From positions 4,901 to 68,900 of the forward strand of contig DATKYS010000132.1 of assembly GCA_035528375.1 (NCBI GenBank): 64,000 bases of DNA, written 5' to 3'. The translations under genes and the position numbers were made by a program. A model generated the notes under the pieces. The model saw nothing but the letters and a program-made list of their open reading frames with translations, ran no database searches and was not told the DNA's origin. Source of the DNA: a bacterium. Lineage in GTDB: Bacteria; RBG-13-66-14. This document shows, piece after piece, positions 1 to 64,000 of this stretch (the first letter of the stretch is position 1; each line of letters opens with the position of its first letter).

Positions 1-978
1 CCGCAGGACGTTGCCGATGTCGGCGTCCTTCAGGTCCATGGATATGCGCTTGCCCGAGGGGATGGTGCCTCCCCCGCTCGAGCCGCCGTAGCCCGTCTCG
101 GCGGTGTAGGTCTCGGTGGTGTGGTAGGAGGTGGAGCCGACGCCCGACTCGGCGACCTCGGCGGTGACGTAGGTCTCCACGCGCTCCAGGTCCACGCTGG
201 AGGTGTAGCCGTAGCTCAGGCCGGCGAAGGGATCGGTCTCCTCGGTGATGACGTCCAGGTAGAGGGCGTTGCCCCGGCGGGTGATGAGGTAGGGGTAGTC
301 GCCGGTGGTCTGGGTGACGACGCGGACGATGCGCTGGGGGGTGGTGGAGTACTGTGTGGCGCTGACCTTGACCAATCCGCCCCGGTCCAGGTAGAGGGTC
401 GGCTGGTCGAGGTCCACCCGGGCGCCGATCAGGTCCAGCACGAAGGTCCGCGGCGATACGGTCTTAGAGAAATCGAACTTCAGCGGCGCGTCGGCGGTAA
501 TCTCTATCCGGGTCTTGCCGATGAGCTCGCGCACCTCGATGTCGCCGACCGCGGCTATCTCCGCCGTAATCCGCTCCTCGGGCCGTCCCCCGGGCGGGGC
601 GGGGAAGCGGACCTCGATGGTGTTGCCCTCCTTCGTCAGGTAGTAGGGTTCGAACCGGGTCAGATCAATGACCACGCGGACTATCTTGGAGGGTATCTCC
701 GAGTACTGGCTGGAGCGGATGCGCTGTATGTTATGGCCGGTCTCGACCTTGACCAGGGGGTCGCACTGGTGGACCGAGTTCTTGATGTCCACGATGACCC
801 GGGGCGGGTCCTCCAGGGAGAAGACGTCGTAAACCAGGGAGGCGTCGCCGGTGATGGTGACTATCTCGTCGCCGCCGGCGTCGGTGGAGAACTCGACGGA
901 GGATACGCGGGGCGCCTGGGCGAGGGCGATCGTCGCCGACAGGAAAACGATGAGCAATAACGGGGGTCTGACTCTCAC
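1..978 (-). CDS. pilQ: Type IV pilus secretin PilQ, N-terminal part (cut by window edge)
   Basis: Reading the minus strand from a GTG at 978 gives 326 codons with no stop before the window edge, so the C-terminal secretin part lies outside. Residues 1-21 look like a signal peptide ending LAQA. Two AMIN-type repeats follow (about 25-125 and 135-245; PPRVIVDI in the first, PRTFVLDL in the second), then a Gly/Ser/Thr linker and ISMDLKDADIGNVLR, the start of a secretin/TonB short N-terminal (STN) domain. AMIN repeats bind peptidoglycan and sit before the secretin pore in PilQ, the outer-membrane channel for type IV pili. No pil genes precede it here; lptE and rdgB lie upstream. Other AMIN-secretins are possible but PilQ fits best. 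Confidence 0.82.
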   Translation of the reverse strand, partial: MRVRPPLLLIVFLSATIALAQAPRVSSVEFSTDAGGDEIVTITGDASLVYDVFSLEDPPRVIVDIKNSVHQCDPLVKVETGHNIQRIRSSQYSEIPSKIVRVVIDLTRFEPYYLTKEGNTIEVRFPAPPGGRPEERITAEIAAVGDIEVRELIGKTRIEITADAPLKFDFSKTVSPRTFVLDLIGARVDLDQPTLYLDRGGLVKVSATQYSTTPQRIVRVVTQTTGDYPYLITRRGNALYLDVITEETDPFAGLSYGYTSSVDLERVETYVTAEVAESGVGSTSYHTTETYTAETGYGGSSGGGTIPSGKRISMDLKDADIGNVLR

Positions 979-1120
979 GGCCACTTCCCGTTCGGGGCGG
1001 GTATTCTTCCCCTGAAGTATAGCAGAAATCGAGGGTGATGCAAGGGTGTGCAACCCCTTCTGACTGACCGCCCCCCGCCGGACGGCGCTTCGATCATACG
1101 GACGGGGCGCGTTTTACCGG

Positions 1121-1618
1121 TCACCAGCCCTCGACGATGCGGTCCACGACACGCTGGGCCAGGAGGTTGACCGACTCGGTGTAGGCCTCCGCCTCGGTCC
1201 CGCTCCCCGCGCCGGTCTCGACGTCGTAGTACGTCACGCGCTCGGAGAGGGAGGTGTCCCGCCAGAGGTCGCGTTTGGCGTCCAGGTCCCGGAAGACCAC
1301 CTCGAGCTCCACGGTGAGCTCGCGTTTTTTCACCGCCTCCTCCACGTCGTAGGCCACGGCGCGGGTGACGTAGCTGGTGATGGTGACCAGGAGGAGGGAG
1401 TCGGCGCGCGCCTCGGGGGCCACGGTCAGGGGCGAGTTGACCAGGAGTTCCTCGATGATGGCGGCGGTGAGCTCCTGCTCGATGCCGTACTCGAATGTGG
1501 CGTTGGCGACGGTGGGCACCGCCACCGACTCGATTCCCGGCGGCAGGTTGGGGCTGAAGGTGTAGCGGCAGCCCGCGGTAAGGACCAGCGCCACGAGTGG
1601 AGCGACGATTCTCCTCAC
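1121..1618 (-). CDS. LptE-like LPS-assembly lipoprotein
   Basis: 165 residues with a lipoprotein signal (L-T-A-G-C, acylated Cys17) followed by R-Y-T-F, like the GCGYxF start typical of LptE. The body has the family's pattern: IESVAVPTVANATFEYGIEQELTAAI, then a beta-rich core and a C-terminal helix (NLLAQRVVDRIVEGW). LptE plugs the LptD barrel that inserts lipopolysaccharide in the outer membrane. The GTG start overlaps the rdgB stop in a GTGA, so the two are translationally coupled. LptE is short and poorly conserved, so the assignment rests on lipobox, length and the N-terminal pattern. Confidence 0.68.
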   Translation of the reverse strand: MRRIVAPLVALVLTAGCRYTFSPNLPPGIESVAVPTVANATFEYGIEQELTAAIIEELLVNSPLTVAPEARADSLLLVTITSYVTRAVAYDVEEAVKKRELTVELEVVFRDLDAKRDLWRDTSLSERVTYYDVETGAGSGTEAEAYTESVNLLAQRVVDRIVEGW

Positions 1619-2280
1619 GGCCGTTCCTCTTTCAGGAAGTCCACGAGCCGCTTCAGCGCTCGGCCGCGGTGGCTGACGGCGTGCTTGGCCTCCGGGGAAT
1701 GTTGGGCGAAGGTAAGCTCCGACCCCTCGGGGATGAAGAGGGGGTCGTAACCGAATCCCCCGTCGCCTACCGGCCGGTCCCCGATCCGCCCCTCCACCTT
1801 CCCCACGGCGGCCAGGAGAACCTCCCCCGCCGGAGTGACCAGGGCGACGGCGCAGGTGTAGCGGGCGATGCGGTCGGAGAATCCCTCGAGCTCGGCGAGG
1901 AGCCGCACGTTGTTGAGCGAATCCGCGGGGACGTCCGTCGCCGTCAGCGGACGGCCTCCGGGGTATTCTGGATAAATGCCGCGAAGCATTTCGGCGTCGA
2001 GGGCGTGGTACCGGGCGGAGAAGATACCCGGCGCGCCGCCCAGGGTGTCCACGGACAGCCCCGAGTCCTCGCCCAGCCCCAGGTCGCCGAACCTCTCGGC
2101 TACGGCGGTGGCCTTGAGGACGGCGTTTTCGGTGAAGCTCCGGCCGGTCTCGGCAATCTCGAGGGTGCCCGCGGGGTCGAGCTCCAGGAGGGAGACCGGG
2201 TGGTACCCCTCGGTTCCGAGGATGTCCCGGAGCTCGCGGAGCTTGTCGGGGTTTCGGCTGGCGATCAGGATGCGGCTCAT
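1615..2280 (-). CDS. rdgB: XTP/dITP pyrophosphatase (HAM1/RdgB family)
   Basis: 221 residues, the usual family length. It begins MSRILIASRNPDKLRELRDIL (substrate-binding S-x-N-x-x-K), then has GLGEDSGLSVDTLGGAPGIFSARY and GDRPVGDGGFGYDPLF, the signature blocks of RdgB, and ends with a S-H-R-G-R-A-L-K motif. It hydrolyses deaminated purine triphosphates (ITP, dITP, XTP) to monophosphates, keeping them out of DNA and RNA. It is first in a minus-strand unit with the LptE-like gene, which it overlaps by 4 bases. An AT-rich divergent promoter region separates it from the DUF2089 operon. Confidence 0.93.
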   Translation of the reverse strand: MSRILIASRNPDKLRELRDILGTEGYHPVSLLELDPAGTLEIAETGRSFTENAVLKATAVAERFGDLGLGEDSGLSVDTLGGAPGIFSARYHALDAEMLRGIYPEYPGGRPLTATDVPADSLNNVRLLAELEGFSDRIARYTCAVALVTPAGEVLLAAVGKVEGRIGDRPVGDGGFGYDPLFIPEGSELTFAQHSPEAKHAVSHRGRALKRLVDFLKEERP

Positions 2281-2325
2281 GGTTTAAAATAATTCATGCG
2301 TTTATTAATTAAATTAATTTTGCAC

Positions 2326-2354
2326 TTGACATTATAAATGTTTCTCGCTACACT
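2326..2354 (+). promoter_or_regulatory. Sigma-70-type promoter of the DUF2089 operon
   Basis: TTGACA at 2326-2331 and TACACT at 2349-2354 with a 17-base spacer, in an AT-rich stretch unlike its surroundings. Expected transcription start is near 2361, leaving about a 97-base leader before the ATG at 2458. This excludes the in-frame start at 2338. Confidence 0.75.
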
Positions 2355-2457
2355 TTCTCTCGGACCGGGTGAACGCGCAAAGAAGAAGTCGCCAACCTGG
2401 ACATTTTACCAGACGCACGGGATCCGTACTGAGCCAAAATCGTCCGAGGAGCCGAAA

Positions 2458-2859
2458 ATGCCCTATCCCATACCCGGCCACTGCCCCGTCTGCGGCAAGG
2501 AGTTCAACGTCACCGAGCTCCTCTGCAAGAGCTGCCGCGCCACTCTGCGCGGTGACTTCACCCTCTGCGATTTCTGCCGCCTGAGCTCTGAACAGCGCGC
2601 CTTCCTGAAGCACTTCGTCGCCGTCGGCGGGAGCATCAAGGACATGGAGGGCATCCTGGGCATCAGCTACCCCACGGTGAAAAAGCGGCTGGCCGAGCTG
2701 GCCGACATCCTGGGCGTGGGGCACCGATTCCCCCGACCGGACCCCAAACGGGCGGCCGCCGAGAGGCTCAGGTTGCTGGAGATGCTGGCGGCCGGCGAGA
2801 TGACGGCCGACGAGGTTTCCAAACGGTTCGAGGAGATGAACGAAGAGGAGGAACGATGA
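2458..2859 (+). CDS. DUF2089 family zinc-ribbon/HTH putative regulator
   Basis: 133 residues. The N-terminus has CPVC and CKSC pairs (a zinc ribbon) and a third pair, CDFC; then S-S-E-Q-R-A-F-L-K-H-F and an HTH-like segment GGSIKDMEGILGISYPTVKKRL, the hallmark of DUF2089. The C-terminal tail (ERLRLLEMLAAGEMTADEV) is a SHOCT-like helix pair similar to the N-termini of the next two genes. The ATG at 2458 follows GAGGAG by 7 bases and begins at the conserved MPYPIPGHCPVCG. The stop overlaps the next ATG (ATGA). Probably a DNA-binding sensor of envelope or metal state; the target is unknown. Confidence 0.85.
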   Translation: MPYPIPGHCPVCGKEFNVTELLCKSCRATLRGDFTLCDFCRLSSEQRAFLKHFVAVGGSIKDMEGILGISYPTVKKRLAELADILGVGHRFPRPDPKRAAAERLRLLEMLAAGEMTADEVSKRFEEMNEEEER

Positions 2860-3236
2860 CCGCCGAGGAGAGAAAGAAAATACTGGAGATGGTGGCCGAC
2901 GGGACCGTCACCACCGACGAGGCCGAACGGCTGTTCACCGCCGCCGGACCCGACGACGACACACCGAGGATCGTCCGGGCCGACAACAAGTTCCTGATCA
3001 TCAAGGTTCATCAGGGCGACAAGACCAACGTAAACGTGCGCGTACCGCTCGCCCTGGCCCGGCTGGCCAAGATGTTCATCCCCAAGGACATCGAGGTCAA
3101 CGGCAAGCCGCTCAACGTTGACATGGACCAGATCATCAACCTCGTGGAGTCCGAGGTCGAGGGCAACATCGTCGAGGTGCACCAGGAGGACGACGACTCC
3201 GGCGAGATTACCGACGTGGAAATTTATCTCGAATAA
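2856..3236 (+). CDS. SHOCT-like domain protein, first paralogue
   Basis: 126 residues. An N-terminal SHOCT-like helix pair (EERKKILEMVADGTVTTDEAERLF) is followed by a beta domain NKFLIIKVHQGDKTNVNVRVPLALA and an acidic C-terminus ending VEIYLE. Such proteins accompany DUF2089 regulators and resemble the N-terminal parts of YvlB/LiaX-type envelope-stress proteins. No signal peptide or membrane segment, so it is likely cytoplasmic. Coupled to the DUF2089 gene by a 4-base overlap. The exact biochemical role is unknown. Confidence 0.78.
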   Translation: MTAEERKKILEMVADGTVTTDEAERLFTAAGPDDDTPRIVRADNKFLIIKVHQGDKTNVNVRVPLALARLAKMFIPKDIEVNGKPLNVDMDQIINLVESEVEGNIVEVHQEDDDSGEITDVEIYLE

Positions 3237-3256
3237 CGGCACTACGGGAGGCAGAG

Positions 3257-3619
3257 ATGAAGTCCGAGGAGAGGCGCGAGGTGCTGGATCGGGTGGTAGG
3301 TGGCGAGCTCTCCGCCGAGGAGGCGGACCGGCTCCTCGTCGGGGACGTCCCCGCCGTGGCCGGGCGGAACAGGTTCCTCATGATCAAGGTCCGCCAGGGG
3401 GACAAAACCAACGTGGACGTCCGCCTGCCCATCGGTCTGGCGAAAATTGCGAAGTTGTTCGTGCCCAAGCGGATAGACGTGAACGGCGAATCGGTGGACT
3501 TCGATTTCGACGAAATCATCCGGGTCGTCGAGAGCGAGGTGACGGGGAACATCGTCGAGGTGCACCAGGTGGACGACGAGACCGGCGAGGTCACCGACGT
3601 GAGCATCTATCTCGAATAG
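3257..3619 (+). CDS. SHOCT-like domain protein, second paralogue
   Basis: 120 residues, clearly a tandem duplicate of the preceding gene: shared blocks include IKV-QGDKTNV, V-GNIVEVHQ-DD and the ending SIYLE/EIYLE. It again has an N-terminal EERREVLDRVVGGELSAEEADRLL helix pair. A good ribosome site (GGGAGG) lies 7-8 bases before the ATG; the 20-base gap from the first copy indicates the same operon. The retained pair may form a heteromer. Function unknown. Confidence 0.78.
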   Translation: MKSEERREVLDRVVGGELSAEEADRLLVGDVPAVAGRNRFLMIKVRQGDKTNVDVRLPIGLAKIAKLFVPKRIDVNGESVDFDFDEIIRVVESEVTGNIVEVHQVDDETGEVTDVSIYLE

Positions 3620-3656
3620 AGCCTTGTGTCCATGTGTCCGCGACGACGAAATTAGG

Positions 3657-3676
3657 CAAGGGGCTTAAGCCCCTTG
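3657..3676. repeat. 20-bp perfect palindrome, intergenic repeat copy 1
   Basis: CAAGGGGCTTAAGCCCCTTG is self-complementary over its whole length. Near-identical copies occur at 16886-16903 (shorter), 52205-52224 and 61968-61987, always between genes. Here it lies between the convergent second SHOCT-like gene and the CAP-domain gene, where it could act as a bidirectional transcription stop or a REP-like element. Confidence 0.7.
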
Positions 3677-3743
3677 TCTTGTTGGGTTCCGACCCGCCTT
3701 TTTCCGCCCCCGCCTCGGGAGCCGCTCGATGGACGGCGCCCGG

Positions 3744-4547
3744 CTAATGGGCGCCGTTGATGAGTAGCGCACGCTCCACCGGCTGGTTCGTGTCCACGTT
3801 GAACTGGTTGAAGATGTCCTTCGAGCCGAACTCCTCGGGGCCGATTCCCAGCTTGAGCGTGTAGGTTCCCGTCTCCTGCCTGAGCTTGATCACCGTGGCG
3901 AAGAAGCCGTCGGGGTCGGGGGTTATCGGGGCGAATTCCTGGGCGGAACCGCGGACGAAACAGCCGGGCCAGCCGTCGGCCAGGAGCCAGCCGGTCAGCT
4001 TCACGTTGTAGAAGGCGCCGTCGGAGACGATGGATATCGGGTTCAGCTCGATGCGCTTCGAGGTGAACACCTCCGTGACGTGGATTCCCTCCAGGTCCCC
4101 CCGGGAGCTGTGCACGATTCCGATGCCCACCCGGTTGAAATCTGGGTCGAGGATGTTCGCCCGGTGGGGCGGCGAATCCATCAGGCCCTCGAAGGTGGAC
4201 CGGGTGAGGGTCGCCCAGTCGTAGGGCCCGCTGCGGTAATCGGCCCCGATGTTCTCCCCGACCCAGACCTCCGTCAGCCCCGCGTTGGCCACGCGTTGGG
4301 GAACCGTCTCGCTCCCCGAAACCGGCGACTCGTGGCTGAAGTAGCCCAGGGTAACCATCTCCCAGGAGTGCTGTCGGGCGACCTGGGTGAAGGCGGGGTC
4401 CATGGCGAGGGGGGCCACGCCATCCTCGGCGCGGGCGGCGTTGACGAGCTCCAGCATGAGCTCCTCCGCCTCCGCCTCGCCGGTGAAGGCGGCGGCACCG
4501 ACCGCCGGGAGCAGGCAGAATATGATTGCGAAGAGCCCTTTGGGCAC
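3744..4547 (-). CDS. Secreted CAP-domain (SCP/PR1-like) protein
   Basis: 267 residues from a GTG. Signal peptide at about 1-20 (IIFCLLPAVGAAA). Residues 27-155 form a CAP domain: LMLELVNAARAEDGVAPLAMDPAF, ARQHSWEM, YFSHESP, ERVANAGL-like QRVANAGLTEVWVGENIG, MDSPPHRANILDPDFNRVGIG. The first (YFSH) and second (PPHR) His of the CAP cavity are present. The C-terminal 105 residues are a beta-rich domain I do not recognise. Bacterial CAP proteins are extracellular or periplasmic, and most have no known substrate. Convergent with the SHOCT-like operon, single-gene unit. Confidence 0.87.
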   Translation of the reverse strand: MPKGLFAIIFCLLPAVGAAAFTGEAEAEELMLELVNAARAEDGVAPLAMDPAFTQVARQHSWEMVTLGYFSHESPVSGSETVPQRVANAGLTEVWVGENIGADYRSGPYDWATLTRSTFEGLMDSPPHRANILDPDFNRVGIGIVHSSRGDLEGIHVTEVFTSKRIELNPISIVSDGAFYNVKLTGWLLADGWPGCFVRGSAQEFAPITPDPDGFFATVIKLRQETGTYTLKLGIGPEEFGSKDIFNQFNVDTNQPVERALLINGAH

Positions 4548-4670
4548 GGTTCAGCCGCCTTTCCGCCACCAATTATAGCGGCAAGAGCCCGCAGTTATCC
4601 AGGTTTTGCCGCTTGGCCGGCGGGTTCCCCCTGTGTTACCGTAGCCCCGTTCGAACCACCGGGAGGGTTT

Positions 4671-5132
4671 ATGAGAAGGGTTCCTCTAGTTTTGATTACC
4701 CTCGTTTTCCTGGCCTCCTGCGGCGGCAAGCCGCCCCGGGAGGAGTACGTTCAGGACCCGCGGTCCACCGCTGCCGAGACCCCCGACGTCACCGAGCCCC
4801 TGGGGTTCCCCGCCGGCGATCCGACCGCGGCGGTGGAAGCCTTTCTCCTGGCCGCCAAGCTCGGTCAGGACGAGAAGCTCGGGGAGATGCTCTACCCGCC
4901 CGGGGTGGGTGAGGAGGGCGCCGGGCTGGGTGAGAAGCTTAAAAACCTCGATGGCGCGGGAATCACCAATTGGGGCGAGGTCACCGTGGGCGCGGAGCGC
5001 CCGGGCGAGGGGGAGGTGCTGGAGAGCCGGGAGGTTACGGCGCGGGTACACCGGGGTGAGTCGTCGCGGGTCTGGCGCTTCACCGTGGTGCGCACGAACG
5101 CGGGCTGGTACATCCGGGATTTTGAGGACTGA
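4671..5132 (+). CDS. Small lipoprotein, NTF2-like fold possible
   Basis: 153 residues. Lipobox L-A-S-C with Cys17, then an acidic low-complexity stretch to about 45. The remainder (PTAAVEAFLLAAKLGQDEKLGEML ... VWRFTVVRTNAGWYIRDFED) has the helix-then-beta layout and the terminal W-x-I-x-D motif of DUF4878/NTF2-like lipoproteins. The ATG at 4671 follows GGGAGGG. Convergent with holA, with only 3 bases between the stops. Function unknown; envelope location expected. Confidence 0.7.
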   Translation: MRRVPLVLITLVFLASCGGKPPREEYVQDPRSTAAETPDVTEPLGFPAGDPTAAVEAFLLAAKLGQDEKLGEMLYPPGVGEEGAGLGEKLKNLDGAGITNWGEVTVGAERPGEGEVLESREVTARVHRGESSRVWRFTVVRTNAGWYIRDFED

Positions 5133-5135
5133 GCC

Positions 5136-6143
5136 TCACGCCCCGGTGAGCTCCTCCAGGAATGCGGGCCAGCCGCCCCGCCCCTTCGCGGCCAGGGCGT
5201 GGACGAGCTCGAGGAAGGCGGTCTCGATGGCCGGCAGTCCGCGTTTCACCGCCGCATCGAAGCCCAGCAGCGCCGACTGCGCCTCCCACAGCTCGCGGGG
5301 CGTGTGCCGTCCGGCCGCCCGCCGGTAACCGTCGAGGAAGTAGGGAGTCACCCCCGCCAGACGCGCCAGCTCGCCTTTTTCGAGGTCGCGCCGCGAGTGG
5401 AAACGGATGAGCTGTAAAATCCGGTAGTGACGCGCCAGGAGGCCGACGAGGCGGGGCATCTCGGCCGGGTCGGCCAGGGATCGGGCGGCCATGAGGCAGG
5501 CCTCGGCCTCCCGACCCGCGGTGACCAGGTCGCACAGACGGAAGGGATCGAAACCCGGCGCCGTGCCGACCGCCTGGGCCACCTGCTCCGCGGTGAGCGT
5601 GCCCCCCTTCTCCACGAGGAGGGACAGGCTCTCGCAGGCGTTCTCCAGGGTGTCCAGGTTCCCGGCGACGGCCAGGATAAGCTCCAGCGCCGGGGGGGCG
5701 GCCTTGACACCGCGCTCGTCGAGGAAGTGGAGGGCGGCCTTGCGCAGGTCGGCCTCTTTCAACGGCTCGCACTCGACGGTGGAGTCCTGCAATTCCTTCG
5801 ACAGGCGGGTGCGCCGGTCCAGCCGTTCCAGCACCACCGCCAGGTGGTTGGGCGGTCTGACATTAGGGAGAAGTTTGAGTACCGTCTCCACCAGCTCCGC
5901 CGGGAGGGTGTCCCCCTCGATGACGGCGAGGCGTGCGGCGCCGAAAAGGGGCAGCGTCTGAACGGCGTCGGCGAGCTCGCCGGGCGCCACGTCGGTGCCG
6001 TACCGCTCCAGGTCGGCTCCCGCCCCCAGGGTGTCGCGCAGCGCTGCCAGGGCCCTCCTCCGCAGCCCCGCCTCCGGACCGGCGATGAGGGCCACGGCGG
6101 GCGGCTCTTTTCCCAAAACACTGCGCCAACGTGTAAGGTTCAC
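5136..6143 (-). CDS. holA: DNA polymerase III delta subunit
   Basis: 335 residues, normal HolA length. The N-terminus has ALIAGPEAGLRRRALAALRDTL (the degenerate Walker-like region of delta), followed by LFGAARLAVIEGDTLP and LAVVLERLDRRTRLSKEL. The middle has FLDERGVKAAPPALELILAVAGNLDTLENACESL, and the C-terminus LARHYRILQLIRF and GFDAAVKRGLPAIETAFLELVHAL. Delta opens the beta sliding clamp within the clamp loader. Starts at a GTG; divergent from the barrel gene at 6233. Confidence 0.88.
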   Translation of the reverse strand: MNLTRWRSVLGKEPPAVALIAGPEAGLRRRALAALRDTLGAGADLERYGTDVAPGELADAVQTLPLFGAARLAVIEGDTLPAELVETVLKLLPNVRPPNHLAVVLERLDRRTRLSKELQDSTVECEPLKEADLRKAALHFLDERGVKAAPPALELILAVAGNLDTLENACESLSLLVEKGGTLTAEQVAQAVGTAPGFDPFRLCDLVTAGREAEACLMAARSLADPAEMPRLVGLLARHYRILQLIRFHSRRDLEKGELARLAGVTPYFLDGYRRAAGRHTPRELWEAQSALLGFDAAVKRGLPAIETAFLELVHALAAKGRGGWPAFLEELTGA

Positions 6144-6196
6144 GCCCCAAGGATACCCGGCTCCGCCCTTTGTATCAAGGGCCGAATTGGCGTCTA

Positions 6197-6225
6197 TTGT
6201 CTTAGGCCGCCCCAGGCCGTATAAT
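6197..6225 (+). promoter_or_regulatory. Strong sigma-70-type promoter, probably leaderless transcript
   Basis: TTGTCT (6197-6202), 17-base spacer, TATAAT (6220-6225). The transcription start is expected near 6232, and the coding frame begins with GTG at 6233, leaving no room for a ribosome site. Confidence 0.72.
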
Positions 6226-6232
6226 CACCACC

Positions 6233-7300
6233 GTGAGATTATTCGCGACCCTCCTGGTGCTTCTGGCGCTCCTCGCCGTCTCCTCCGGTGCGACGGAGGC
6301 CTACTACCGCACCCTTTCAAATTTAAACTGCCGTCCCCTGGCGATGGGCGGCGCCTTTCTGGCCGTACCCTGCGAGTTCGAGGCGGCGCTCTACAACCCG
6401 GCCGGCTTCGTCCACGGGGAGGGGTTCGGCGGGGTGCTGAACCTGGGCCTCACCATGTACTGGCTCTGCCGCGGATTCGGGGAGGAGGCCCGAATGCAGG
6501 ACGTGGAGCTCGGCGGCTCTCCGGGCTCCGATTTCGCCACCCTCGCCCTCTCCACCCTGGTGGGCGCCAAAGCGCTCAGCTACTCCGTCGGTGGATTCTA
6601 CGCCTTCTGCAACCTCTGGGAGGAGAGCCTCGCCGATCCGGCGACCTTCGATGACCCCCATTTCTTCCACGTCAAGGGGCTCTGGGCCGATCGCACCAAC
6701 ACCCTCGGGGCGGGATACCGCTTCCCCGAGGGGGTCACGCTGGCCGTGAGCGGGAGCTACTACTCCCGCGAGTACCCGGTGGTGCGTGAGGGTGGGGCTC
6801 TCGATGAAGTCGTTGACTGGGAGCGCAGGAGCGGCTACGGCTTTACCGTGGGCGCCACCTGGGAGTTCATCCCCCGCGCCTACGTGGCCGCCACCTATGT
6901 GGACCTCCCCGATAATCTCCCCGGCTGTCGGGCCAACCTGGAGGGCCTGGGCGACGAGACCATCAACGTCGGCGCCGCGTGGTTCCCCTTTCCCGACGTC
7001 GTCTTCTCCCTGGACGTACGCAACCTGGTCAACAGCCGGGCCGAGGCCTTCCGCGAGGTAAGGGTCGGGCTGGATCAGCGTCTGCTGCCCCACCTGACCT
7101 TCCGGGCCGGTTACGCCTACACGGGTGAGGAGGAGCACCTGTGGAGCCTCGGGTTGGGGGTGGGTGACGGCAGCCTGGGCGCCGCGGGCGGCATCCAGAC
7201 GAACCTGGCCCAGAGCAACTACATCCTCAACTACACGTTTCTGAAGAACCAGACCGCCGACCAGATTTACCACCTCCTGAGCTTCGTCGTGACGTTCTAG
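6233..7300 (+). CDS. Outer-membrane beta-barrel protein, PorV/PorQ-like
   Basis: 355 residues, signal peptide 1-20 (LLVLLALLAVSSGA). The mature start RPLAMGGAFLAVPCEFEAALYNPAGF matches the A-x-G-GAF-AV-x-x-x-x-A-x-x-NPAG motif of PorV/PorQ and related FadL-like barrels. The rest alternates aromatic and polar strands (YVAATYVDLPDNL, VVFSLDVRNLVNS, LTFRAGYAYTGEEE) and ends on the aromatic FVVTF. PorV carries T9SS cargo to surface-modification sites; with an SprA homologue and a T9SS cargo in the same window, a T9SS role is plausible. A general lipid or solute channel is the alternative. Probably translated from a leaderless mRNA. Confidence 0.7.
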   Translation: MRLFATLLVLLALLAVSSGATEAYYRTLSNLNCRPLAMGGAFLAVPCEFEAALYNPAGFVHGEGFGGVLNLGLTMYWLCRGFGEEARMQDVELGGSPGSDFATLALSTLVGAKALSYSVGGFYAFCNLWEESLADPATFDDPHFFHVKGLWADRTNTLGAGYRFPEGVTLAVSGSYYSREYPVVREGGALDEVVDWERRSGYGFTVGATWEFIPRAYVAATYVDLPDNLPGCRANLEGLGDETINVGAAWFPFPDVVFSLDVRNLVNSRAEAFREVRVGLDQRLLPHLTFRAGYAYTGEEEHLWSLGLGVGDGSLGAAGGIQTNLAQSNYILNYTFLKNQTADQIYHLLSFVVTF

Positions 7301-7313
7301 CCCGCGGGCTCCC

Positions 7314-7342
7314 TTGACACAACGGTTTAACGGGAATACCAT
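7314..7342 (+). promoter_or_regulatory. Sigma-70-type promoter for the DUF1318 gene
   Basis: TTGACA (7314-7319), 17-base spacer, TACCAT (7337-7342). Expected start near 7349, at or within a few bases of the first codon (GTG 7348 or ATG 7354), again suggesting a leaderless or near-leaderless message. Confidence 0.6.
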
Positions 7343-7353
7343 CCACGGTGGAA

Positions 7354-7929
7354 ATGGGTGCCGCCGCAAAAGCCCTGATTCCGCTTCCCGCGCTCCTCCT
7401 GCTCGGCTCCCTGGGCTGCGTTCAGGCCCAGTTCAACGTCGAGCTGGTGGACGCCAAGACGATGTTGGAAAACCAGGTTCTGGGCAGCTACGCCGAGCTG
7501 GGGGAAGACGTGTGGATGGTTTCCAACGTCCGTGCGACCGGGGAGCTCATCTACGGCTACGAGCCCCTGATATTCGAGGGTGAGCTGGACCCGGAGAAGG
7601 CCGCCGCCCTGACCGCGCTCCTGGACACGCTCTACACCGCCGATGAGGTCACCCGCCTGAAGGCGACCGGGCTCATCGGGGAGACCGCCGGGGGCTACCT
7701 GGCGGTGACCCCCGCCGGCGAGGGGGGCGTCTACGCCGAGGAGATCGTCGGACGCGAGAACAACAACCGGGGCCTCGTATACGACCGGCTGGCGGTCACC
7801 ACGCCGGAGCTGGCCCGTTTCCCCGACCCCCGGGCCGAGGTGGAGAAAGTCTTCGCCCGCTACTACCGGGAGAAACTCGCCCCGGGGATGTACTACCTCG
7901 ACGAAGCGGGCAACTGGTTGCAGCTCTGA
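7354..7929 (+). CDS. DUF1318 (YdbL-like) lipoprotein
   Basis: 191 residues from ATG 7354; an in-frame GTG at 7348 is the alternative. Lipobox L-G-S-L-G-C puts the acylated Cys at residue 22. The family signature follows directly: FNVELVDAKTMLENQVLGSYAELGEDVWMVSNVRA; the second half keeps LKATGLIGETAGGYLAV and GRENNNRGLVYDRL. DUF1318 proteins are small periplasmic or lipid-anchored proteins of unknown role, often near other envelope proteins. I chose the ATG because the predicted transcription start lies at about 7349. Confidence 0.8.
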   Translation: MGAAAKALIPLPALLLLGSLGCVQAQFNVELVDAKTMLENQVLGSYAELGEDVWMVSNVRATGELIYGYEPLIFEGELDPEKAAALTALLDTLYTADEVTRLKATGLIGETAGGYLAVTPAGEGGVYAEEIVGRENNNRGLVYDRLAVTTPELARFPDPRAEVEKVFARYYREKLAPGMYYLDEAGNWLQL

Positions 7930-7995
7930 ACGTCGCGGCGGGGATGGGGAACGGCGCGTCCAGCCGCTTCTTTTTTTATCCGAGGTGGATCGCCC

Positions 7996-9168
7996 TTGAG
8001 TAAGCGGGATAAAGTCAAACGGCCGGCTTTCCGCACGCAGCGGGAAGGGGTGGCCTTCCGCCGCCACGATTTCGCCAGGCTGCGCTCCAACGCGCAGAAG
8101 GCGCTGAAGGCCCTGCAGAAACGGGACCCCGACGGCGAGAAGAGGCTGCTCGACGACCGGGACGGCTTCGGCGCAGCCGTGGCCGCACTCGTCAAGGTCC
8201 CCGAGTGGTCCAACGTCCGCCTCGACCCGCGGGTCATCGCCGACTACATCGCCTCGAAGAAGCCGCCCGAGGGGGGCAAAGAGGAGGCGATGGCCGAATA
8301 CATCGGGACCTGCCTGGACGAAATCGTGGACGACCAGGCGCGGATGGGACTCACCGTCATCGCCCTGAGCGCGCAGGTGAACCTGGTCGGCCGGAACGAG
8401 GACCGCCTGGCCTGGATGAACCTCGTCATGCTCAACCTTTTCACCAATCCCGAGGCCAAGCCCCGGGGCATCCCGATACTGCACCACCTGTTCTGGCTCA
8501 ACTACGGCGATTACGTGTTTCAGCGCAACGTAATGGGCTTCGTGGGGCAGGTGCTCGATCCGGACCTTCTCCAGGGCGATGTGTTCCGCGAGGTGCTGGC
8601 CCAGGATTGGGAGGCGGAGGCGATTGACCTCGGGGGTCTGGCGGAGAGCCTCGGGGTCAAGCCCGAGGATGTTCCGGTCAAGGTCTGCGAGACGACCCGG
8701 CTGACGACCCTCGCCGCCGAGCGGTTCGAGGGGTTCGTTCCCGACGATGACCTGGTGGAGCGGACCCTGGACGTCATCTCAGACCAGGCGGTGGAGCTGA
8801 TGCGGGCCGCTCTGGACAACCGGGCCAAGCGGGAGGAGCTCGAGGCGGCCGCCGCCGGCCTGGTCCGCCAGGTGGCGACGGAGGCCGCCCGCGCCTTCCA
8901 GGCCAAGGGGTATCTGGAGAATCTGGAGCGGACCCTGGCCGAGCTGGAGGCCTCCGACGCGGGATCCCTCCCCCGGGAGCTGGCGCGCCGGGCGAAGATC
9001 GTCCTCGGCAGCCTGCCCACCCGGTTCAACCCCCTCTTCGACGCCCTCTTGATCCTCGGTGTGCGCCGGAGGGCCGCGCGGGACTACCACGAGAGCGCCG
9101 AGAAGCGGGCGGAGCCCACGGAGGTTCCCGGTGGGAAGGGGAAACCCGAGCCGCCCCCCGACGTATAA
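7996..9168 (+). CDS. Uncharacterised mostly helical protein
   Basis: 390 residues from a TTG. No signal peptide or membrane segment; high charge and long amphipathic helices suggest a cytoplasmic protein. Blocks that could define a family are MAEYIGTCLDEIVDDQARMG, LNLFTNPEAKPRGIPILHHLFWLNYGDYVFQRNVMGF and GSLPTRFNPLFDALLILGVRRRAARDY. The last 25 residues are Pro/Glu/Lys-rich. Codon use matches its neighbours. It lies in a plus-strand run from the DUF1318 gene to RidA; its stop is 17 bases before RidA. I recognise no domain. Confidence 0.72.
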   Translation: MSKRDKVKRPAFRTQREGVAFRRHDFARLRSNAQKALKALQKRDPDGEKRLLDDRDGFGAAVAALVKVPEWSNVRLDPRVIADYIASKKPPEGGKEEAMAEYIGTCLDEIVDDQARMGLTVIALSAQVNLVGRNEDRLAWMNLVMLNLFTNPEAKPRGIPILHHLFWLNYGDYVFQRNVMGFVGQVLDPDLLQGDVFREVLAQDWEAEAIDLGGLAESLGVKPEDVPVKVCETTRLTTLAAERFEGFVPDDDLVERTLDVISDQAVELMRAALDNRAKREELEAAAAGLVRQVATEAARAFQAKGYLENLERTLAELEASDAGSLPRELARRAKIVLGSLPTRFNPLFDALLILGVRRRAARDYHESAEKRAEPTEVPGGKGKPEPPPDV

Positions 9169-9184
9169 AGACCAGGAGGTTTCG

Positions 9185-9571
9185 ATGCAGCGCCACACCG
9201 TATCCACCGACGAGGCTCCGCAAGCGGTAGGCCCTTACAGCCAGGCGGTCGTGTCTGGAGGCTTCGTCTTCACGGCGGGCCAGATTCCGCTCAATCTCTC
9301 CACGGGCGAGCTCGAGCAGAACGACATCGAGACGGCCACCCGGCGCGTCTTGGCGAACCTGGACGCGGTTCTGCGAGCCGCCGGAAGCTCCCTGGATCGG
9401 GCGGTCAAGCTCACCGTTTTCATGACCGACCTGGGGCTTTTCTCCAGGATGAACGAGGTTTACGCCGGGTTTTTTAAAGGGGACCCGCCCGCGCGCTCGG
9501 CGGTCCAGGTCGGAGCCCTCCCCAGGGGGGCCGTCATCGAAATCGAGGCCGTGGCCGTCCTCGAGGGCTGA
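9185..9571 (+). CDS. RidA family reactive enamine/imine deaminase
   Basis: 128 residues. Start ATG 9185 follows CAGGAGGT by 4 bases. Family motifs are in order: APQAVGPYSQAVVSGGFVFTAGQIPL, QTRRVLANLDAVLRAAGSSLDRAVKLTVFMTDL, YAGFF, PPARSAVQVGALPRGAVIEIEAVAV. The conserved Arg of the active site is in PPARSAV. RidA trimers hydrolyse 2-aminoacrylate and related intermediates, protecting PLP enzymes. The upstream unknown gene ends 17 bases earlier, so the two are probably co-transcribed. Confidence 0.93.
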   Translation: MQRHTVSTDEAPQAVGPYSQAVVSGGFVFTAGQIPLNLSTGELEQNDIETATRRVLANLDAVLRAAGSSLDRAVKLTVFMTDLGLFSRMNEVYAGFFKGDPPARSAVQVGALPRGAVIEIEAVAVLEG

Positions 9572-9627
9572 TCCGTCCCGGCGGCGATGAGAAAACGTAT
9601 CCGCGGCAGGTCCGATAAACCGCGGGC

Positions 9628-9657
9628 TTGACAGCCCCTCGTTCTTAACCGTAAAAT
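9628..9657 (+). promoter_or_regulatory. Sigma-70-type promoter for the lipoprotein gene at 9692
   Basis: TTGACA (9628-9633), 18-base spacer, TAAAAT (9652-9657). Expected start near 9664, leaving a leader of about 28 bases that contains AGGGAGA before the ATG. Confidence 0.68.
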
Positions 9658-9691
9658 CCAGCGGACTGACCAGAAAAAGGGAGATCAGTTC

Positions 9692-10486
9692 ATGAATCGC
9701 TCCCTCATTTACGCCGTCCCGTTCGTTTTTCTCCTGGCCCTCGCCTGCACGGACCTCCCCCTCAACGTCCACGGTGACACGCCCACCGACGGCCAGTTGA
9801 AGATCATGGCCCTGACCGACGTCGTGGAAATCCTGGCCCGCAGGCCGGAGATGATGCCCGGCCTCATCCAGGGGATCAGCGACGTTTCCAAGGGGGACAA
9901 GACCGCCCTGCACGATAGGTTGGAAGAGGAGCTCATCAGCATCTTAACCCGACGGGGCTACTTCGTCGGGGCCGTGGCCGCGCCCGAGGAGGAGAGCGAG
10001 ACGGAAGAGGCGCTGCGGGAAGCGCATGAAGAGAAGGAGATGGTGGTGTCCGGAGCGGGTGCTGACGGTAACACCGCCGGGGCCCAGGATCCCGTGGAAT
10101 CCACCCCCTCGTCCTCTCCGTCCTCCCCGTCCCGGACCGAAGACTCTACCCATACCGTGGCCAAACCGGGCACCCTGGAGTACCGTCTGGTCGAGTGCCG
10201 GGTCATCTACACCCGGGCTGGATCGGGCGTGAAACGTCAGGCCGTGGCGGTGGTTCATTTCCGTATCCCCAGCTCCTCGGGCGAGGGGTACGCCTGGGCC
10301 GGCGACATCACCGGCTCCGCCGAGGACGTCGTGTCCACCACGGCCGCCGAGGAGTTGATAGACACCCGCTACGCCGACATCGGCCCCACGTCGCCCGAGG
10401 AGGAGGAGACGCCGATTCTGGAGCCGATTATCGTGACCGCCGTAACCGTGGGTCTGATCGTCCTCTTCAGTTTCACCAGCCAGTAG
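9692..10486 (+). CDS. Lipoprotein of unknown function with C-terminal membrane segment
   Basis: 264 residues. Lipobox L-A-L-A-C, Cys19. Residues 20-85 include LKIMALTDVVEILARRPEMMPGLIQGI; 95-150 are a Glu/Ser/Pro linker; 155-235 form a beta-like domain (LEYRLVECRVIYTRAGSGVKRQAVAVVHFRI ... EELIDTRYADI). The last 22 residues (IIVTAVTVGLIVLFSFTSQ) are a single hydrophobic helix. A lipid anchor at one end and a membrane helix at the other is unusual and could bridge two membranes or two sites in one. No family recognised. Confidence 0.7.
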   Translation: MNRSLIYAVPFVFLLALACTDLPLNVHGDTPTDGQLKIMALTDVVEILARRPEMMPGLIQGISDVSKGDKTALHDRLEEELISILTRRGYFVGAVAAPEEESETEEALREAHEEKEMVVSGAGADGNTAGAQDPVESTPSSSPSSPSRTEDSTHTVAKPGTLEYRLVECRVIYTRAGSGVKRQAVAVVHFRIPSSSGEGYAWAGDITGSAEDVVSTTAAEELIDTRYADIGPTSPEEEETPILEPIIVTAVTVGLIVLFSFTSQ

Positions 10487-10603
10487 GGTCGGCTGGAGGC
10501 GGGTCTGCGCCCCGGAATACCGCGATACGTCGAGCTGAGAAAAAGACTCCCGCGCATATTAGTGTTTCTGTTGACGGTGGCGGAATACAGCTCAATAACG
10601 ATT

Positions 10604-10630
10604 AAAAAAACGCCCCCTCGGGCGTTTTTC
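10604..10630. terminator. Intrinsic terminator, usable on both strands
   Basis: A-run, ACGCC...GGCGT stem and T-run: AAAAAAACGCC, 4-6 base loop, GGCGTTTTT. It follows the lipoprotein stop by about 118 bases and also faces the cupredoxin gene. Confidence 0.7.
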
Positions 10631-10678
10631 TCGCCGGCTCGCGGGCGTCCCCCGCCCGGGCCGCCACGAAGCTGAAAT

Positions 10679-10704
10679 AAAAAACGCCCCCCCTGGCGTT
10701 TTTC
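10679..10704. terminator. Second bidirectional terminator, near copy of the previous one
   Basis: AAAAAACGCC ... GGCGTTTTTC, the same stem as at 10604-10630. Position between convergent genes suggests one hairpin serves each strand, or a local duplication. Confidence 0.65.
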
Positions 10705-10739
10705 TTCGTCGTTTTGCGGGCTTTTTCCCTTCGGCGATC

Positions 10740-11096
10740 CTAGCGGTAAAGGCTGAGGATTACACCCCAACTGGTCATCGCCACACCGCTGGGCTCCACG
10801 ATGACGGTCCCGGTGGCGTAGGGGTACTGTGGGTCGTTGTAATCGAAGGAGCCCGAGGTGTTGAAGGTGCGGGTGTACGTTTCGCCGGGATCCAAAAATC
10901 CCGAGTCCCACAGCCCGTCCACGGATTTGGTACGGTGCGTGTGCGCGCCGTCGTTGGTCCAACGGACGCGGTCTCCGGGTGAGACGGTGACTATCGCGGG
11001 ACTGAACAAGTTGTCGCCGATGCTGACCTCGTGGACCTCCGCCAGGGCCGCCAGCGCCAGGGTGAGGATGCCGAATACGAGCAATCCTCTTCTCAT
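10740..11096 (-). CDS. Exported cupredoxin-fold protein with degenerate copper site
   Basis: 118 residues from ATG 11096, preceded by GGAGG 7 bases upstream; a longer frame to 11138 has no ribosome site. Signal peptide 1-20 (LLVFGILTLALAALA). The rest is plastocyanin-like: IGDNLFSPAIVTVSPGDRVRWTNDGAHTHRTKSVDG, DPGETYTRTF, SGSFDYNDPQYPYATGTVIVE. The first ligand His (in G-A-H-T) is kept, but the Cys, second His and Met of the usual C-x-x-H-P-x-M-x-G block are D, Y and A here. It is unlikely to bind type 1 copper and may be a structural or binding module. Convergent with the upstream lipoprotein. Confidence 0.8.
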   Translation of the reverse strand: MRRGLLVFGILTLALAALAEVHEVSIGDNLFSPAIVTVSPGDRVRWTNDGAHTHRTKSVDGLWDSGFLDPGETYTRTFNTSGSFDYNDPQYPYATGTVIVEPSGVAMTSWGVILSLYR

Positions 11097-11268
11097 CGCG
11101 CAGCCTCCGATTTCGGGGGGATTTGGCAGATCCTCCACTGTAAGAATAGCCTGAAATAAGGAAATGTCAAGAGCCGGCGTGTATTTTTTATATTTCGGAC
11201 GACCGGGCTGTTCCGGGTGAACCGTTGTCGTTCCGGTTTTTTATGTACGTCTAGCCACCCACGCCAAA

Positions 11269-11292
11269 GCCCCCGCCGCGGTGCGGCAGGGG
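11269..11292. terminator. GC-rich hairpin after the DUF1858 pair
   Basis: GCCCCCGCCGC and GCGGCAGGGGC pair with one mismatch around a 3-base loop. It lies 17 bases beyond the stop at 11310 of the minus-strand DUF1858 pair; the U-tract is weak, so termination is only possible. Confidence 0.35.
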
Positions 11293-11309
11293 CTCGTCGT
11301 CGTAAAATC

Positions 11310-11513
11310 CTACGGCTCGACGGCGTTAAGCTCACGTAAAAGGTCGTCCGGATCGAGCCCGTGGAGGATGGCGTAGAGCTCCAGGGTTTCGTCCCCGGCT
11401 GCGGGACAACCGGCGCAGTCTGAGCCGGTTATCCGCTTTACCGCCTCGGCCAGCCGCGGGGAGCGGCCGATGAGCTCGGCCATCGTCGTGTCCCGGGTGA
11501 TTTTATCCGCCAT
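11310..11513 (-). CDS. DUF1858 redox-disulfide protein, second of tandem pair
   Basis: 67 residues, start ATG 11513, two bases after the stop of its neighbour. Sequence MADKITRDTTMAELIGRSPRLAEAVKRIT then SDCAGCPAA, the C-x-x-C of the hybrid-cluster-protein-associated redox disulfide domain, then TLELYAILHGLDPDDLLRELN. DUF1858 proteins are common in anaerobes and thought to act in thiol redox or Fe-S chemistry; substrates are unknown. A longer in-frame reading to 11825 only crosses the neighbour in another frame. Confidence 0.85.
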   Translation of the reverse strand: MADKITRDTTMAELIGRSPRLAEAVKRITGSDCAGCPAAGDETLELYAILHGLDPDDLLRELNAVEP

Positions 11514-11515
11514 GC

Positions 11516-11734
11516 TCAGTTGCCGCCCGTGTCCGCGGCGGTTTCGTTCAGGTCCTTCAACAGGTTCGCGACGTCGTCCAAGCCGTGGCCCAGGGCGCCC
11601 TGCTCGATGGTCTCGTAGTTGGCGATGTGGCAGCCGATGCAGTGCAGGCCGTGGGCCATGAAGACGGGGATGGTCTTCGGGTACTTCCGGACGACGTCCT
11701 CGATGATCATGTCCTTGGTGATTTTCTCGGCCAA
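11516..11734 (-). CDS. DUF1858 redox-disulfide protein, first of tandem pair
   Basis: 72 residues: MAEKITKDMIIEDVVRKYPKTIPVFMAHGLHCIGCHIANYETIEQGALGHGLDDVANLLKDLN. The C-I-G-C pair preceded by His and followed by His-Ile-Ala matches the standard DUF1858 motif more closely than the second copy. The shared layout shows a tandem duplication, with the active-site surroundings diverged (HCIGCHIA versus DCAGCPAA). Probably one two-gene transcript. Confidence 0.88.
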   Translation of the reverse strand: MAEKITKDMIIEDVVRKYPKTIPVFMAHGLHCIGCHIANYETIEQGALGHGLDDVANLLKDLNETAADTGGN

Positions 11735-11818
11735 TGGTCCTCCATTTTGCGTCCCGTCGGGGGCGGTTTTTTTTAGTTTCGCAGTGCTCGAACGTCATTC
11801 TAGCCGAAAATGCGCTCG

Positions 11819-11847
11819 TTGACAACCAGGAAGACGGTGCCTATACT
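11819..11847 (+). promoter_or_regulatory. Near-consensus sigma-70-type promoter for the mutase operon
   Basis: TTGACA (11819-11824), 17-base spacer, TATACT (11842-11847). Expected start near 11854. Confidence 0.78.
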
Positions 11848-11882
11848 CTTTTTAATACCCTTTGAGACTCACTGGAGGCCGA

Positions 11883-13238
11883 TTGTTCTTCCGGTTTTCC
11901 GTTTCCGGGGCGCGGGGAATAGTGGGCGACGGCCTGGACCCCAAGCTGGCTCTCGAGCTCTCCGCAGCTTTCTCGGGGATTTTACCGACGGGTCCGGTGA
12001 TCCTCGGCCGCGACAGCCGGACTTCGGGGCCGGCGCTCCGACGGGCCGTCATCGCCGCCTTGACGGGCTGCGGGCGGGATGTGGTGGATCTGGGCATCTG
12101 CCCCACCCCCACCGTGCAACTCGCCGTGGAGTGGCTACGGGCGGCCGGAGGGATGATCATCACCGCCAGCCACAACCCCGCCGCCTGGAACGGCCTGAAA
12201 TTCGTCGGCGCGAGGGGGACCTTCATCCCGCCCGAGGAGCTCTCCCGGCTGAAGAAAATCCACTCCAACGGCGAGTACGGCTGGGTGTCCCACGACCGAA
12301 TCGGATCCGTCTCCGAGAGAAAAGACCTCGTCGCCCGCCACGTGGACGAGGTGGTCGGGCTCGTGGACCCGAGGCAGATAAAAAACGCCGGCCTGAACGT
12401 GGTGGCCGACTGCTGCCGCGGGGCCGGCGGCGCGGTCATACCGAGCCTCCTGGAGAAGCTGGGGGTGAAGTTCCGCTGTCTCGGCGCCGAGACCGACGGG
12501 CGCTTCCCCCGCGACCCCGAGCCGGTGCCCGAGAACCTCGCCGAGCTGTCCCAGGCCGTGGTCGAATCGCGGGCCGACCTGGGGCTGGCCTACGACGCCG
12601 ACGTGGATCGCCTGGCTCTGGTCGGGACCGATTGGAAGCCCATCGGAGAGGAGCGGACGCTGCAGTTGGCCTGCTGGGCCCTTTTGGACCGGGGCGAGCG
12701 GGGTGACCTGGCGACCAACGTCTCGACCAGCCGGGGCCTGGACGACGTGGCCGCCCGCTTCGGGGTGAAGGTCCACCGAACCCCCGTGGGCGAGGTGAAC
12801 GTGGTCGAGACCATCGTCGAAAAAAACTGCCTCGCGGGGGGCGAGGGGAACGGCGGCGTCATCTACCCCCGCCTGCACCTTGGACGCGACGCCCTGGTCG
12901 CCACGGCGCTCATCGTCGAGTTCCTGGCCCGGTCGGGCAAGGGGATTCTGGGTCTCGTCGAGGAACTCCCCGTGTACGTGATGCTGAAGCGGAAGGCCCC
13001 TATGCCCGAGGAGAGAGTCCTGCGCCGGGTTTACGACCGCCTCCGGGACGTCCATCCCGACGCGGCTTTCTCGGAGCTGGACGGTCTCCGGCTGGACTGG
13101 GGGGACCGCTGGCTCCACCTGCGGCCCTCGGGGACCGAGCCCATCGTGCGCATCTTCGCCGAGGCGCCCGACGAGGACACGGCCCGCGGTCTGGTGGACG
13201 GGGCCCGGGCGGTTCTGGAGGCCGGCGATGGAGGATAG
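11883..13238 (+). CDS. Phosphoglucosamine/phosphomanno-mutase family enzyme
   Basis: 451 residues from TTG 11883, four bases after GGAGG; an in-frame TTG at 11862 lacks a ribosome site. All alpha-D-phosphohexomutase motifs are present: SVSGARGIVGDGL, the phosphoserine loop ITASHNPAAWNG, metal-binding YDADVDRLAL, sugar-binding GEGNGGVIYP and the phosphate-binding RPSGTEPIVRIF. It interconverts hexose 6- and 1-phosphates; GlmM (glucosamine-phosphate, for cell-wall UDP-GlcNAc) and ManB/PgcA activities cannot be told apart from motifs. It overlaps the TrmO gene by 11 bases, so they share a transcript. Confidence 0.88.
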   Translation: MFFRFSVSGARGIVGDGLDPKLALELSAAFSGILPTGPVILGRDSRTSGPALRRAVIAALTGCGRDVVDLGICPTPTVQLAVEWLRAAGGMIITASHNPAAWNGLKFVGARGTFIPPEELSRLKKIHSNGEYGWVSHDRIGSVSERKDLVARHVDEVVGLVDPRQIKNAGLNVVADCCRGAGGAVIPSLLEKLGVKFRCLGAETDGRFPRDPEPVPENLAELSQAVVESRADLGLAYDADVDRLALVGTDWKPIGEERTLQLACWALLDRGERGDLATNVSTSRGLDDVAARFGVKVHRTPVGEVNVVETIVEKNCLAGGEGNGGVIYPRLHLGRDALVATALIVEFLARSGKGILGLVEELPVYVMLKRKAPMPEERVLRRVYDRLRDVHPDAAFSELDGLRLDWGDRWLHLRPSGTEPIVRIFAEAPDEDTARGLVDGARAVLEAGDGG

Positions 13239-13692
13239 CCCTTCCGTCGTCGTACGGCCCTGCGGCGTGGCCCACACCCCGTACACCCCCGAAGCGCAGG
13301 GGCCGATTCAGGGCGTCTTCCGCGAGGACGTCGAGTCGCGCCTGGAGATTTTCCCGCCCTACGACGCCTGTCTGGACGGCCTGGAGGGCTATTCCCACCT
13401 CATCGTCCTGTTCCACTTCCACCTCGTCTCCGAGCGGGAGCGCACCCTCGTGACCAAGCCCTACCTCTACGACCACGAGGTGGGCGCCTTCGCCTGCTGC
13501 TCGCCGAGGCGGCCGTCGGGGCTGGGGCTGGACATCGTCCGGCTGCTCCGCCGCGAGGGGAACGTGCTGGTCGTCGCCGGTGGGGACATGACCGACGGCA
13601 GCCCCATCCTGGACATCCGCCCCTACATCCCGGAATTTCACTCCTTCCCCGACGCCGAGCTGGGGTGGATTCGGGGCCGCATCCCCGAATAG
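13228..13692 (+). CDS. TrmO/TsaA-family tRNA methyltransferase
   Basis: 154 residues. Motifs: G-V-A-H-T-P-Y at the start, LDGLEGYSHLIVLFHFH, CCSPRRPSGLGLDIVRLL, DMTDGSPILDIRPYIPEF, the standard TsaA/YaeB blocks. TrmO transfers a methyl group from SAM to the N6 of t6A37 in threonine tRNA; this beta-barrel family uses the R-P-x-x-(I/L)-G motif. The frame starts inside the end of the mutase gene. Some archaeal-type members lack the C-terminal domain of E. coli TrmO, as here. Note tRNA-Thr(CGU) at 59.5 kb. Confidence 0.85.
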   Translation: MEDSPSVVVRPCGVAHTPYTPEAQGPIQGVFREDVESRLEIFPPYDACLDGLEGYSHLIVLFHFHLVSERERTLVTKPYLYDHEVGAFACCSPRRPSGLGLDIVRLLRREGNVLVVAGGDMTDGSPILDIRPYIPEFHSFPDAELGWIRGRIPE

Positions 13693-13714
13693 CGGCGCGC
13701 CGGTGGGAATCGTT

Positions 13715-13739
13715 AAAAAGGGACCACCGGTCCCTTTTT
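13715..13739 (+). terminator. Intrinsic terminator after the TrmO gene
   Basis: AAAAAGGGACC / GGTCCCTTTTT perfect stem with a short loop, 22 bases after the stop. Confidence 0.85.
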
Positions 13740-13805
13740 CCTACAGGAACCTGGAGCGGAACGGGGACGTAGAATACTAATCGTCCCTTCTCCCGAGGAG
13801 TCGTC

Positions 13806-14882
13806 ATGCGGATACGGCATTTTCTCATCGTTCTCGTCGTCTTCGTCGCCCTGGGCTTCCTGGGGTCGCTCTCGGCCCAGGAAAACGAGTCCCCGTCGCA
13901 GAACGCCGGCGAGCCGCAACTGGAACAGGTGTCCAACCTCTGCGCGGAGCCCGAGGCGACCCTGGAACCACTCGACACCGACACCCTCGCGGCCCTGGCC
14001 GGCGGGCTCAGGCTCGGCTCCCCGGAGCGGGTGGGAGGGGCTTGGGTCTTCCCACTGTACCTGGATAAACCCGGGACGCGGGAGTACCTCACCCTGGCCG
14101 AGGCCGGGGAGGAGGGCCTCCTGGGAGTCAACGAGCTGGAGTCGGCGGAGGTGAACGCGGTGGAGCTCGTCTGGGAGACGAAGAGGCCGCTCTTCATCAT
14201 GGCCGGCCAGATGATCCGCGGGGCGAAGCAGGACCGGGTCTTCGCCCGGGACGTGCTCGTGATCGGTCAGGGGCGCGGTCCCCTGCCCGTTTACTGCGTG
14301 GAGTCCGGCCGCTGGACCAGCGGACCGACGGCGTTCACCGCGGCCAAGATGGTGGTCGGCAACGAGGTTCGCGGCGCGGTGAACCTCCAGGCCGACCAGG
14401 GGACGGTCTGGTCCAAGGTCTCCGAGGTGCAGGAGAGCGTGGGCCGGTACTCCGAAACGTCGGCCTACCGGGTTGTGCTCGAGGACTCGGTGGTGAGCGG
14501 CATCGCCGGGGATTTGGGGGATATTTTCAACGGGTTCGCCGAGGACGGCGCCTGCGGCGTGCTGCTCTTCGGCGGGGGGTACGTGCTGGGGCTGGACGTG
14601 TTCGATAACGCGGCGCTCTTCGGCGATCTGTCCGGGGAGCTGGGCGTGGCCTACGCGACCCAGGTGGCGGTCCTGGATGAGGAGCCCGGCCATCCCGAAC
14701 CGGGGAAGCTGGTGAAGGAGTTTTTGGGGGATTTGGGCGGTCTGGCGACCTTCACCTACCCCGGCGAGACCGTGGGCGAGGGCGAGTTCGTCGTCGTCAA
14801 CGACGGCCACCTCTCCGGGGGTTTCCTGAATACGGACGGCGGGATCGTCCACCTGATGCTGACGCAGTCGGCGCCCGAATGA
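13806..14882 (+). CDS. Exported DUF6569 (ARPP-1) family protein
   Basis: 358 residues. N-terminal signal (FLIVLVVFVALGFLGSLSAQ). The body shows the ARPP-1/DUF6569 pattern: FPLYLDKPGTREYLTLAEAGEEGLLGVNE, NAVELVWETKRPLFIMAGQMIRGAKQDRVFARDVLVI, PVYCVESGRWTSG. The family's role is unknown; members are found with diverse hydrolases. AGTCGTC and GAGGAG precede the ATG (GAGGAG at 13795-13800). Flanked by terminators on both sides, so it is a single-gene unit. Confidence 0.75.
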   Translation: MRIRHFLIVLVVFVALGFLGSLSAQENESPSQNAGEPQLEQVSNLCAEPEATLEPLDTDTLAALAGGLRLGSPERVGGAWVFPLYLDKPGTREYLTLAEAGEEGLLGVNELESAEVNAVELVWETKRPLFIMAGQMIRGAKQDRVFARDVLVIGQGRGPLPVYCVESGRWTSGPTAFTAAKMVVGNEVRGAVNLQADQGTVWSKVSEVQESVGRYSETSAYRVVLEDSVVSGIAGDLGDIFNGFAEDGACGVLLFGGGYVLGLDVFDNAALFGDLSGELGVAYATQVAVLDEEPGHPEPGKLVKEFLGDLGGLATFTYPGETVGEGEFVVVNDGHLSGGFLNTDGGIVHLMLTQSAPE

Positions 14883-14905
14883 TCCCGGTTTTCTTTTTGA
14901 TCTGC

Positions 14906-14930
14906 GGGGAGCCGGTCGGCTCTCCTTTTT
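14906..14930. terminator. Intrinsic terminator after the DUF6569 gene
   Basis: GGGGAGCC / GGCTCTCC stem followed by TTTTT, 24 bases after the stop. Confidence 0.75.
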
Positions 14931-14943
14931 CACGCGTGTCTGT

Positions 14944-16014
14944 CTACCGCGTGTACTTCAACAGGAAGCGCCACAGCCAGCGCAGGCCGAAGTACAGCCC
15001 GGCGGCCACGGCGATCAAGAGGGGGAAGAATGCGGTTAAAAGGTGGGTGGAGAGGTACTCCCACAGGGTCTCGTACCACGTGCTTACCGAGCCCTCTCGC
15101 AGGCTCTCCACCACCCGGTCGAAGAGTGCCTCGAAGGAGCGGTGGTTCGCCTCGGCGGTTTCACCGTGGATGGCGTAGGTCCCGCGGTTGCCGTATAAAA
15201 CGACGCAGCGCCAGCGAAAGGGGACGCCGTCCACCCGGTAGATGCCGTTCAGTCTCTGGGCCGCCAGACCGGCGGCCTCGCCGGGTGTCGAGTCGAGCAG
15301 CCGGAATCCGGGGCGGTGGCTCTCGGCGTCCAGGAGCAGGCTTTCCAGGAACAGGGCGCGGTTCTCGTTGTCGGCGGCCGCTCCCGAAACGATGACCCCG
15401 ATCTCGGCCACCGGCGCCCTCTCGTCGGTGAGCTCGGCCAGATAATCGTAGGCCCCGGCGGGGATTATCCGCCACTCCTGCGGCAGGGCGAGTCGGAAAC
15501 CCGGTCCGACGCGGATGACGAGCTCCCCGCCGAAGTCGCGGCTCTCCTGGGCGACCGCCAGGGGCAGGCGGCAATCCAGGTCCCGGAGGGCCACCGTCCC
15601 CAGGGCCGCCAGCCGGTCCCGCTCCCGCCACGGCCCCTCCAGCTTCCAGAGCCAGAGTCGGCGCGCGGCGTAGATGCCGGCGAAGAGCCCGAACCGGTTC
15701 CCCCGCCGGTACTCCACGGTGCGGGCGTAGGTCCCGTCAAGCTCCCGGGAGATGAAGGGGCCCAACAATTCCGCGCCCCCAAGCCCTCCCAACGACACGA
15801 GCCCCCCGTCGGTGGGGGGGGCTTCCAGTTTCGGCAGCAGGGTCAGGCTGAATCCGGCGGCGCCGTCGGCCCGTTCGGCGAGGAGTGAGCGATCCCGGTA
15901 GGACACCTCCCAGCCCTTCGGCACCTCGGCGACCATCGTCCCGGCGGGACCGATGACGGGGCGGAGGGGCCAGGAGGCGATGACGCCTAAAATCCAGAAG
16001 ATTAGGTGGCTCAC
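14944..16014 (-). CDS. Membrane-anchored protein of unknown function
   Basis: 356 residues from a GTG that overlaps the UspA stop by 4 bases. Hydrophobic N-terminus (HLIFWILGVIASWPL), a large beta-rich soluble part with two similar halves (AGTMVAEVPKGWEVSY and GPGFRLALPQEWRII, each followed by a SLTLLPK / VIVSGAA strand), then a C-terminal membrane helix (AFFPLLIAVAAGLYFGLRWLW) and a basic tail. This suggests a periplasm-facing, inner-membrane protein. Coupled to a universal stress protein, it may report or answer stress. No known domain recognised; the internal duplication is my reading. Confidence 0.68.
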   Translation of the reverse strand: MSHLIFWILGVIASWPLRPVIGPAGTMVAEVPKGWEVSYRDRSLLAERADGAAGFSLTLLPKLEAPPTDGGLVSLGGLGGAELLGPFISRELDGTYARTVEYRRGNRFGLFAGIYAARRLWLWKLEGPWRERDRLAALGTVALRDLDCRLPLAVAQESRDFGGELVIRVGPGFRLALPQEWRIIPAGAYDYLAELTDERAPVAEIGVIVSGAAADNENRALFLESLLLDAESHRPGFRLLDSTPGEAAGLAAQRLNGIYRVDGVPFRWRCVVLYGNRGTYAIHGETAEANHRSFEALFDRVVESLREGSVSTWYETLWEYLSTHLLTAFFPLLIAVAAGLYFGLRWLWRFLLKYTR

Positions 16015-16805
16015 GCGGTTACGATGATAGGTCCGGTCGCGTCGCGGATGGCGCGCTGGGTCCTAGGCTCCAGGATGAGGTGATCCGCGCTCCCGGTGGC
16101 CCCGATGACGACCAGCTCGCCGGGGTCCAGATCGGCGATGCGCTCCTCGAGGGGCAGGGTCAGCTCCTCGTATTCGGCCGGTCGGTCGTAGCTCGCCAGG
16201 AGCTTCTCGGCGTCGGCGCGGGTCCCGCCCTCGTGGATGACCAGAATCCGGTGCCCGCCGGAGAGGTCGGCGGCGAACCGCAGGGTCTCCTCGGCGGAGG
16301 GCTTGTCGTCGGCGAAAACCACGACGCGGGACGGCTTCTCGAAATCGGCCGGGGCCAGCATGACCGCGGTGTTCACCCGCTTGAGCACCCCCTCGGCGAC
16401 GTTGCCGAGCATGTCGTTCTCGTACTCGGCGTGGTCGCCCTGGCGCCCGATGACGACGAGATCGGCCCTCTGCGCCCTCTCGACCAGGGTGGTGGCGACG
16501 GGGCCGCTGGTGATGATTTCCTCGTAGGAAACCCCCGCCTTGCGGGCCAGCTCGGAGATGAAGCCCAGGGCCGTCTCGCCCAGGCCGCGCAGGACAGGTT
16601 CGGCCGCGGCGCGGAAGTCGGTCGCCGGGGCGAAGCCCAGCATCGCCGCCAGACGGGCGAAAAAGGGCCCATCCAGCAGGCGGATGTCCAGGACGTAGCA
16701 GCCGATCAGCTTGGTGCCAGCGGCCTGCGCCGCCCAGACGCCGTAACGGGCGGCTCCCTCGGCGTAGCGCGAGCCGTCGGTGCCGACCAGGACGTTGCGG
16801 ATCAT
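16011..16805 (-). CDS. Tandem-domain universal stress protein (UspA family)
   Basis: 264 residues from ATG 16805, preceded by GGGGAGAGA. First Usp domain 1-140: MIRNVLVGTDGSRYAEGAARYGVWAA and the nucleotide-loop-like VVIGRQGDHAEYENDMLGNVAEGVLKRV. Second domain 150-264: RVVVFADDKPSAEETLRFAADL and VVIGATGSADHL...RAIRDATGPIIVTA, with the loop shortened. Usually cytoplasmic and dimer-like in one chain; domain 1 keeps the G-x2-G-x9-G spacing for ATP, domain 2 does not. Followed by the overlapping membrane protein gene. Confidence 0.88.
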   Translation of the reverse strand: MIRNVLVGTDGSRYAEGAARYGVWAAQAAGTKLIGCYVLDIRLLDGPFFARLAAMLGFAPATDFRAAAEPVLRGLGETALGFISELARKAGVSYEEIITSGPVATTLVERAQRADLVVIGRQGDHAEYENDMLGNVAEGVLKRVNTAVMLAPADFEKPSRVVVFADDKPSAEETLRFAADLSGGHRILVIHEGGTRADAEKLLASYDRPAEYEELTLPLEERIADLDPGELVVIGATGSADHLILEPRTQRAIRDATGPIIVTA

Positions 16806-16885
16806 CTGTCTCTCCCCGGGTGCGGTTCCGGCCAAGTGTACCAAAAAAGGAAGCCGTGTCCCCGGCAAAACGAAGTTATTCCGGA

Positions 16886-16903
16886 CGAGGGGTTAGCCCC
16901 TTG
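16886..16903. repeat. Degenerate copy of the intergenic palindrome
   Basis: CGAGGGGTTAGCCCCTTG, related to the 20-bp palindrome at 3657 but with two bases missing at the centre. It lies between trmFO and the UspA gene. Confidence 0.5.
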
Positions 16904-16921
16904 CCTTACACATGAACGGAG

Positions 16922-18271
16922 CTACGCCCCCGGCGACTCGATCCGCCACCGGAAGGCGCGCATCGCGGCCAGGGCCCGGAGCGCCAGCGCCGTCCGCCGG
17001 TCCCTTTTTCCCCGCACCCGGGTCGAAAGCGGCGGCAGGAGTCCGTAGTGGGCGTTTACCGGGCACGGGGGATCGTCCTCGTCGTTACGGTCCGCGCCGG
17101 ACAGGGTTCTCACCAGACCGCCCAGCACCGTCTCCCTTGGCGGAACGATCGGCTCCGACCCCGACAACCGGCGGGCGAGGTTCTTTCCCGCCAGAAGGCC
17201 CGTGGCGACTGCCTCGACGTACCCCTCCGCCCCCGAGAGCTGCCCCGCGACGAAGACGCCGGGCCGTCCCCGAAGCTCCAGGCTCGCCTCCAGCAGCGCC
17301 GGGGCGTCCAGGTAGCCGTTGCGGTGCATCCGGCCGTAGCGGACGAACTCGGCCCGCTCCAGGCCGGGCAGGGAGCGCAGGAGTGTTCGCTGGGCCGACG
17401 GGGTCAGGCGGGTCTGGCAGCCGACGAGGCTGTACCGCGTCCTTTCCCGATTCTCGGCCCGGAGCTGGATGACGGCGTGGTAAGACTGCCCGGTGTCCGG
17501 CCGGCGGAGACCAACGGGTCGCAACGGACCGAAGCGCAGGGCGTCCCGGCCCCGCTCGGCGAGGACCTCCAACGGCAGGCAACCCTCGAAGACCGCGAAC
17601 GCGTCCCCGACCAACTCCCGGTCCACCGCGTGAACCGGCGCCCGGGGCAGCGTGAGCAGATTTTGCCAAAAATTCTCGTACACCTCGGCACAGAGGCCCA
17701 CGTTCATGTAGTCGTCCCCGAGGCCGTGGCGCCCGGCGGGGAAGACCTTCTCCGGGTCGAGGCTCTCCGCCGTCACCACGGGCGAGGTAGCGTCGTGGAA
17801 AAAAAGCCGCCCGCGACCCAGCTCCTCATCCAGCCTTCCCATGAGCGTCGGTCCGGTGAGCGGGCCGGTGGCCAGGACGGCCGGAGCCTCCGGGGGCTCG
17901 GTCACCTCCTCCCGGACGACCTCGACGAGCGGATTGGCCGTCAGTCTACGCTCCACCTCCGCCGAGAAGAGCTCCCGGTCCACGGCCAGCGCCGAACCGG
18001 CCGGCACCCGGTAAATCTTCGCCGCTTCGATTAAAAGGGACCCCAGGAGCTCCAGCTCGGCCTTCAGGCAGCCGTGGGCGTTGTGGAGCTCGACGCTCTT
18101 GAGCGAATTGGAGCAGACGAGCTCGGCCAGCCCGCCGCCGGTGTGTGCGCCGGTCCCCTTGCCGGGGCGCATCTCGAACAGCCGCACCGGATGCCCGGCC
18201 CGGGCGAGCTGCCACGCCGCCTCGCAGCCCGCCAGCCCCCCTCCGACCACGGTCACGTGTCCGGGAGTCAT
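16922..18271 (-). CDS. trmFO: Folate-dependent tRNA (uracil-54-C5) methyltransferase
   Basis: 449 residues, family length. FAD-binding VVGGGLAGCEAAWQLA at the N-terminus, MRPGKGTGAHTGGGLAELVCSNSL with the redox Cys, GCLKAELELLGS, ALAVDRELFS, and VFEGCLPLEVLAERG carrying the second catalytic Cys; later GLRRPDTGQSYHAVIQLRAEN and AGQLSGAEGYVEA. It makes ribothymidine at position 54 of tRNA using methylenetetrahydrofolate. The upstream hairpin at 18282-18302 separates it from the phosphatase gene. Confidence 0.95.
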   Translation of the reverse strand: MTPGHVTVVGGGLAGCEAAWQLARAGHPVRLFEMRPGKGTGAHTGGGLAELVCSNSLKSVELHNAHGCLKAELELLGSLLIEAAKIYRVPAGSALAVDRELFSAEVERRLTANPLVEVVREEVTEPPEAPAVLATGPLTGPTLMGRLDEELGRGRLFFHDATSPVVTAESLDPEKVFPAGRHGLGDDYMNVGLCAEVYENFWQNLLTLPRAPVHAVDRELVGDAFAVFEGCLPLEVLAERGRDALRFGPLRPVGLRRPDTGQSYHAVIQLRAENRERTRYSLVGCQTRLTPSAQRTLLRSLPGLERAEFVRYGRMHRNGYLDAPALLEASLELRGRPGVFVAGQLSGAEGYVEAVATGLLAGKNLARRLSGSEPIVPPRETVLGGLVRTLSGADRNDEDDPPCPVNAHYGLLPPLSTRVRGKRDRRTALALRALAAMRAFRWRIESPGA

Positions 18272-18281
18272 CCCGAGTCCA

Positions 18282-18302
18282 AAGGCCCCCGCGGGGGCCT
18301 CT
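18282..18302. terminator. GC-rich hairpin between trmFO and the SpoIIE gene
   Basis: AGGCCCCCGCGGGGGCCTC region: GAGGCCCCCGCGGGGGCCT on the minus strand folds into a perfect stem. It lies after the SpoIIE-phosphatase stop and before trmFO on the same strand; no T-run, so it may trim or slow transcription. Confidence 0.4.
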
Positions 18303-18324
18303 CGCCTGAGTCCGTGCGAACCAT

Positions 18325-20004
18325 TTACCCCCCCTCGGATATGTATCGGTCCACCGTCAGGCTGACCTCTTCGGCCAGGTCCACGTCCAGGGGTTCCTCG
18401 ACTTCCGGCTCGAGCGCCTTCAGCGCGACCAGGGTCATGTCGTCGAACTGCCTCTTCTCCCCGGCGAATGCGCGCGCCGTTTCCGCCAGCCTTTTCACCA
18501 ACTCCGGCGGCGCGAGCTCGGCGGAGGCGGCGAAAGCATCCTGAAGCCTTCTGTCACCGAAGATTTCCATTTCTTCGTTCATGGCTTCGGAGACGCCGTC
18601 GGTGTAGAGGAGAACGGTGTCCCCCGGTTCCAGGCGAAGCGTCGTGGATTCCAGGGTCCGGCAGAACTCGTCGGGCTCGATAAGACCCAGGGGGCGTCCC
18701 CGGGTCTTGACGACCTCCACCAGCTTCTCGCTCGCGCGGAATACGAGCATCGAGTTGTGCCCGGCGTTGACCACGTCCAGGCTTCCGTTGCGGGAGTCGT
18801 AAACGTAGTAGAGGCAGGTGACGAAGTTGCCGGAGCGCATGTCGGGGCTGAGAAGGGTGTTGGTTTCGCAGAGGGTGGGCAGGGCGTCGAAATGCCGCGG
18901 GGCGGTGCTCTTGAGTATCGTGCGCAGTATGAGCATGACCATGAGCCCCTGGAGACTTTTCCCCGACACGTCGGCCACGACCACGCCCAGCCTCCGTTCA
19001 TCTATGGGGATGAAATCGTAGTAATCGCCGCCCACCTCGAAGGCCGGTTCGCAGAGGCCGGCAACGGCCATGCCCGGGTAGTCTGGCGGTTCGTCGGGCA
19101 GGTAGGAGAGCTGGAGCTGGCGGGCGATTTCCAGGTCCCGCAGGAGACGCCCCCTGTCGCCGGAGGCGTCGCGCGGGTTCTCCAGTCTCTCGGCCAGGTC
19201 GTTGACGGCCGCGGCCAACCGACCGAGCTCGTTCCTGGCGGAAGCCTTCAGGCGGTAGGTGATGTTGCCCGCCCCGAGCTTTCTCACCCCACGCTGGAGC
19301 TCCTTCAGGGGTCCCAGGATCCGCAGGATGAAGAGAACGCCCAGGCCCGTGGTGATGAGGAACGCCGCCGCGCCGATGAGGACGCCGTTGACCGTGGCCC
19401 GCTCCAGGGCCAGGCGCACCGGCTCCGCCGACATCACCAGGCGCAGCTTCCCGAGGGTGGTGAAATCACCCGGCGGGCGCGCGGGGTGGTACACCGGCAG
19501 GGTGAGGCAGAAGGACCCGCCGTCGGAGACGAGCTCCTCCCTCGCCCGGAGAGATCCCAGCTCCGCCGGCTCCCCCCCGACGTTCAGGGGGACTATCTCC
19601 TCGTCGGCCGAGTAGATGCCGCCCCGGTCGTCGAAGTAGTAGGCGCCGGTGAGGTGCGGGTTGTCCTCCAAAACCTCGGCCAGCGTCCGCACGATCCCCT
19701 CCCCCGCGTCGGGATCCCGGGCGATCGGGGAGAGCGTTCGGGCGACGGTCCGACCCTGGCGCACCAGCGAGGTCTGGAGTCCCTGGTAGAGGTTCGCCCG
19801 CTCGGAGGCGACCAGAAACCAGGTAAGCCCCGTCGCGGTGACGAGGACCAGCAGCCCGACGAGGATGGCGAACTGCCAGTGCAGGTTGAGGCGTCTCTTT
19901 TCCTTATCCGTCAAATCGGCTTCCCGGGTCGTCGTTCGCCGTGAGGTGGCCCGTGCTCCGAGCGAAGTGCTCTCCAATCTGTAGCTTACACCCATACGCG
20001 GCAT
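18325..20004 (-). CDS. Membrane PP2C/SpoIIE-type phosphatase with HAMP domain (RsbU-like)
   Basis: 559 residues if started at 20004; a TTG near residue 30 is possible. Membrane helices at about 43-65 and 210-232 frame a periplasmic sensor domain (SERANLYQGLQTSLVRQGRTVARTL ... GAYYFDDRGGIYS). A HAMP domain follows (LGPLKELQRGVRKLGAGNITYRLKA), then the SpoIIE domain: ARQLQLSYLPDEPP, FEVGGDYYDFIPID, VVVADVSGKSLQG, DVVNAGHN, LLYTDGVSEAMN and FDDMTLVAL carrying the metal-binding Asp residues. Such proteins dephosphorylate anti-anti-sigma factors or other Ser/Thr phosphoproteins; the partner is not in this window. Confidence 0.9.
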   Translation of the reverse strand: MPRMGVSYRLESTSLGARATSRRTTTREADLTDKEKRRLNLHWQFAILVGLLVLVTATGLTWFLVASERANLYQGLQTSLVRQGRTVARTLSPIARDPDAGEGIVRTLAEVLEDNPHLTGAYYFDDRGGIYSADEEIVPLNVGGEPAELGSLRAREELVSDGGSFCLTLPVYHPARPPGDFTTLGKLRLVMSAEPVRLALERATVNGVLIGAAAFLITTGLGVLFILRILGPLKELQRGVRKLGAGNITYRLKASARNELGRLAAAVNDLAERLENPRDASGDRGRLLRDLEIARQLQLSYLPDEPPDYPGMAVAGLCEPAFEVGGDYYDFIPIDERRLGVVVADVSGKSLQGLMVMLILRTILKSTAPRHFDALPTLCETNTLLSPDMRSGNFVTCLYYVYDSRNGSLDVVNAGHNSMLVFRASEKLVEVVKTRGRPLGLIEPDEFCRTLESTTLRLEPGDTVLLYTDGVSEAMNEEMEIFGDRRLQDAFAASAELAPPELVKRLAETARAFAGEKRQFDDMTLVALKALEPEVEEPLDVDLAEEVSLTVDRYISEGG

Positions 20005-20034
20005 CGGGGCAAGCGGATGCCTCCGGCGTCGTTG

Positions 20035-20043
20035 TGGTATGAT
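20035..20043 (+). promoter_or_regulatory. Extended -10 promoter for the secreted protein at 20091
   Basis: TGG followed by TATGAT (20038-20043), an extended -10; the -35 region has no clear match. Expected start near 20050. Confidence 0.55.
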
Positions 20044-20090
20044 GATCGGGTGTGGGACAGCCCATTTCCCTGGAGTTCAAAGGAGACACC

Positions 20091-21110
20091 ATGGTCCGGA
20101 AAGCCGTCACGGCCCTGCTGCTTCTCGCGGTCGGGGCGCTCCTCGCCGAGGCCACCTACCCCATGCCCGAGGGTTCTTTGAGTTACTGGGAGTTCTTCGG
20201 CGACACCCCCTTCACCCCCGGTCGGGGTTTCGTGGGGAAGCTGGAGCTGGGCGATCTGGTCTCCGACATGTACAATCGCGTCGGCGGCGGGATGGAGGAA
20301 ATGGACTACCCCTTCTGGTACTTCTTCGAGGACGGACCCTACGCTTTCACCGTCATCGGCCAGTACGACATGGATTCCATGACCTTCCCCATCGTCGGGC
20401 TGGCCCTGGGCGGTATGGCGGATTTACCGCCACCCGCCATCATCACCCCCGAGGGGATAGGGGTCGGGGCGACGTGGCCCGAAGTGGTCGCCCTTTACGG
20501 TCGTCCCCCCCTGGGTGTGCGCGCGGCCGGGGCGTCGTACCCAGAGTTGGGGCTGGTCGTGTACCTCGACAACTACTTCAACGTCTCCACGCTCTTCGTC
20601 CAGGTGCCCGGTCCTCCCGAGGAGCCTTCCGGGATGCGCTACGAGAACGACGGTGTGGAGCTGCCCCAGGTCGTGACGCCGGCCAAGGGCATCCTGGCCG
20701 TGCCCCTGCCCGCGGGGTGGTCGCTGAGCGACTCGGCCGACGTGACCGCCTTCTACGCCGATCCTTCGGACGGTTGGAACGTCCAGGTGTCCACCTGCGT
20801 GGACTGCAGCGACGACGTCACCCAGTGGGCGGACATGCAGGAGGGGTTGCTGTACGGTTCGAATCTCCTCCCCGTCGGCGAGTGGTACCTTCATCCCGAA
20901 GCGCTCGCGGCCTACGGCGCGGACGAGAGTTATTGCGCCGAGTATTCGAGCGATTTCATGGGGCACGGCTGGAGTCTCTTCCTGCGCCGGAACACCGAGA
21001 CGGTGAACGTCACCGTCAACTGCCTGGATCCCGTGATGTACGGGGATGATCCCGAGGGGGCGGACCGTCTGGCCAGCGCGATTCTGGCCGGGCTGGAATT
21101 CGTGGAATAG
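20091..21110 (+). CDS. Secreted protein of unknown function
   Basis: 339 residues from ATG 20091, which follows AAAGGAGA; the GTG at 20052 lies at the predicted transcription start. Signal peptide 1-21 (VTALLLLAVGALLAEA). The mature protein has short repeats of Gly/Asp-rich strands (LGDLVSDMYNRVGGGMEEMDYPFWYFFEDGPYAFTVIGQYDMDSM), a central GATWPEVVALYGRPPLGVRAAGASY like domain that follows strand changes, and three or more Cys (CVDCSDD). No membrane helix after the signal. I recognise no family. Followed at 63 bases by tRNA-Phe. Confidence 0.72.
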   Translation: MVRKAVTALLLLAVGALLAEATYPMPEGSLSYWEFFGDTPFTPGRGFVGKLELGDLVSDMYNRVGGGMEEMDYPFWYFFEDGPYAFTVIGQYDMDSMTFPIVGLALGGMADLPPPAIITPEGIGVGATWPEVVALYGRPPLGVRAAGASYPELGLVVYLDNYFNVSTLFVQVPGPPEEPSGMRYENDGVELPQVVTPAKGILAVPLPAGWSLSDSADVTAFYADPSDGWNVQVSTCVDCSDDVTQWADMQEGLLYGSNLLPVGEWYLHPEALAAYGADESYCAEYSSDFMGHGWSLFLRRNTETVNVTVNCLDPVMYGDDPEGADRLASAILAGLEFVE

Positions 21111-21119
21111 GCCGAACCC

Positions 21120-21149
21120 TTGACATGTCCGACCCGTTCTTGCTACGCT
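21120..21149 (+). promoter_or_regulatory. Sigma-70-type promoter of tRNA-Phe
   Basis: TTGACA (21120-21125), 18-base spacer, TACGCT (21144-21149). Expected start near 21156, 18 bases before the tRNA. Confidence 0.65.
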
Positions 21150-21173
21150 CGCCCTGCTGTAAAAAGGCCGCGG

Positions 21174-21249
<76 letters not shown>

Positions 21250-21371
21250 TCGGTCCGGTGGGCCGGTGTCGGTGATAAAAGGTGGGGCGAACGGGTAAAT
21301 GATATCGCCTTAGCCCTTCGGGGAGTCCGCCCCGGTCGGACGCGGGCGGTTGTGTGGCGCGGCGGAGCCGT

Positions 21372-21400
21372 AAGTCAAAAAGCCGGGTGCTGGTTGACTT
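21372..21400 (+). promoter_or_regulatory. Inverted repeat before the protein gene at 21418
   Basis: AAGTCAA (21372-21378) and TTGACTT (21394-21400) form 7-bp arms around 15 bases, just upstream of the ribosome site (GGGAGGT at 21407-21413). It could be an operator or a leader hairpin; the evidence is only the symmetry. Confidence 0.35.
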
Positions 21401-21417
21401 TACCCCGGGAGGTCGAA

Positions 21418-22590
21418 TTGGGCGCGAAGCGCTATCTCAACGTTCTGGTCACCTTCGTCCTCTTCATCATCTGCCTCGGCGTCGTCTACCTACTGTCCCT
21501 GGATCGAACCGAGGGGCATCGCGGCGCCGGTGACCAGTTATACGGGAAATACGAGTACGAGGCCGCGCTGGAGGAGTACAGGCAGGCCTGCCTCGTGGAG
21601 TACAGTGACATTTTCGAGAGCATCGCCGACCCCGGTTCGCTGCCGCTCGACGACATACTCGATATTCTGACGGACCACGGCGTCGGCAACGAACGCGTCC
21701 TGAACAGCATCAACGACTGCTGGTTCCAGATGGGGTCCATCGAATTCGACAACTTCGACAAGAAAGGCCTCGATGTGGCCCTCCTCCCGGCCGAGACATA
21801 CCTGACCAAGGTGGAGCGCGGCGAGCATATGGAGGAAACCCAGGAGATGCTGGCCAAGGTGCAGACGGCCTTGAAGGAGGAGGTGGATATAGAAACCGGC
21901 ACCCGCGTGGTTTGCGCATACACGGTGTACATGGGCTGGCCCGAACCCCCCGAGGACCTGGTATACGAGGGCCCCGTTCCGCCTAAGGGCTATCTCTACA
22001 TCATGAACGACACCATCCACACCGAGAAGCTCACCAAGCGGGCCTATCTCAAGTACTCCGATGAGCTGAAGACCGTCATCATTGACGACTACGCCTCCCA
22101 GTATTACGCCAAGGATTTCATGGGCATCCCGAGCCACATCGCCGACGACAGCCCCGTAGACCTCTCGGTTAAAAGCGACACCCGGGAGACATCCATCGAG
22201 CTTTCCGGCGGCGACAGGCTCAACGCCGAGCCGTACAGGTACATGGTCTTCGTTCTCATCGAGATCACGAACCGGAGCAACGATCCGGAGTACATGGGCG
22301 GCCCCGAGCCCTACGAGTTCGAGCTGGCGAACTGCCGCCTGTACAAGTCCTTGGAGACCAACTTCGACGAGCCGATGGCGTCCGACCAGAAGGATTCCCG
22401 CGATCCGCGCAAAACCTATCTGCCCGACACCGCGACCATCCTGCCCGGCGAGACGCTCTCCGGCTGGATCATGTTCTACACCTGGGATTCGGCCGAGTAC
22501 TACTTCAAGATTATCCGCAAGAAGGTCAACCCCGATACCGGGATGGAGTTCTCCGAGCCGCTGGTCGGCAAGACCCTGCCGGCGTTCTAG
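21418..22590 (+). CDS. Inner-membrane-anchored protein with large exported domain, unknown
   Basis: 390 residues from TTG 21418, chosen because GGGAGGT ends 4 bases before it; earlier in-frame starts fall within tRNA-Phe. One membrane helix at about 6-27 (LNVLVTFVLFIICLGVVYLL) is followed by a helical TPR-like segment (LYGKYEYEAALEEYRQACLVEY ... MEETQEMLAKVQTAL) and, from about 200, a beta domain (YRYMVFVLIEITNRSNDPEYM ... TATILPGETLSGWIMFYTWDSAEYYFKII) similar in plan to DUF4352-type Ig-like domains. Probably periplasm-facing. Terminated by two hairpins just downstream. Confidence 0.72.
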   Translation: MGAKRYLNVLVTFVLFIICLGVVYLLSLDRTEGHRGAGDQLYGKYEYEAALEEYRQACLVEYSDIFESIADPGSLPLDDILDILTDHGVGNERVLNSINDCWFQMGSIEFDNFDKKGLDVALLPAETYLTKVERGEHMEETQEMLAKVQTALKEEVDIETGTRVVCAYTVYMGWPEPPEDLVYEGPVPPKGYLYIMNDTIHTEKLTKRAYLKYSDELKTVIIDDYASQYYAKDFMGIPSHIADDSPVDLSVKSDTRETSIELSGGDRLNAEPYRYMVFVLIEITNRSNDPEYMGGPEPYEFELANCRLYKSLETNFDEPMASDQKDSRDPRKTYLPDTATILPGETLSGWIMFYTWDSAEYYFKIIRKKVNPDTGMEFSEPLVGKTLPAF

Positions 22591-22610
22591 TAGCCCTCGG
22601 TGTTTCAAAC

Positions 22611-22639
22611 GGCGGGGGATTGGTCCCCCGCCTTTTTTT
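22611..22639 (+). terminator. Intrinsic terminator after the gene at 21418
   Basis: GGCGGGGGATTGGTCCCCCGCC stem-loop (arms GGCGGGGG / CCCCCGCC; sequence broken here for clarity) followed by TTTTTTT, 20 bases after the stop. Confidence 0.85.
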
Positions 22640-22683
22640 CAGGTTCGTACATCTTGCTCTGGCGAAGTCGGTGTTTTAAAAAC

Positions 22684-22710
22684 GGGCGGGGTTCGGTCCC
22701 CGCCTTTTTT
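22684..22710. terminator. Second hairpin terminator between convergent genes
   Basis: GGCGGGG / CCCCGCC around TTCGGT, then TTTTTT, with an AAAAA run before it, so it can also end the SprA-like transcript from the other side. Confidence 0.75.
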
Positions 22711-22799
22711 CGACCCCCAACCCCGGCCCGCGCCTCGCGGATTGCGATGACGTGGGGGCGCGTGTCCGCACCCGTACCCCTTTTCGTCACCGTCCCGCG

Positions 22800-25700
22800 T
22801 CAGAACTTCAGCTCCAGAGCCAATTTCACGTCGAAGCTCGAGTAGTCGTAACCCACCGAGGTCTTGTTGGTAAAGTCCTCGTAGGTCAGCGTCAGATTGG
22901 CGTGGATGTTGGTGGTGAGGTAGTACCCGCCGGTGAGCGAGGCGGTGTGGCGATTGGTGTCGTCGGGCGGCGTCTGGCTGCCTCCGGAGACGCTGTTCTC
23001 GACGATGGTCAGGCTGTAGCTCGCGGTGAGTTGCAGCTCGTTGCGCAGCGGCACGTTCTCGCCGAGGAAGGGGATGCGGAAGGAGCCCGGCAGCTCCATC
23101 ACGTAGGTGAGGCTCGCCCCGGGGTTGTACGTGTTGGTGACCCGGTGGGTGTCGCCGATGCCGTACGCCGACCCGCTCTCGTCGGTTATGGTCGAGGCCT
23201 CGGTGTAGGAGAGCATGGTGGAGAGGTCGTCAGACCAGGCGGCGCGCCAGGAGATGCTCGGTGTGTACGTCCGCGACAGGCTGACCCCGATCCACTTCGT
23301 CGTCTGTTTCTGGTAGGAGAGCTTGACCGTGGACTGCTGCAACAGGGACGCGAAGATGGGAAAATACTTGTGCCCGGTGATGGTGAGCTCGGCGGCGGGC
23401 CAGACCTCGGTCCAGGTCCGGCTGCTGCTGCCGTAGGCCTCGGAGAGGTCCGTGGAGAAAGAGTACTTGATTTCCCCGAGAAGGACGTCGTAGCTCGCCA
23501 GCTCGGGGTCGTCGAATCCGCGGAAGAACTCCAGCGGGCGGAAGCGGTTCGAGACGAGATAGGAGTAGCCCCGCCCCGAATAGGTGGGCTCGCCGGCCTC
23601 GTGCCAGATGTGGTCCCAGCCCCAGACGTACTCGGGGGGCGGCTTTTGGGTGACCTCGTCGTAAGTCGAGCTCCTCCGGAGGGTGTAGTTCAGGTTGGTC
23701 GTCCAGGAGCCGAACCACTTCTCGATGAGGGTTCCCAGTGAGAGGGGCAGGCTGGCCGAGAAGTTGTTGCTGACGCTCACGTCGTAGGTCTCGGAAGCGT
23801 AATCCGAGGGGGGGTTGAAGAGCTCCGAGTAGGTGGTGCCGAAATCCAGCGACGGCTGAGCCAGGCGGAATCGGCTGAAGGAGAGCATCAGCCCGGAGTT
23901 CTGCGTGTGACTCACCGGTTCGGAGTGCAGCAGGTCGCGGGTATCCGAGATGGAGAAGCTGGGGGAGAAGGACAGCCCGCGGATGAACTGCCAGGTTACC
24001 GAGGTGGTGACCTCTTCCTTTCCGGTAATGGTGTCCACCCGCCCCGTTTCCTCGTCGTAATCGGTGGAGTCCTTCTTGTAGAGGTACCGGGCGTTTATCT
24101 TTGTCGGGACGAAGAAGAGCTCGGAGATTAACGAGTAATCGAAGCTGGCGCTCGCCGACTCATCGTGGTCGTTGCGGCGGGCCGTCTCGTTCAACCCTCG
24201 GTAGTCGGTGTAGGAGAAGCCGAGCGTGGGCCAGCCCGTCTTCGAGAAGGCCAGGTTGGCCTTGGCGGTGTCCGAGACCGTCTTGCCCAGGTCTTCGACG
24301 GAACCCTCGTAATCGGCGATGTTTTCCACGTAGACGGTGGAGTGGGTCATGGAGCCGGTCAGCGGTATGTTGACGCGCCAATCGTCGGGCATGAAAGCGC
24401 CCAGCGCCAGGGTGGCCGCCCCGTCCAGGTCCTCGGCCGTGACCCCGGTGCGCCGGAGCCCGATGGACTGGAAGTCCCCGTCCACCTTCTGGTAGCTGCC
24501 CTCCACGGTGAGCACGTCGCCGAACTTCAGCGAGAGCCTCCCCCGCTGAGCCAGCCCCTCGCGCACGACCGGGTTTTCCAGGTCTATATTGTTTACCCAG
24601 ACCCGACCCAGTCCCCCTCCCGGCTGGAAGGCGCCGCTCATGGGGCTGGTGGTCCCGACGCCGCAGGTGACCTCGTACGTGCGTACCAACTGCGGAGACC
24701 CGGCCACGGTGAGGTTGTTCCTCGTGTATGTCTCCGGACGCACCTCGGGGTCGAGGGCCTCGTACTCCTGCCTGAGGGCGATGAGCTCGGTGAAGTCCAC
24801 TTCCAGCTTGTTCCAGCCCGGCGCCGCCAGGGGCATCGCCGCCTCGTAGTAGTTGTTCTCGTCGGTGCCGAAGCGGATGAAGAAGAGGTCTTCGCCTGAT
24901 CTGTCCAGGTTTCGGTTGTTGATGGATACGGTCAGACGGTCGTGGGTGGTGAAGTCGCGGCTCTCCAGGAACTCCTGCACCGTGTAGCCTCGGATGACGT
25001 CCTCGGTGTCCAGCACACCGTTGCCGGCCCCGGTGGCCTCCGGGTCGTAGCCGGACCACCCGACGTCCTCGCCGGGGTCGAGGATGCCGTTGTGGTTCGT
25101 ATCCTCGGTGTTCAGGATGCCGTCCCCCTCGCCGTTGTCCGGCTCGCCGGTGTCGCGGAACCGGGGATTCGGTTGGAAGGAGCCCCGCCCGAAACGTCCG
25201 TCGTAGCCCCAGTCGTTCCAGCGGACGAGGTTGTAGGCAAGGTCGAGGGCCTGCTCGCGGATTAAAAACCCCTGCGTGTCCTCGCGCTGCTCCAGCGGCT
25301 CGTAGTCCTGGTTGTCCTCGGAGTTCACCGTGCCCACGGCGAAGTGATTCCTCGGGTTTTCGGGCTCGGTGACCGGCGCCTCCCACCGGACGCCGGTGAG
25401 CCGGAGGTTGTACACGAGGACGGCCGTGTCCTCGCCTCCGACGAAATCCCCGGTGTTCTCGGACTCGATCCAGATGCGCATGGCCTTGATCAGTTTGGAC
25501 AGAGGCGGCATGTAGTCCCCCGGCCGCGTCTCGTCGGTTTCCAGGGGGATGCGGATGGCCAGCCAGCCGTTGCCCAGGTCGCGCCCCAGGTACTCCTCGG
25601 GGATGTCCGCCAGGGGGAGGGCGTAGCCGAAGTGCTGCTCCGTGGTGTCCAGGGTGAGGTTGAAGTCCAGGTCCTCTGTGTTGAGGAGGGAGTTGTTCCG

Positions 25701-28481
25701 ACCGATGACGACCTCGTCGTAGATGCCGCCGTCGCCCGTGTTGTTGAAGGTCCAGCCGCGCTCGTCCTCCGAGTAGTTCAACCGCCCGTCCAGTTCGCCG
25801 GGATCGGAGAGGTCGTCGGAGATACCCTCGTGCAGCCCCTCGTCCTCGGTGTCGTAGCCCTCGTAGCCGAAACCCGTGTAATCGCCGTCCGAGTCCTCGT
25901 TGATGAACCCGATGTCGAAGTGCAGCACGCCGCCGTTGATCTCGCCGCGGCGGTAGAGGTAGAACTCCAGGTACTTGAGGTTTTTCTCCTCGAGGTCCAG
26001 GCCGTTGGGGGAGATTATCCGGCAAACGGAGTCCCACTGCCCCGCCTCCTGGGGCAACGGCCGCGATTCGTCGGCGCCGAAAACCATGACGCGCACGACG
26101 TCCTCGTTCCACTCGTCGTTTATCTGGCTGCGGATCCACTCCTCATCCCCCACCTTCATGAGCCTCCGGTAGGCCTGGTCGTAGGCGCCGTCCTGGGTTA
26201 CCGGCGGTGAGCTCGGGCCCCACTCGTCGCCGTCGGCGGGGAAGGAGATGGACTGGTGCGCGCTCTCCATGTCGTCCACGTGAGCCCGACCCGCCCGGTT
26301 CGGGTCGTAGAAGCTGTAGGCCCATTCGCCCTCGAGGGTGATGTTCGATTCCTCCTTCGATTCGACGAAGGGCAGGAGGTTGATGAAGTCGGTCATGAAT
26401 TGGTTCCGCACGTTCAGGCTGGCGTCGGCGTCCATCACCTGATGGGAGCTGGGGATGGCCCGCAGCTCGGGAATCTCCAGCTTGTCCACCGGTAAGTCGG
26501 TCCACTCGCCGATGTAGGTCCCCCCCAGCGACAGCACGTCGCCGAGGTTGAACTCCAGCCGGCCGCCGGCCAGCGTCTTGCCGGCCTCGCCGAAGAGCGG
26601 CTTGTACTCATATTTTATATTCAGGTCGGCGTCCGAGGAGTCGGCGCCGGGGACCAGGAATTCGATGTACCCGGAGTCGTAATCTATGATGTAGTCCACG
26701 TCGCGGACCAGGCGCCGGCCGTTCAGCGTCACCTCCTCGGAGCCGGGGATGATGTTGGGCTTGAGGAAGCGGACGGCCGAGGCGCTGTGGTACTCCACGT
26801 GGATGTCGTAACGGTGGTTGCGCCGGGAGTAGCTCTCGTCGTAGGCGTCCTCGTCGGTGCCCTCCTCACCCTCCTTCTGGAAGGGGTAGCGTTTGGGGAA
26901 GATCAAGAGGCCGTTGGCAAAGTCTATGTAGTTGATGTTGACCCGGTCGTCGGAGCCGTCGGCGGCGCGGGTGAGCCCGAAGACGCGTAACAGCGGTTCC
27001 GAGGTGTTGCCGTCCCCGTCGAAGTCGTCGGCGTCGTTGGCCCGGTCCTGGAGGTCGAAAATCTCCAGGATGAAGTCGGAGTCGTTCTGCAGCCCGGAAG
27101 CCCCCAGGTAGTAGATGTTGTGGTACATGTACCCGGTCAAAAGCGGGTTGATGATCCCGCTCTTGACGAGCTTGGGGTTCGCCGTCGCACCTCCACCGTA
27201 GCCCACCGAGTAGATGACGCCGGTGGGGCTGGAGGGGCTGGCCACCTTGTACTTGATCGCCACGTAATCGGTGGTGCTGATGCTGGTGGAGAAGGTGACC
27301 CTGCCGGTCGCCTTGTTGACGTAGAAATCCTGCACGTTCTCCAACCGGCGCCAGAAGTTGGAACTGATGGGATCATCGCCTGTCGGGATGGGCGGGTCGG
27401 TGGGGTTGCCCCCCTCGCCGTCCGAGTAAATTTGGGCGTCGAGCGAGTAGTAGGTGTAGGTGGGGTCGCGCTGCTGGCCGTAGGAATAAACGTAGATCTC
27501 GATGAGGGCGCTGCCGTCAATGGGGGATTCGGCTATCTGCAACTGCGGTCCGAAGTGGGCCGGGTTGGTGTCCACCCGGTAGTAGATCCGCTCCGAGTAG
27601 CTCGTGTCCCGGATGTCCTCCCGCTGAAGCTGGCCGGTGCCGGTGAACTCCTCCTCCTCGGTGATGCCTTTCTCCCGGGAGCCGATCAGGGTGAAGGTGA
27701 ACCACTCGCCCAGCCCGCCGATGACCTTGGCCCCGAAGAGGCTCTTCGCCGAGTAGCTGACGAACCGCGTCCCGGGGATGGAGAGGTTGACATCGCCCAG
27801 CTCGGCCCGGCGTATGAGCTCGTCCTCCCGGCCGGTGTAGATGAGGGACAGCTTGTTCCGCGAGTCGTTCTCCCGGGTGTCGTCGTAGTCCACGTTGACG
27901 GTAACCCGCTCGGCGATGGTCCCCTCGACCCGGATCTGGGTCTCCTGGTCCATGTTGAAATCACCCTGGGTACCCACCAGGAGTGGGTCGGGGGGATTTA
28001 CGTAGGTTTTGGACGTGTAGCCGAGGACGAAGAGCTTGCGGCCGGTGATTTTCAGGGTGGTGGCGAGCCAGTCTATGGAGATGTCGCCGATGAGCCCCTC
28101 GTCGGCCTCGCGGGCGTAGGTCCGCTCGCGGAACCGGAGATTCGCCACCCGCTCGGACCACTCGTCGAGGTTGAAGGGGTAGGGGTAGGGATCACCGAAG
28201 GCGTCGTAGGTGCGGTTGTAGCTCCAGAGCCGTTCCCCGAGCTCCTCGGCGGTGGGAGGTGCGTAGGCGAAGGGCTCGAGGACGAGCTCCTCGTAGAAGC
28301 CGGGGGTTCTCGGGTTCTCGAGCTCGGGGGTGAAGAACGCCTCGTAGGGGTGGCGTTTGGGCGGGTTGATCCGGTAGTAGAACCTCTCGATCCGGTAGCC
28401 GTCGTCGGGTCTCGCCCGGAGTGTGCCGACGACGAGGAGGACGGCGAGGAAGGCCAGGATTACCGGGACGACAGGGCGCAA
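22800..28481 (-). CDS. SprA-family giant outer-membrane protein (T9SS translocon-like)
   Basis: 1,893 residues from TTG 28481, with CGGGAG 7 bases upstream. Signal peptide 1-23 (VILAFLAVLLVVGTLRA). Residues about 120-310 carry the SprA N-terminal pattern: IDWLATTLKITGRKL, GDFNMDQETQIRVEGTIAERVTVNVDYDDTRE, KLSLIYTGREDELIRRAELGDVNLSIPG, and KSLFGAKVIGGLGEWFTFTLIGSREKG. Around 1100-1165 is an EF-hand/TSP3-like Asp-rich run (DTNHNGILDPGED). The C-terminal half alternates strands (LNYTLRRSSTYDE) and ends ...VKLALELKF with the barrel-end aromatic. SprA forms the 36-strand conducting pore of T9SS; family members are usually about 2,400 residues. Single-gene transcript. Confidence 0.85.
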   Translation of the reverse strand: MRPVVPVILAFLAVLLVVGTLRARPDDGYRIERFYYRINPPKRHPYEAFFTPELENPRTPGFYEELVLEPFAYAPPTAEELGERLWSYNRTYDAFGDPYPYPFNLDEWSERVANLRFRERTYAREADEGLIGDISIDWLATTLKITGRKLFVLGYTSKTYVNPPDPLLVGTQGDFNMDQETQIRVEGTIAERVTVNVDYDDTRENDSRNKLSLIYTGREDELIRRAELGDVNLSIPGTRFVSYSAKSLFGAKVIGGLGEWFTFTLIGSREKGITEEEEFTGTGQLQREDIRDTSYSERIYYRVDTNPAHFGPQLQIAESPIDGSALIEIYVYSYGQQRDPTYTYYSLDAQIYSDGEGGNPTDPPIPTGDDPISSNFWRRLENVQDFYVNKATGRVTFSTSISTTDYVAIKYKVASPSSPTGVIYSVGYGGGATANPKLVKSGIINPLLTGYMYHNIYYLGASGLQNDSDFILEIFDLQDRANDADDFDGDGNTSEPLLRVFGLTRAADGSDDRVNINYIDFANGLLIFPKRYPFQKEGEEGTDEDAYDESYSRRNHRYDIHVEYHSASAVRFLKPNIIPGSEEVTLNGRRLVRDVDYIIDYDSGYIEFLVPGADSSDADLNIKYEYKPLFGEAGKTLAGGRLEFNLGDVLSLGGTYIGEWTDLPVDKLEIPELRAIPSSHQVMDADASLNVRNQFMTDFINLLPFVESKEESNITLEGEWAYSFYDPNRAGRAHVDDMESAHQSISFPADGDEWGPSSPPVTQDGAYDQAYRRLMKVGDEEWIRSQINDEWNEDVVRVMVFGADESRPLPQEAGQWDSVCRIISPNGLDLEEKNLKYLEFYLYRRGEINGGVLHFDIGFINEDSDGDYTGFGYEGYDTEDEGLHEGISDDLSDPGELDGRLNYSEDERGWTFNNTGDGGIYDEVVIGRNNSLLNTEDLDFNLTLDTTEQHFGYALPLADIPEEYLGRDLGNGWLAIRIPLETDETRPGDYMPPLSKLIKAMRIWIESENTGDFVGGEDTAVLVYNLRLTGVRWEAPVTEPENPRNHFAVGTVNSEDNQDYEPLEQREDTQGFLIREQALDLAYNLVRWNDWGYDGRFGRGSFQPNPRFRDTGEPDNGEGDGILNTEDTNHNGILDPGEDVGWSGYDPEATGAGNGVLDTEDVIRGYTVQEFLESRDFTTHDRLTVSINNRNLDRSGEDLFFIRFGTDENNYYEAAMPLAAPGWNKLEVDFTELIALRQEYEALDPEVRPETYTRNNLTVAGSPQLVRTYEVTCGVGTTSPMSGAFQPGGGLGRVWVNNIDLENPVVREGLAQRGRLSLKFGDVLTVEGSYQKVDGDFQSIGLRRTGVTAEDLDGAATLALGAFMPDDWRVNIPLTGSMTHSTVYVENIADYEGSVEDLGKTVSDTAKANLAFSKTGWPTLGFSYTDYRGLNETARRNDHDESASASFDYSLISELFFVPTKINARYLYKKDSTDYDEETGRVDTITGKEEVTTSVTWQFIRGLSFSPSFSISDTRDLLHSEPVSHTQNSGLMLSFSRFRLAQPSLDFGTTYSELFNPPSDYASETYDVSVSNNFSASLPLSLGTLIEKWFGSWTTNLNYTLRRSSTYDEVTQKPPPEYVWGWDHIWHEAGEPTYSGRGYSYLVSNRFRPLEFFRGFDDPELASYDVLLGEIKYSFSTDLSEAYGSSSRTWTEVWPAAELTITGHKYFPIFASLLQQSTVKLSYQKQTTKWIGVSLSRTYTPSISWRAAWSDDLSTMLSYTEASTITDESGSAYGIGDTHRVTNTYNPGASLTYVMELPGSFRIPFLGENVPLRNELQLTASYSLTIVENSVSGGSQTPPDDTNRHTASLTGGYYLTTNIHANLTLTYEDFTNKTSVGYDYSSFDVKLALELKF

Positions 28482-28632
28482 CGGATAACTCCCGGGCGGG
28501 GCTTCGGGGATTGAAAACGGCGGAATACGTTAATCTCAAACAGGATACGACGTTCTTTGATTCCCGGTTCCCCTCTCGGGACGGTATAAAGAGACCCTCC
28601 GCGGCGCGGGTCGCACACTCCGGAGGGGTCGC

Positions 28633-30813
28633 CTACTCGGCCTGGATTAAAGAGAGGTCGCCCACACGGCCGAAAACGCCCACCAGCTCGTTCAATAGTG
28701 CCAGGCGGTTGTCGCGGAGCTCCTCGGAGTCGGTGAAAACCGTCACCTCGTCGAAGAAGCGGTCTATTGCCTCGCGGAAGCCGGCGATTTTCCCCAGAGC
28801 GGCGTCGAAGTCTCCCCGCCGGACTGCGGCGGCCACCCCCTCCCCGTCGCGGGCGAGCAGCTTCGCCAGCCTGCGTTCCTCGTCCTGCTCCAGCCTGGCC
28901 GCATCGAAGGGCTTAAACTCGGTGAGGTCGAATTCCCTGGCTGCCTGGCGGAGGATGTTGCAGGCCCGTTTGTAGCCGGTCGCCACGTCGGCGAACTCGG
29001 TACTCCCCTTGGCCCGGGCGAGGGAGTGGGCCGAGCGCCAGGCGGACCAGGGGCGGGTCGGGTAGGCCCCCAGCGCCGCCCGAACGGCATCGGTCGGCAG
29101 ACCCAGCTCTCCGAGCAGGCGGAGGGCGCGTTCGGCGAGGAAGGCCACCAGCTTCCCGTACACCTCGCCCTCGTCGAAAGCCCTCTTGGTCGTTCCGCTG
29201 AAATTCGAGACCGCAATCCGCAGGAGCGGTTCCAGGTCGAGCCGCGCGTGGTCGAATCCCGTGGGCTCGTGTCCCTCCACCCCGGCGGCGATGCCGATGA
29301 TCCCCCGCGCGGCGCGGCGCAGCCCGTAGGGGTCCCTCGATCCGGTGGGGGAAAGACCGATGGCGAAGCACCCCGCCAGGGTGTCCAACCGGTCCAACAG
29401 CGCCAGGAGGCATCCCGCCGCCGTTTGCGGCAGCTCCTCCGCCCGGCCCGAAAATCTTTTCGGGAGGTACTGCTCACAGACGGCTCGCCAGACCGGCTCG
29501 GGCTCCTTCTGCGTCCGCGCCAGCTCGCCGCCGATCAGCCCCTGCAGGCCGGTGAACTCGACGACGAGACGGGTGAGCAAGTCCTGCTTGGCCAGGGAGG
29601 CCGCCCGCTCGAGGTGTCCCGCCACGGCCGGGTCGGCGCCGCAAAACCCCTCCGCGTTGACCGACTGCACGAGGGTGAGGAGGCGGTTCCTCTTGTCGGA
29701 ATAACTTCCCAGACCGCGGATGAACTGGAGGTCGGCGAGCTCCTCGGTCAACGAAACCAGGGACCGCTTGCGGTCCTGATCCCAGAAGAAGGCGGCGTCG
29801 GTGAGCCGCGCCCGCAGGACGCGCTCGTGACCGGCGACGACGCCCCCGACGTTCCTGTCCCCACCGTCCCGCACGACGATGAAACGCGGCAGGAGCGCAC
29901 CTGTTGCGTCGCGCACCTCGAAGTACTTCTGATACTCCTTCAGGACGCTGGAGACCACCACCTCGGGCAATTCCAGGAACCGCTCCTCGAACCCGCCCTC
30001 CAGACAGGTCGGATGCTCCACCCCATTGGTGACGTCGAGGAGCAGCTCTTCGTCAAAAATTACGTTGCCGTGCGCGGAGAGCAGTTCTTCCAGACGCTTT
30101 TTGAGATACGAATACCGTTCTCCCGGCGACTGGACGCCCCCCTCGTCGTCCACGGTGGTGCCGTCGGGGATGAGGTCGTGTTCCCGGCAGGCGCGGACGT
30201 AGGTGTCCAGGGAGGCGTCGGGCAGCTCGAACTCGACGTCCGCCAGGAAACGGTGCCCCCTAGAGTGGCGCCCGGCCTTGATCTCGCCTATTTCCAGCGG
30301 CACCACCGCGTCGTCGGCCAGGGCCACGAGCCAGCGGATGGGCCGCAGGAACCTCACCTCGCCGGCGCCCCAACGCATGGCCTTGGGCAGCGGCAGCTCG
30401 GTGACGAGGGCCTCCGAGATGCCGGGGAGCAGGTCCACCGTGGATGCTCCGCCCGTTTTTATCTCCACCTGCACCCGTTCCCCCTTGGGCGTCTGGGCTA
30501 TCCCAAGGTCGGCCTCGGTGAGGCCGAATTTCGCGGCGAAGCTGATGGCGGCCGCGGTGGGATTGCCCTCGCCGTCGTAAGCCACGTGGATGGGAGGGCC
30601 GAGCTTGAGGTCGGTCCTCTCCGGCTGCCGGTCCGCGAGCCCGGAGGCGTGGACCGCCAGCCGCCGCGGGGTGCCGAGGGCCGTTATCGAGACGAAGCCC
30701 AGGTCATTCTGGGTCAACTTTTCGCGCAGAAGGGCCGCGAGGTCGCCCAGGGCCGGGGTGAGGAAGCGGCTCGGCAGGTCCTCGACGCCGATTTCCAGAA
30801 GGAAGTCCATCAC
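28633..30813 (-). CDS. glyS: Glycyl-tRNA synthetase beta subunit
   Basis: 726 residues, typical length. Starts MDFLLEIGVEDLPSRFLTPAL (family hallmark E-I-G-x-E-x-L-P) and contains LGPPIHVAYDGEGNPTAAAISFAAKFGL, AMRWGAGEVRFLRPIRWLVAL, HSRGHRFL, FIVVRDGGDRNVGGVVAGHERVLRARLTDAAFFWDQDRK and the HD-like GSRDPYGLRRAARGI. The C-terminal helical region ends the protein. The beta subunit binds tRNA-Gly in the alpha2beta2 enzyme. Start overlaps the glyQ stop in ATGA. No T-box leader seen before the operon. Confidence 0.97.
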   Translation of the reverse strand: MMDFLLEIGVEDLPSRFLTPALGDLAALLREKLTQNDLGFVSITALGTPRRLAVHASGLADRQPERTDLKLGPPIHVAYDGEGNPTAAAISFAAKFGLTEADLGIAQTPKGERVQVEIKTGGASTVDLLPGISEALVTELPLPKAMRWGAGEVRFLRPIRWLVALADDAVVPLEIGEIKAGRHSRGHRFLADVEFELPDASLDTYVRACREHDLIPDGTTVDDEGGVQSPGERYSYLKKRLEELLSAHGNVIFDEELLLDVTNGVEHPTCLEGGFEERFLELPEVVVSSVLKEYQKYFEVRDATGALLPRFIVVRDGGDRNVGGVVAGHERVLRARLTDAAFFWDQDRKRSLVSLTEELADLQFIRGLGSYSDKRNRLLTLVQSVNAEGFCGADPAVAGHLERAASLAKQDLLTRLVVEFTGLQGLIGGELARTQKEPEPVWRAVCEQYLPKRFSGRAEELPQTAAGCLLALLDRLDTLAGCFAIGLSPTGSRDPYGLRRAARGIIGIAAGVEGHEPTGFDHARLDLEPLLRIAVSNFSGTTKRAFDEGEVYGKLVAFLAERALRLLGELGLPTDAVRAALGAYPTRPWSAWRSAHSLARAKGSTEFADVATGYKRACNILRQAAREFDLTEFKPFDAARLEQDEERRLAKLLARDGEGVAAAVRRGDFDAALGKIAGFREAIDRFFDEVTVFTDSEELRDNRLALLNELVGVFGRVGDLSLIQAE

Positions 30814-31709
30814 GCAACCACCGCCCCGGAACCGAGAATCCAGTCCGGCCTCTTTTCGATTCGTTCGAGGTAGAGGGCGGCGAGAGCGGAGGTAATCTTG
30901 CGCAGCCGGCCCAGGTAACGCGCCCTCTCGGCCACGCCCACCGCCCCCCGGGCGTCCAGGACGTTGAACAGGTGGGCGGCGTAGCTGACGAGATCGTAGG
31001 CGGGATAGATGAGCGGCTCTTCCGCCTGGAGAAGTTTCTCTATCTCCGCCTCGAGCTCGTCGAACTGCCTCGTGTAAAGCTCCACGTCGGCCGTTTCGTA
31101 GGAGTAGCGGCTGTTCTCGTACTCGGACATCTGCTGGACCCGCCGGTAGCTCACGTCGGGCGACCAGAGGAGCTCGAAGCCGTCATCCACGCCGGCGATG
31201 TGCATCAACAGACGTTCAAGGCCGTAGGTCAACTCGACGGTGACCGGTTTGAGCAGGGCGCCGCCCATCTGCTGGAAGTAGGTGAACTGGGTTATCTCCA
31301 TCCCGTCCAGGAGCACCTGCCAGCCGGTGCCCCAGGCGCCCAGGGAGGGGGATTCCCAGTTGTCCTCGTCGAACTTCACGTCATGGTCCAGCGGCTCGAT
31401 GCCCACCGCCCGGAGCGAGTCCAGGTAGACGTTCTGGATGTCGGCCGGCGAGGGCTTGAGGATGACCTGGAGCTGGAAGTGCTTGTAGAAGCGGTGTGGG
31501 TTCTCGCCGTAGCGGCCGTCGTCGGGCCGGCGCGAGGGCTCCACGTAGGCGGTACGCCACGGCTGCGGCCCCAGGACGCCGAAGAAGGTCAGCGGGTTGG
31601 CGGTCCCCGCCCCCGTGGGCATGTCGTAGCCGTGGCCTATAAGGCAGCCTTGGTCCGCCCAGAAGCGGTAGAAACGGAGGGTGAGCTCTTGAAGTGTCAG
31701 AATATTCAT
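30810..31709 (-). CDS. glyQ: Glycyl-tRNA synthetase alpha subunit
   Basis: 299 residues. LTLQELTLRFYRFWADQGCLIGHGYDMPTGAGTANPLTFFGVLGPQPWRTAYVEPSRRPDDGRYGENPHRFYKHFQLQVILKPSP is the catalytic class II core of the bacterial alpha subunit, followed by SLGAWGTGWQVLLDGMEITQFTYFQQ and TYGLERLLMHI. First gene of glyQS, transcribed toward glyS with a 4-base overlap. Catalyses glycine activation. Confidence 0.97.
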   Translation of the reverse strand: MNILTLQELTLRFYRFWADQGCLIGHGYDMPTGAGTANPLTFFGVLGPQPWRTAYVEPSRRPDDGRYGENPHRFYKHFQLQVILKPSPADIQNVYLDSLRAVGIEPLDHDVKFDEDNWESPSLGAWGTGWQVLLDGMEITQFTYFQQMGGALLKPVTVELTYGLERLLMHIAGVDDGFELLWSPDVSYRRVQQMSEYENSRYSYETADVELYTRQFDELEAEIEKLLQAEEPLIYPAYDLVSYAAHLFNVLDARGAVGVAERARYLGRLRKITSALAALYLERIEKRPDWILGSGAVVA

Positions 31710-31889
31710 GTTCTATATAGTGTCATCAAAAATAAGGACTCGACTCCGGTTCGCAACCCGGTGAAAACCCGCGCAAAGCGAGATTTTAGGCCTTCCCGGC
31801 TGTCGTGTCAACCTGCGGCGCCGGTTCGGGGGTGCGGTTTGCGTCCGTGCACACCGCCGTTTTTACGGCTTCGCCACCGCACTTGCCCC

Positions 31890-31918
31890 TTGACCATACC
31901 GGGGATTCCCCGTATACT
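31890..31918 (+). promoter_or_regulatory. Sigma-70-type promoter of the M42 peptidase cluster
   Basis: TTGACC (31890-31895), 17-base spacer, TATACT (31913-31918). Expected start near 31925, about 30 bases before the TTG at 31955. Confidence 0.75.
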
Positions 31919-31954
31919 GTGCCCTCGAAGGAACCGACCCAAAGGGGAGCCCGC

Positions 31955-33004
31955 TTGGAAGAGATCCTCAAAAAGCTCACCGGAACCATCGGGCTCACCG
32001 GGATGGAGGAATCGGCCGCCCAGGTCGTCCGCGATCTCTGGGAGCCGTACACCGACGAGCTGCGCACGGACCGGATGGGGAGCGTCATCGGGTTCAAGCG
32101 GGGAGACGGACCCAAGGCTGAAAGGCTCCGCCTGGCCGTTCTGGCCCACCTAGACCAGATAGGCCTCGTGGTGCACAAGATCGAGCCGGGCGGCTACCTG
32201 CGCCTGCACCGGGTCGGCGGGGTGGACCGGCGCATCCTGCCGGGTCAGCTCCTCACCGTGTGCGGCTCCGAGCCGGTGAAGGGCGTCGTCGGCTCGGTCC
32301 CCCCCCACCTGCAGCAGGCCGGCGAGAAGAATAAGGTCACCTCCTGGAACGACCTCTACCTGGATACCGGGCTCCCGGAGCGCGAGGTGCGGAAACGAGT
32401 CCGGGTGGGCGACCCCGTGGGTTACCCCACGTCCTTCGTCGAGCTGCAGAACGACCGTCGGGTGATGGCCGGGGCCGACGACCGCTGTTCCGTGGCCGCC
32501 CTCACCTGGGCGCTCCGGCTCGCCCGGCGCCAGCGGCACAAGCACGACATCTACGCCGTCGCCGAGGTGCAGGAGGAGTGTACCGGAGTCGGCGCCTACG
32601 CGGCGGTTTACGGGATCGAGCCGCACTGTGCGATCGTCGTAGACGTGGACCAGGGGCGCCACGAGGGCGTTCCGGAAAAGGACTCCGTCGAGCTCGGCAA
32701 GGGGCCGTCGGTCAGCTTCGGTCTCAACAACTACCCCGACCTGGTCGAGACGACCCTTAAGGTCGCCGCGGCCCAGAACATCCCCCACCAGAAGTTCTTC
32801 TGGCCCAGCCCCTACGGCACCGACGGGTCCACCGTCGAAACCCTGCACTCCGGCATCCCGACCATCAACCTGGGCATCCCTCTGAGCTACATGCACTCCA
32901 CGGTGGAGATGCTGGACATGGGCGACGTGAAGAACGCCGGCCGGCTGATCCTCGCCATCGCCGACGCCGATGGGCTGCCGGTCATCCCGCCGGTGGACTG
33001 GTAA
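31955..33004 (+). CDS. M42 family aminopeptidase, first of three
   Basis: 349 residues from TTG 31955, after AAAGGGGAG; upstream in-frame ATGs precede the promoter. M42 landmarks: metal His/Asp in VLAHLDQIGLVV (usual AHMDEIG, here AHLDQIG), GADDRCSVAALTWAL, catalytic EE in VQEECTGVGAYAA, metal Asp in AIVVDVDQG and C-terminal ligand His in YMHSTVEM. M42 enzymes form tetrahedral dodecamers that clip N-terminal residues from peptides released by proteases. The sequence is the most diverged of the three (Q for E after the first Asp). Confidence 0.88.
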   Translation: MEEILKKLTGTIGLTGMEESAAQVVRDLWEPYTDELRTDRMGSVIGFKRGDGPKAERLRLAVLAHLDQIGLVVHKIEPGGYLRLHRVGGVDRRILPGQLLTVCGSEPVKGVVGSVPPHLQQAGEKNKVTSWNDLYLDTGLPEREVRKRVRVGDPVGYPTSFVELQNDRRVMAGADDRCSVAALTWALRLARRQRHKHDIYAVAEVQEECTGVGAYAAVYGIEPHCAIVVDVDQGRHEGVPEKDSVELGKGPSVSFGLNNYPDLVETTLKVAAAQNIPHQKFFWPSPYGTDGSTVETLHSGIPTINLGIPLSYMHSTVEMLDMGDVKNAGRLILAIADADGLPVIPPVDW

Positions 33005-33015
33005 AGGATTCATCC

Positions 33016-34065
33016 ATGCTCGACAAGCTCTCCAACGCCTTCGGTACGTCGGGATACGAGAAAGAGGTCCGCGAGCTAATCCTCGGCGAGATCTCCAAGA
33101 AGGTGGACCTGCACCAGGTGGACACCCTGGGCAACCTGATCGTGCGGGTGTCCGGCCGCGCCCGCTATAAGGGGCCGCGCCTCCTGCTTTCGGCCCACAT
33201 GGACGAGGTCGGCTTCGTCGCGAGCGAAATCACCGGCTCCGGCGACCTGAAGTTCCAAAAGATGGGAAGCACCGATGACCGCGTGCTTCTGAGCAAGCGG
33301 GTCGTCGTCCGCCACGAGGATTCCGGGGTACCGGGCGTCATCGGCATGAAGAGCCCGCATCTGCACAAGAAGCGCGAGGAGTTCGAGCAAGTCCTGGACT
33401 ACGACAAGCTGTACGTGGACATCGGCTGCTCGAAGAAGGAGGAGGCGGAGAAGCTCGTCGCCGTGGGGGACGGGATTTACTACGACACCCGATACTTCGA
33501 ACAGGGTGGCCGGGTCTTCGGGAAGTGCTTCGATGATCGGGCCGGCTGTTCCGTCATCGCGGAAGTCGTCAAGGGATCGCCGAAACTGACCGGCGGAACG
33601 CCCTTCTACGCCGCCTTCACCACCCAGGAGGAGATAGGCGTCCGGGGGGCGCGGGTGATAGGGAACGCGGTGAAGCCCGACGTTTACATCGCCGTCGAGG
33701 GTACCGCCGCCGGTGAGGGACCGCCGTCTTGGATCGGCCGCGACGCCTCGCCCTCCACCGAACTGGGACGGGGACCGGCGCTCTCCATCCTCGACCGCTC
33801 CCATATCGCCGACCCCGCCTGGCTCGAGTTCGTCCAAAACATCGCCCGCGAGGAGAACATCCCGTACCAGTTCAAGAGGTTCGTGACGGGGGGCACCGAG
33901 TCCAGCGTCGTGCAGCGGAGCATGGCCGGCGTGCGCGTCGTGACCATCTCGGTCCCGGTCCGCTACATCCATTCCCCGGTGGGCATCCTCGACAAGGGCG
34001 ATTATCGGAACACGAAGCGGCTGGTAGCCGCCGTCATCCGGCGCCTCGAGGAATTCAAGCCCTAG
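33016..34065 (+). CDS. M42 family aminopeptidase, second of three
   Basis: 349 residues, ATG 33016, 11 bases after the previous stop. Canonical motifs: LLLSAHMDEVGFV, GKCFDDRAGCSV, TTQEEIGVRGARV, YIAVEGTAAGE, and VPVRYIHSPVG. Second metal ligand after the EE pair is Glu (AVEG) where many members have Asp. Paralogous to both neighbours, with a PDZ-like beta insert at about 70-170 typical of the TET family. Likely the same transcript. Confidence 0.93.
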   Translation: MLDKLSNAFGTSGYEKEVRELILGEISKKVDLHQVDTLGNLIVRVSGRARYKGPRLLLSAHMDEVGFVASEITGSGDLKFQKMGSTDDRVLLSKRVVVRHEDSGVPGVIGMKSPHLHKKREEFEQVLDYDKLYVDIGCSKKEEAEKLVAVGDGIYYDTRYFEQGGRVFGKCFDDRAGCSVIAEVVKGSPKLTGGTPFYAAFTTQEEIGVRGARVIGNAVKPDVYIAVEGTAAGEGPPSWIGRDASPSTELGRGPALSILDRSHIADPAWLEFVQNIAREENIPYQFKRFVTGGTESSVVQRSMAGVRVVTISVPVRYIHSPVGILDKGDYRNTKRLVAAVIRRLEEFKP

Positions 34066-34088
34066 CCGAAGAGTCCGGAGGACTACCG

Positions 34089-35096
34089 ATGGAGGAAACC
34101 ATCCGCGCCCTGTGCCAGCTCTACGGCCCCTCGGGTCACGAGGAACGGGTTGTGGAGAGGATCGAGAAGATGGTGAAGCCGCACGTGGACGAGCTTCGCC
34201 GCGACGTGATGGGCAACCTGCTGACCCGGATCGGTTCGGGCGGCAGTAAGCTGATGTTCGCCGCCCACACCGACGAGATCGGCGTGGTGGTGCACTACAT
34301 AGACGAAAAAGGGTTCGCCCGCATCTCCCCCGTGGGCGGGGTGCAACCGCTGTGGCTCTACGGGCGGCGGGTTCAGTTCGCCAACGGTACCGTCGGCGTC
34401 ATCGGCCGGGAGCAACTCGGCACCGAGCCGAAGGACACGGACTGGAACAACCTGTTCCTCGACGTGGGGGTCACGTCGAAGAAGGACGCGGAGAAGCTCA
34501 TCGCCGTGGGAGACTTCGGGGTTTTCGTGCGCTCAACAGTAGCCCAGGGCAGGGTCTTCATCTCCAAGGCGCTGGACGACCGCATCGGCTGCGCCGTCCT
34601 CGTCGAGGCGCTGAAGAAGCTGAAGAAAAAGGCGAAGAACGAGGTCCACTTCGTCTTCACCGTCCAGGAGGAGGTGGGCGTCCGCGGGGCGCGGACCAGC
34701 GCCTGGAGCGTCACCCCCGACGTGGGCTACGCCATTGACATCACCGGCTGGGGGGACACGCCCCTCGTCGAGCCGATGAACGTCGAGCTGGGGAAGGGTG
34801 TGGCGATCAAGGCCATGGACCAGGGTACCATCGTCTCGCCTAAGGTCCGCAAGCTGATGGTTGATACGGCCGTGGCGAAGGGCATCCCGTACCAGATGGA
34901 GGTGCTGCGCGGCGGCGCCACCGACGCCTTCGCCATCCAGTTCACGAAGACCGGCGTGCCCTGCGGCGTCATCTCCATCCCGACCCGTTACGTCCACCAA
35001 CCCAGCGAAATGGCGCACATGGACGATTTCGCCGGCGCCGTCAAGCTGGTCTGCGCCCTGGCCAACGCCGACCATTCGGCGGTCCTGGCCACTTGA
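34089..35096 (+). CDS. M42 family aminopeptidase, third of three
   Basis: 335 residues from ATG 34089 (GGAG upstream in TCCGGAGGA at 34074-34082); the longer in-frame reading begins inside the second gene in another frame. Motifs: FAAHTDEIGVVV, SKALDDRIGCAVL, VQEEVGVRGARTSA, YAIDITGWGD, IPTRYVHQPSE. All metal and catalytic residues intact. The last gene of the cluster, 23 bases after the second, followed by a terminator at 35122. Confidence 0.93.
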   Translation: MEETIRALCQLYGPSGHEERVVERIEKMVKPHVDELRRDVMGNLLTRIGSGGSKLMFAAHTDEIGVVVHYIDEKGFARISPVGGVQPLWLYGRRVQFANGTVGVIGREQLGTEPKDTDWNNLFLDVGVTSKKDAEKLIAVGDFGVFVRSTVAQGRVFISKALDDRIGCAVLVEALKKLKKKAKNEVHFVFTVQEEVGVRGARTSAWSVTPDVGYAIDITGWGDTPLVEPMNVELGKGVAIKAMDQGTIVSPKVRKLMVDTAVAKGIPYQMEVLRGGATDAFAIQFTKTGVPCGVISIPTRYVHQPSEMAHMDDFAGAVKLVCALANADHSAVLAT

Positions 35097-35121
35097 TTCC
35101 GAGCCCTTGTGTAGTCAAACG

Positions 35122-35148
35122 GGCCGGCCATTTGGTCGGCCTTTTTTT
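35122..35148 (+). terminator. Intrinsic terminator after the M42 cluster
   Basis: GGCCGGCC/GGTCGGCC imperfect stem around ATTT, then a run of seven T. Confidence 0.8.
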
Positions 35149-35545
35149 CGGGGCGACCGATGGGCGAGGGCTGCCGCGTGTCCCCTCCCCCCGTTGGGGG
35201 GAGGGCTAGGGTGAGGGGTGGAAAGCGGCGGGGATAGGAATCCCCGCCCTACATTTAAGGAAAGCTCGTAGGAGCCGACGGGCCAGGGTGAGGGTCGGGG
35301 TAGGGAATGTGGAAACGGCGGCCCGCGACCTCCCTCTCCCTCCGGGAGAGGGATTGAGGGTGAGGGCCACTATTGATAAAAGACGGCGTGGACTAAAGTC
35401 CCCGCCCTACATTAAGGAAGCGCAACGCCCTCGTAGGGGCCGACCTTTAGGTCGGCCCGCGGGCGGGTGTGGACACCCGCCCCTACTGCGGAGGTGTGAG
35501 CGTGATACTCGAAAGGGCCCGCCCAAAGGCAGGCCCGTTTGCGAC
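35149..35545. repeat. Protein-free stretch of degenerate intergenic repeats
   Basis: No gene seen. It holds several imperfect copies of a short unit ending CCGCCCTACATTAA (35243-35258, 35398-35415, and a relative near 35852-35866), plus the dyads GGCCGACCTTTAGGTCGG and GGGTGTGGACACCC. The composition stays GC-rich. Looks like accumulated REP-type elements. Confidence 0.55.
35433..35485. repeat. Two-palindrome intergenic repeat, copy 1
   Basis: GTAGGGGCCGACCTTTAGG followed by TCGGCCCGC and the dyad GGGCGGGTGTGGACACCCGCCC (split here), ending CCCTAC; the whole unit is bounded by GTAGGGG and CCCCTAC. The same two parts recur at 44311-44428, there separated by 64 bases. Confidence 0.65.
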
Positions 35546-35621
35546 TGGTGGAGATGAGCGGGCTCGAACCGCCGGCCTCAGCCTTGCGAAGGCTGCGCTC
35601 TCCCAGCTGAGCTACATCCCC
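35546..35621 (-). tRNA. tRNA-Ala (anticodon CGC)
   Basis: 76 bases with encoded CCA. Acceptor GGGGATG/CATCTCC, D-arm GCTC/GAGC, anticodon stem CAGCC/GGCTG around TTCGCAA (CGC), T-arm GGCGG-TTCGAGC-CCGCT. Read from 35621 down to 35546. No class-II-type repeat follows. Confidence 0.95.
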
Positions 35622-35633
35622 TCAAACCCCCCA

Positions 35634-35675
35634 TCCCCCCCATCTTGGGGGGGCACAGTCGCGGGGGGAATTTTT
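35634..35675. repeat. 42-bp C/G-tract repeat, copy 1
   Basis: CCCCCCATCTTGGGGGG, then GCACAGTCGCGGGGGGAATTTTT. An almost exact copy lies at 35733-35774. A C6-ATCTT-G7 hairpin is possible. Confidence 0.7.
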
Positions 35676-35732
35676 CTCGATTCGACAATCACCGCCGCGT
35701 GCGGAGCCCGGTTTCCGTTTGAAGCCCCTCAA

Positions 35733-35774
35733 CCCCCCCATCTTGGGGGGGGCACAGTCGCGGGGGGAATTTTT
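35733..35774. repeat. 42-bp C/G-tract repeat, copy 2
   Basis: Same as 35634-35675 apart from one extra G in the G-run. The bases between the copies (35676-35732) are unrelated. Confidence 0.7.
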
Positions 35775-35895
35775 AAAATTAGCTACAATTGCGTTGCGTA
35801 CGGAAGGTAAATTTCCCGTTCTCGGCGGCCCGCAGAGGACTCGTCCTACGGGGCCGCCCTACATTAACAGAAACGGCGGAATTGTAAACATGCGT

Positions 35896-35968
35896 CGCTC
35901 GCGGCGTTGACTTTCGAATGGATTAACCGTTCGTCGCGGAACCGGGGTCCAGCGCCCCGCGCTTCAAG
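35896..35968 (-). repeat. Class-II-tRNA repeat, distal copy after tRNA-Ser(GGA)
   Basis: Read in tRNA direction: GCGCGGGGCGCTGGACCCC hairpin-and-tail, then TTCCGCGACGAACGG, TTAATCCATTCGAAAG and CGCCGCGAGCG. A run of 40 bases is identical to the proximal copy at 35991-36060. Confidence 0.75.
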
Positions 35969-35990
35969 AAAAAATAAGGAACTGAAAAAG

Positions 35991-36060
35991 GGCTCCACTC
36001 GCGGCGTTGACTTTCGAATGGATTAACCGTTCGTCGCGGCTACGCTGGCGGCTCAGCCGC
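35991..36060 (-). repeat. Class-II-tRNA repeat, proximal copy after tRNA-Ser(GGA)
   Basis: Starts directly after the tRNA CCA end. Opens with the perfect hairpin GCGGCT-G-AGCCGC, then GCCGCGACGAACGG, TTAATCCATTCGAAAG and ends CGCCGCGAGTGG. Confidence 0.78.
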
Positions 36061-36154
36061 TGGCGGAGAGGGAGGGATTCGAACCCTCGAGGGGAGGATA
36101 AGTCCCCTACGCGATTTCCAGTCGCGCCCCTTCGACCAACTCGGACACCTCTCC
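36061..36154 (-). tRNA. tRNA-Ser (anticodon GGA)
   Basis: 94 bases with encoded CCA and a long variable arm (AGGGGAC-TTATC-CTCCCCT region). Acceptor GGAGAGG/CCTCTCC, anticodon stem CGCGA/TCGCG around CTGGAAA (GGA), T-arm GAGGG-TTCGAAT-CCCTC. Read from 36154 down to 36061. Confidence 0.96.
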
Positions 36155-36218
36155 GCGTGCCTGGAGTTCGAAGCTGTCAGTGGGGCGTTAGGCTGCATCT
36201 TTAATACTTGAATTAATA

Positions 36219-36282
36219 CAGCTCGCGGCGGTTGTTATTGAATGTATGGAACCGTTCGTCGCGGCTACGCTGGCGGTGCATT
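36219..36282 (-). repeat. Class-II-tRNA repeat, distal copy after tRNA-Ser(CGA)
   Basis: In tRNA direction: CCAGCGTAGCCGCGACGAAC, GGTTCCATACATTCAATA, CAACCGCCGCGAGC. Shares GCGTAGCCGCGACGAACGGTT with the copy at 35991. Confidence 0.65.
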
Positions 36283-36303
36283 GTACTGACAGATTTTTAA
36301 GCA

Positions 36304-36470
<167 letters not shown>

Positions 36471-36584
36471 AGCGCGCTCGCGAGTATAACCGAGGGTGTA
36501 GAGGCTGTCAAGAAGCGGCTCGGAGGCGCCTTGCGCTCGACCGAAGCATCGGTTATTCTCGGGTTGCGACCGAGGGGGCCGTGA

Positions 36585-38021
36585 ATGTCGTTGCCGAAAA
36601 ACATCGTCCGGTTGGGTGAGTTCGAGTGGCGCATCGAGCCGTGGTATTTTCGCGGGATGCTCCGTCCTGCGCGGATCTTCGTCGGCGAGGAGGAGCTGGA
36701 GCGCGCGCACGCCGACGGCGCCCTGCGGCAGATAGCCGAGGTGGCGTGCCTGCCGGGCGGGGTGGGCGAGGCGCTTGCGATGCCGGACATCCACCACGGG
36801 TACGGCTTCCCGATCGGCGGCGTGGCGGCCTTCGATGCCGTGGAGGGAATAGTCAGCCCCGGCGGCGTGGGGTACGACATCAACTGCGGGGTGCGGGCCC
36901 TGACGACACCCCTGACCGCGGATGAGGTCCGGAAATGGGTGGACCGGCTGGCCGACGCCCTCTTCAGTGGAGTTCCCTGCGGCGTGGGTTCGCACACCCG
37001 GGAGTCCTTCTCCGACGATGAGCTGGACCGCGTCATGCGAGACGGCGCCGGGTGGGCCGTGGCCCTGGGGCGGGGCTTCGGGGAGGACCTATCCGCCTGC
37101 GAGTCGGAGGGCGCGGTGGAGGGGGCCGATCCCCGGGCCGTTTCCGCCACGGCCAAGGAGCGTGGGCGGAACCAGTTGGGCACCCTGGGGTCGGGGAACC
37201 ACTTCCTCGAGGTGCAGCGCGTGGCCGAGGTGTACGATCCCGACGTGGCCGCCGAGTGGGGCGTCGAGACCGTGGACCGGGTCACGGTGATGATCCACTG
37301 CGGCAGCCGCGGCCTGGGGCACCAGGTCTGCGACGATTACCTGAAGCTGCTCCGGGCGGGCGGGGGGGACTGGCCGAACCGGGAGCTGGTTTACGCCCGG
37401 ATCGGTTCCCCCGAGGGCGGGCGCTACCTGGCGGCGATGGCCGCGGCGGCCAACTACGCCTGGGCGAACCGCCAGCTCATCGCCCATAAGGTGCGCGGCG
37501 TCTTCGAGAAGATTTTCGGCGTCCGGCCGGATGGACTCCGCCAGATCTACGACGTGGCCCACAACGTGGCGAAATTCGAGGAGCACGTCGTGGACGGTCG
37601 GAAGCGGAAACTACTCGTCCACCGCAAGGGGGCGACCCGGGCCTTTCCCGCCGGCCATCCCGACCTGCCTGAGCGTTTCCGCCCCCTGGGCCAGCCGGTG
37701 ATTCTACCCGGCGACATGGGCACGGCCAGCTACCTGCTCCTCGGCATACCCGGCGTTTTGGAGAAGAGTTTCGGCTCGACGGGTCACGGGGCCGGTCGGC
37801 GGATGAGCCGCAAGGAGGCGGTGCGGACACTCCGGGGTCGGAAAATTGTCGAGGAACTGGGCGAGCGGGGCGTCACCGTCCGCTGGGAGGGGCGGGACAC
37901 GCTTTACGAGGAGCACCCCCTGGCGTACAAGGACGTTCACGAGGTGGCCGCGGTCTGCGAGGGCGCGGGGCTGGCGCGCAGGGTCGTCCGCCTGGAACCG
38001 CTGGCGGTGATTAAGGGATGA
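36585..38021 (+). CDS. rtcB: RNA ligase RtcB (3'-phosphate / 5'-OH)
   Basis: 478 residues. Metal-site motifs: MPDIHHGYGFPIGGVAAFD, SPGGVGYDINCGVRAL (Cys ligand), GTLGSGNHFLEVQ, IHCGSRGLGHQV, DVAHN. Nucleotidyl His is in STGHGAGRRMSR. HRKGATRAFPAGH and VILPGDMGTASYLL complete the GTP pocket. RtcB joins 2',3'-cyclic phosphate ends to 5'-OH, repairing or splicing RNA, using GTP and Mn2+. It lies directly after a block of three tRNA genes transcribed from the other strand, so it may repair tRNAs. Stop overlaps the next gene by 4 bases. No archease gene nearby. Confidence 0.96.
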   Translation: MSLPKNIVRLGEFEWRIEPWYFRGMLRPARIFVGEEELERAHADGALRQIAEVACLPGGVGEALAMPDIHHGYGFPIGGVAAFDAVEGIVSPGGVGYDINCGVRALTTPLTADEVRKWVDRLADALFSGVPCGVGSHTRESFSDDELDRVMRDGAGWAVALGRGFGEDLSACESEGAVEGADPRAVSATAKERGRNQLGTLGSGNHFLEVQRVAEVYDPDVAAEWGVETVDRVTVMIHCGSRGLGHQVCDDYLKLLRAGGGDWPNRELVYARIGSPEGGRYLAAMAAAANYAWANRQLIAHKVRGVFEKIFGVRPDGLRQIYDVAHNVAKFEEHVVDGRKRKLLVHRKGATRAFPAGHPDLPERFRPLGQPVILPGDMGTASYLLLGIPGVLEKSFGSTGHGAGRRMSRKEAVRTLRGRKIVEELGERGVTVRWEGRDTLYEEHPLAYKDVHEVAAVCEGAGLARRVVRLEPLAVIKG

Positions 38022-39241
38022 CCTACGACGTGGTCGTTGTCGGTGGTGGCGCGGCGGGTCTGACGGCGGGATTGTCCGCGGCCCGGAGCGGCGCGCGGGT
38101 TTTAATCCTGGAGCGCGGTCCCCGGCCGGGACGAAAGATTCTCGTCACCGGGAACGGCCGCTGCAACCTGACGAACGCCCTGGCCGACGGGATCGAGCAT
38201 TACCGCGGCGCCGAGCCGCGATTCTGCTACGGCGCCCTGCGCCGGTTCCCCGTCGCCGACACCCTGGCCTTTTTTTCGAAATTGGGGGTTCCCTGTGTGG
38301 ACGAGGGGGACGGCCACTACTACCCCCGGTCCTTCTCGGCGGCCGACGTCGCCGATTCCCTGGAACTCTCCTACCGCGAGGCCGGCGGCGAGGTGGTCGC
38401 CAACGCGCGGGTCGTCGGGCTGGCCCCCGGCCCGCCCTGGGTAGTCGCGGGGGCGGGTGGTCGGAGCTGGTCCACCCGGGCGGTGGTCCTGGCGACGGGC
38501 GGTCGCTCGGCGCCCAAGACCGGCTCGGACGGCGACGGTTTCACTCTGGCCGGGAAGCTCGGGCACTGGATTACGCCGGTGGCCCCGGCCATCGTCCCGC
38601 TCACCGTCGCGGGGAATTTGGGCCACTTCCTCCAGGGCGTGAAAGTGACGGCGGCGTTGCGGGCTCCCCGGTTGGGGTTGGAGGCGGGTCCCGCGGAGCT
38701 GATGTTCGCCCACTACGGTGTTTCAGGTCCGCTGGCCCTGGGGCTCTCCGTGGAAATCGGTCTGGCTGTCGAGAGCGGTCCGATGGACCTGGAACTGGAC
38801 CTGTTGCCCGAGATGGGGCCGGAAGAACTGTCCACGTTCCTGCAATCACGCGCCGAAGCGCACCCCAAACGCGAGCTGGGAAACCTTCTCCTGGGCGTCC
38901 TGCCGCGGAAGGTTTTTCCCGCGGTGCTCCGCCGGCAGGGGATGGATCCCGGCGGGGCTCTCGGGGAGATGCGGGGGGAGCTGCGGGAGCGACTGGTCGG
39001 CCTCCTGAATGCGTACCCCTTGGTCTGCACCGGCACCCTGGGGTGGGACGAGGCGGCGGCGACGCTCGGCGGCGTGGACACACGGGAGGTGGGGCCGAAG
39101 ACCCTTGAGAGCCGGATACACCCCGGCCTCTTCTTCGCGGGTGAGGTCCTCGACGTGTGCGGGGAGTGCGGGGGCTTCAACCTCCAGTGGGCCTGGTCCT
39201 CGGGGTACGTCGCCGGCTCGAGCGCGGCCGGCGCGGATTGA
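38018..39241 (+). CDS. HI0933/YhiN-family FAD flavoprotein
   Basis: 407 residues. Rossmann motif DVVVVGGGAAGLTAGLSAARSGARVLILER at the start, GRKILVTGNGRCNLTNA (HI0933 signature), VLATGGRSAPKTGSDGDGFTLA, and C-terminal FFAGEVLDVCGECGGFNLQWAWSSGYVAG. These match the BaiN/RdsA-like family of NAD(P)/FAD-dependent oxidoreductases whose substrates are mostly unknown. ATGA overlap with rtcB indicates co-translation, though a functional link is not established. Terminator just downstream. Confidence 0.92.
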   Translation: MTYDVVVVGGGAAGLTAGLSAARSGARVLILERGPRPGRKILVTGNGRCNLTNALADGIEHYRGAEPRFCYGALRRFPVADTLAFFSKLGVPCVDEGDGHYYPRSFSAADVADSLELSYREAGGEVVANARVVGLAPGPPWVVAGAGGRSWSTRAVVLATGGRSAPKTGSDGDGFTLAGKLGHWITPVAPAIVPLTVAGNLGHFLQGVKVTAALRAPRLGLEAGPAELMFAHYGVSGPLALGLSVEIGLAVESGPMDLELDLLPEMGPEELSTFLQSRAEAHPKRELGNLLLGVLPRKVFPAVLRRQGMDPGGALGEMRGELRERLVGLLNAYPLVCTGTLGWDEAAATLGGVDTREVGPKTLESRIHPGLFFAGEVLDVCGECGGFNLQWAWSSGYVAGSSAAGAD

Positions 39242-39253
39242 ACATCTTCGATT

Positions 39254-39280
39254 AAAAAAGGCCGGCGGTCCCGGCCTTTT
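39254..39280. terminator. Intrinsic terminator after the flavoprotein gene
   Basis: AAAAAAGGCCGG / CCGGCCTTTT around CGGT, between convergent genes, so it can serve both strands. Confidence 0.8.
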
Positions 39281-39294
39281 CAATGCACGGATAC

Positions 39295-39513
39295 CTAGCC
39301 GACCACCTTGATCTTCCATCCGATTTCCGCCCCGGTCCAGGTGTCCTCGGCGAGGTCCTGTTTCTCGGCCGGGATGCGGACCGCCATGCTGCAGTCGGGG
39401 TCGCCCGGCGGGTTGGGGACGAGCTTCGCCTCGATCCCCTCCCTGACGATCGAGCGGTAGGCCATCATGGTCCGTGTGTTCGAGCCGAAGGTGTAGTAGG
39501 CGAAACCCGTCAA
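39295..39513 (-). CDS. DUF3343 putative Se/S carrier-like protein
   Basis: 72 residues: MTGFAYYTFGSNTRTMMAYRSIVREGIEAKLVPNPPGDPDCSMAVRIPAEKQDLAEDTW. The F-G-S-x-x-x-x-M-x-A start, L-V-P-x-P and one conserved Cys (DPDCSMAV) match DUF3343, proposed to carry sulfur or selenium from a desulfurase. It overlaps the upstream cysteine desulfurase by 4 bases (ATGA), which supports that role. Function not shown experimentally as far as I know. Confidence 0.85.
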   Translation of the reverse strand: MTGFAYYTFGSNTRTMMAYRSIVREGIEAKLVPNPPGDPDCSMAVRIPAEKQDLAEDTWTGAEIGWKIKVVG

Positions 39514-40688
39514 GCGAGTATCCCCCCCAGCGTCCGGTCCAGCACGTCCAGGTCGTCTTCGGTGTTGAAGGCCCCGAGGCTTACCCGCACGGCCCCGGTC
39601 TCATGGGTGCCCGCCAGCTCGTGTGCTCCCGGGGCGCAGTGCAGGCCCGTCCGGACCTGAATCCCCCCGCGCTCCTCGAGGTCGGCGGCCAGTCGGTTGG
39701 CGTCCCGGCCCGGGATGGTGAACGTGGCGAGGGGGACCCTGCCTTCGACGTCGGGCGGTCCGATCAGCCGGGCCCCGTTTTTTTTCAGAATGTCCAGGAG
39801 CTTTTTCAGCAGGCGGGTCTTTTGTCGGTGCAACTCCTCCACGCCCCGGTCCAGAACCCACTCGATGCCGGCGGTGAGCCCCACCAGGCCGACGACGTTG
39901 TAGGTGCCGCACTCGAGCCTCTCGGGCAACTCCTCGGGCATGTCCTCGGTGATGGGCGTCCCGCCGCCGCCGCGCAGGAGGGGAATCGGCTCGACACCCT
40001 CGGCCGCGTACAGGCCGCCGGTGCCCTGTGGTCCGAGCATCCCCTTGTGGCCGGTGAAGGCGGCCGCGTCCACGCCCCATTTCTCCAATTCGAGGGGGAC
40101 GACGCCGGAGGCCTGGGCGATGTCGGCCAGGACCAGGACGCCGTGCGCGTGGGCGACCGCCGTAAGCTCGGCGAGCGGCTGGACCGTTCCCAGGACGTTG
40201 GACACGTGGTTCAGGCAGAGCATCCTCGGCTGCTTCTCACCGAGCAGACGGTCCACGGCAGCGGGATCGTGGGGCCGGGTGTGATCGGCCGGGGCGAACC
40301 AGTCCAGCCCGATGACCCCCCGGCGGGCCAGGTCCAGGAGCGGTCGGCGCACGGCGTTGTGGTTGGTGACGCAGGCGAGGACTCGGTCACCCGGTTTCAG
40401 GAGGCCGTAGAGGGCCTGGTTCAGGGCCCAGGTGGCGCCGGGGCCCAGGCAGATGCGCTGCGGCTGTGTCACGCCCAGGAGCCGGGCTACCGCCTCCCGC
40501 GCCGCGAAGACAGACCCCGCGGCGTGGATGGCCCGGGTGTGTGAGCCGCGCCCCGCCGAACCGCCCTCCTCGGTGAGAAAGCGGGTCATCGCACGGGCGA
40601 CGGCGGGCGGTTTGGGCCAGCTCGTGGCCGAGTTGTCCAGGTAGATGTAGCGGAACTCGCTCAACGGGATTCCGAGATTGGAAGACAC
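39510..40688 (-). CDS. Cysteine desulfurase-like PLP aminotransferase class V
   Basis: 392 residues. YIYLDNSATSWPKPPAVARAM at the N-terminus, HNAVRRPL (the substrate His), ADIAQASGVVP (PLP Asp), the PLP-lysine block FTGHKGMLGPQGTGGLY and catalytic loop TGLHCAPGAHE with the persulfide Cys. The TSWPKP and GLHCAPGAH signatures match the group found with DUF3343 and SelD-linked enzymes, so it may serve sulfur or selenium transfer. Its N-terminus overlaps the end of the thioesterase gene by 28 bases. Confidence 0.9.
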   Translation of the reverse strand: MSSNLGIPLSEFRYIYLDNSATSWPKPPAVARAMTRFLTEEGGSAGRGSHTRAIHAAGSVFAAREAVARLLGVTQPQRICLGPGATWALNQALYGLLKPGDRVLACVTNHNAVRRPLLDLARRGVIGLDWFAPADHTRPHDPAAVDRLLGEKQPRMLCLNHVSNVLGTVQPLAELTAVAHAHGVLVLADIAQASGVVPLELEKWGVDAAAFTGHKGMLGPQGTGGLYAAEGVEPIPLLRGGGGTPITEDMPEELPERLECGTYNVVGLVGLTAGIEWVLDRGVEELHRQKTRLLKKLLDILKKNGARLIGPPDVEGRVPLATFTIPGRDANRLAADLEERGGIQVRTGLHCAPGAHELAGTHETGAVRVSLGAFNTEDDLDVLDRTLGGILA

Positions 40689-41077
40689 CGTTTGAAGGCG
40701 TCGGTGAGCCAGGGTGGCGGACGACGGGGCGTACCGTCCCGGTTCGTCACCGCGTGCCGGGTGAAGCCGGTGACCAGGAGCTCGCCGTCGCGGTGAATCT
40801 CGTAGTCAATGCGCAGGCTGACCGGCCTGAGCTCGCCGACCACGGCGGTGACCTCGACCAGGTCGTCGTACCTCGCGCTATTCACGAACCTGGCGCCCGT
40901 TTCCACCGCGGGGAGGTAGTAGCCCCGCCGCTCCATCTCGATGTAGGGGAGGCCGGCCTCGCGGAGGAGTTCGGTGCGCGCCGCCTCGAACCACACGAGG
41001 TAGTTGACGTTGTACACGATGCCCATCTGGTCCGTCTCGGCGTAGAGAACCCGGTGGGTGATGGTGTGGGGCGGCAT
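40661..41077 (-). CDS. YbgC/FadM-type acyl-CoA thioesterase (hotdog fold)
   Basis: 138 residues. RVLYAETDQMGIVYNVNYLVWFEAARTELLREAGLP is the 4HBT signature with the catalytic Asp in T-D-Q-M-G; then PAVETGARFVNSARYDDLVEVTAVV and YEIHRDGELLVTGFTRHAV. Hydrolyses acyl-CoA thioesters. It is first of a minus-strand run with the desulfurase and DUF3343 genes. Starts at ATG 41077. Confidence 0.92.
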   Translation of the reverse strand: MPPHTITHRVLYAETDQMGIVYNVNYLVWFEAARTELLREAGLPYIEMERRGYYLPAVETGARFVNSARYDDLVEVTAVVGELRPVSLRIDYEIHRDGELLVTGFTRHAVTNRDGTPRRPPPWLTDAFKRCLPISESR

Positions 41078-41157
41078 GCAAACCTCTTCGGGCGTGTTTC
41101 AGGCCATTATAAAGGTTTAGCCGGGGACGGGCAAGCGGGCGGAGGTAACCGTGCCGC

Positions 41158-41186
41158 TTCACAAGCCGGGGGCCGTCTGGTAAGAT
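41158..41186 (+). promoter_or_regulatory. Promoter of the lgt gene
   Basis: TTCACA (41158-41163), 17-base spacer ending TGG, TAAGAT (41181-41186), an extended -10. Expected start near 41193. Confidence 0.6.
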
Positions 41187-41214
41187 AACCGCTCCCAACG
41201 CGCGCGAGGTTTCC

Positions 41215-42078
41215 GTGTACCCCGTTTTTCTCCGCGACATCCCGAACCCGCTCACCGGTGAGACCTTCGATATCCGGTGGTACGGCGTCTGGTTCATGGT
41301 GGCGCTTCTCGTCGGCCTGTTCGTCTTCGCCCGGCGCGGCAGGCGCATGTTGGGATTGCCCTTCGACGATGTCCTCATCCTGTCGGTGATCGTCATCGCC
41401 GCCGGTCTTTTCGGGGCCAAGCTGCTCACGGTCTTCCTCCGGTTGGACTACTTCTGGGCCGATCCCCTGGGTTTCCTCTTCGGTCGGAGCAACATCAGCA
41501 TCACCGGCGGGCTGTTGGGGGGCGGTCTGGCGCTCTGGCTATGCACCCGTCGGAAGGAGGGGATCGGTTTCCTCGGAGTTGCCGACGCCCTGGCCGGGGC
41601 CTTGCCGCTGGCCCAGGCCCTGGGGCGCCAGGGCTGCTTCTCCGCCGGTTGCTGTTACGGCAAGCCCACCCACGCCTGGTGGGGCGTCACCTTCACCCAC
41701 CCCGATTCGGTCTGCGGGCTGAAGGATGTCCCGCTCATCCCGACCCAACTCCTGGAGTCGGGGCTGAACCTCCTCCTCTTCATCGGGATAATACTCTTCG
41801 AGAAATTTTGCAAAAAAAGGCGTCAGGGGGCGACCTTCCTCGTGTACGGCTTCGGCTACGGGACTATCCGCTTCGTGATGGACTTTCTCCGGGCCGACAA
41901 GCAGGCCTTCTGGCTGGGGCTGACGACGAACCAGTGGGCGGTCGTCGTCGGCTTCGTGCTGTTGGGGCTTGCCTGGTGGCGGCTCCTGCCGAAGTCCGCC
42001 CTGGCCGTCGAGGCTTATGCCGACCCTCCGGCGCGGAGGATTTTCAAGACGAGGATAAAGAAGAGGGACCGCGGCTAG
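41215..42078 (+). CDS. lgt: Prolipoprotein diacylglyceryl transferase
   Basis: 287 residues from GTG 41215 (GCGAGG upstream). Multiple membrane helices with the family signature ALGRQGCFSAGCCYGKP and TTNQWAVVVGFVLLGL, plus ITGGLLGGGLAL where many members have S-F-H-G-G: the His often seen there is Thr. PLIPTQLLESG and YGTIRFVMDFLRAD match. It moves diacylglycerol onto the lipobox Cys of prolipoproteins, serving the several lipoproteins in this window. Probable single-gene transcript. Confidence 0.9.
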   Translation: MYPVFLRDIPNPLTGETFDIRWYGVWFMVALLVGLFVFARRGRRMLGLPFDDVLILSVIVIAAGLFGAKLLTVFLRLDYFWADPLGFLFGRSNISITGGLLGGGLALWLCTRRKEGIGFLGVADALAGALPLAQALGRQGCFSAGCCYGKPTHAWWGVTFTHPDSVCGLKDVPLIPTQLLESGLNLLLFIGIILFEKFCKKRRQGATFLVYGFGYGTIRFVMDFLRADKQAFWLGLTTNQWAVVVGFVLLGLAWWRLLPKSALAVEAYADPPARRIFKTRIKKRDRG

Positions 42079-42173
42079 GCCAAAAAGGCACTCTCCCCTG
42101 CGGCGGTGTCAAGGTGGCGCTTTAAAATCGGGGACGGTGCGTCGTAAAACGGCCCGTGGCGGCCGATTTCCTT

Positions 42174-42189
42174 TGGCACGCTGCTTGCT
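42174..42189 (+). promoter_or_regulatory. Sigma-54 (RpoN) promoter before groESL
   Basis: TGGCACG-CTGC-TTGCT, a full match to the TGGCACG-N4-TTGCW consensus, with GG (42175-42176) and GC (42187-42188) exactly 10 bases apart. Expected start near 42200, 66 bases before groES. No CIRCE element or good -35/-10 pair is seen here. Confidence 0.7.
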
Positions 42190-42265
42190 TTACCACCCAA
42201 TGGACTATCCTGTTCCAGTGTTTCGGTTCATTTTTTAAACAACCTCAGCCTTTCCCGGAGGAGAC

Positions 42266-42556
42266 ATGAAGTTCAAGCCTCTCGGAGACCGGATTCTGGT
42301 CAAGCGTCTCGTGGATGAGACCGAGAAAACCTCGGGCGGCATCATCATCCCCGACACGGCCAAGGAAAAACCCCAGCGCGGGAAGGTCGTTTCGCTGGGC
42401 GAGGGCAAGCGCACCGAGGAGGGCAACCTCCTCCCCATGCGCCTGAAGAAGGGCCAGGAGATTCTCTTCGGCAAGTACTCCGGCAACGAGGTCAAGATTG
42501 ACGGCGAGGAGTACATCATCATGCGCGAGGACGACGTCCTGGGCGTCATCGAGTAG
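42266..42556 (+). CDS. groES: Co-chaperonin GroES
   Basis: 96 residues. [13 protein letters not shown] at the N-terminus, the mobile loop [29 protein letters not shown] and [27 protein letters not shown] are standard GroES. GGAGGAGA lies 5-8 bases before the ATG. It forms the heptameric lid on GroEL. Same transcript as groEL, 58 bases apart. Confidence 0.98.
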
Positions 42557-42560
42557 CTAA

Positions 42561-44243
<1,683 letters not shown>

Positions 44244-44266
44244 GTGTTCTGGCCGTATAAAAAAAA

Positions 44267-44293
44267 GAGGGCGGGATATTTCCCGCCCTTTTT
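44267..44293 (+). terminator. Intrinsic terminator of groESL
   Basis: AGGGCGGGA / TCCCGCCCT around TATT, followed by TTTT and preceded by an A-run, 24 bases after the groEL stop. Confidence 0.88.
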
Positions 44294-44310
44294 CGTGTTG
44301 TCGTGATTCT

Positions 44311-44428
44311 GTAGGGGCCGACCTTTAGGTCGGCCCGCTCCCCTATCCACGTGGGAGGTCTGCGAGGCACAGGGTCGGGGGTGAGGGCTGCCTCGTTAAA
44401 ACGGGCGGGTGTGGACACCCGCCCCTAC
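44311..44428. repeat. Two-palindrome intergenic repeat, copy 2 (split)
   Basis: GTAGGGGCCGACCTTTAGG-TCGGCCCGC at 44311-44338 and GGGCGGGTGTGGACACCC-GCCCCTAC at 44403-44428, the same parts as at 35433-35485, here with 64 extra bases between. The rest of the gap to 44561 is a mildly AT-rich stretch with nothing I can assign. Confidence 0.6.
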
Positions 44429-44561
44429 GTCAGCGCAACCGGGTTGAGGGCTTACGAATATTCTCCTCTACCGGTAAGTACCGTCGAATCTTTTTTTATT
44501 TTCCGAGGGAAATAAAGCCGCACCTATACAACCTAGGTCGTCTTCGATTCCCGGTTCCTGT

Positions 44562-45080
44562 TCAGGGGTATACGATCAGCCCCAGCCAGCCGGTCAGGCC
44601 CACGCCGGTCTCGATCGGCCCATTGCCAAAAAGGTTCCATTCACGGCCGGCGCCCACCGAGAGCTTCACGTCGGCCAACAGTGCCAGACCGTGGGCGATC
44701 TCCCACCGCCAGCCGCCGTCCAGGTTCATCTCCCACCAGGCGCGATCCAAACGCAGGTCCCAGTTGAACCACTGCCAGGTGAAGGGGTAGCTCATCCCGG
44801 CGCCGAAGCCGAAGCGCAACGCCTGCCGCCGGGCTATCTCGTAGTACCGGATGATGCCCAGGGTCATCCGGTTCACCGTGTTGAACTCGAAGTTTACGCC
44901 GTAGGTGAACTCGAGGGCGGCGCCGTCAGTGTCGAGGAAGATTTCCAGCCCGAAAGCCGTCCGCCAGCCACCGCCGGAAGGCCAGGTGTAGCCCTCCACG
45001 CCGCCGCGGATACCGGCGAAGGGCACCGCCGCCGCCCCGCAAGAAAGAAGGGAAAGGATGACGAAAATGCGCCGGGGCAT
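44562..45080 (-). CDS. Small outer-membrane beta-barrel protein, unknown
   Basis: 172 residues. Signal peptide 1-18 (IFVILSLLSCGAAAVP). Then alternating strands rich in Trp/Tyr/Phe: GGVEGYTW, TAFGLEIFL, ALEFTYGVNFEF, ALRFGFGAGMSYPF, WWEMNLDGGWRW, GVGLTGWLGLIVYP. About eight strands fit a small OmpA/OmpX-like barrel. Stop is downstream of a similar gene, whose stop lies 11 bases before this start, so both share a transcript. No family assigned. Confidence 0.68.
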   Translation of the reverse strand: MPRRIFVILSLLSCGAAAVPFAGIRGGVEGYTWPSGGGWRTAFGLEIFLDTDGAALEFTYGVNFEFNTVNRMTLGIIRYYEIARRQALRFGFGAGMSYPFTWQWFNWDLRLDRAWWEMNLDGGWRWEIAHGLALLADVKLSVGAGREWNLFGNGPIETGVGLTGWLGLIVYP

Positions 45081-45091
45081 CGCCCTCCGCC

Positions 45092-45715
45092 CTAGAAGTA
45101 GTAGTTAACGCCCAGGCCGATGGCCCAGTGGACGCTGCCCGCGAAGTCGAAGAAGGTCGTCGGCCGCAGGGCGAGGAAGTCCATGACGAAGACCTCTATC
45201 CCCCCGTTGATGTTGAAGCCCACGTTGGTCTTGTCGCCGTCGTGGTAGACCGGGTCGGCGTTGTCCTCGGGGTCGTCATCGCCGCGGTCCGCGTAATCGA
45301 AGGCCTTCCAGGAGCCCATGTCCAGGGCGATGCCCGCCCCCAGAAAGGCGGTGAACATCTCGCTCAGCGGAATGTTGTACTGGGCCCCCAGGTCCACGTG
45401 GATCATGTTGGTGTACTCGCCGAGGCCGAAATCCAGGCCCAGCTTCGCCGCCAGGTTTTCCGCGAAGTAGTACGCCCCGGAAACCCCGACCAGAAAGCCG
45501 CCGCCGTCGTGGCCGTAGCCGTTCACGGGCCAGGTCATGTAACCCAGCATCAGCCCGGCGGAAATGGCCCCGGGTTTGTGGAAGTTGCCCTCGGCGTCGG
45601 GGGTCGTGGGTGTGGTCGTCTCCTCTCCGTCGCCGGGGTCGTAGGTGACCTCCTCCCGGGCCGCGCTCGGGGCGAGCAAGGCCGTCAGCAGGCAGAAGAG
45701 CAGCATGTACCTCAT
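45092..45715 (-). CDS. Outer-membrane beta-barrel protein, unknown
   Basis: 207 residues from ATG 45715; a longer frame to 45763 crosses the promoter. Signal 1-18 (LLFCLLTALLAPSAA), a Thr/Glu/Pro spacer, then strands such as AGLMLGYMTW, FLVGVSGAYYF, KLGLDFGLGE, FTAFLGAGIAL and SVHWAIGLGVNYYF, the last with the terminal Phe of barrels. An Asp-rich loop (YADRGDDDPEDNADP) may bind metal. TG-C-TATACT upstream on the minus strand (45758-45766 region) could be its promoter. Paired with the smaller barrel. Confidence 0.68.
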   Translation of the reverse strand: MRYMLLFCLLTALLAPSAAREEVTYDPGDGEETTTPTTPDAEGNFHKPGAISAGLMLGYMTWPVNGYGHDGGGFLVGVSGAYYFAENLAAKLGLDFGLGEYTNMIHVDLGAQYNIPLSEMFTAFLGAGIALDMGSWKAFDYADRGDDDPEDNADPVYHDGDKTNVGFNINGGIEVFVMDFLALRPTTFFDFAGSVHWAIGLGVNYYF

Positions 45716-45792
45716 ATCGGCGTCCTCGGTTTGGGTTGAGAGGCTTTTAGGGCAGTATAGCACGGTGGGGCAACGTCTTACAATTCTTACCC

Positions 45793-45821
45793 TTGACTAA
45801 AAAACGTCAGCGGGCTAAACT
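45793..45821 (+). promoter_or_regulatory. Promoter of the TPR-to-argS operon
   Basis: TTGACT (45793-45798), 17-base spacer, TAAACT (45816-45821). Expected start near 45828, so translation must begin downstream of the in-frame GTG at 45825. Confidence 0.68.
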
Positions 45822-45854
45822 TCAGTGGGGTTCGGTGAAAAACGCTCCAGGGAG

Positions 45855-47021
45855 ATGTTCGCCCAAATGGCTAAACGTTTCCAGCTCGGACCGGAGATCG
45901 AGCGCTACACACAGCTCCTGGCGCGCGATCCCGATTCCCTAGCCTTCGTGCCCCTGGCGGACGCCTACCGCAAGAGCGGCCTCTTCGAGGAGTCCTTCGC
46001 GGTGCTCAAGCGGGGGATGGGCCGGCGTCCCGATTACATCCCCGCCAAGATAGTTTTAGGCAAGTGCTACCTGGACCTGGGCAACTACCCCAAGGCTGAG
46101 ACCACCTTTGAGGACATCCTGCGGTTGGACCGGGACAACCTCGTGGCGCTCTCCTCCATGGCCAACGTCAGGTTGCACCAGCGGCGCTACGGCGAGGCGG
46201 CCACCATCTACCGCCGCATCCTCGAACTCGACCCGTCCAACGACGCCGCGGCCCAGCAGTTGGCGAAACTGGAGGGCAAGGCCCTCTCGCAGAACCAGGG
46301 TGAGGTCATCGAGATAGACATTGAATCCACCGCGACGAAGATCCCGGCCACCGAGCCTCTCTCCGGCGAGATCGAGGAGGTCGAGGAGAGGCCTCCGGAC
46401 ACCCTCGACTTCGAGAACGTGATGCGGGCTGGATCCCTCCCCTCATCCCGGGAATCCGGCGAGGCTCTGCCGGTGACGGAGCCGCCCGTGGATGGACCGG
46501 AGGTCTCGGTGGGGGAATCCCGGGGAAGCGGCGATGGTGCTGATTCACCGCCGATCACCGGGAAGGCTGCGACCGGTGTGGAACCGGCTGACTCCGGCTC
46601 GAACGGCGAACCCACGGAGATAGATTTGGACCTCATCCCCCCGGTGGTGCCCCTCGACATCGTGGATGATGAGCCCCGGGAAACTGTCGCTGAAAAGGAC
46701 GTGGTTCCCCCGGACCCGTCGAAAGCCGGAGGGGAGAAGCCGGTGAGGCACGCCGGCGACGAGCCCGAAATCAATGTTGATGTGCCCGTGCCTCCGCCGC
46801 CCGACACCGAGGAACTGGCCCTCGTGGAACCGGAGCACGTCGAGGTGATGCCCGAAGACGAGGTGCCCCCGGAGATACCCCCGGTGAAGGACACGGCTCC
46901 GATTATTCCCACCGAAGAATCCGATAAACCCGCTTTCAAGACCTTCTCGAGCTGGCTCTCCGGCATGGCCGGACGGAAAGACGAAGAGGTAGAGGAAGAG
47001 GACAAAGGAGTCGAGCAGTGA
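45855..47021 (+). CDS. TPR protein with long acidic tail
   Basis: 388 residues if started at ATG 45855 (MFAQMAKRF); ATG 45867, which has AGGGAG 12 bases upstream, is the other choice. Residues about 15-140 hold four TPRs (IERYTQLLARDPDSLAFVPLADAYRKSG, VLGKCYLDLGNYPKAETTFEDIL, RYGEAATIYRRILELDPSN). The rest is low-complexity, Pro/Glu/Asp-rich, and ends with a conserved-looking segment FKTFSSWLSGMAGRK. It overlaps the roadblock gene by 4 bases, suggesting a scaffold for that protein; LC7 domains often pair with TPR partners. Confidence 0.82.
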   Translation: MFAQMAKRFQLGPEIERYTQLLARDPDSLAFVPLADAYRKSGLFEESFAVLKRGMGRRPDYIPAKIVLGKCYLDLGNYPKAETTFEDILRLDRDNLVALSSMANVRLHQRRYGEAATIYRRILELDPSNDAAAQQLAKLEGKALSQNQGEVIEIDIESTATKIPATEPLSGEIEEVEERPPDTLDFENVMRAGSLPSSRESGEALPVTEPPVDGPEVSVGESRGSGDGADSPPITGKAATGVEPADSGSNGEPTEIDLDLIPPVVPLDIVDDEPRETVAEKDVVPPDPSKAGGEKPVRHAGDEPEINVDVPVPPPPDTEELALVEPEHVEVMPEDEVPPEIPPVKDTAPIIPTEESDKPAFKTFSSWLSGMAGRKDEEVEEEDKGVEQ

Positions 47022-47374
47022 ATGAGGTCGTGGAAATCCTGAAACGCCTGCTCGTGGTCAAAGAGGTCAAGGTCGCCGTGGTGGTCGGGGAGGACGGGCT
47101 CGTGCTCGATTCCGCCGGCTCCGAGGAGGCCGACGTCGAGGCCATCGGGGCGATTTGCGCCAGCGGCTACCTCTCCTTCAAGCAGATCGGCGAGGAGCTC
47201 AACTACGGGGCCGTAGTCCAATCCGTCACCCGATTCCAGTCCGGCGTCATCGTCCTCTCCCGGCTGCCCAACCAGCTGACCCTGGCCGTGGTGGCGACGG
47301 AAAAGGCCAACCTGGCCAAGGTCTGGGACGCCACCGGCGGAATAATCACCGACATGGCGCGGCTGCTGCGTTAA
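47018..47374 (+). CDS. Roadblock/LC7-domain protein
   Basis: 118 residues, all one Robl_LC7 domain: MNEVVEILKRLLVVKEVKVAVVVGEDGLVLDSAG ... ICASGYLSFKQIGEELNYGAVVQSVTRF ... GVIVLSRLPNQLTLAVVATEKANLAKVWDATGG. Such proteins form dimers and, like MglB, regulate small GTPases or scaffold complexes. No MglA-like GTPase is seen in the window. Start overlaps the TPR gene (ATGA region), so the two are probably made together. Confidence 0.85.
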   Translation: MNEVVEILKRLLVVKEVKVAVVVGEDGLVLDSAGSEEADVEAIGAICASGYLSFKQIGEELNYGAVVQSVTRFQSGVIVLSRLPNQLTLAVVATEKANLAKVWDATGGIITDMARLLR

Positions 47375-47389
47375 GGACTCGCCGCGGAA

Positions 47390-47989
47390 TTGGATTATCA
47401 AACCCGACTCATCGAGGCCGCTCTGGCTGCCCTGGACGAGCGCCGGGGCGGCCATGTGCTGAGGACCGCCCAGGTCGCCGCCGGGCTTTCCCCGGGGATG
47501 GAGGGAAGGTTCCGCGAGCTCTCCCTGCCGGACGAGGAACCGGTCGCCGGTGTGCCGCTGTCCTCGCGGGCCTATCTGGCCGGCATCCTGCACGATTCAC
47601 ACCGCGACGGCTCCGGCCCCACACCCGATTTCCCCCTGGACGAGATTGAGGCGCGCTACCCCTGGAAGCTCGCCCACGCCGCCCTGGCGGCCCAGTTCGC
47701 CTACGATGGGGGACTGCGCGACGCGGGCGTGCTCTTCGCCGTCCGGTACCACACCATCGGCCACCCCTCGCCGACGCCGCTTCTGTGCTCCCTGATGCTG
47801 GCCGACGCAATCGAGCCGGGCCGCGCGCACGAGGGCGTGGAGGAGATTCGAGAAACCGCCGGGCGCGACCCCGTCGCCGCCCTGGTTAAGCGTCTGAAGA
47901 GCACCACCGGTTTCGTCGCCGCTCAGGGGCTCGAGGTCCACCCGAACGCCCTGGCCCAGATAGCGACCCTGGAACGGGCTTTAAAATGA
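47390..47989 (+). CDS. YqeK-like HD-domain hydrolase
   Basis: 199 residues from TTG 47390. HD landmarks: GHVLRTAQVAAGL, AGILHDSHRD (metal His-Asp), KLAHAALAAQ, FAVRYHTIGHPSPTPLLCSLMLADAIEPGR. The pairing with rsfS is typical of YqeK, which cleaves Ap4A symmetrically. Here the NadD gene usually found beside YqeK is absent. It overlaps rsfS by 4 bases. An extra insertion after GLSPGMEGRF differs from B. subtilis YqeK. Confidence 0.82.
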   Translation: MDYQTRLIEAALAALDERRGGHVLRTAQVAAGLSPGMEGRFRELSLPDEEPVAGVPLSSRAYLAGILHDSHRDGSGPTPDFPLDEIEARYPWKLAHAALAAQFAYDGGLRDAGVLFAVRYHTIGHPSPTPLLCSLMLADAIEPGRAHEGVEEIRETAGRDPVAALVKRLKSTTGFVAAQGLEVHPNALAQIATLERALK

Positions 47990-48354
47990 GCACCACCCGG
48001 AAATCACCGCCCGAGGGAGAGGAGCTGGTCCGCCTCATCGCGCTCTGCCTCGACGAGGGCAAAGCGGAGGAGGTCGTCGCCCTCGACCTTAGGGGTATCG
48101 GGGCGATGAGCGACTATTTCGTCATCGCTTCGGGTGTCACCGACAACCACGTCCGGGCGCTGTGCGAGCGAATCGAGCGCGACCTCGTCCCGAAGGGCGC
48201 CAAGCCGCTCCATCGCGAGGGGCTCGAGACCTGTAACTGGGTTCTCTTGGACTACTTCGAGGTGGTCGTGCACGTCTTCCGTCGCCCGGTGCGGCGGTAT
48301 TACGACCTGGAGCGGCTCTGGGGCGACGCGCCGGCGCTGGAGCTGGGACTTTAA
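47986..48354 (+). CDS. rsfS: Ribosome silencing factor RsfS
   Basis: 122 residues. LVRLIALCLDEGKAEEVVALDLRGIGAMSDYFVIASGVTDNHVRALCERIE and WVLLDYFEVVVHVFRRPVRRYYDLERLWGDA are the family blocks. It binds ribosomal L14 and blocks subunit joining in starvation. Its TAA is followed without a gap by the GTG of rlmH, so translation re-initiates. Confidence 0.95.
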   Translation: MSTTRKSPPEGEELVRLIALCLDEGKAEEVVALDLRGIGAMSDYFVIASGVTDNHVRALCERIERDLVPKGAKPLHREGLETCNWVLLDYFEVVVHVFRRPVRRYYDLERLWGDAPALELGL

Positions 48355-48822
48355 GTGTTCACCGTCCGGCTGCTCACCGTCTCCCCGACGCGGCGCGATT
48401 TCGTCCGCGACGGGCTCGCATTCTACATCGAGCGCCTGAACCGCTTCTGCAATTTTCATCTGGTGGAGGTGCGTGAAGTTCCCCTGAAGGAGGGGGAGAA
48501 GGGGGGGGCGGAATGGGCCCGCCGGCGGGCCGCGGTCGCCCTGGCCGCCAAGCGCGCGGGGGGATTCGCCTCCGTTCAGGTGGATCCGCGGGGGCGGCAG
48601 CTCTCCAGCGAGGAGTTCGCGAAATGGCTCGACGGGGCAAGGCGGACTAAGCCGGGCCTGGACGTCATTCTCGGCGGAGCCGCGGGGCTGGAGCCGATGA
48701 AGGTGGACCTCATGCTTTCCCTCGGACCGTGGACGCTGCCCCACGAGCTGGCGCGCCTGGTGGTCATCGAAGGGCTCTACCGCACTTTCACCATCCTCAC
48801 CGGACACCCGTACCACAAATGA
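48355..48822 (+). CDS. rlmH: 23S rRNA (pseudouridine-1915-N3)-methyltransferase
   Basis: 155 residues from a GTG directly abutting the rsfS stop. SPOUT motifs: FTVRLLTVSPTRRDFVRDGLAFYIERLNRF at the N-terminus, DVILGGAAGLEP, SLGPWTLPHELARLVVIEGLYRTFTILTGHPYHK at the knot, ending in the diagnostic Y-H-K. RlmH methylates Psi1915 in helix 69. Adjacent to rsfS as in many bacteria. Confidence 0.96.
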   Translation: MFTVRLLTVSPTRRDFVRDGLAFYIERLNRFCNFHLVEVREVPLKEGEKGGAEWARRRAAVALAAKRAGGFASVQVDPRGRQLSSEEFAKWLDGARRTKPGLDVILGGAAGLEPMKVDLMLSLGPWTLPHELARLVVIEGLYRTFTILTGHPYHK

Positions 48823-48826
48823 TTTT

Positions 48827-50656
48827 ATGCCTCTGGAAGATTTAAAGAAAAGCCTGTCGGCGATAATCGGCAAAACGGCCGAGGGGCTCTTCGACCTCCC
48901 GGACGGCCCGCCCGCCTTCGACCTCTCGCCCTCGGCGGAGCCGAAATTCGGGCACTTCGCCTGCAACCTGGCGTTGCAGCTCGCCGGTCCGCTGAAGCGC
49001 AGCCCGCGGCAGATTGGCGAGGCATTGGCCGGAGAGTTGGAGAAGGTTTTTGGGGATTTGGTGGAGCGGATCGAGGTCGCCGGGCCGGGTTTTTTGAACT
49101 TCCACCTCGCCGCCGGGGCGCAGGCCGAGCCGGTGAAGTCCATTCTCGCGGAAGAGAAGCCCTTCCTCTGGCCCGCCGAGAAGCCGCTAAAGATCAACTT
49201 GGAGTACGTGAGCGCCAACCCGACGGGTCCGCTGCTGGTGGTGAACGGCCGCGCCGCGGCCCTGGGCAGCGCGTTGGCGAAAATCCTCGTATCGGTGGGC
49301 CACCAGGTCACGGAAGAGTATTTCGTCAACGATGCTGGTAGCCAAGTGGTCGAGTTCGGCAAGAGCGTGTTCCGGGAGAATAGGGACAAGTATCGTAAGG
49401 CTGGATATGAGATACCAAATAATGTTTATGATTTGGGTAACGAGGGAGGCTATGCAGGTGATACTACTTCTGATGTAGCTGACACTGTTTATAAGAGCTT
49501 TATAGAAGAATACATGGCGACTACGCGAAAAATGATCTTTGACGAAAAAGCATATATAGATGAAGTAAATAACAGTGTAGTTGCTCAGCTGGAAAAGCAA
49601 CAAATTACATTAAAACGATTTGGTTGTTTGTTCCAACAGTTTTATAAAGAGCACTATCTCTACTTCCCATCGGTTCGTCCATCCTATAGGAGCGTACTTG
49701 AAAATTATATTTTAAACGATGAATTATACATTGAGCGACTTCCAGGCCCAATTCGGGATGCCCTTTACCTACTTAAAGAGCTACGGATCGCCTACGAGTC
49801 CGAGGGCGCGGTCTGGCTCAGGACCACCGACTACGGCGACGAGAAGGACCGCGTCATCGTCCGCTCCAACGGCAAGCCGACCTATCTCCTCACCGACATC
49901 GCCTACCACCTGGACAAGTGGGAACGGCTCGGCGGGGACGAGTCGGGACGCCTGATGATTGACATCTGGGGACCGGACCACCACGGCCACATCCTCCCCA
50001 CCAAGGCCGGCCTCCAGGCCGCCGGCATCCCGCCGGACAGGCTGGAGGTTTTAATCTCCGGTTGGGTGACGCTCAAACGCGGCGGCGAAATCGTCTCCAT
50101 GAGCAAGCGCAAGGGGAACATCGTCACCCTGGACGAGCTTCTGGACGAGGTCGGGGTGGACGTGGCGCGGTACATGTTCCTCGAGCGCTCGCCCGAGGCG
50201 CACCTGGACTTCGACCTGGACCTGGCCGTCCAGCAGTCCTCGGAGAACCCGGCGTACTACATCCAGTACGCCCACGCGCGCATCGAGAGCATCTTCTCCG
50301 TGGCCCGGGAGGAAGGTTTTAGCGAGGATGAGCTTGGCGATGCCTCACTGGCGGAAGCCGACCTGACGCCCCTCTTTACCGACGACGACGCGGGCGAGCG
50401 TCAGCGGGAACTCCTGCGGCAGATAATCTTCTACCCCGGCGTGGTCGCGGGCGCCGCGGCGGGCTACGCCCCCCAGCGCGTGACCGCCTATCTGCACAAC
50501 CTGGCCGGCGTCTTCCACCCGTACTACAAGAAGGTCAAGGTGCTGGTGGAGGAACGGGGGACGGCGCTGGCGCGGCTCGCTTTATGCCGGTCGTTGCAGA
50601 AAATCCTGGCCCACGGGCTCGGCCTGTTGGGCATATCGGCCCCCGAGTCCATGTAG
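48827..50656 (+). CDS. argS: Arginyl-tRNA synthetase with altered HIGH motif and AT-rich patch
   Basis: 609 residues. N-terminal tRNA-binding domain (1-110), class I core starting INLEYVSANPTGPL, KMSKS-type EIVSMSKRKGNIVTL and C-terminal anticodon domain (AGAAAGYAPQRVTAYLHNLAGVFHPYY). The usual H-(I/V)-G-H after N-P-T-G-P-L is L-V-V-N in P-L-L-V-V-N-G-R-A, and the following VNDAGSQVVEFGKSVF is partly unlike the norm. Positions 49380-49790 are sharply AT-rich (codons 185-320), covering an extended connective segment. No stop or frameshift, and KMSKS and downstream blocks (TTDYGDEKDRV, IWGPDHHGHI) are intact. Fifth of a tight operon, 4 bases after rlmH. Confidence 0.9.
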   Translation: MPLEDLKKSLSAIIGKTAEGLFDLPDGPPAFDLSPSAEPKFGHFACNLALQLAGPLKRSPRQIGEALAGELEKVFGDLVERIEVAGPGFLNFHLAAGAQAEPVKSILAEEKPFLWPAEKPLKINLEYVSANPTGPLLVVNGRAAALGSALAKILVSVGHQVTEEYFVNDAGSQVVEFGKSVFRENRDKYRKAGYEIPNNVYDLGNEGGYAGDTTSDVADTVYKSFIEEYMATTRKMIFDEKAYIDEVNNSVVAQLEKQQITLKRFGCLFQQFYKEHYLYFPSVRPSYRSVLENYILNDELYIERLPGPIRDALYLLKELRIAYESEGAVWLRTTDYGDEKDRVIVRSNGKPTYLLTDIAYHLDKWERLGGDESGRLMIDIWGPDHHGHILPTKAGLQAAGIPPDRLEVLISGWVTLKRGGEIVSMSKRKGNIVTLDELLDEVGVDVARYMFLERSPEAHLDFDLDLAVQQSSENPAYYIQYAHARIESIFSVAREEGFSEDELGDASLAEADLTPLFTDDDAGERQRELLRQIIFYPGVVAGAAAGYAPQRVTAYLHNLAGVFHPYYKKVKVLVEERGTALARLALCRSLQKILAHGLGLLGISAPESM

Positions 50657-50698
50657 CGGCGGTCCGCGGACTGGTTTATACTGGTTCCGAGGGAACCC

Positions 50699-51595
50699 AT
50701 GCGGAAACTTTACGGCTTGATCCGGCTGATGCGGCCCAGGCAGTGGCTGAAGAACGTCGTCGTCTTCGCCGGCGTCGTGTTCGCGCAGCTTTACACCTCC
50801 CCGGCGGCGCTTCTGCGGTCCCTGGAGGCCTTCGGCATCTTCTGCCTCCTTTCGGGGGCGGTTTACGCCCTCAACGACGCCGTGGACGCCGAGCGCGACC
50901 GCTCGCACCCACACAAGAAAAACCGCCCGGTCGCCTCGGGCTTGGTGCCCCGGTCGCTGGCCTACTCCTGGTCCATCGTTCTGGCCGCCGGGGGGCTCCT
51001 GGCGGCCTGGACGGTCACGGAGGGCTTCCTCATCGTCGGCGCCGTTTACCTCGGCCTGAACCTGATTTATAGCTTCTGGGCCAAGAAGGTGGTCATCCTC
51101 GACGTCCTCCTCGTCGCCTTCGGCTTCGTACTGCGGGCCATCGGCGGCGTGGAGGCGCTGGTGGACTTTTCGCCGGGCCTGAAGTCCTCCCCCTGGTTCC
51201 TGGCGGTGACGCTCTTTTTGGCGCTCTTCCTGGCCCTGGAGAAGCGCCGGGCCGAGCTCACGTCCCTGGCCGAAGGCGCGGAGAGCCACCGCAAGACCCT
51301 GAGCGAGTACTCCACGCGCCTGTTGGACCAGATGTCCGCCGTGGTCACGACCGCCACCGTGGTGGCCTACAGCCTCTACACCCTCTGGCCCTCGACCGTG
51401 GAGCGGTTCGGGACCGAGGGGCTCGTCTACACGGTCCCCCTCGTTCTCTACGGCGTCTTCCGCTACCTCTACGACGTGGAGCAGCGGCGGCTGGGCGGCA
51501 ACCCCTCGGCCATCCTCTCCAAGGACGTTTCGCTTTTGGTGGACGTTTTACTATGGGCCGCGGCGGTGGTGCTCATCATCCACTTCAAGCCGTAG
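50699..51595 (+). CDS. UbiA-type prenyl-phosphate phosphoribosyltransferase
   Basis: 298 residues, about 8-9 membrane helices. RLMRPRQWLKNVVVFAGVVFAQ and LNDAVDAERDRSHPHKKNRPVASG carry the first Asp-rich motif (N-D-A-x-D-x-x-x-D); the second is DVLLVAFGFVLRAIGG. These match decaprenyl-phosphate phosphoribosyltransferases (UbiA group), which transfer PRPP to a lipid carrier for arabinan-type sugars; other polyprenyltransferases are possible. A TATACT (50677-50682) upstream may be its -10. A terminator follows. Confidence 0.85.
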   Translation: MRKLYGLIRLMRPRQWLKNVVVFAGVVFAQLYTSPAALLRSLEAFGIFCLLSGAVYALNDAVDAERDRSHPHKKNRPVASGLVPRSLAYSWSIVLAAGGLLAAWTVTEGFLIVGAVYLGLNLIYSFWAKKVVILDVLLVAFGFVLRAIGGVEALVDFSPGLKSSPWFLAVTLFLALFLALEKRRAELTSLAEGAESHRKTLSEYSTRLLDQMSAVVTTATVVAYSLYTLWPSTVERFGTEGLVYTVPLVLYGVFRYLYDVEQRRLGGNPSAILSKDVSLLVDVLLWAAAVVLIIHFKP

Positions 51596-51604
51596 TTTTA
51601 ACGA

Positions 51605-51628
51605 AAGGCGGGCCCGGCCCGCCTTTTT
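51605..51628. terminator. Intrinsic terminator, shared by convergent genes
   Basis: AAGGCGGGC / GCCCGCCTTTTT around CCG. Confidence 0.8.
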
Positions 51629-51644
51629 AAAAACCCGCGAACGG

Positions 51645-52154
51645 TCAGTCCTCCATCGTCCACTGGTTGATGCCGAACCAGTGGCCGGTGTTGTTGATGT
51701 AATCGAGCTGTGACCTGAGCAGCTCGAAGTGACCCTCCTCCATCTGGGCGAGGTTTTTAAAGGTCTCGCGGACGGTGGCATCGTCGGCCTTGCGCGACCA
51801 CTCGGTGTAATAGTCTATGGCTTCCCGCTCCAGGTTAATGGCCGTCTTGATGGCGTGGAGCTCGTTGGCGCCCTCGGCCCCGGCGGTCCTCTTCGCCACC
51901 GAATCGAGTTTCGGGACGAGCTCCGCAATCTCCGTCTGCGAGATTTCTATCGGCTCGATGGGCTTCCCGGCGAAGGCGTCGTTGAACTGCCGCCGCAGAA
52001 TCTCGTAGTGGTCCACCTCCTCCCGGGCCAGGGTGATGAACATGTTCTTGCCGGTCTCGTCCCTGGTCTGCCGGGCGAACTCCAGATAGGTGGTGAAACC
52101 GGTTATCTCGGCCTCTATGGCCTGGGCGAGCACCTGTGCCACGGTTTTGCTCAA
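51645..52154 (-). CDS. Rubrerythrin-like ferritin family protein
   Basis: 169 residues. Diiron ligand motifs in four helices: AIEAEITGFTTYLEFA, LAREEVDHYEILRRQ (E-x-x-H), INLEREAIDYYTEW, LAQMEEGHFELLRSQLD (E-x-x-H). No rubredoxin domain is present. Members reduce peroxide or store iron in anaerobes. The palindrome at 52205-52224 lies just upstream of its start. Confidence 0.87.
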   Translation of the reverse strand: MSKTVAQVLAQAIEAEITGFTTYLEFARQTRDETGKNMFITLAREEVDHYEILRRQFNDAFAGKPIEPIEISQTEIAELVPKLDSVAKRTAGAEGANELHAIKTAINLEREAIDYYTEWSRKADDATVRETFKNLAQMEEGHFELLRSQLDYINNTGHWFGINQWTMED

Positions 52155-52204
52155 GGGTGCCTCCTGCGCTGGGTCGTTGATTATCGTCGTCTATCTCGTG
52201 CCGG

Positions 52205-52224
52205 CAAGGGGCTTAAACCCCTTG
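52205..52224. repeat. 20-bp palindrome, intergenic repeat copy 3
   Basis: CAAGGGGCTTAAACCCCTTG, one base off a perfect palindrome and one base from the copy at 3657. Between the ferritin start and the ychF stop. Confidence 0.68.
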
Positions 52225-52230
52225 TCTCCT

Positions 52231-53295
52231 TTATACGGAAAAACGGAAGAGGATGACGTCGCCGTCCTGGACCGGGTAGTCTTTGCCCTCGATGCGGTAG
52301 AGGCCTCTCTTTTTGAGCTCGGCGATAGAGCCGTGCTCGCGCAGGTCTTCGAAGTGGGCCACCTCGGCGCGGATGAAGCCGTGGGCGATGTCGGAGTGTA
52401 TGCAGGCCGCCGCCTCGAGGGCGGATGCGCCGCGCGGGAGAGTCCAGGCCCGGGTCTCTTTCTCGCCGGAGGTGAAGAAGCTCGACAGGCCCAAGGTGTC
52501 GTAACAGGCCCTGATCACTCGCTGGACGCCGTCTTCGGGCAGGTCGAACTCCCTCCTCATCAGTCCGGCTTCTTCAGGCTCCAGGCCGGCCAGCTCGCCC
52601 TCCAGCTTCCCGTGGATGACGAGCGGCTCGGCGGTCATTTGATCGAAATCTTTCGACAGGTCGCGCCCGTCGGCGTCCGCATTCAGGAGCGTGATGGTCG
52701 GCTTCAGCGTCAACAGGCCCAGGCCGCGGACCAGCTCCTCCTCGGCGGGGGTGAGGTCCACGGCGGATGCGGGACCGCCCCCCTCGAGCGTCCGCGCCAG
52801 CCGCCCGAGAGCCTCCCGCTCGACGCTCGCCAACTCCAACGCCCGCTTGTCGCTCCGGTTCACCCCCCTGTCCACGTTCTCCATCCGGGTTTGAACCGCG
52901 CCGAGGTCGGCCACGCCCAGTTCCAGCACGAAGACCTCGAAATCCCGGGCCGGGTTCACGGAGCCCTCGGGGTGGGGAACGTTGGGGTCATCGAAGGCGC
53001 GCAGAACGACGAGAAGGGCGTCGGCACGGCGAAGCTCGCTGATGAAACGCGCCGCCACCGATCCCCCGCCCTGACCCCGGGCCAGACCGGCCACATCGAG
53101 GTAGGTCACCTGCGCCCGGGTAAGCTTCCCCTTCCCCTCCAGGGACCAGAGCCATTCCAAACGCTCGTCAGCCACCGGCGTCACCTCCACGTTGACCTCC
53201 ACTTTCCCGGGGTGCGAGTCGTGGTGCGATCCGGTCAGGAGGTTGAAGAGGGTGGTCTTGCCCGACTGGGGCAGCCCGCAGAGGCCGACGTTCAT
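52231..53295 (-). CDS. ychF: YchF/OLA1-type P-loop ATPase
   Basis: 354 residues from ATG 53295, where the P-loop begins (MNVGLCGLPQSGKTTLFNLL); the longer frame to 53385 has no ribosome site. Family traits: YLDVAGLARGQGGGSVAARFI, FDDPNVPHPEGSVNPARDFEVF, LLNADADGRD (in place of N-K-x-D) and a C-terminal TGS domain (RAWTLPRGASALEAAACIHSDIAHGFIRAEVAHFEDL). It hydrolyses ATP rather than GTP and associates with ribosomes. The P-loop has QSGKT where most YchF have N(V)GKS. Confidence 0.92.
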   Translation of the reverse strand: MNVGLCGLPQSGKTTLFNLLTGSHHDSHPGKVEVNVEVTPVADERLEWLWSLEGKGKLTRAQVTYLDVAGLARGQGGGSVAARFISELRRADALLVVLRAFDDPNVPHPEGSVNPARDFEVFVLELGVADLGAVQTRMENVDRGVNRSDKRALELASVEREALGRLARTLEGGGPASAVDLTPAEEELVRGLGLLTLKPTITLLNADADGRDLSKDFDQMTAEPLVIHGKLEGELAGLEPEEAGLMRREFDLPEDGVQRVIRACYDTLGLSSFFTSGEKETRAWTLPRGASALEAAACIHSDIAHGFIRAEVAHFEDLREHGSIAELKKRGLYRIEGKDYPVQDGDVILFRFSV

Positions 53296-53378
53296 CGTAC
53301 CCGGTCCGTTTCGATGGCGGAAAAAGTATAGCAGCCGGTGCCGCGGCTGTCGAGACGACGGCGCCTGAACCTTCCCTC

Positions 53379-53407
53379 TTGACATCCGCCCGGCGTCCGG
53401 TTAAACT
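53379..53407 (+). promoter_or_regulatory. Sigma-70-type promoter of rpmA
   Basis: TTGACA (53379-53384), 17-base spacer, TAAACT (53402-53407). Expected start near 53414, 35 bases before the ATG. Confidence 0.75.
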
Positions 53408-53448
53408 ACGCCGCGAAAAATGCCGCTGTACCCGACGGGGGGAAAAGA

Positions 53449-53700
53449 ATGGCTCACAAGAAAGCGGGCGGCTCTTCCAGAAACGGACGCGATTCCGAGT
53501 CCAAGCGCCTCGGATGCAAGCGCTTCGCGGGGCAGTTCGTCACCGGCGGGTCCATCCTCGTCCGACAGCGGGGGACGGAGTTCTTCCCCGGCCCCGGCGC
53601 CGGTCTGGGGAGGGACAACACCGTGTTCGCCCTCTTCGACGGCGTGGTGGATTACTACCGCCGCCGCGACCGCCGCTACATCTCCGTGACGGTTAGGTGA
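53449..53700 (+). CDS. rpmA: 50S ribosomal protein L27
   Basis: 83 residues. [42 protein letters not shown] is diagnostic; then [27 protein letters not shown]. The N-terminal tail reaches the peptidyl-transfer centre. The usual partner rplU (L21) is not adjacent: the upstream gene is ychF on the other strand, and L27 has its own promoter. GGGGGGAAAAGA region precedes the ATG. Confidence 0.98.
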
Positions 53701-53766
53701 CCTCGTCTCTGTGCCGGTGTGCGGTGGCGACGGGATGCAAATTTGAGAAGAACGAGACGCTCCCTT

Positions 53767-53788
53767 AAAACCCCGGACGGGGTTTTTT
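53767..53788 (+). terminator. Terminator/attenuator directly before obgE
   Basis: AAAACCCC / GGGGTTTT around GGAC followed by TT, ending 4 bases before the obgE ATG (53792). It would end rpmA transcription or modulate read-through into obgE; the obgE ribosome site is hard to see because of it. Confidence 0.65.
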
Positions 53789-53791
53789 AAC

Positions 53792-54838
53792 ATGTTCACA
53801 GACCGGGCTAAAATTTACGTCTGCAGTGGTTCCGGCGGCGACGGCGTCGTCAGCTTCCGCCGGGAGAAGTACGTCCCCCGGGGCGGCCCCGACGGCGGGG
53901 ACGGTGGACGCGGCGGGTCGGTCTACATCGCGGGCACCTACGGGCTCAACACCCTCGTCTGCTTCCGCTACCGTCCGAGGTACCTCGCCCCCGACGGCAA
54001 GCCCGGCGCCAAACAGCGGAAGACGGGCGCCTCGGGGGAGAATCTCGTTGTCTTATGCCCCGTGGGAACCCAGGCTTACCGTTTGCCGGAGAACGTCCTC
54101 GCGGCCGATCTCGACGAGGACGGCAAGCGGGTCCTCATCGCCCGGGGCGGACGCGGCGGCAAGGGCAACGTCCACTTCGCCACGGCGACAAGACAGGCCC
54201 CGCGCATTGCCACTCCCGGCGGGGCGGGGGAAGGCTTCGAGCTGCAACTGGAGCTGAAGCTCATCGCCGACGTGGGGCTGGCCGGGATGCCCAACGCCGG
54301 CAAGTCCTCCATCCTCGCGCGGCTCACCAACGCCCGGCCCGAGATCGCCGCCTACCCCTTCACCACCCTGGAGCCCCACCTCGGCGTGGTCGAGCTGGAC
54401 CGGGAGAGGGCCTTCGTCTTGGCCGACATCCCGGGCCTCATTGCCGGCGCCAGCAGGGGGGTCGGCCTGGGGCACGATTTCCTCCGCCACATCGAGCGGA
54501 CACGCCTGGTGGCCGTGGTGGTGGACGCCGCGGGCACAGAAGGACGAGACCCCGTCGAGGATTTCGCCGTCGTGCTCGGCGAGTTGAACGCGCACAGCCC
54601 GGAGCTGGCGGCCAAGGTCGCCCTGGTCATCGGCAATAAAATTGACCTGCCCGGTGCGACCGTCCACGTGCATCGGATGCGGGAGGCGACGGGGTTGCCG
54701 GTCCTCCCCCTGTCGGCCGTCAGCGGCGTCGGCTGCGACGACCTGATCTCCCTTCTCGCACGGGAGCTGGTCGCACGGGGGCTGTGGACCGTCGGGCTTC
54801 CCGCCTCCGACGAGGAGCCCTTCGATCCCCTCGCCTGA
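53792..54838 (+). CDS. obgE: GTPase ObgE
   Basis: 348 residues. Gly-rich Obg fold (KIYVCSGSGGDGVVSFRREKYVPRGGPDGGDGGRGGSVYI ... ARGGRGGKGNVHFATATRQAPRIATPGGAGE) then the G domain: GLAGMPNAGKSSIL, TTLEPHLGVV, LADIPGLIAGASRGVGLGHDFLRHIER, IGNKIDLP. The C-terminal OCT domain is missing, as in many bacteria. Binds the 50S subunit and links ribosome assembly to growth state. Probably follows rpmA through a leaky terminator. Confidence 0.97.
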   Translation: MFTDRAKIYVCSGSGGDGVVSFRREKYVPRGGPDGGDGGRGGSVYIAGTYGLNTLVCFRYRPRYLAPDGKPGAKQRKTGASGENLVVLCPVGTQAYRLPENVLAADLDEDGKRVLIARGGRGGKGNVHFATATRQAPRIATPGGAGEGFELQLELKLIADVGLAGMPNAGKSSILARLTNARPEIAAYPFTTLEPHLGVVELDRERAFVLADIPGLIAGASRGVGLGHDFLRHIERTRLVAVVVDAAGTEGRDPVEDFAVVLGELNAHSPELAAKVALVIGNKIDLPGATVHVHRMREATGLPVLPLSAVSGVGCDDLISLLARELVARGLWTVGLPASDEEPFDPLA

Positions 54839-54878
54839 ACCCGACCCCATTTTCCTAGTCTAATAAAGCCGTATCGGG

Positions 54879-54884
54879 TATAAT
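54879..54884 (+). promoter_or_regulatory. Possible promoter -10 for the unknown gene at 54906
   Basis: Perfect TATAAT preceded by GGG; no clear -35. Expected start near 54891. Confidence 0.45.
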
Positions 54885-54905
54885 CGAGATGGGATGGTGA
54901 TTAAC

Positions 54906-55256
54906 ATGGAGGGCCCCTTGCTCCTGCCGGGCCACAACGACAACGTCGAGATTGACGACGAGGTGTATCACGTCCAGTCGGAGACCCGCGGCGAAGTTGA
55001 TTCCCCCTACATCGTCACTCTGGTCTTCGTGGCCGGAGGCATCGTCTATCGCCGTAAAACCGAGTGGCTCGGTGCCGTGGATTCCGACGAGGCCCTGACC
55101 CAGTTCAAAGAGCTCCTGACGAACCAGCACCGGTCGGTCATCGCCGATATCAAGAGCAACTCCCTCAAGAGGGTCAGCGTCGAGGAGCAGAAGCAGATCG
55201 AGATGGACGAGCGCGAGCTCATCGCACGCTTCCTCGACGAGTGGGCCAGCGAGTGA
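54906..55256 (+). CDS. Uncharacterised small protein
   Basis: 116 residues from ATG 54906, with GGTGAT (able to pair with the 16S tail) 3 bases upstream; ATG 54894 is possible but sits at the expected transcription start. Sequence blocks: GHNDNVEIDDEVYHVQSETRG, IVTLVFVAGGIVYRRKTEW, LTNQHRSVIADIKSNSL, EMDERELIARFLDEW. Mixed alpha/beta, acidic, no signal peptide. Compact and cleanly conserved-looking, so likely real. I recognise no family. Confidence 0.72.
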   Translation: MEGPLLLPGHNDNVEIDDEVYHVQSETRGEVDSPYIVTLVFVAGGIVYRRKTEWLGAVDSDEALTQFKELLTNQHRSVIADIKSNSLKRVSVEEQKQIEMDERELIARFLDEWASE

Positions 55257-55337
55257 GCCGTTCCTCCGAAGCGGCGGGGCGCGGGTTTGTAAATGCGCGT
55301 TAACCCGGCGGGGGATCATACCCCCGCCGTCCGGTGA

Positions 55338-55422
55338 GCGAGAGTGGCGGAACTGGCATACGCGCTGGATTTAGGTTCCAGTGGCTCCGGCCGTGCGGGT
55401 TCAAGTCCCGCCTCTCGCACCA
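55338..55422 (+). tRNA. tRNA-Leu (anticodon TAG)
   Basis: 85 bases with encoded CCA. Acceptor GCGAGAG/CTCTCGC, anticodon stem CTGGA/TCCAG around TTTAGGT (UAG), long variable arm (TGGCTCCGGCCG region), T-arm GCGGG-TTCAAGT-CCCGC. Two tandem repeats follow its 3' end. Confidence 0.96.
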
Positions 55423-55492
55423 GCATGATGCTGGACCCTGTTCCGCGGGGAACGGTTTGAGTCATTCGTGAGCAATCGCCGCGAGCGGGGCC
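55423..55492 (+). repeat. Class-II-tRNA repeat, proximal copy after tRNA-Leu
   Basis: Starts right after the CCA end. The CCA itself takes part in the perfect hairpin CCAGCAT-G-ATGCTGG. Then ACCCTGTTCCGCGGGGAAC, GGTTTGAGTCATTCGTGAG, CAATCGCCGCGAGCGGGGCC. Confidence 0.8.
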
Positions 55493-55520
55493 TTTTTCTA
55501 ATCGCCAAGTTTATTTAAAC

Positions 55521-55590
55521 GCATGATGCTGGACCCTGTTCCGCGGGGAGAGGTTCAGTTTATTCCCACACAATCGCCGCGAGCGGGGCC
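55521..55590 (+). repeat. Class-II-tRNA repeat, distal copy after tRNA-Leu
   Basis: 98 bases after the first copy. GCATGATGCTGGACCCTG and TTCCGCGGGGA are identical; the middle is diverged (AGGTTCAGTTTATTCCCAC); the end CAATCGCCGCGAGCGGGGCC is identical. Confidence 0.8.
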
Positions 55591-55657
55591 AAGTCCAATT
55601 TTAATAGCACCAACCTCGCCGTATGCAGACCGACATTGACCACCTCACCCCCCTCCG

Positions 55658-56623
55658 ATGCCAAAACACATAAACTCCTCCCTCTACACCCGCTTCGCCG
55701 GCCTACGCGACTTCCTGTCGCTGAAGCTGACCGGCGCGTACCCCCGCCCCATCAACGTCCACGTCGAGATAAACAACACCTGCAATCTCGACTGCGTGAT
55801 GTGCCCCCGGGACCGGCTTACCCGCCGGTTGACCCTGATGGACGACGACCTTTTTCGGAGCGTAGTGCGCCAGCTTGCGGGAATGGGGGTTCCATCCGTC
55901 AGCCTGTTCCTCTTCGGCGATCCGCTTTGCCACCCGCGTCTGGACGAGATGGTGGCTTACGCCGCGGAGCACGGCGTGGCCCCCGTCCTCAACACGAACG
56001 CGATGGCTCTGACCGAGGAGCGCGGTCGGAAGCTCCTCGACGCGGGGCTGAAAACCGTCATCTTCTCCGTGGACGGCGTCACGCCGGAAGTCTTTGCGGA
56101 AGTCCGCCGGGGGGGCGATTTGGAGCGGGTGCGGGCCAACATCCTCCGTTTCCTCGAGCTGGCGGCGGAGCGCCGACCGCGGCCGGCCACGGTGGTGCAG
56201 TTTGCCGTCTCCAATATCAACGAGCACGAGGTGGACGCCTTCCGGGCCTTCTGGGAGGGGAAGGTGGATCGGCTCAAATTCACCCGCGTCACCGAGTACG
56301 CGGGCATCGAGGGGCTCAAGACCTACGAATACAAAACGCTGGAGCGGCGTCCCTGCCCGGACACCTGGAGCAAGATGGTGATTCTGGCCGACGGCACGGT
56401 GACCACCTGCTGCCTGGACCTGAACGGTGAGCTGGGGATGGGGGACGCCGCCGCGACACCGCTCCGGGACCTCTGGCGCTCCCCCCGCTGGAGAACTCTC
56501 CGCCGGGCCCACCGGCGCCTGAATTTCGCCGAATACCCCGTCTGCGACGCCTGCCCCATGCCGCTTTTATACGCGGCCAACCTGGCGGACCGTTCCGCCG
56601 ACGAGCTCCCGGAAAGGTCGTAA
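55658..56623 (+). CDS. Radical SAM/SPASM-type protein
   Basis: 321 residues. The radical SAM motif is VEINNTCNLDCVMCPRDRL (C-x3-C-x2-C), followed by FGDPLCHPRLDEMVAYA (G-D-P loop) and the beta-sheet with ISVDGVTPEVFAEVR. The C-terminus has further Cys (RRPCPDTWSKMVILADGTVTTCCLDLNGE ... CDACPMP) typical of a SPASM/twitch cluster. Such proteins act on peptides, tRNA or small molecules; nothing nearby fixes the substrate. No peptide substrate ORF seen. Not obviously in an operon. Confidence 0.87.
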   Translation: MPKHINSSLYTRFAGLRDFLSLKLTGAYPRPINVHVEINNTCNLDCVMCPRDRLTRRLTLMDDDLFRSVVRQLAGMGVPSVSLFLFGDPLCHPRLDEMVAYAAEHGVAPVLNTNAMALTEERGRKLLDAGLKTVIFSVDGVTPEVFAEVRRGGDLERVRANILRFLELAAERRPRPATVVQFAVSNINEHEVDAFRAFWEGKVDRLKFTRVTEYAGIEGLKTYEYKTLERRPCPDTWSKMVILADGTVTTCCLDLNGELGMGDAAATPLRDLWRSPRWRTLRRAHRRLNFAEYPVCDACPMPLLYAANLADRSADELPERS

Positions 56624-56636
56624 GTTCCAATCCACT

Positions 56637-56664
56637 AAAAAAGGGGAGAGCGTCGGCTCTCCCT
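56637..56664. terminator. Hairpin terminator for the minus-strand ispG
   Basis: On the minus strand GGGAGAGCC-GAC-GCTCTCCCC-TTTTTT. It lies 22 bases after the ispG stop. Confidence 0.75.
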
Positions 56665-56685
56665 TGCCAATTCGCGCGCGTTCGG

Positions 56686-57762
56686 TCAGCCTCTCTCGGC
56701 GGCGACCTCCCGGACCAGCCGTTCCAATCTCTCCGCCAGCTTCTTAGCGGGAACGGCCCGCTCCACTATTTCACCCCGGACGAAGATGTCGCCCGAGTCC
56801 GCGCCCCCGGCGACGCCGACGTCGGCGTGAGCGGCCTCCCCGGGACCGTTGACCACGCAGCCCATCACCGCCACCCTCAGGGGGGTGACGATGTCGGAGA
56901 GCCGTTTTTCCACCTCCCGCAGGAGCCCCTCCAGGTCGTAGTTGCAGCGGCCGCAGGTGGGGCAGGCGATGATTTCCACCCCCCGCTCGCGCAGACCGCA
57001 GGCGCGGAGTATCTCCCAGGCGACCCGCACCTCGGCCGTCGGGTCTCCGGTCAGACTCACCCGCAGCGTGTCGCCGATGCCCTCCAGTAAAAGTGTGCCT
57101 ATGCCCAGGGCGCTCTTGACTACACCGGCGTCGTGCCAGCCGGCCTCGGTCACCCCCAGGTGGAGCGGCCAGCTCGTCTTCTCCGCCAGGAGGCGGTAGG
57201 CGGCGAGGGTGTCCGTGACCGACGACGCCTTGGCGCTGATTTTAATGGATTCCAGACCGGCGTCCTCCAGCAACCGCACTTCATTCAGGGCGCTTTCGAC
57301 CAGGGCTTCGGGCGCAGGGCCGCCGAATTTCGCCAGCAGGTCGGGATCGAGGGAGCCGGCGTTGACTCCGACCCGGATGGGAATCCCCGCCTCGACCGCC
57401 GCCCGAGCCACCCGGCGGACGGCCCCGGGGTCGCGCAGGTTCCCCGGGTTCAGCCGCAGGCCCGCGACGCCGGCCTCCACCGAGGCCAGGGCGAGCTGCT
57501 CCGAGAAGTGGATGTCCGCCACGAGGGGGATGGTAGTTTTTTTCACCAGCTCCGGGAGCGTCTTGACCGCCCGGCGGTCCGGGACCGCCACCCGCACTAT
57601 CTCGCACCCCGCCGCGACCAGCTTTTCGATCTGCGCCAGGGTCTTTTCCGCGTCGTGGGTCGGGGTGTTGGTCATGGACTGGACGGCCACCGGCGCGCCG
57701 CCGCCGATGGGCACGCCGCCCAGAAAAATCCGACGCGTCGTCTCTCGGTGCAGAGGGGCCAT
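56686..57762 (-). CDS. ispG: 4-hydroxy-3-methylbut-2-en-1-yl diphosphate synthase
   Basis: 358 residues. FLGGVPIGGGAPVAVQSMTNTPT, LVADIHFSEQLALASVEAG, LRLNPGNL, IRVGVNAGSLDPDLL, IKISAKASSV, HLGVTEAGWHDAGVVKSALGIGTLLLEGIGDTLRVSLTGDP and the [4Fe-4S] Cys in CPTCGRCNYDLEG and VMGCVVNGPGEA. Penultimate enzyme of the MEP isoprenoid pathway, here of the bacterial monomodular type. Its product feeds polyprenyl lipids such as those used by the UbiA-type enzyme at 50.7 kb. Confidence 0.97.
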   Translation of the reverse strand: MAPLHRETTRRIFLGGVPIGGGAPVAVQSMTNTPTHDAEKTLAQIEKLVAAGCEIVRVAVPDRRAVKTLPELVKKTTIPLVADIHFSEQLALASVEAGVAGLRLNPGNLRDPGAVRRVARAAVEAGIPIRVGVNAGSLDPDLLAKFGGPAPEALVESALNEVRLLEDAGLESIKISAKASSVTDTLAAYRLLAEKTSWPLHLGVTEAGWHDAGVVKSALGIGTLLLEGIGDTLRVSLTGDPTAEVRVAWEILRACGLRERGVEIIACPTCGRCNYDLEGLLREVEKRLSDIVTPLRVAVMGCVVNGPGEAAHADVGVAGGADSGDIFVRGEIVERAVPAKKLAERLERLVREVAAERG

Positions 57763-57786
57763 GAATTTTATCGCTTAGGTTGGATG

Positions 57787-58365
57787 CTACCCGTCGAGAT
57801 AATACCTTACGACGGGCCGCATGGGGGAGCGCCGGGACACCTCTCTGAATCCCATCTTCATATAAGTCGAGAAAAGGCCCATGTATGCGGAAATTTCCGG
57901 GTTCTTGCTCTTCTCGGGGATGAGCGGGTAGGCCTCGACGACCCCGCCGCCCCGCTCCTCGACGTAATCCACGGCTGCGCCGACGAGGGCCTCCGACATC
58001 CCGCTCCTGCGGTGCCGCTCCGGGATGAAGAAGCAGGTGATGGACCACACCGGCTCGTCGTCCACCCTCTTCAGGACCGGCGACCGGTCCTGGACGGGAA
58101 AAGTCTCCCGGGGCGCCACCGAGTACCAGCCCGCCGGCTCACCACCGGAGTAGGCCAGGATGCCGGGTACATCCCCGGATTCGATGATGCGGCGGAAATT
58201 TTTGCGGTTTTCCTCCCCGTAATTTTTCTCGAAGTCTTTGCGCCTGTTGCGCCGGTACATGCACCAGCAGCCCGGGAACGGGTGGCCGTCCCGGAACAGC
58301 CGCTCCAGGTCGTCCCAACGGTCGGCGGTCGCCGGCGCGAACACGAGCCCCTCGGTCCTTGTCAC
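57787..58365 (-). CDS. GNAT-family N-acetyltransferase
   Basis: 192 residues. The acetyl-CoA loop is FFIPERHRRSGMSEALVGAAVDYVEERGGGVVEAYP; preceding strands WYSVAPRET and WSITCFF, and the last strands AYMGLFSTYMKMGFREV fit the fold. Contains the F-P-G-C-W-C-M-Y-R near the N-terminus seen in a subgroup of uncharacterised GNATs. Its start overlaps the end of the LPG-synthase-like gene by 4 bases (ATGA). Acceptor substrate unknown. Confidence 0.85.
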   Translation of the reverse strand: MTRTEGLVFAPATADRWDDLERLFRDGHPFPGCWCMYRRNRRKDFEKNYGEENRKNFRRIIESGDVPGILAYSGGEPAGWYSVAPRETFPVQDRSPVLKRVDDEPVWSITCFFIPERHRRSGMSEALVGAAVDYVEERGGGVVEAYPLIPEKSKNPEISAYMGLFSTYMKMGFREVSRRSPMRPVVRYYLDG

Positions 58366-59444
58366 TGCTTTTTCCCCGCCTCGTCGTCCATGTCCCGGAG
58401 CGCCGCCGCGGCGTCCACCCCGGAGCCCTCTTTCAGCCGACCCCGTTGCAGTTGCCCCAGGCTCAGGCCCTCCCGGACGAGGAAAATCAGCCCCACGACG
58501 ATGTACGGGAGCACCTGGGTCACGTGCAGGAGGATGGCGAAGGCCCCGGCCATGCCCTTACCCGCCTCGCCGTACACCCCGACGATGGCCGGCGCGCAGG
58601 TGGTGAGCCCCAGGTAGCCGAACTGCTCGAAGATGCCCAGGAATCCCGGCGCCGAGGGGAAGACCACCCCCAGGCACACGTAGGCCAGCGTGAACGGCGC
58701 GGCGAACCACGGCGTCAGCCCGGCGAAGGGCATCGCCTGAATGATGGGCACGTAAGAAAGCACCGCCGTGCCCCAGATGGCGAAGGACAGCCCCACGGCC
58801 GCCCACAGCCGTCCCTTGTGGTTGAAGATGTGCAGCCCGTCGCCGAAATTCACGAAGAACTCCCGGACCTTCTCCCGCGTCTTTTTCCCGAAGAGACGGG
58901 CCGGGAGCGACAGAATCTTCGCCACCGGGTCGCGCCGGTAGTACAGAAACACCAGCGCCAGGCATCCCGTCACGTACACCGCACCCACCGCGATGGCCAG
59001 CCCCATCTTCACCATCCCGCCGAAGGGGAAGAGGAAGAGCATCCAGATGAAAATCGCCATGATGACGAGGCCGTCGAGTATGCGGACGAAGATGACCGTG
59101 GCCAGCGCGCTGGAGTACTTGTACCCCGAATTGCGGGTGACCACGTAGGGCCGGATGAGCTCCCCCGCCCGCAGGGGCAAGACGCCGTTGGCCATGAAGC
59201 CTATCATCGTCCCGCTCGCAGCGTTCAGGAATTTCACCGGATGGATGGAGTCCAGGAAGAGCTTCCAGCGCCAGATGCGCAGCATGTAGCTCACCGCCAG
59301 CGGGACGACCCACCAGACTAAAATCAGGTAGTTGGCCTGGGCGAAGCCCCGGCCCAGCCCCTCCAGGTCCACGTCGTGGAAGAACCACCAGAGGAGCCCC
59401 CCGGAGATGACCACGCCCAGCCAGAAGCGCCAGTTCTTCAGCAA
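58362..59444 (-). CDS. Lysylphosphatidylglycerol-synthase-type membrane protein (UPF0104)
   Basis: 360 residues from TTG 59444, preceded by GAGGGA; the reading continues upstream to 59513 without a ribosome site. Seven or more helices: WRFWLGVVISGGLLWWFF, YLILVWWVVPLAVSYMLRIWRW, MIGFMANGVLPLRAGELIRPYVV (the R-A-G-E-L-x-R-P motif), WMLFLFPFGGMVKMGLAIAVG, FTLAYVCLGVVFPSAPGFLGIFEQ, AFAILLHVTQVLPYIVVGLI. The MprF-type catalytic half is absent, so it is a flippase-like membrane domain. The GNAT gene is coupled downstream. It is flanked by tRNA-Thr upstream on the same strand. Confidence 0.87.
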   Translation of the reverse strand: MLKNWRFWLGVVISGGLLWWFFHDVDLEGLGRGFAQANYLILVWWVVPLAVSYMLRIWRWKLFLDSIHPVKFLNAASGTMIGFMANGVLPLRAGELIRPYVVTRNSGYKYSSALATVIFVRILDGLVIMAIFIWMLFLFPFGGMVKMGLAIAVGAVYVTGCLALVFLYYRRDPVAKILSLPARLFGKKTREKVREFFVNFGDGLHIFNHKGRLWAAVGLSFAIWGTAVLSYVPIIQAMPFAGLTPWFAAPFTLAYVCLGVVFPSAPGFLGIFEQFGYLGLTTCAPAIVGVYGEAGKGMAGAFAILLHVTQVLPYIVVGLIFLVREGLSLGQLQRGRLKEGSGVDAAAALRDMDDEAGKKQ

Positions 59445-59535
59445 ATCCCGGTCCCTCGGTCGCGAGGATGTGTCGCGTGCAAGTATAACGGAAATGCGCG
59501 CCCAAACCAACAAGATGACCCCCGGCGGGGGGTCG

Positions 59536-59612
59536 TGGAGCCGCTGCTCGGACTTGAACCGAGGACCTGCTCATTACGAGTGAGCTGCTCTGCCAAACTG
59601 AGCTACAGCGGC
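59536..59612 (-). tRNA. tRNA-Thr (anticodon CGT)
   Basis: 77 bases, encoded CCA. Acceptor GCCGCTG/CAGCGGC with T as discriminator, anticodon stem GCTCA/TGAGC around CTCGTAA (CGT), T-arm CTCGG-TTCAAGT-CCGAG. Read from 59612 down to 59536. No class-II repeat downstream. Confidence 0.95.
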
Positions 59613-59733
59613 GCGCGGGGCATTGTAGCATCCTCCGTTTGCGTGGTCAAGGCGCCCCCGGGGGCACCGGAAACCCCGACCGTGTTTGTGCTAGACTTTA
59701 GATGGGATTTTCCTCATCTTGGTGTTGAAGTTT

Positions 59734-60642
59734 ATGAAGAAGCTCGTCCTTGATTTTTTACTCATCCCCGTCGCGGCCACCTTCGCCGTTTACGAAGGCT
59801 GGTCTGAACCTGTACTAGTAGCTGACGGTGTTAAATATAGTGAGTTTGATAAGCCATTCATTACTTTGGAGTTGGAGGAGAATTATGTCATAATACATCG
59901 GTATTGGGACGGTGATTCGGATGTATATTTAACGAAGATTGATCAAGCTGGGAATGTTTTATTAGGGCCAAAACCAGTAATTAACACTGGTGTTTGGGAA
60001 GATCTCCCAATTTGCGTTATAGCATCGGATAATACGCTTTATCTCTTTTATATTCGCTTTGAAGGTGTAACCGACAACCTTTGGTACGCTCATATCTCAT
60101 CAGACGGTGATATACTTGAAGGTCCATCTCTTTTCGCCTACACAGATACGACAGGGTATAGTAACCACAGTTGGCCATCAGCTGTTATTGAAGCAGATAA
60201 TACAATCCACCTGGCCTACATGGTTGATTATAACGGGAAGGATACGCTAGCATACACACGTTATAACCCGGATACGGAGGAAAGACTGGATATTCGGGGT
60301 ATAACAATTTCTCATCACGATGTATATTATCAGAACCTGAATGACAATTGGGAGGTTGAGGTTGACTCCGAGGGTAACGCACACCTTTTCTTTGACCAGA
60401 CTTTAGAATTTGAGTGGATGAATCCGAGTGTTACGGAAGTATGCTGGGCTAAGGTCCCACACGATTCAGCCGGTGAGTATGAATCAAAGATTCTTTCTAA
60501 CTTCATGGTGGATAATTTCGATGACGGTGGAATAGACGCTACCATTGACGATTCCGACATCATTCACATGGTTTGGGGGGGGTACTCGATTACACACGTG
60601 GCGGTATCTATTACTCAATGGATACTGATGGAAATGAAGTAA
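59734..60642 (+). CDS. T9SS cargo protein, N-terminal part (frameshifted gene)
   Basis: 302 residues from ATG 59734 (MKKLVLDFLLIPVAATFAVYEG, a signal peptide); an in-frame TTG at 59719 is less likely. AT-rich. The body repeats strands such as VIIHRYWDGDSDVYLTKIDQAGNVLL, LYLFYIRFEGVTDNLWYAHIS, IHLAYMVDYNGKDTLAYTRYN, VDSEGNAHLFFDQTLEF, as in beta-propeller or BNR/sialidase-like repeat proteins. The frame is interrupted at a run of eight G (60575-60582), after which the remaining 20 residues are unrelated to the pattern. One more G would join it to the next frame. Confidence 0.72.
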   Translation: MKKLVLDFLLIPVAATFAVYEGWSEPVLVADGVKYSEFDKPFITLELEENYVIIHRYWDGDSDVYLTKIDQAGNVLLGPKPVINTGVWEDLPICVIASDNTLYLFYIRFEGVTDNLWYAHISSDGDILEGPSLFAYTDTTGYSNHSWPSAVIEADNTIHLAYMVDYNGKDTLAYTRYNPDTEERLDIRGITISHHDVYYQNLNDNWEVEVDSEGNAHLFFDQTLEFEWMNPSVTEVCWAKVPHDSAGEYESKILSNFMVDNFDDGGIDATIDDSDIIHMVWGGYSITHVAVSITQWILMEMK

Positions 60643-61469
60643 CGGGGTACAAGAAGTTCTTTCCGCCTGACTGGGATGGAGAAGTTGGTTATCTTGGCAT
60701 TATGTATAATAACGGTAATCTCGCGGTCTTAGGTATTAGAGATAATCGTTTTGTTTTCGGACGCCTTGATTTAGAGGGAGATATTTACGAAGATTTTGAT
60801 TACATCAGCGATGAGGTTATTTACTGGCCTTACAGCGACGAATTCAGATTCATCAACCATAATAACGGTTTTGTATGTATTGCGTGGGCAGATGATTGCG
60901 ACCTCTGGTACCAGTACACCCTTGACGGTTTCGCTGTCGATGAGCCCCACCTAGAGGCCTCTTCTGATGGCGACGGCATCCTCCTCTCCTGGCGCGAGGA
61001 GGAAGATTTAGTCGGCTCAAATTGGCGCCTGGAGCGCGACGGTGAGCACTTGGTCAATCTCTCCGGCGACGCGATTTACCGCTACCTGGACCGCGACGCC
61101 GAGCCGAACGTCACCCACCTCTACACCCTCGAAGCCACGCTTCCCGACGGCACCGTTCGCACCTTTGGTCCCGTTGAAGCCGCCTGGCCGGGACTCGACG
61201 CCGGCAGATTCACCCTCTACACTCCCTACCCCTGCCCGGCTGCGGACCGGGTAATCCTCAGCTACTACCTCCCGGAGGGGACGAAAAACGTAGAGCTCTC
61301 GCTCTACGACCTCTCCGGCCGTCTCTTGGAGTCCTCAGTGAGTCTCCCCACCGCTCCAGGACGACACGAAATTAGTTACGACGCCTCCAACCTGCCCCCG
61401 GGCGTCTACGTCGCACGGTTGAGCACGAGCACCGCCTCATTATCTCAACGTATCGTCATCACTAGGTAG
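60573..61469 (+). CDS. T9SS cargo protein, C-terminal part with type A sorting domain
   Basis: 299 residues. It starts inside the G-run in another frame from a TTG and continues the propeller-like pattern (GIYYSMDTDGNEV, YNNGNLAVLGIRDNRFVFGRLDLEGDI), then a GC-rich Fn3-like module (LEASSDGDGILLSWREEEDL ... YRYLDRDAEPNVTHLYTLEA). The last 85 residues form a T9SS type A sorting domain: LYTPYPCPAADRVILSYYLPEG, VELSLYDLSGRLLESS, GRHEISYDASNLPPGVYVARL and the ending QRIVITR. It would send the protein to the T9SS. Codon use changes from AT-rich to host-like at about 60,900. Confidence 0.75.
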   Translation: MGGVLDYTRGGIYYSMDTDGNEVTGYKKFFPPDWDGEVGYLGIMYNNGNLAVLGIRDNRFVFGRLDLEGDIYEDFDYISDEVIYWPYSDEFRFINHNNGFVCIAWADDCDLWYQYTLDGFAVDEPHLEASSDGDGILLSWREEEDLVGSNWRLERDGEHLVNLSGDAIYRYLDRDAEPNVTHLYTLEATLPDGTVRTFGPVEAAWPGLDAGRFTLYTPYPCPAADRVILSYYLPEGTKNVELSLYDLSGRLLESSVSLPTAPGRHEISYDASNLPPGVYVARLSTSTASLSQRIVITR

Positions 61470-61484
61470 GATTTGAGTAAAAAA

Positions 61485-61512
61485 AGAACCTCCTTACCCG
61501 AGGAGGTTTATT
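61485..61512 (+). repeat. 28-bp hairpin repeat, copy 1
   Basis: AGAACCTCCTTACCCGAGG plus AGGTTTATT, with arms AACCTCCT / AGGAGGTT. Identical copy at 61546-61573, 33 bases apart. It follows the cargo stop by 16 bases after an A-run, so it resembles a terminator. Confidence 0.7.
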
Positions 61513-61545
61513 GCGGCCAAATCCACCGCAATGTGGTATGTTGAC

Positions 61546-61573
61546 AGAACCTCCTTACCCGAGGAGGTTTATT
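61546..61573 (+). repeat. 28-bp hairpin repeat, copy 2
   Basis: Exact duplicate of 61485-61512. No third copy and no cas genes in the window. Confidence 0.7.
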
Positions 61574-61900
61574 ATTACTTTATATGTGTAGACTGCGTGT
61601 TTATACTTTATGCAAGGGTATGTTAAGAGATGCCAAATTAAGCGTGGCAACAGCGCACAACAGATTAGCAAGTATGACCGGAAACCATCTCGTGAGAGCG
61701 TCGTCGTGTTTCAAAAGCCGTGATTGGTTCATAACCGAGTAGGCTTATCAGAACTCCCTTATAGAAGTCCGCTGGTCCGAGGGATTTCTCTGTCCAGGTT
61801 GTAGATACGCCCAAGGTTTGTAACTTTGAAGCTACCCGAAGGTGGCCTTCGTTATCACCAAGTTGCTCTTCGCCGTTCGCGAAGGGTGAGGGGCAATAAG
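61574..61900. other. Intergenic region with no recognised feature
   Basis: AT-richer than most of the window. A 135-codon frame on the minus strand (61665-62072) has no family pattern and overlaps the propeller gene in another frame; I see no RNA gene. Confidence 0.4.
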
Positions 61901-61927
61901 AAGGCGGGATGCGCCCCCGCCTTTTTG
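61901..61927. terminator. Hairpin between the cargo and propeller genes
   Basis: AAGGCGGG-ATGCGCC-CCCGCC-TTTTT. Lies beyond the stop of the minus-strand propeller gene; usable on both strands. Confidence 0.55.
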
Positions 61928-61967
61928 AATGAACACCGGAGTAACCCTCTCGGTCCTCACTAATAAA

Positions 61968-61987
61968 CAAGGGGCTCAAGCCCCTTG
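61968..61987. repeat. 20-bp palindrome, intergenic repeat copy 4
   Basis: CAAGGGGCTCAAGCCCCTTG, one base off the perfect palindrome at 3657. Confidence 0.68.
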
Positions 61988-62031
61988 TCTTATCGTCACC
62001 AGACTTTGTAAGTAACCCCGCCGACCCCGCT

Positions 62032-64000
62032 TCATTCCCAGTAAGCGTATTTAAGATCAAAGTTGCTGTCATCGTAGTAAGAGATGTGCGGGTTGTCGGA
62101 GGAATCCAGCGTAAGAGAGGTCCACCAGCCTAAGTTTCCCGTCGAGTCCACTGTCTCTTTCTGCCAAGAGCTGCCGGTCCAGCGAGCGTATCTTAAATAT
62201 CCGTAGCCGCGATACGAGATGTGGGGGCGACCGGAGGAGTCCAGCGCCAGAGATGTGTATTCGCCTACGTTTCCCGACGAATCCACGGTCTCTATCTGCC
62301 AAGAGCTACCGTTCCAGCGGGCGTATTTAAGATCACTGTTGGTTTGGTCGTAATAAGATATACGTGGGTAGCCGGAGGAATCCAGAGCCAGTGAGGTGTA
62401 GTAGCCTACGTCTCCCGCCGAGTCCACGGTCTGGATCTGCCAAGAGCTACCATTCCAGCGGGCGTATTTTAGATCACTGTTGGTCCCGTCGAAATACGAG
62501 ATGTGGGGGTAGCCGGAGGAATCCAGCGTAAGAGAGGTGTAGACGCCTACGTATCCCGCCGAGTCAACAGTCTCCTTCTGCCAAGAGCTACCGTTCCAAC
62601 TGGCGTATTTTAGATCACTGTTGGTCTCGTCGAAATACGAGATGTGGGGGCGGCCGGAGGAGTCCAGCGCTAGAGAGGTCCACCAGCCTACGCGTCCCGC
62701 CGAGTCAACGGTTTCTATCTGCCAAGAGCTACCGTTCCAGCTGGCGTATTTCAGATCTTCGTTGGTGTTGTCGTAATACGAGATGTGGGGGCGGTCGGAG
62801 GAATCCAGCGCCAGAGAGGTCCACCAGCCTTCTATTCCCGCTGAGTCAACAGTCTCTATCTGCCAAGTGCTACCGTTCCAACTGGCGTATTTTAGATCAG
62901 CGTTGGTTTGGTCGTAATACGAGATGTGGGGGTAGCCGGAGGAATCCAGCGCCAGAGAGGTGTACTCGCCTACGATTCCCGCCGAATCCACGGTCTCGAT
63001 GTGCCATTCTGGTGATTCTTCTGTAGTGAAGCTGTATGCCCCCGACCAATCGCTGTATCCGGCGTCGTTACGCGCCCGGACGCGCCAGTAGTAGTCTGTT
63101 CCGTAGTCCAGGTCACTGTCATGTGTGTACTCGTTTGTGGGGATATACTCAGCATCAATGATTCGCGGTGTTGAAAAGCTCGGCTCATTATCCACCTGAA
63201 TATGATAGTCCTCCGCCGGTGAGATGCGACCAAAAGTGCTGCTATGGCCGTATAGAGTTCCGCCGATGGTTCGGGTCGCAGTCCAGAGGAAAGTAGGGCG
63301 TACAGGAACGTCGGTATCGCCATCATCGGGATAGATAAGTTGTGGGATTTCGGGTGGTTCATCTGAGGGCGGCCGAGTGGTGAAACTCCAGACGGCGGAC
63401 CAGTCGCTGTCGCCCCATTGATTGTGAGCCCGCACACGCCAGTAATATCTTGTTTGCGCGTCAAGGTCACTAGAAGGTCTATACTGATTATCCGTAATAC
63501 CGGAGCTATCAATCTCGGGGCTGCTGAAGTCAGAGTTGTCGTCCGCCTGAATGCGGTAGCTCTCGGCCGGCGACAAGGGATTGTACCCTTCGGCGCTTTG
63601 CCGAATGCGGTGGAGTTGCGCTTGAGTGGTTGACGCTTGGTAGGCTGCGGTGGCGGCTTCTGTCAAACGATTTGCGCCTGTAGCATTGGTCGCGGATGTG
63701 CTCGACGAGACCTGCTCGAAGGGCGCCCAGCCTGAAGACATCGTTGCTGTCCACTGGAATGTGGGGCGCAACTCTACGTCAGTCTGGCCGTTTTCCGGGT
63801 AAATGAGGCTGGGGGCGTCCGGGGGCGTACCCGTCTCCCCCCCGGTGGTAAAGTGCCAAACGGTTGACCAAGAACTATCGCCCCATTGGTTGTGAGCACG
63901 CACCCGCCAGTAATAGGTTTTGTTCTCGCCGAGATCACTAGAAGGTTTGAACTGATTATCCGTAATACCGGACCTATCAATCTCGGGGCTGCTGAAATCG
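62032..64000 (-). CDS. Secreted Fn3-like/seven-repeat propeller protein (5' end beyond window)
   Basis: 656 codons open to the window edge; the start lies outside, and the in-frame GTG at 63903 is only internal. N-terminal part has three similar Fn3-like modules (YYWRVRAHNQWGDSSWSTVWHFTT and relatives, each with P-L-I-Y-P-E/D-N/D-G-x-T-D-V before it). From about residue 330 come seven repeats of about 47 residues, e.g. WQIETVDSAGIEGWWTSLALD and SSDRPHISYYDNTNEDLKYASW; the sixth is two residues short. Seven matching blades suggest a closed propeller for sugar or protein binding. No sorting domain at the C-terminus here. Near-identical DNA repeats (141 bp) show recent expansion. Confidence 0.8.
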   Translation of the reverse strand, partial: DFSSPEIDRSGITDNQFKPSSDLGENKTYYWRVRAHNQWGDSSWSTVWHFTTGGETGTPPDAPSLIYPENGQTDVELRPTFQWTATMSSGWAPFEQVSSSTSATNATGANRLTEAATAAYQASTTQAQLHRIRQSAEGYNPLSPAESYRIQADDNSDFSSPEIDSSGITDNQYRPSSDLDAQTRYYWRVRAHNQWGDSDWSAVWSFTTRPPSDEPPEIPQLIYPDDGDTDVPVRPTFLWTATRTIGGTLYGHSSTFGRISPAEDYHIQVDNEPSFSTPRIIDAEYIPTNEYTHDSDLDYGTDYYWRVRARNDAGYSDWSGAYSFTTEESPEWHIETVDSAGIVGEYTSLALDSSGYPHISYYDQTNADLKYASWNGSTWQIETVDSAGIEGWWTSLALDSSDRPHISYYDNTNEDLKYASWNGSSWQIETVDSAGRVGWWTSLALDSSGRPHISYFDETNSDLKYASWNGSSWQKETVDSAGYVGVYTSLTLDSSGYPHISYFDGTNSDLKYARWNGSSWQIQTVDSAGDVGYYTSLALDSSGYPRISYYDQTNSDLKYARWNGSSWQIETVDSSGNVGEYTSLALDSSGRPHISYRGYGYLRYARWTGSSWQKETVDSTGNLGWWTSLTLDSSDNPHISYYDDSNFDLKYAYWE

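What the first reader, a model, noticed from the sequence alone, without database searches (positions are those of the whole stretch)
55338..55590. Same repeat pair follows tRNA-Leu: link to class II tRNAs
tRNA-Leu(TAG), 19 kb from the serine tRNAs and on the other strand, is also followed by exactly two copies (55423-55492, 55521-55590) in the same orientation relative to the tRNA. In the first copy the CCA end itself lies in the hairpin CCAGCAT-G-ATGCTGG. All three class II tRNAs here (long variable arm) carry the pair; none of the three class I tRNAs (Phe, Ala, Thr) does. The element could steer 3' processing, protect CCA ends, or mark insertion sites limited to these tRNAs. Six tRNAs are a small sample.
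Basis: partly seen in the sequence, partly recalled or inferred. Interest (0 to 1): 0.8.

Follow-up and report, generated by a model that had tools for sequence, protein, structure and literature searches.

The report
Tiny mobile repeats hugging tRNA ends
The repeats after these tRNA genes belong to a family of about 80-100-base elements, so far seen only in the little-known bacterial group Coatesbacteria, that look mobile and sit exactly at the ends of tRNA genes of both classes, after stop codons of protein genes and beside other hairpin repeats; they are not a feature of class II tRNAs.

Summary
The repeat pair after tRNA-Leu(TAG) is real. It belongs to a dispersed family (75 copies at E<=1e-3 in the draft genome, dozens in three congeners). 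In 84,980 reference species a strict pattern scan found convincing copies only in Candidatus Coatesbacteria. Each copy has a paired hairpin whose sequence varies freely, then two invariant CGCG blocks 35-38 nt apart; there is no ORF. The class II rule fails: class I Lys, Arg, Pro, Ala and Met tRNAs carry it at their 3' ends; class II Leu(GAG), Leu(TAA) and SeC lack it. A bias remains at 3' ends (7/11 versus 5/35, p=0.003, post hoc), not at 5' ends. Copies also abut tRNA 5' ends in reverse orientation (including tRNA-Ala in this window) and stop codons; in a congener some interrupt or follow REP palindromes. Flanking duplications of 15-26 bp of the target occur at about a quarter of copies, and several protein-gene sites are filled in one species and empty in another. 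Best reading: a non-autonomous mobile element favouring gene ends and feet or loops of DNA hairpins. No dedicated integrase, reverse transcriptase or Cas1 was found; the RAYT serves another repeat. The enzyme is unknown.

The parts
55338..55422 (+). tRNA-Leu(TAG), class II host gene
   Evidence: ARAGORN and Rfam
55420..55498 (+). element copy 1 after tRNA-Leu: head hairpin CCAGCATGATGCTGG (55420-55434, using the tRNA CCA), core CCGCGGGGAACGG...CGCCGCGAGCGG, T tract
   Evidence: core E=2.3e-11
55521..55590 (+). element copy 2 after tRNA-Leu (left outer stem bases eroded)
   Evidence: E=1.7e-9
36299..36379 (-). element copy 1 after tRNA-Ser(CGA): head CCAGCGCGGGGCGCTGG directly after CCA
   Evidence: E=1.3e-12
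36221..36264 (-). eroded element copy 2 after tRNA-Ser(CGA)
   Evidence: E=9.5e-5
35986..36060 (-). element copy 1 after tRNA-Ser(GGA): head GCGGCTGAGCCGC directly after CCA
   Evidence: E=6.8e-8
35886..35965 (-). element copy 2 after tRNA-Ser(GGA)
   Evidence: E=5.8e-11
   Evidence: core 35659-35709, E=2.3e-8
35759..35781 (+). truncated second element 5' of tRNA-Ala(CGC), left half of core only (weak, E=3.7)

Best explanation
A family of about 80-100-bp non-autonomous mobile DNA elements. Each has a terminal hairpin (head) of freely varying but complementary sequence, followed by a core of two invariant CGCG-containing blocks at fixed distance (35-38 nt start to start), probably bound by a protein. 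The element inserts next to DNA that can form a hairpin or next to a gene end: the two ends of tRNA genes with the head facing the tRNA, directly after stop codons, and in or beside REP palindromes. Insertion is associated with a duplication of 15-26 bp of the target. The unit [element + duplicated target end] then multiplies in tandem (period about 100 bp) and may occasionally move to another locus. Shown: the family, its anatomy, gene-end placement, direct flanking duplications, interruption of a REP with a 15-bp duplication, filled versus empty protein-gene sites between congeners, and absence of RVT_1, Cas1 and surplus tyrosine recombinases by family search. Inferred: active transposition, hairpin feet as the common target, protein binding of the core, and an unidentified host enzyme.
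For: Copy number: 87 core matches at E<=1 in G000; 36, 40 and 88 in three congeners; none in G004 and G005. Pattern scan of 84,980 species plus profile check: real copies only in Coatesbacteria. Flanking direct duplications above the 99th percentile of a permuted null at 17 of 75 copies, about 0.75 expected. Cognate tRNA 3' ends of 16-18 nt repeated between tandem copies (Lys x3, Leu-CAA; shorter in Ala-TGC, Pro-TGG) and 15 nt of the tRNA-Pro 5' end in its 5' array. The pilC gene end (24 bp, two mismatches) flanks the copy on both sides in G000 and is single in the empty G001 site. A G003 copy interrupts a REP with ACGTAGGGGCCGACC on both sides; another follows a whole REP that recurs after it. 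Filled/empty sites: pilC, C39:14144, C21, C46, gatC. ORF ends peak at head start, offset 0 to +9. Head hairpin of at least 5 bp in 86% of 157 copies versus 7.6% shuffled; 100% pairing with 13 double changes in 12 heads. CGCG spacing 35-38 in 149 copies.
Against: No autonomous copy, transposase or terminal inverted repeat was found. Most single copies at protein genes (C39, C21, C46) lack a visible duplication. Many tRNA loci are occupied in all congeners, which suits retention for function as well as mobility. Exact abutment to stop codons and mature tRNA ends is not explained by a simple hairpin target; several stop codons show no obvious hairpin at the insertion point. All genomes are drafts, and filled/empty calls rest on one contig each.
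Confidence: 0.6

Rival explanations
1. A functional RNA or DNA boundary element kept by selection at gene ends (tRNA trailer/leader processing, transcript stabilisation or termination), comparable to the rtT repeats after E. coli tyrT; tandem copies arise by unequal recombination.
For: Conserved core, covarying head hairpin, shared occupancy of many tRNA loci across four species, copies between promoter and tRNA or within co-transcribed genes, T tract at many copies, 3' bias to class II tRNAs.
Against: Reversed orientation at tRNA 5' ends and reversed copies at some stop codons do not suit one RNA function. No terminator-like site in the two tRNA-Leu copies. RNA folding z-scores mostly near zero. 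No covariation in the core. Presence/absence at protein-gene sites and insertion inside a REP.
Confidence: 0.2
2. Locally expanding tandem duplication only: gene end plus adjacent hairpin duplicated by slippage or unequal crossing-over, without transposition.
For: Units include the gene end; 39 of 75 copies have their nearest relative in the same array.
Against: The same core occurs at dozens of unrelated loci on many contigs; single copies have duplications on both sides (pilC, the REP in G003); 36 of 75 copies have their nearest relative elsewhere.
Confidence: 0.1
3. REP/REPIN-type element moved by the Y1 (RAYT) transposase present in the genus.
For: Y1_Tnp genes occur in G000-G003, which carry the element, and not in G004-G006.
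Against: The RAYT genes inspected are flanked by canonical GTAG-tagged REPs, with no credible element copy nearby. The element has no constant tetranucleotide at the hairpin foot and shows target duplications, which single-strand Y1 transposition does not make (established knowledge). G006 has a diverged copy but no RAYT.
Confidence: 0.07
4. Integron attC-like or other tyrosine-recombinase cassette sites placed at gene ends.
For: Size, position directly after stop codons, variable centre with conserved ends, tandem arrays with tRNA-end repeats.
Against: 0 of 75 copies have paired RYYYAAC/GTTRRRY core sites. No genome searched has more than two PF00589 matches, and family relatives without the element have two as well, presumably XerC/XerD.
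Confidence: 0.03

Closest known systems
REP / BIME / REPIN repeats with RAYT transposases (PMC3733652, PMC3116915)
   Same: Short, non-coding, hairpin-bearing, extragenic, many copies, often just after stop codons; present in the same genome as a separate family.
   Different: No GTAG/CGTC-type foot tag, no association with the RAYT genes inspected, a long conserved core beyond the hairpin, target duplications, exact placement at both tRNA ends.
MITEs of DDE insertion sequences
   Same: Small non-autonomous mobile elements with target duplications.
   Different: No terminal inverted repeats noticed, no parent insertion sequence found, duplications long and variable (15-26 bp).
rtT repeats after tyrT of E. 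coli (Rfam RtT; from memory)
   Same: Tandem repeats directly after a tRNA, each containing a copy of the tRNA 3' end.
   Different: No Rfam match; dispersed over many tRNA and protein genes; also at tRNA 5' ends in reverse.
Integrative elements using tRNA 3' ends as att sites (PMC9897764)
   Same: Duplicated tRNA 3' end downstream of an intact tRNA; tandem accretion.
   Different: About 100 bp instead of kilobases, no integrase, many unrelated targets including tRNA 5' ends.
Integron attC sites
   Same: Structured sites of similar size abutting stop codons.
   Different: No attC core sites, no integron integrase identified.

Membership tests
REP/REPIN (RAYT-mobilised) | Constant tetranucleotide tag at the foot of the hairpin | tested here: not met
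   Flank of the head is CCA, TAG, TGA or tRNA 5' end complement, no common tag
REP/REPIN (RAYT-mobilised) | RAYT gene flanked by copies of the repeat | tested here: not met
   RAYT loci carry GTAG-REPs and no credible core hit; the flanks of one of the seven loci (L305) were not inspected by eye
MITE | Terminal inverted repeats shared with a parent transposon | tested here: inconclusive
   No terminal inverted repeat seen by eye and no parent element found, but no dedicated search for DDE transposases was run
MITE | Target-site duplication | tested here: met
   17 of 75 copies above the 99th percentile of the null; pilC and REP in G003
Integron attC site | Paired core sites RYYYAAC ... GTTRRRY | tested here: not met
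   0 of 75
rtT RNA family | Match to the Rfam model | tested here: not met
   No Rfam match at E<=10 in 55420-55640
tRNA-targeted integrative element (tyrosine recombinase) | Dedicated integrase in the genome or element | tested here: not met
   At most two PF00589 genes per genome, as in relatives without the element
Retroelement / casposon derivative | Reverse transcriptase or Cas1 in carrier genomes | tested here: not met
   No RVT_1 and no Cas1 in G000-G003
Intrinsic terminator | GC-rich stem directly followed by a U tract | tested here: not met
   No terminator-like site in the two tRNA-Leu copies nor on the transcribed strand of the serine copies; only these loci were scanned

The most novel reading that the evidence does not exclude
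A mobile element family with a so far undescribed integration mechanism that recognises gene ends or the foot of DNA/RNA hairpins rather than a sequence. It would place copies exactly at mature tRNA 5' and 3' ends and stop codons and copy 15-26 bp of the target, using an unknown host enzyme. This would offer a model for how structured sites such as attC come to lie directly behind genes.
Probability: 0.25. Interest if true: 0.85.

Novelty: new variant of a known kind. Interest (0 to 1): 0.6.

Why it matters
Very small mobile repeats are common in bacteria, but how they choose their sites is mostly unknown. Here one family is found exactly at the mature ends of tRNA genes and at stop codons, with duplicated targets, in both orientations and with a hairpin whose sequence drifts while pairing is kept. 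It gives a comparative system (four related genomes, filled and empty sites) for asking how a 100-bp element finds gene ends without a known transposase, and it warns that 'tRNA-associated' repeats can be mistaken for tRNA-specific regulatory elements.

Tried and rejected
Class II-only rule: refuted by the tRNA survey. RAYT as mobiliser: tempting because PF01797 occurs only in the genus, but those genes sit between canonical GTAG-REPs. Reverse transcription primed by tRNA CCA ends (suggested by the 18-nt duplication starting after A58): no RVT_1 in any carrier genome, and the 5'-end duplication does not fit. Cas1/casposase: absent. attC/integron: 0 of 75. Tyrosine recombinase: one lies about 400 bp from the C21 copy, but no genome has more than two, including relatives without the element. 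Core as a structured RNA: no covariation. Intrinsic terminator: not found at tRNA-Leu. Viral or plasmid carriage: one viral-contig pattern hit with no profile support, no plasmid match. Literature: searches found no description of such elements; only six open papers mention Coatesbacteria together with genome. A direct copy of a tRNA-Pro array unit at the C125 stop codon is suggested by a shared head and a 13-nt spacer match (TCCCGACGCCCCG), but the cores are only 69% alike, so it is a hint, not proof.

Full report
Observation. The three class II tRNAs of the window each have two 3' copies (the second after Ser(CGA) is eroded), and the three class I tRNAs have none at the 3' end.

Whole-genome test of the class rule. 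The own assembly (G000, 2.63 Mb, 144 contigs) has 46 tRNAs. 3' copies within 45 nt follow Leu(CAA, CAG, TAG), Ser(CGA, GGA, TGA), Tyr and also the class I tRNAs Lys(TTT), Arg(CCT), Pro(TGG), Ala(TGC) and Met(C107). Leu(GAG), Leu(TAA) and SeC lack them. Fisher test for 3' ends: 7/11 versus 5/35, p=0.003; for 5' ends: 2/11 versus 7/35, p=1.0. So there is a post hoc bias at 3' ends, not a rule.

Anatomy. A copy reads: head hairpin, a linker of about 8-10 nt, CCGCGRSGA..., about 20 variable nt, CGCCGCGAGCG..GCC, then often a T-rich stretch. The two CGCG blocks start 35-38 nt apart in all 149 copies measured. Hairpins of at least 5 bp occur in 86% of 157 copies, against 7.6% after shuffling. Twelve different 17-nt heads pair 100% with 13 double changes. 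The core shows conservation but no covariation, which suggests protein binding rather than an RNA fold; that is inference. No Rfam family matches.

Where it sits. Heads lie directly after CCA or overlap it. Reverse copies have their heads directly before the mature tRNA 5' end. At protein genes heads directly follow stop codons (C39:14144, C21, C46, C47 pilC, C51:35182, C125, gatC), or, in reverse, the tail does (C62, C51:58739 kbl and others). Over 49 non-tRNA copies in four genomes, ORF ends pile up at offset 0 to +9 from the head (12 cases, against a background of well under one per offset). In congener G003 one copy splits a REP palindrome and others follow REP ends or another element's head.

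Duplications and mobility. 17 of 75 copies have flanking direct duplications above the 99th percentile of permuted pairs. Examples: 16-18 nt of the tRNA-Lys and tRNA-Leu(CAA) 3' ends, 15 nt of the tRNA-Pro 5' end, 24 bp of the pilC end, and 15 bp of a REP. pilC, C39:14144, C21, C46 and gatC are filled in G000 and empty in at least one congener. tRNA arrays are mostly at shared positions with differing copy number.

Distribution. Same-genus genomes carry 36, 40 and 88 copies; same-family G004 and G005 none, G006 one marginal hit, although G006 has a diverged tandem version at the C51:35182 stop codon. A pattern scan of the reference species collection gave 69 stretches, of which only the Candidatus Coatesbacteria contigs have profile support.

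Enzyme. Y1 transposases occur in carriers only, but belong to GTAG-REPs where inspected. RVT_1 is absent from all carriers, Cas1 is absent, and no genome searched has more than two tyrosine recombinases. DDE transposases were not searched. The mobiliser is therefore unknown, and host recombination or template switching at hairpins remains possible.

Verdict. Confident: dispersed element family, not class II-specific. Likely (0.6): non-autonomous mobile element with target duplication and preference for gene ends and hairpin feet. Open: the enzyme, and why placement is exact at stop codons and mature tRNA ends. All genomes are drafts, and relatives' loci were chosen partly because they carry the element.

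Noticed in passing
L304 1435-1902 (G000:C91) and L308, L310, L306, L307: RAYT-type Y1 transposase genes in the genus, flanked by canonical GTAG-tagged REP palindromes (GTAGGGGCGGACCTTCAGGTCCGCC, GTAGGGCGGGGACTTTAGTCCCCGCC), a second repeat family in the same genomes.
   Followed up: partly
window about 35430-35500 and 35800-35860: REP-like palindromes of the GTAG family (e.g. GTAGGGGCGGGTGTCCACACCCGCCC) next to the tRNA-Ala/Ser cluster.
   Followed up: no
L046 (G000:C140:12159, tRNA-Met): tRNA-Met is followed by a different tandem repeat (AAGGGGGCCAGTATAGTGGGCCCCC) whose units also end in copies of the tRNA 3' end.
   Followed up: no
L262, L260, L261 (G006): In another genus of the family, tRNA-Lys, tRNA-Ser(TGA) and tRNA-Met are followed directly by unrelated tandem repeats, as if tRNA 3' ends in this group gather repeats generally.
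   Followed up: no
G000:C73:65169-65398 (downstream of tRNA-Gly TCC): Three diverged copies in reverse orientation (tail towards the tRNA) with repeats of the tRNA-Gly 3' end CCCGCTCCA.
   Followed up: partly
L191 (G000:C125:17390): Copy after a protein gene ends with TCCCGACGCCCCG, the spacer found between units of the tRNA-Pro(TGG) array in C120, hinting at a unit moved from there.
   Followed up: partly
L292 (G006:C28, after the C51:35182 orthologue): Diverged tandem version of the element (head GCAACGCTATGCGTTGC, CGCG blocks about 37 nt apart) at the same stop codon in another genus.
   Followed up: partly
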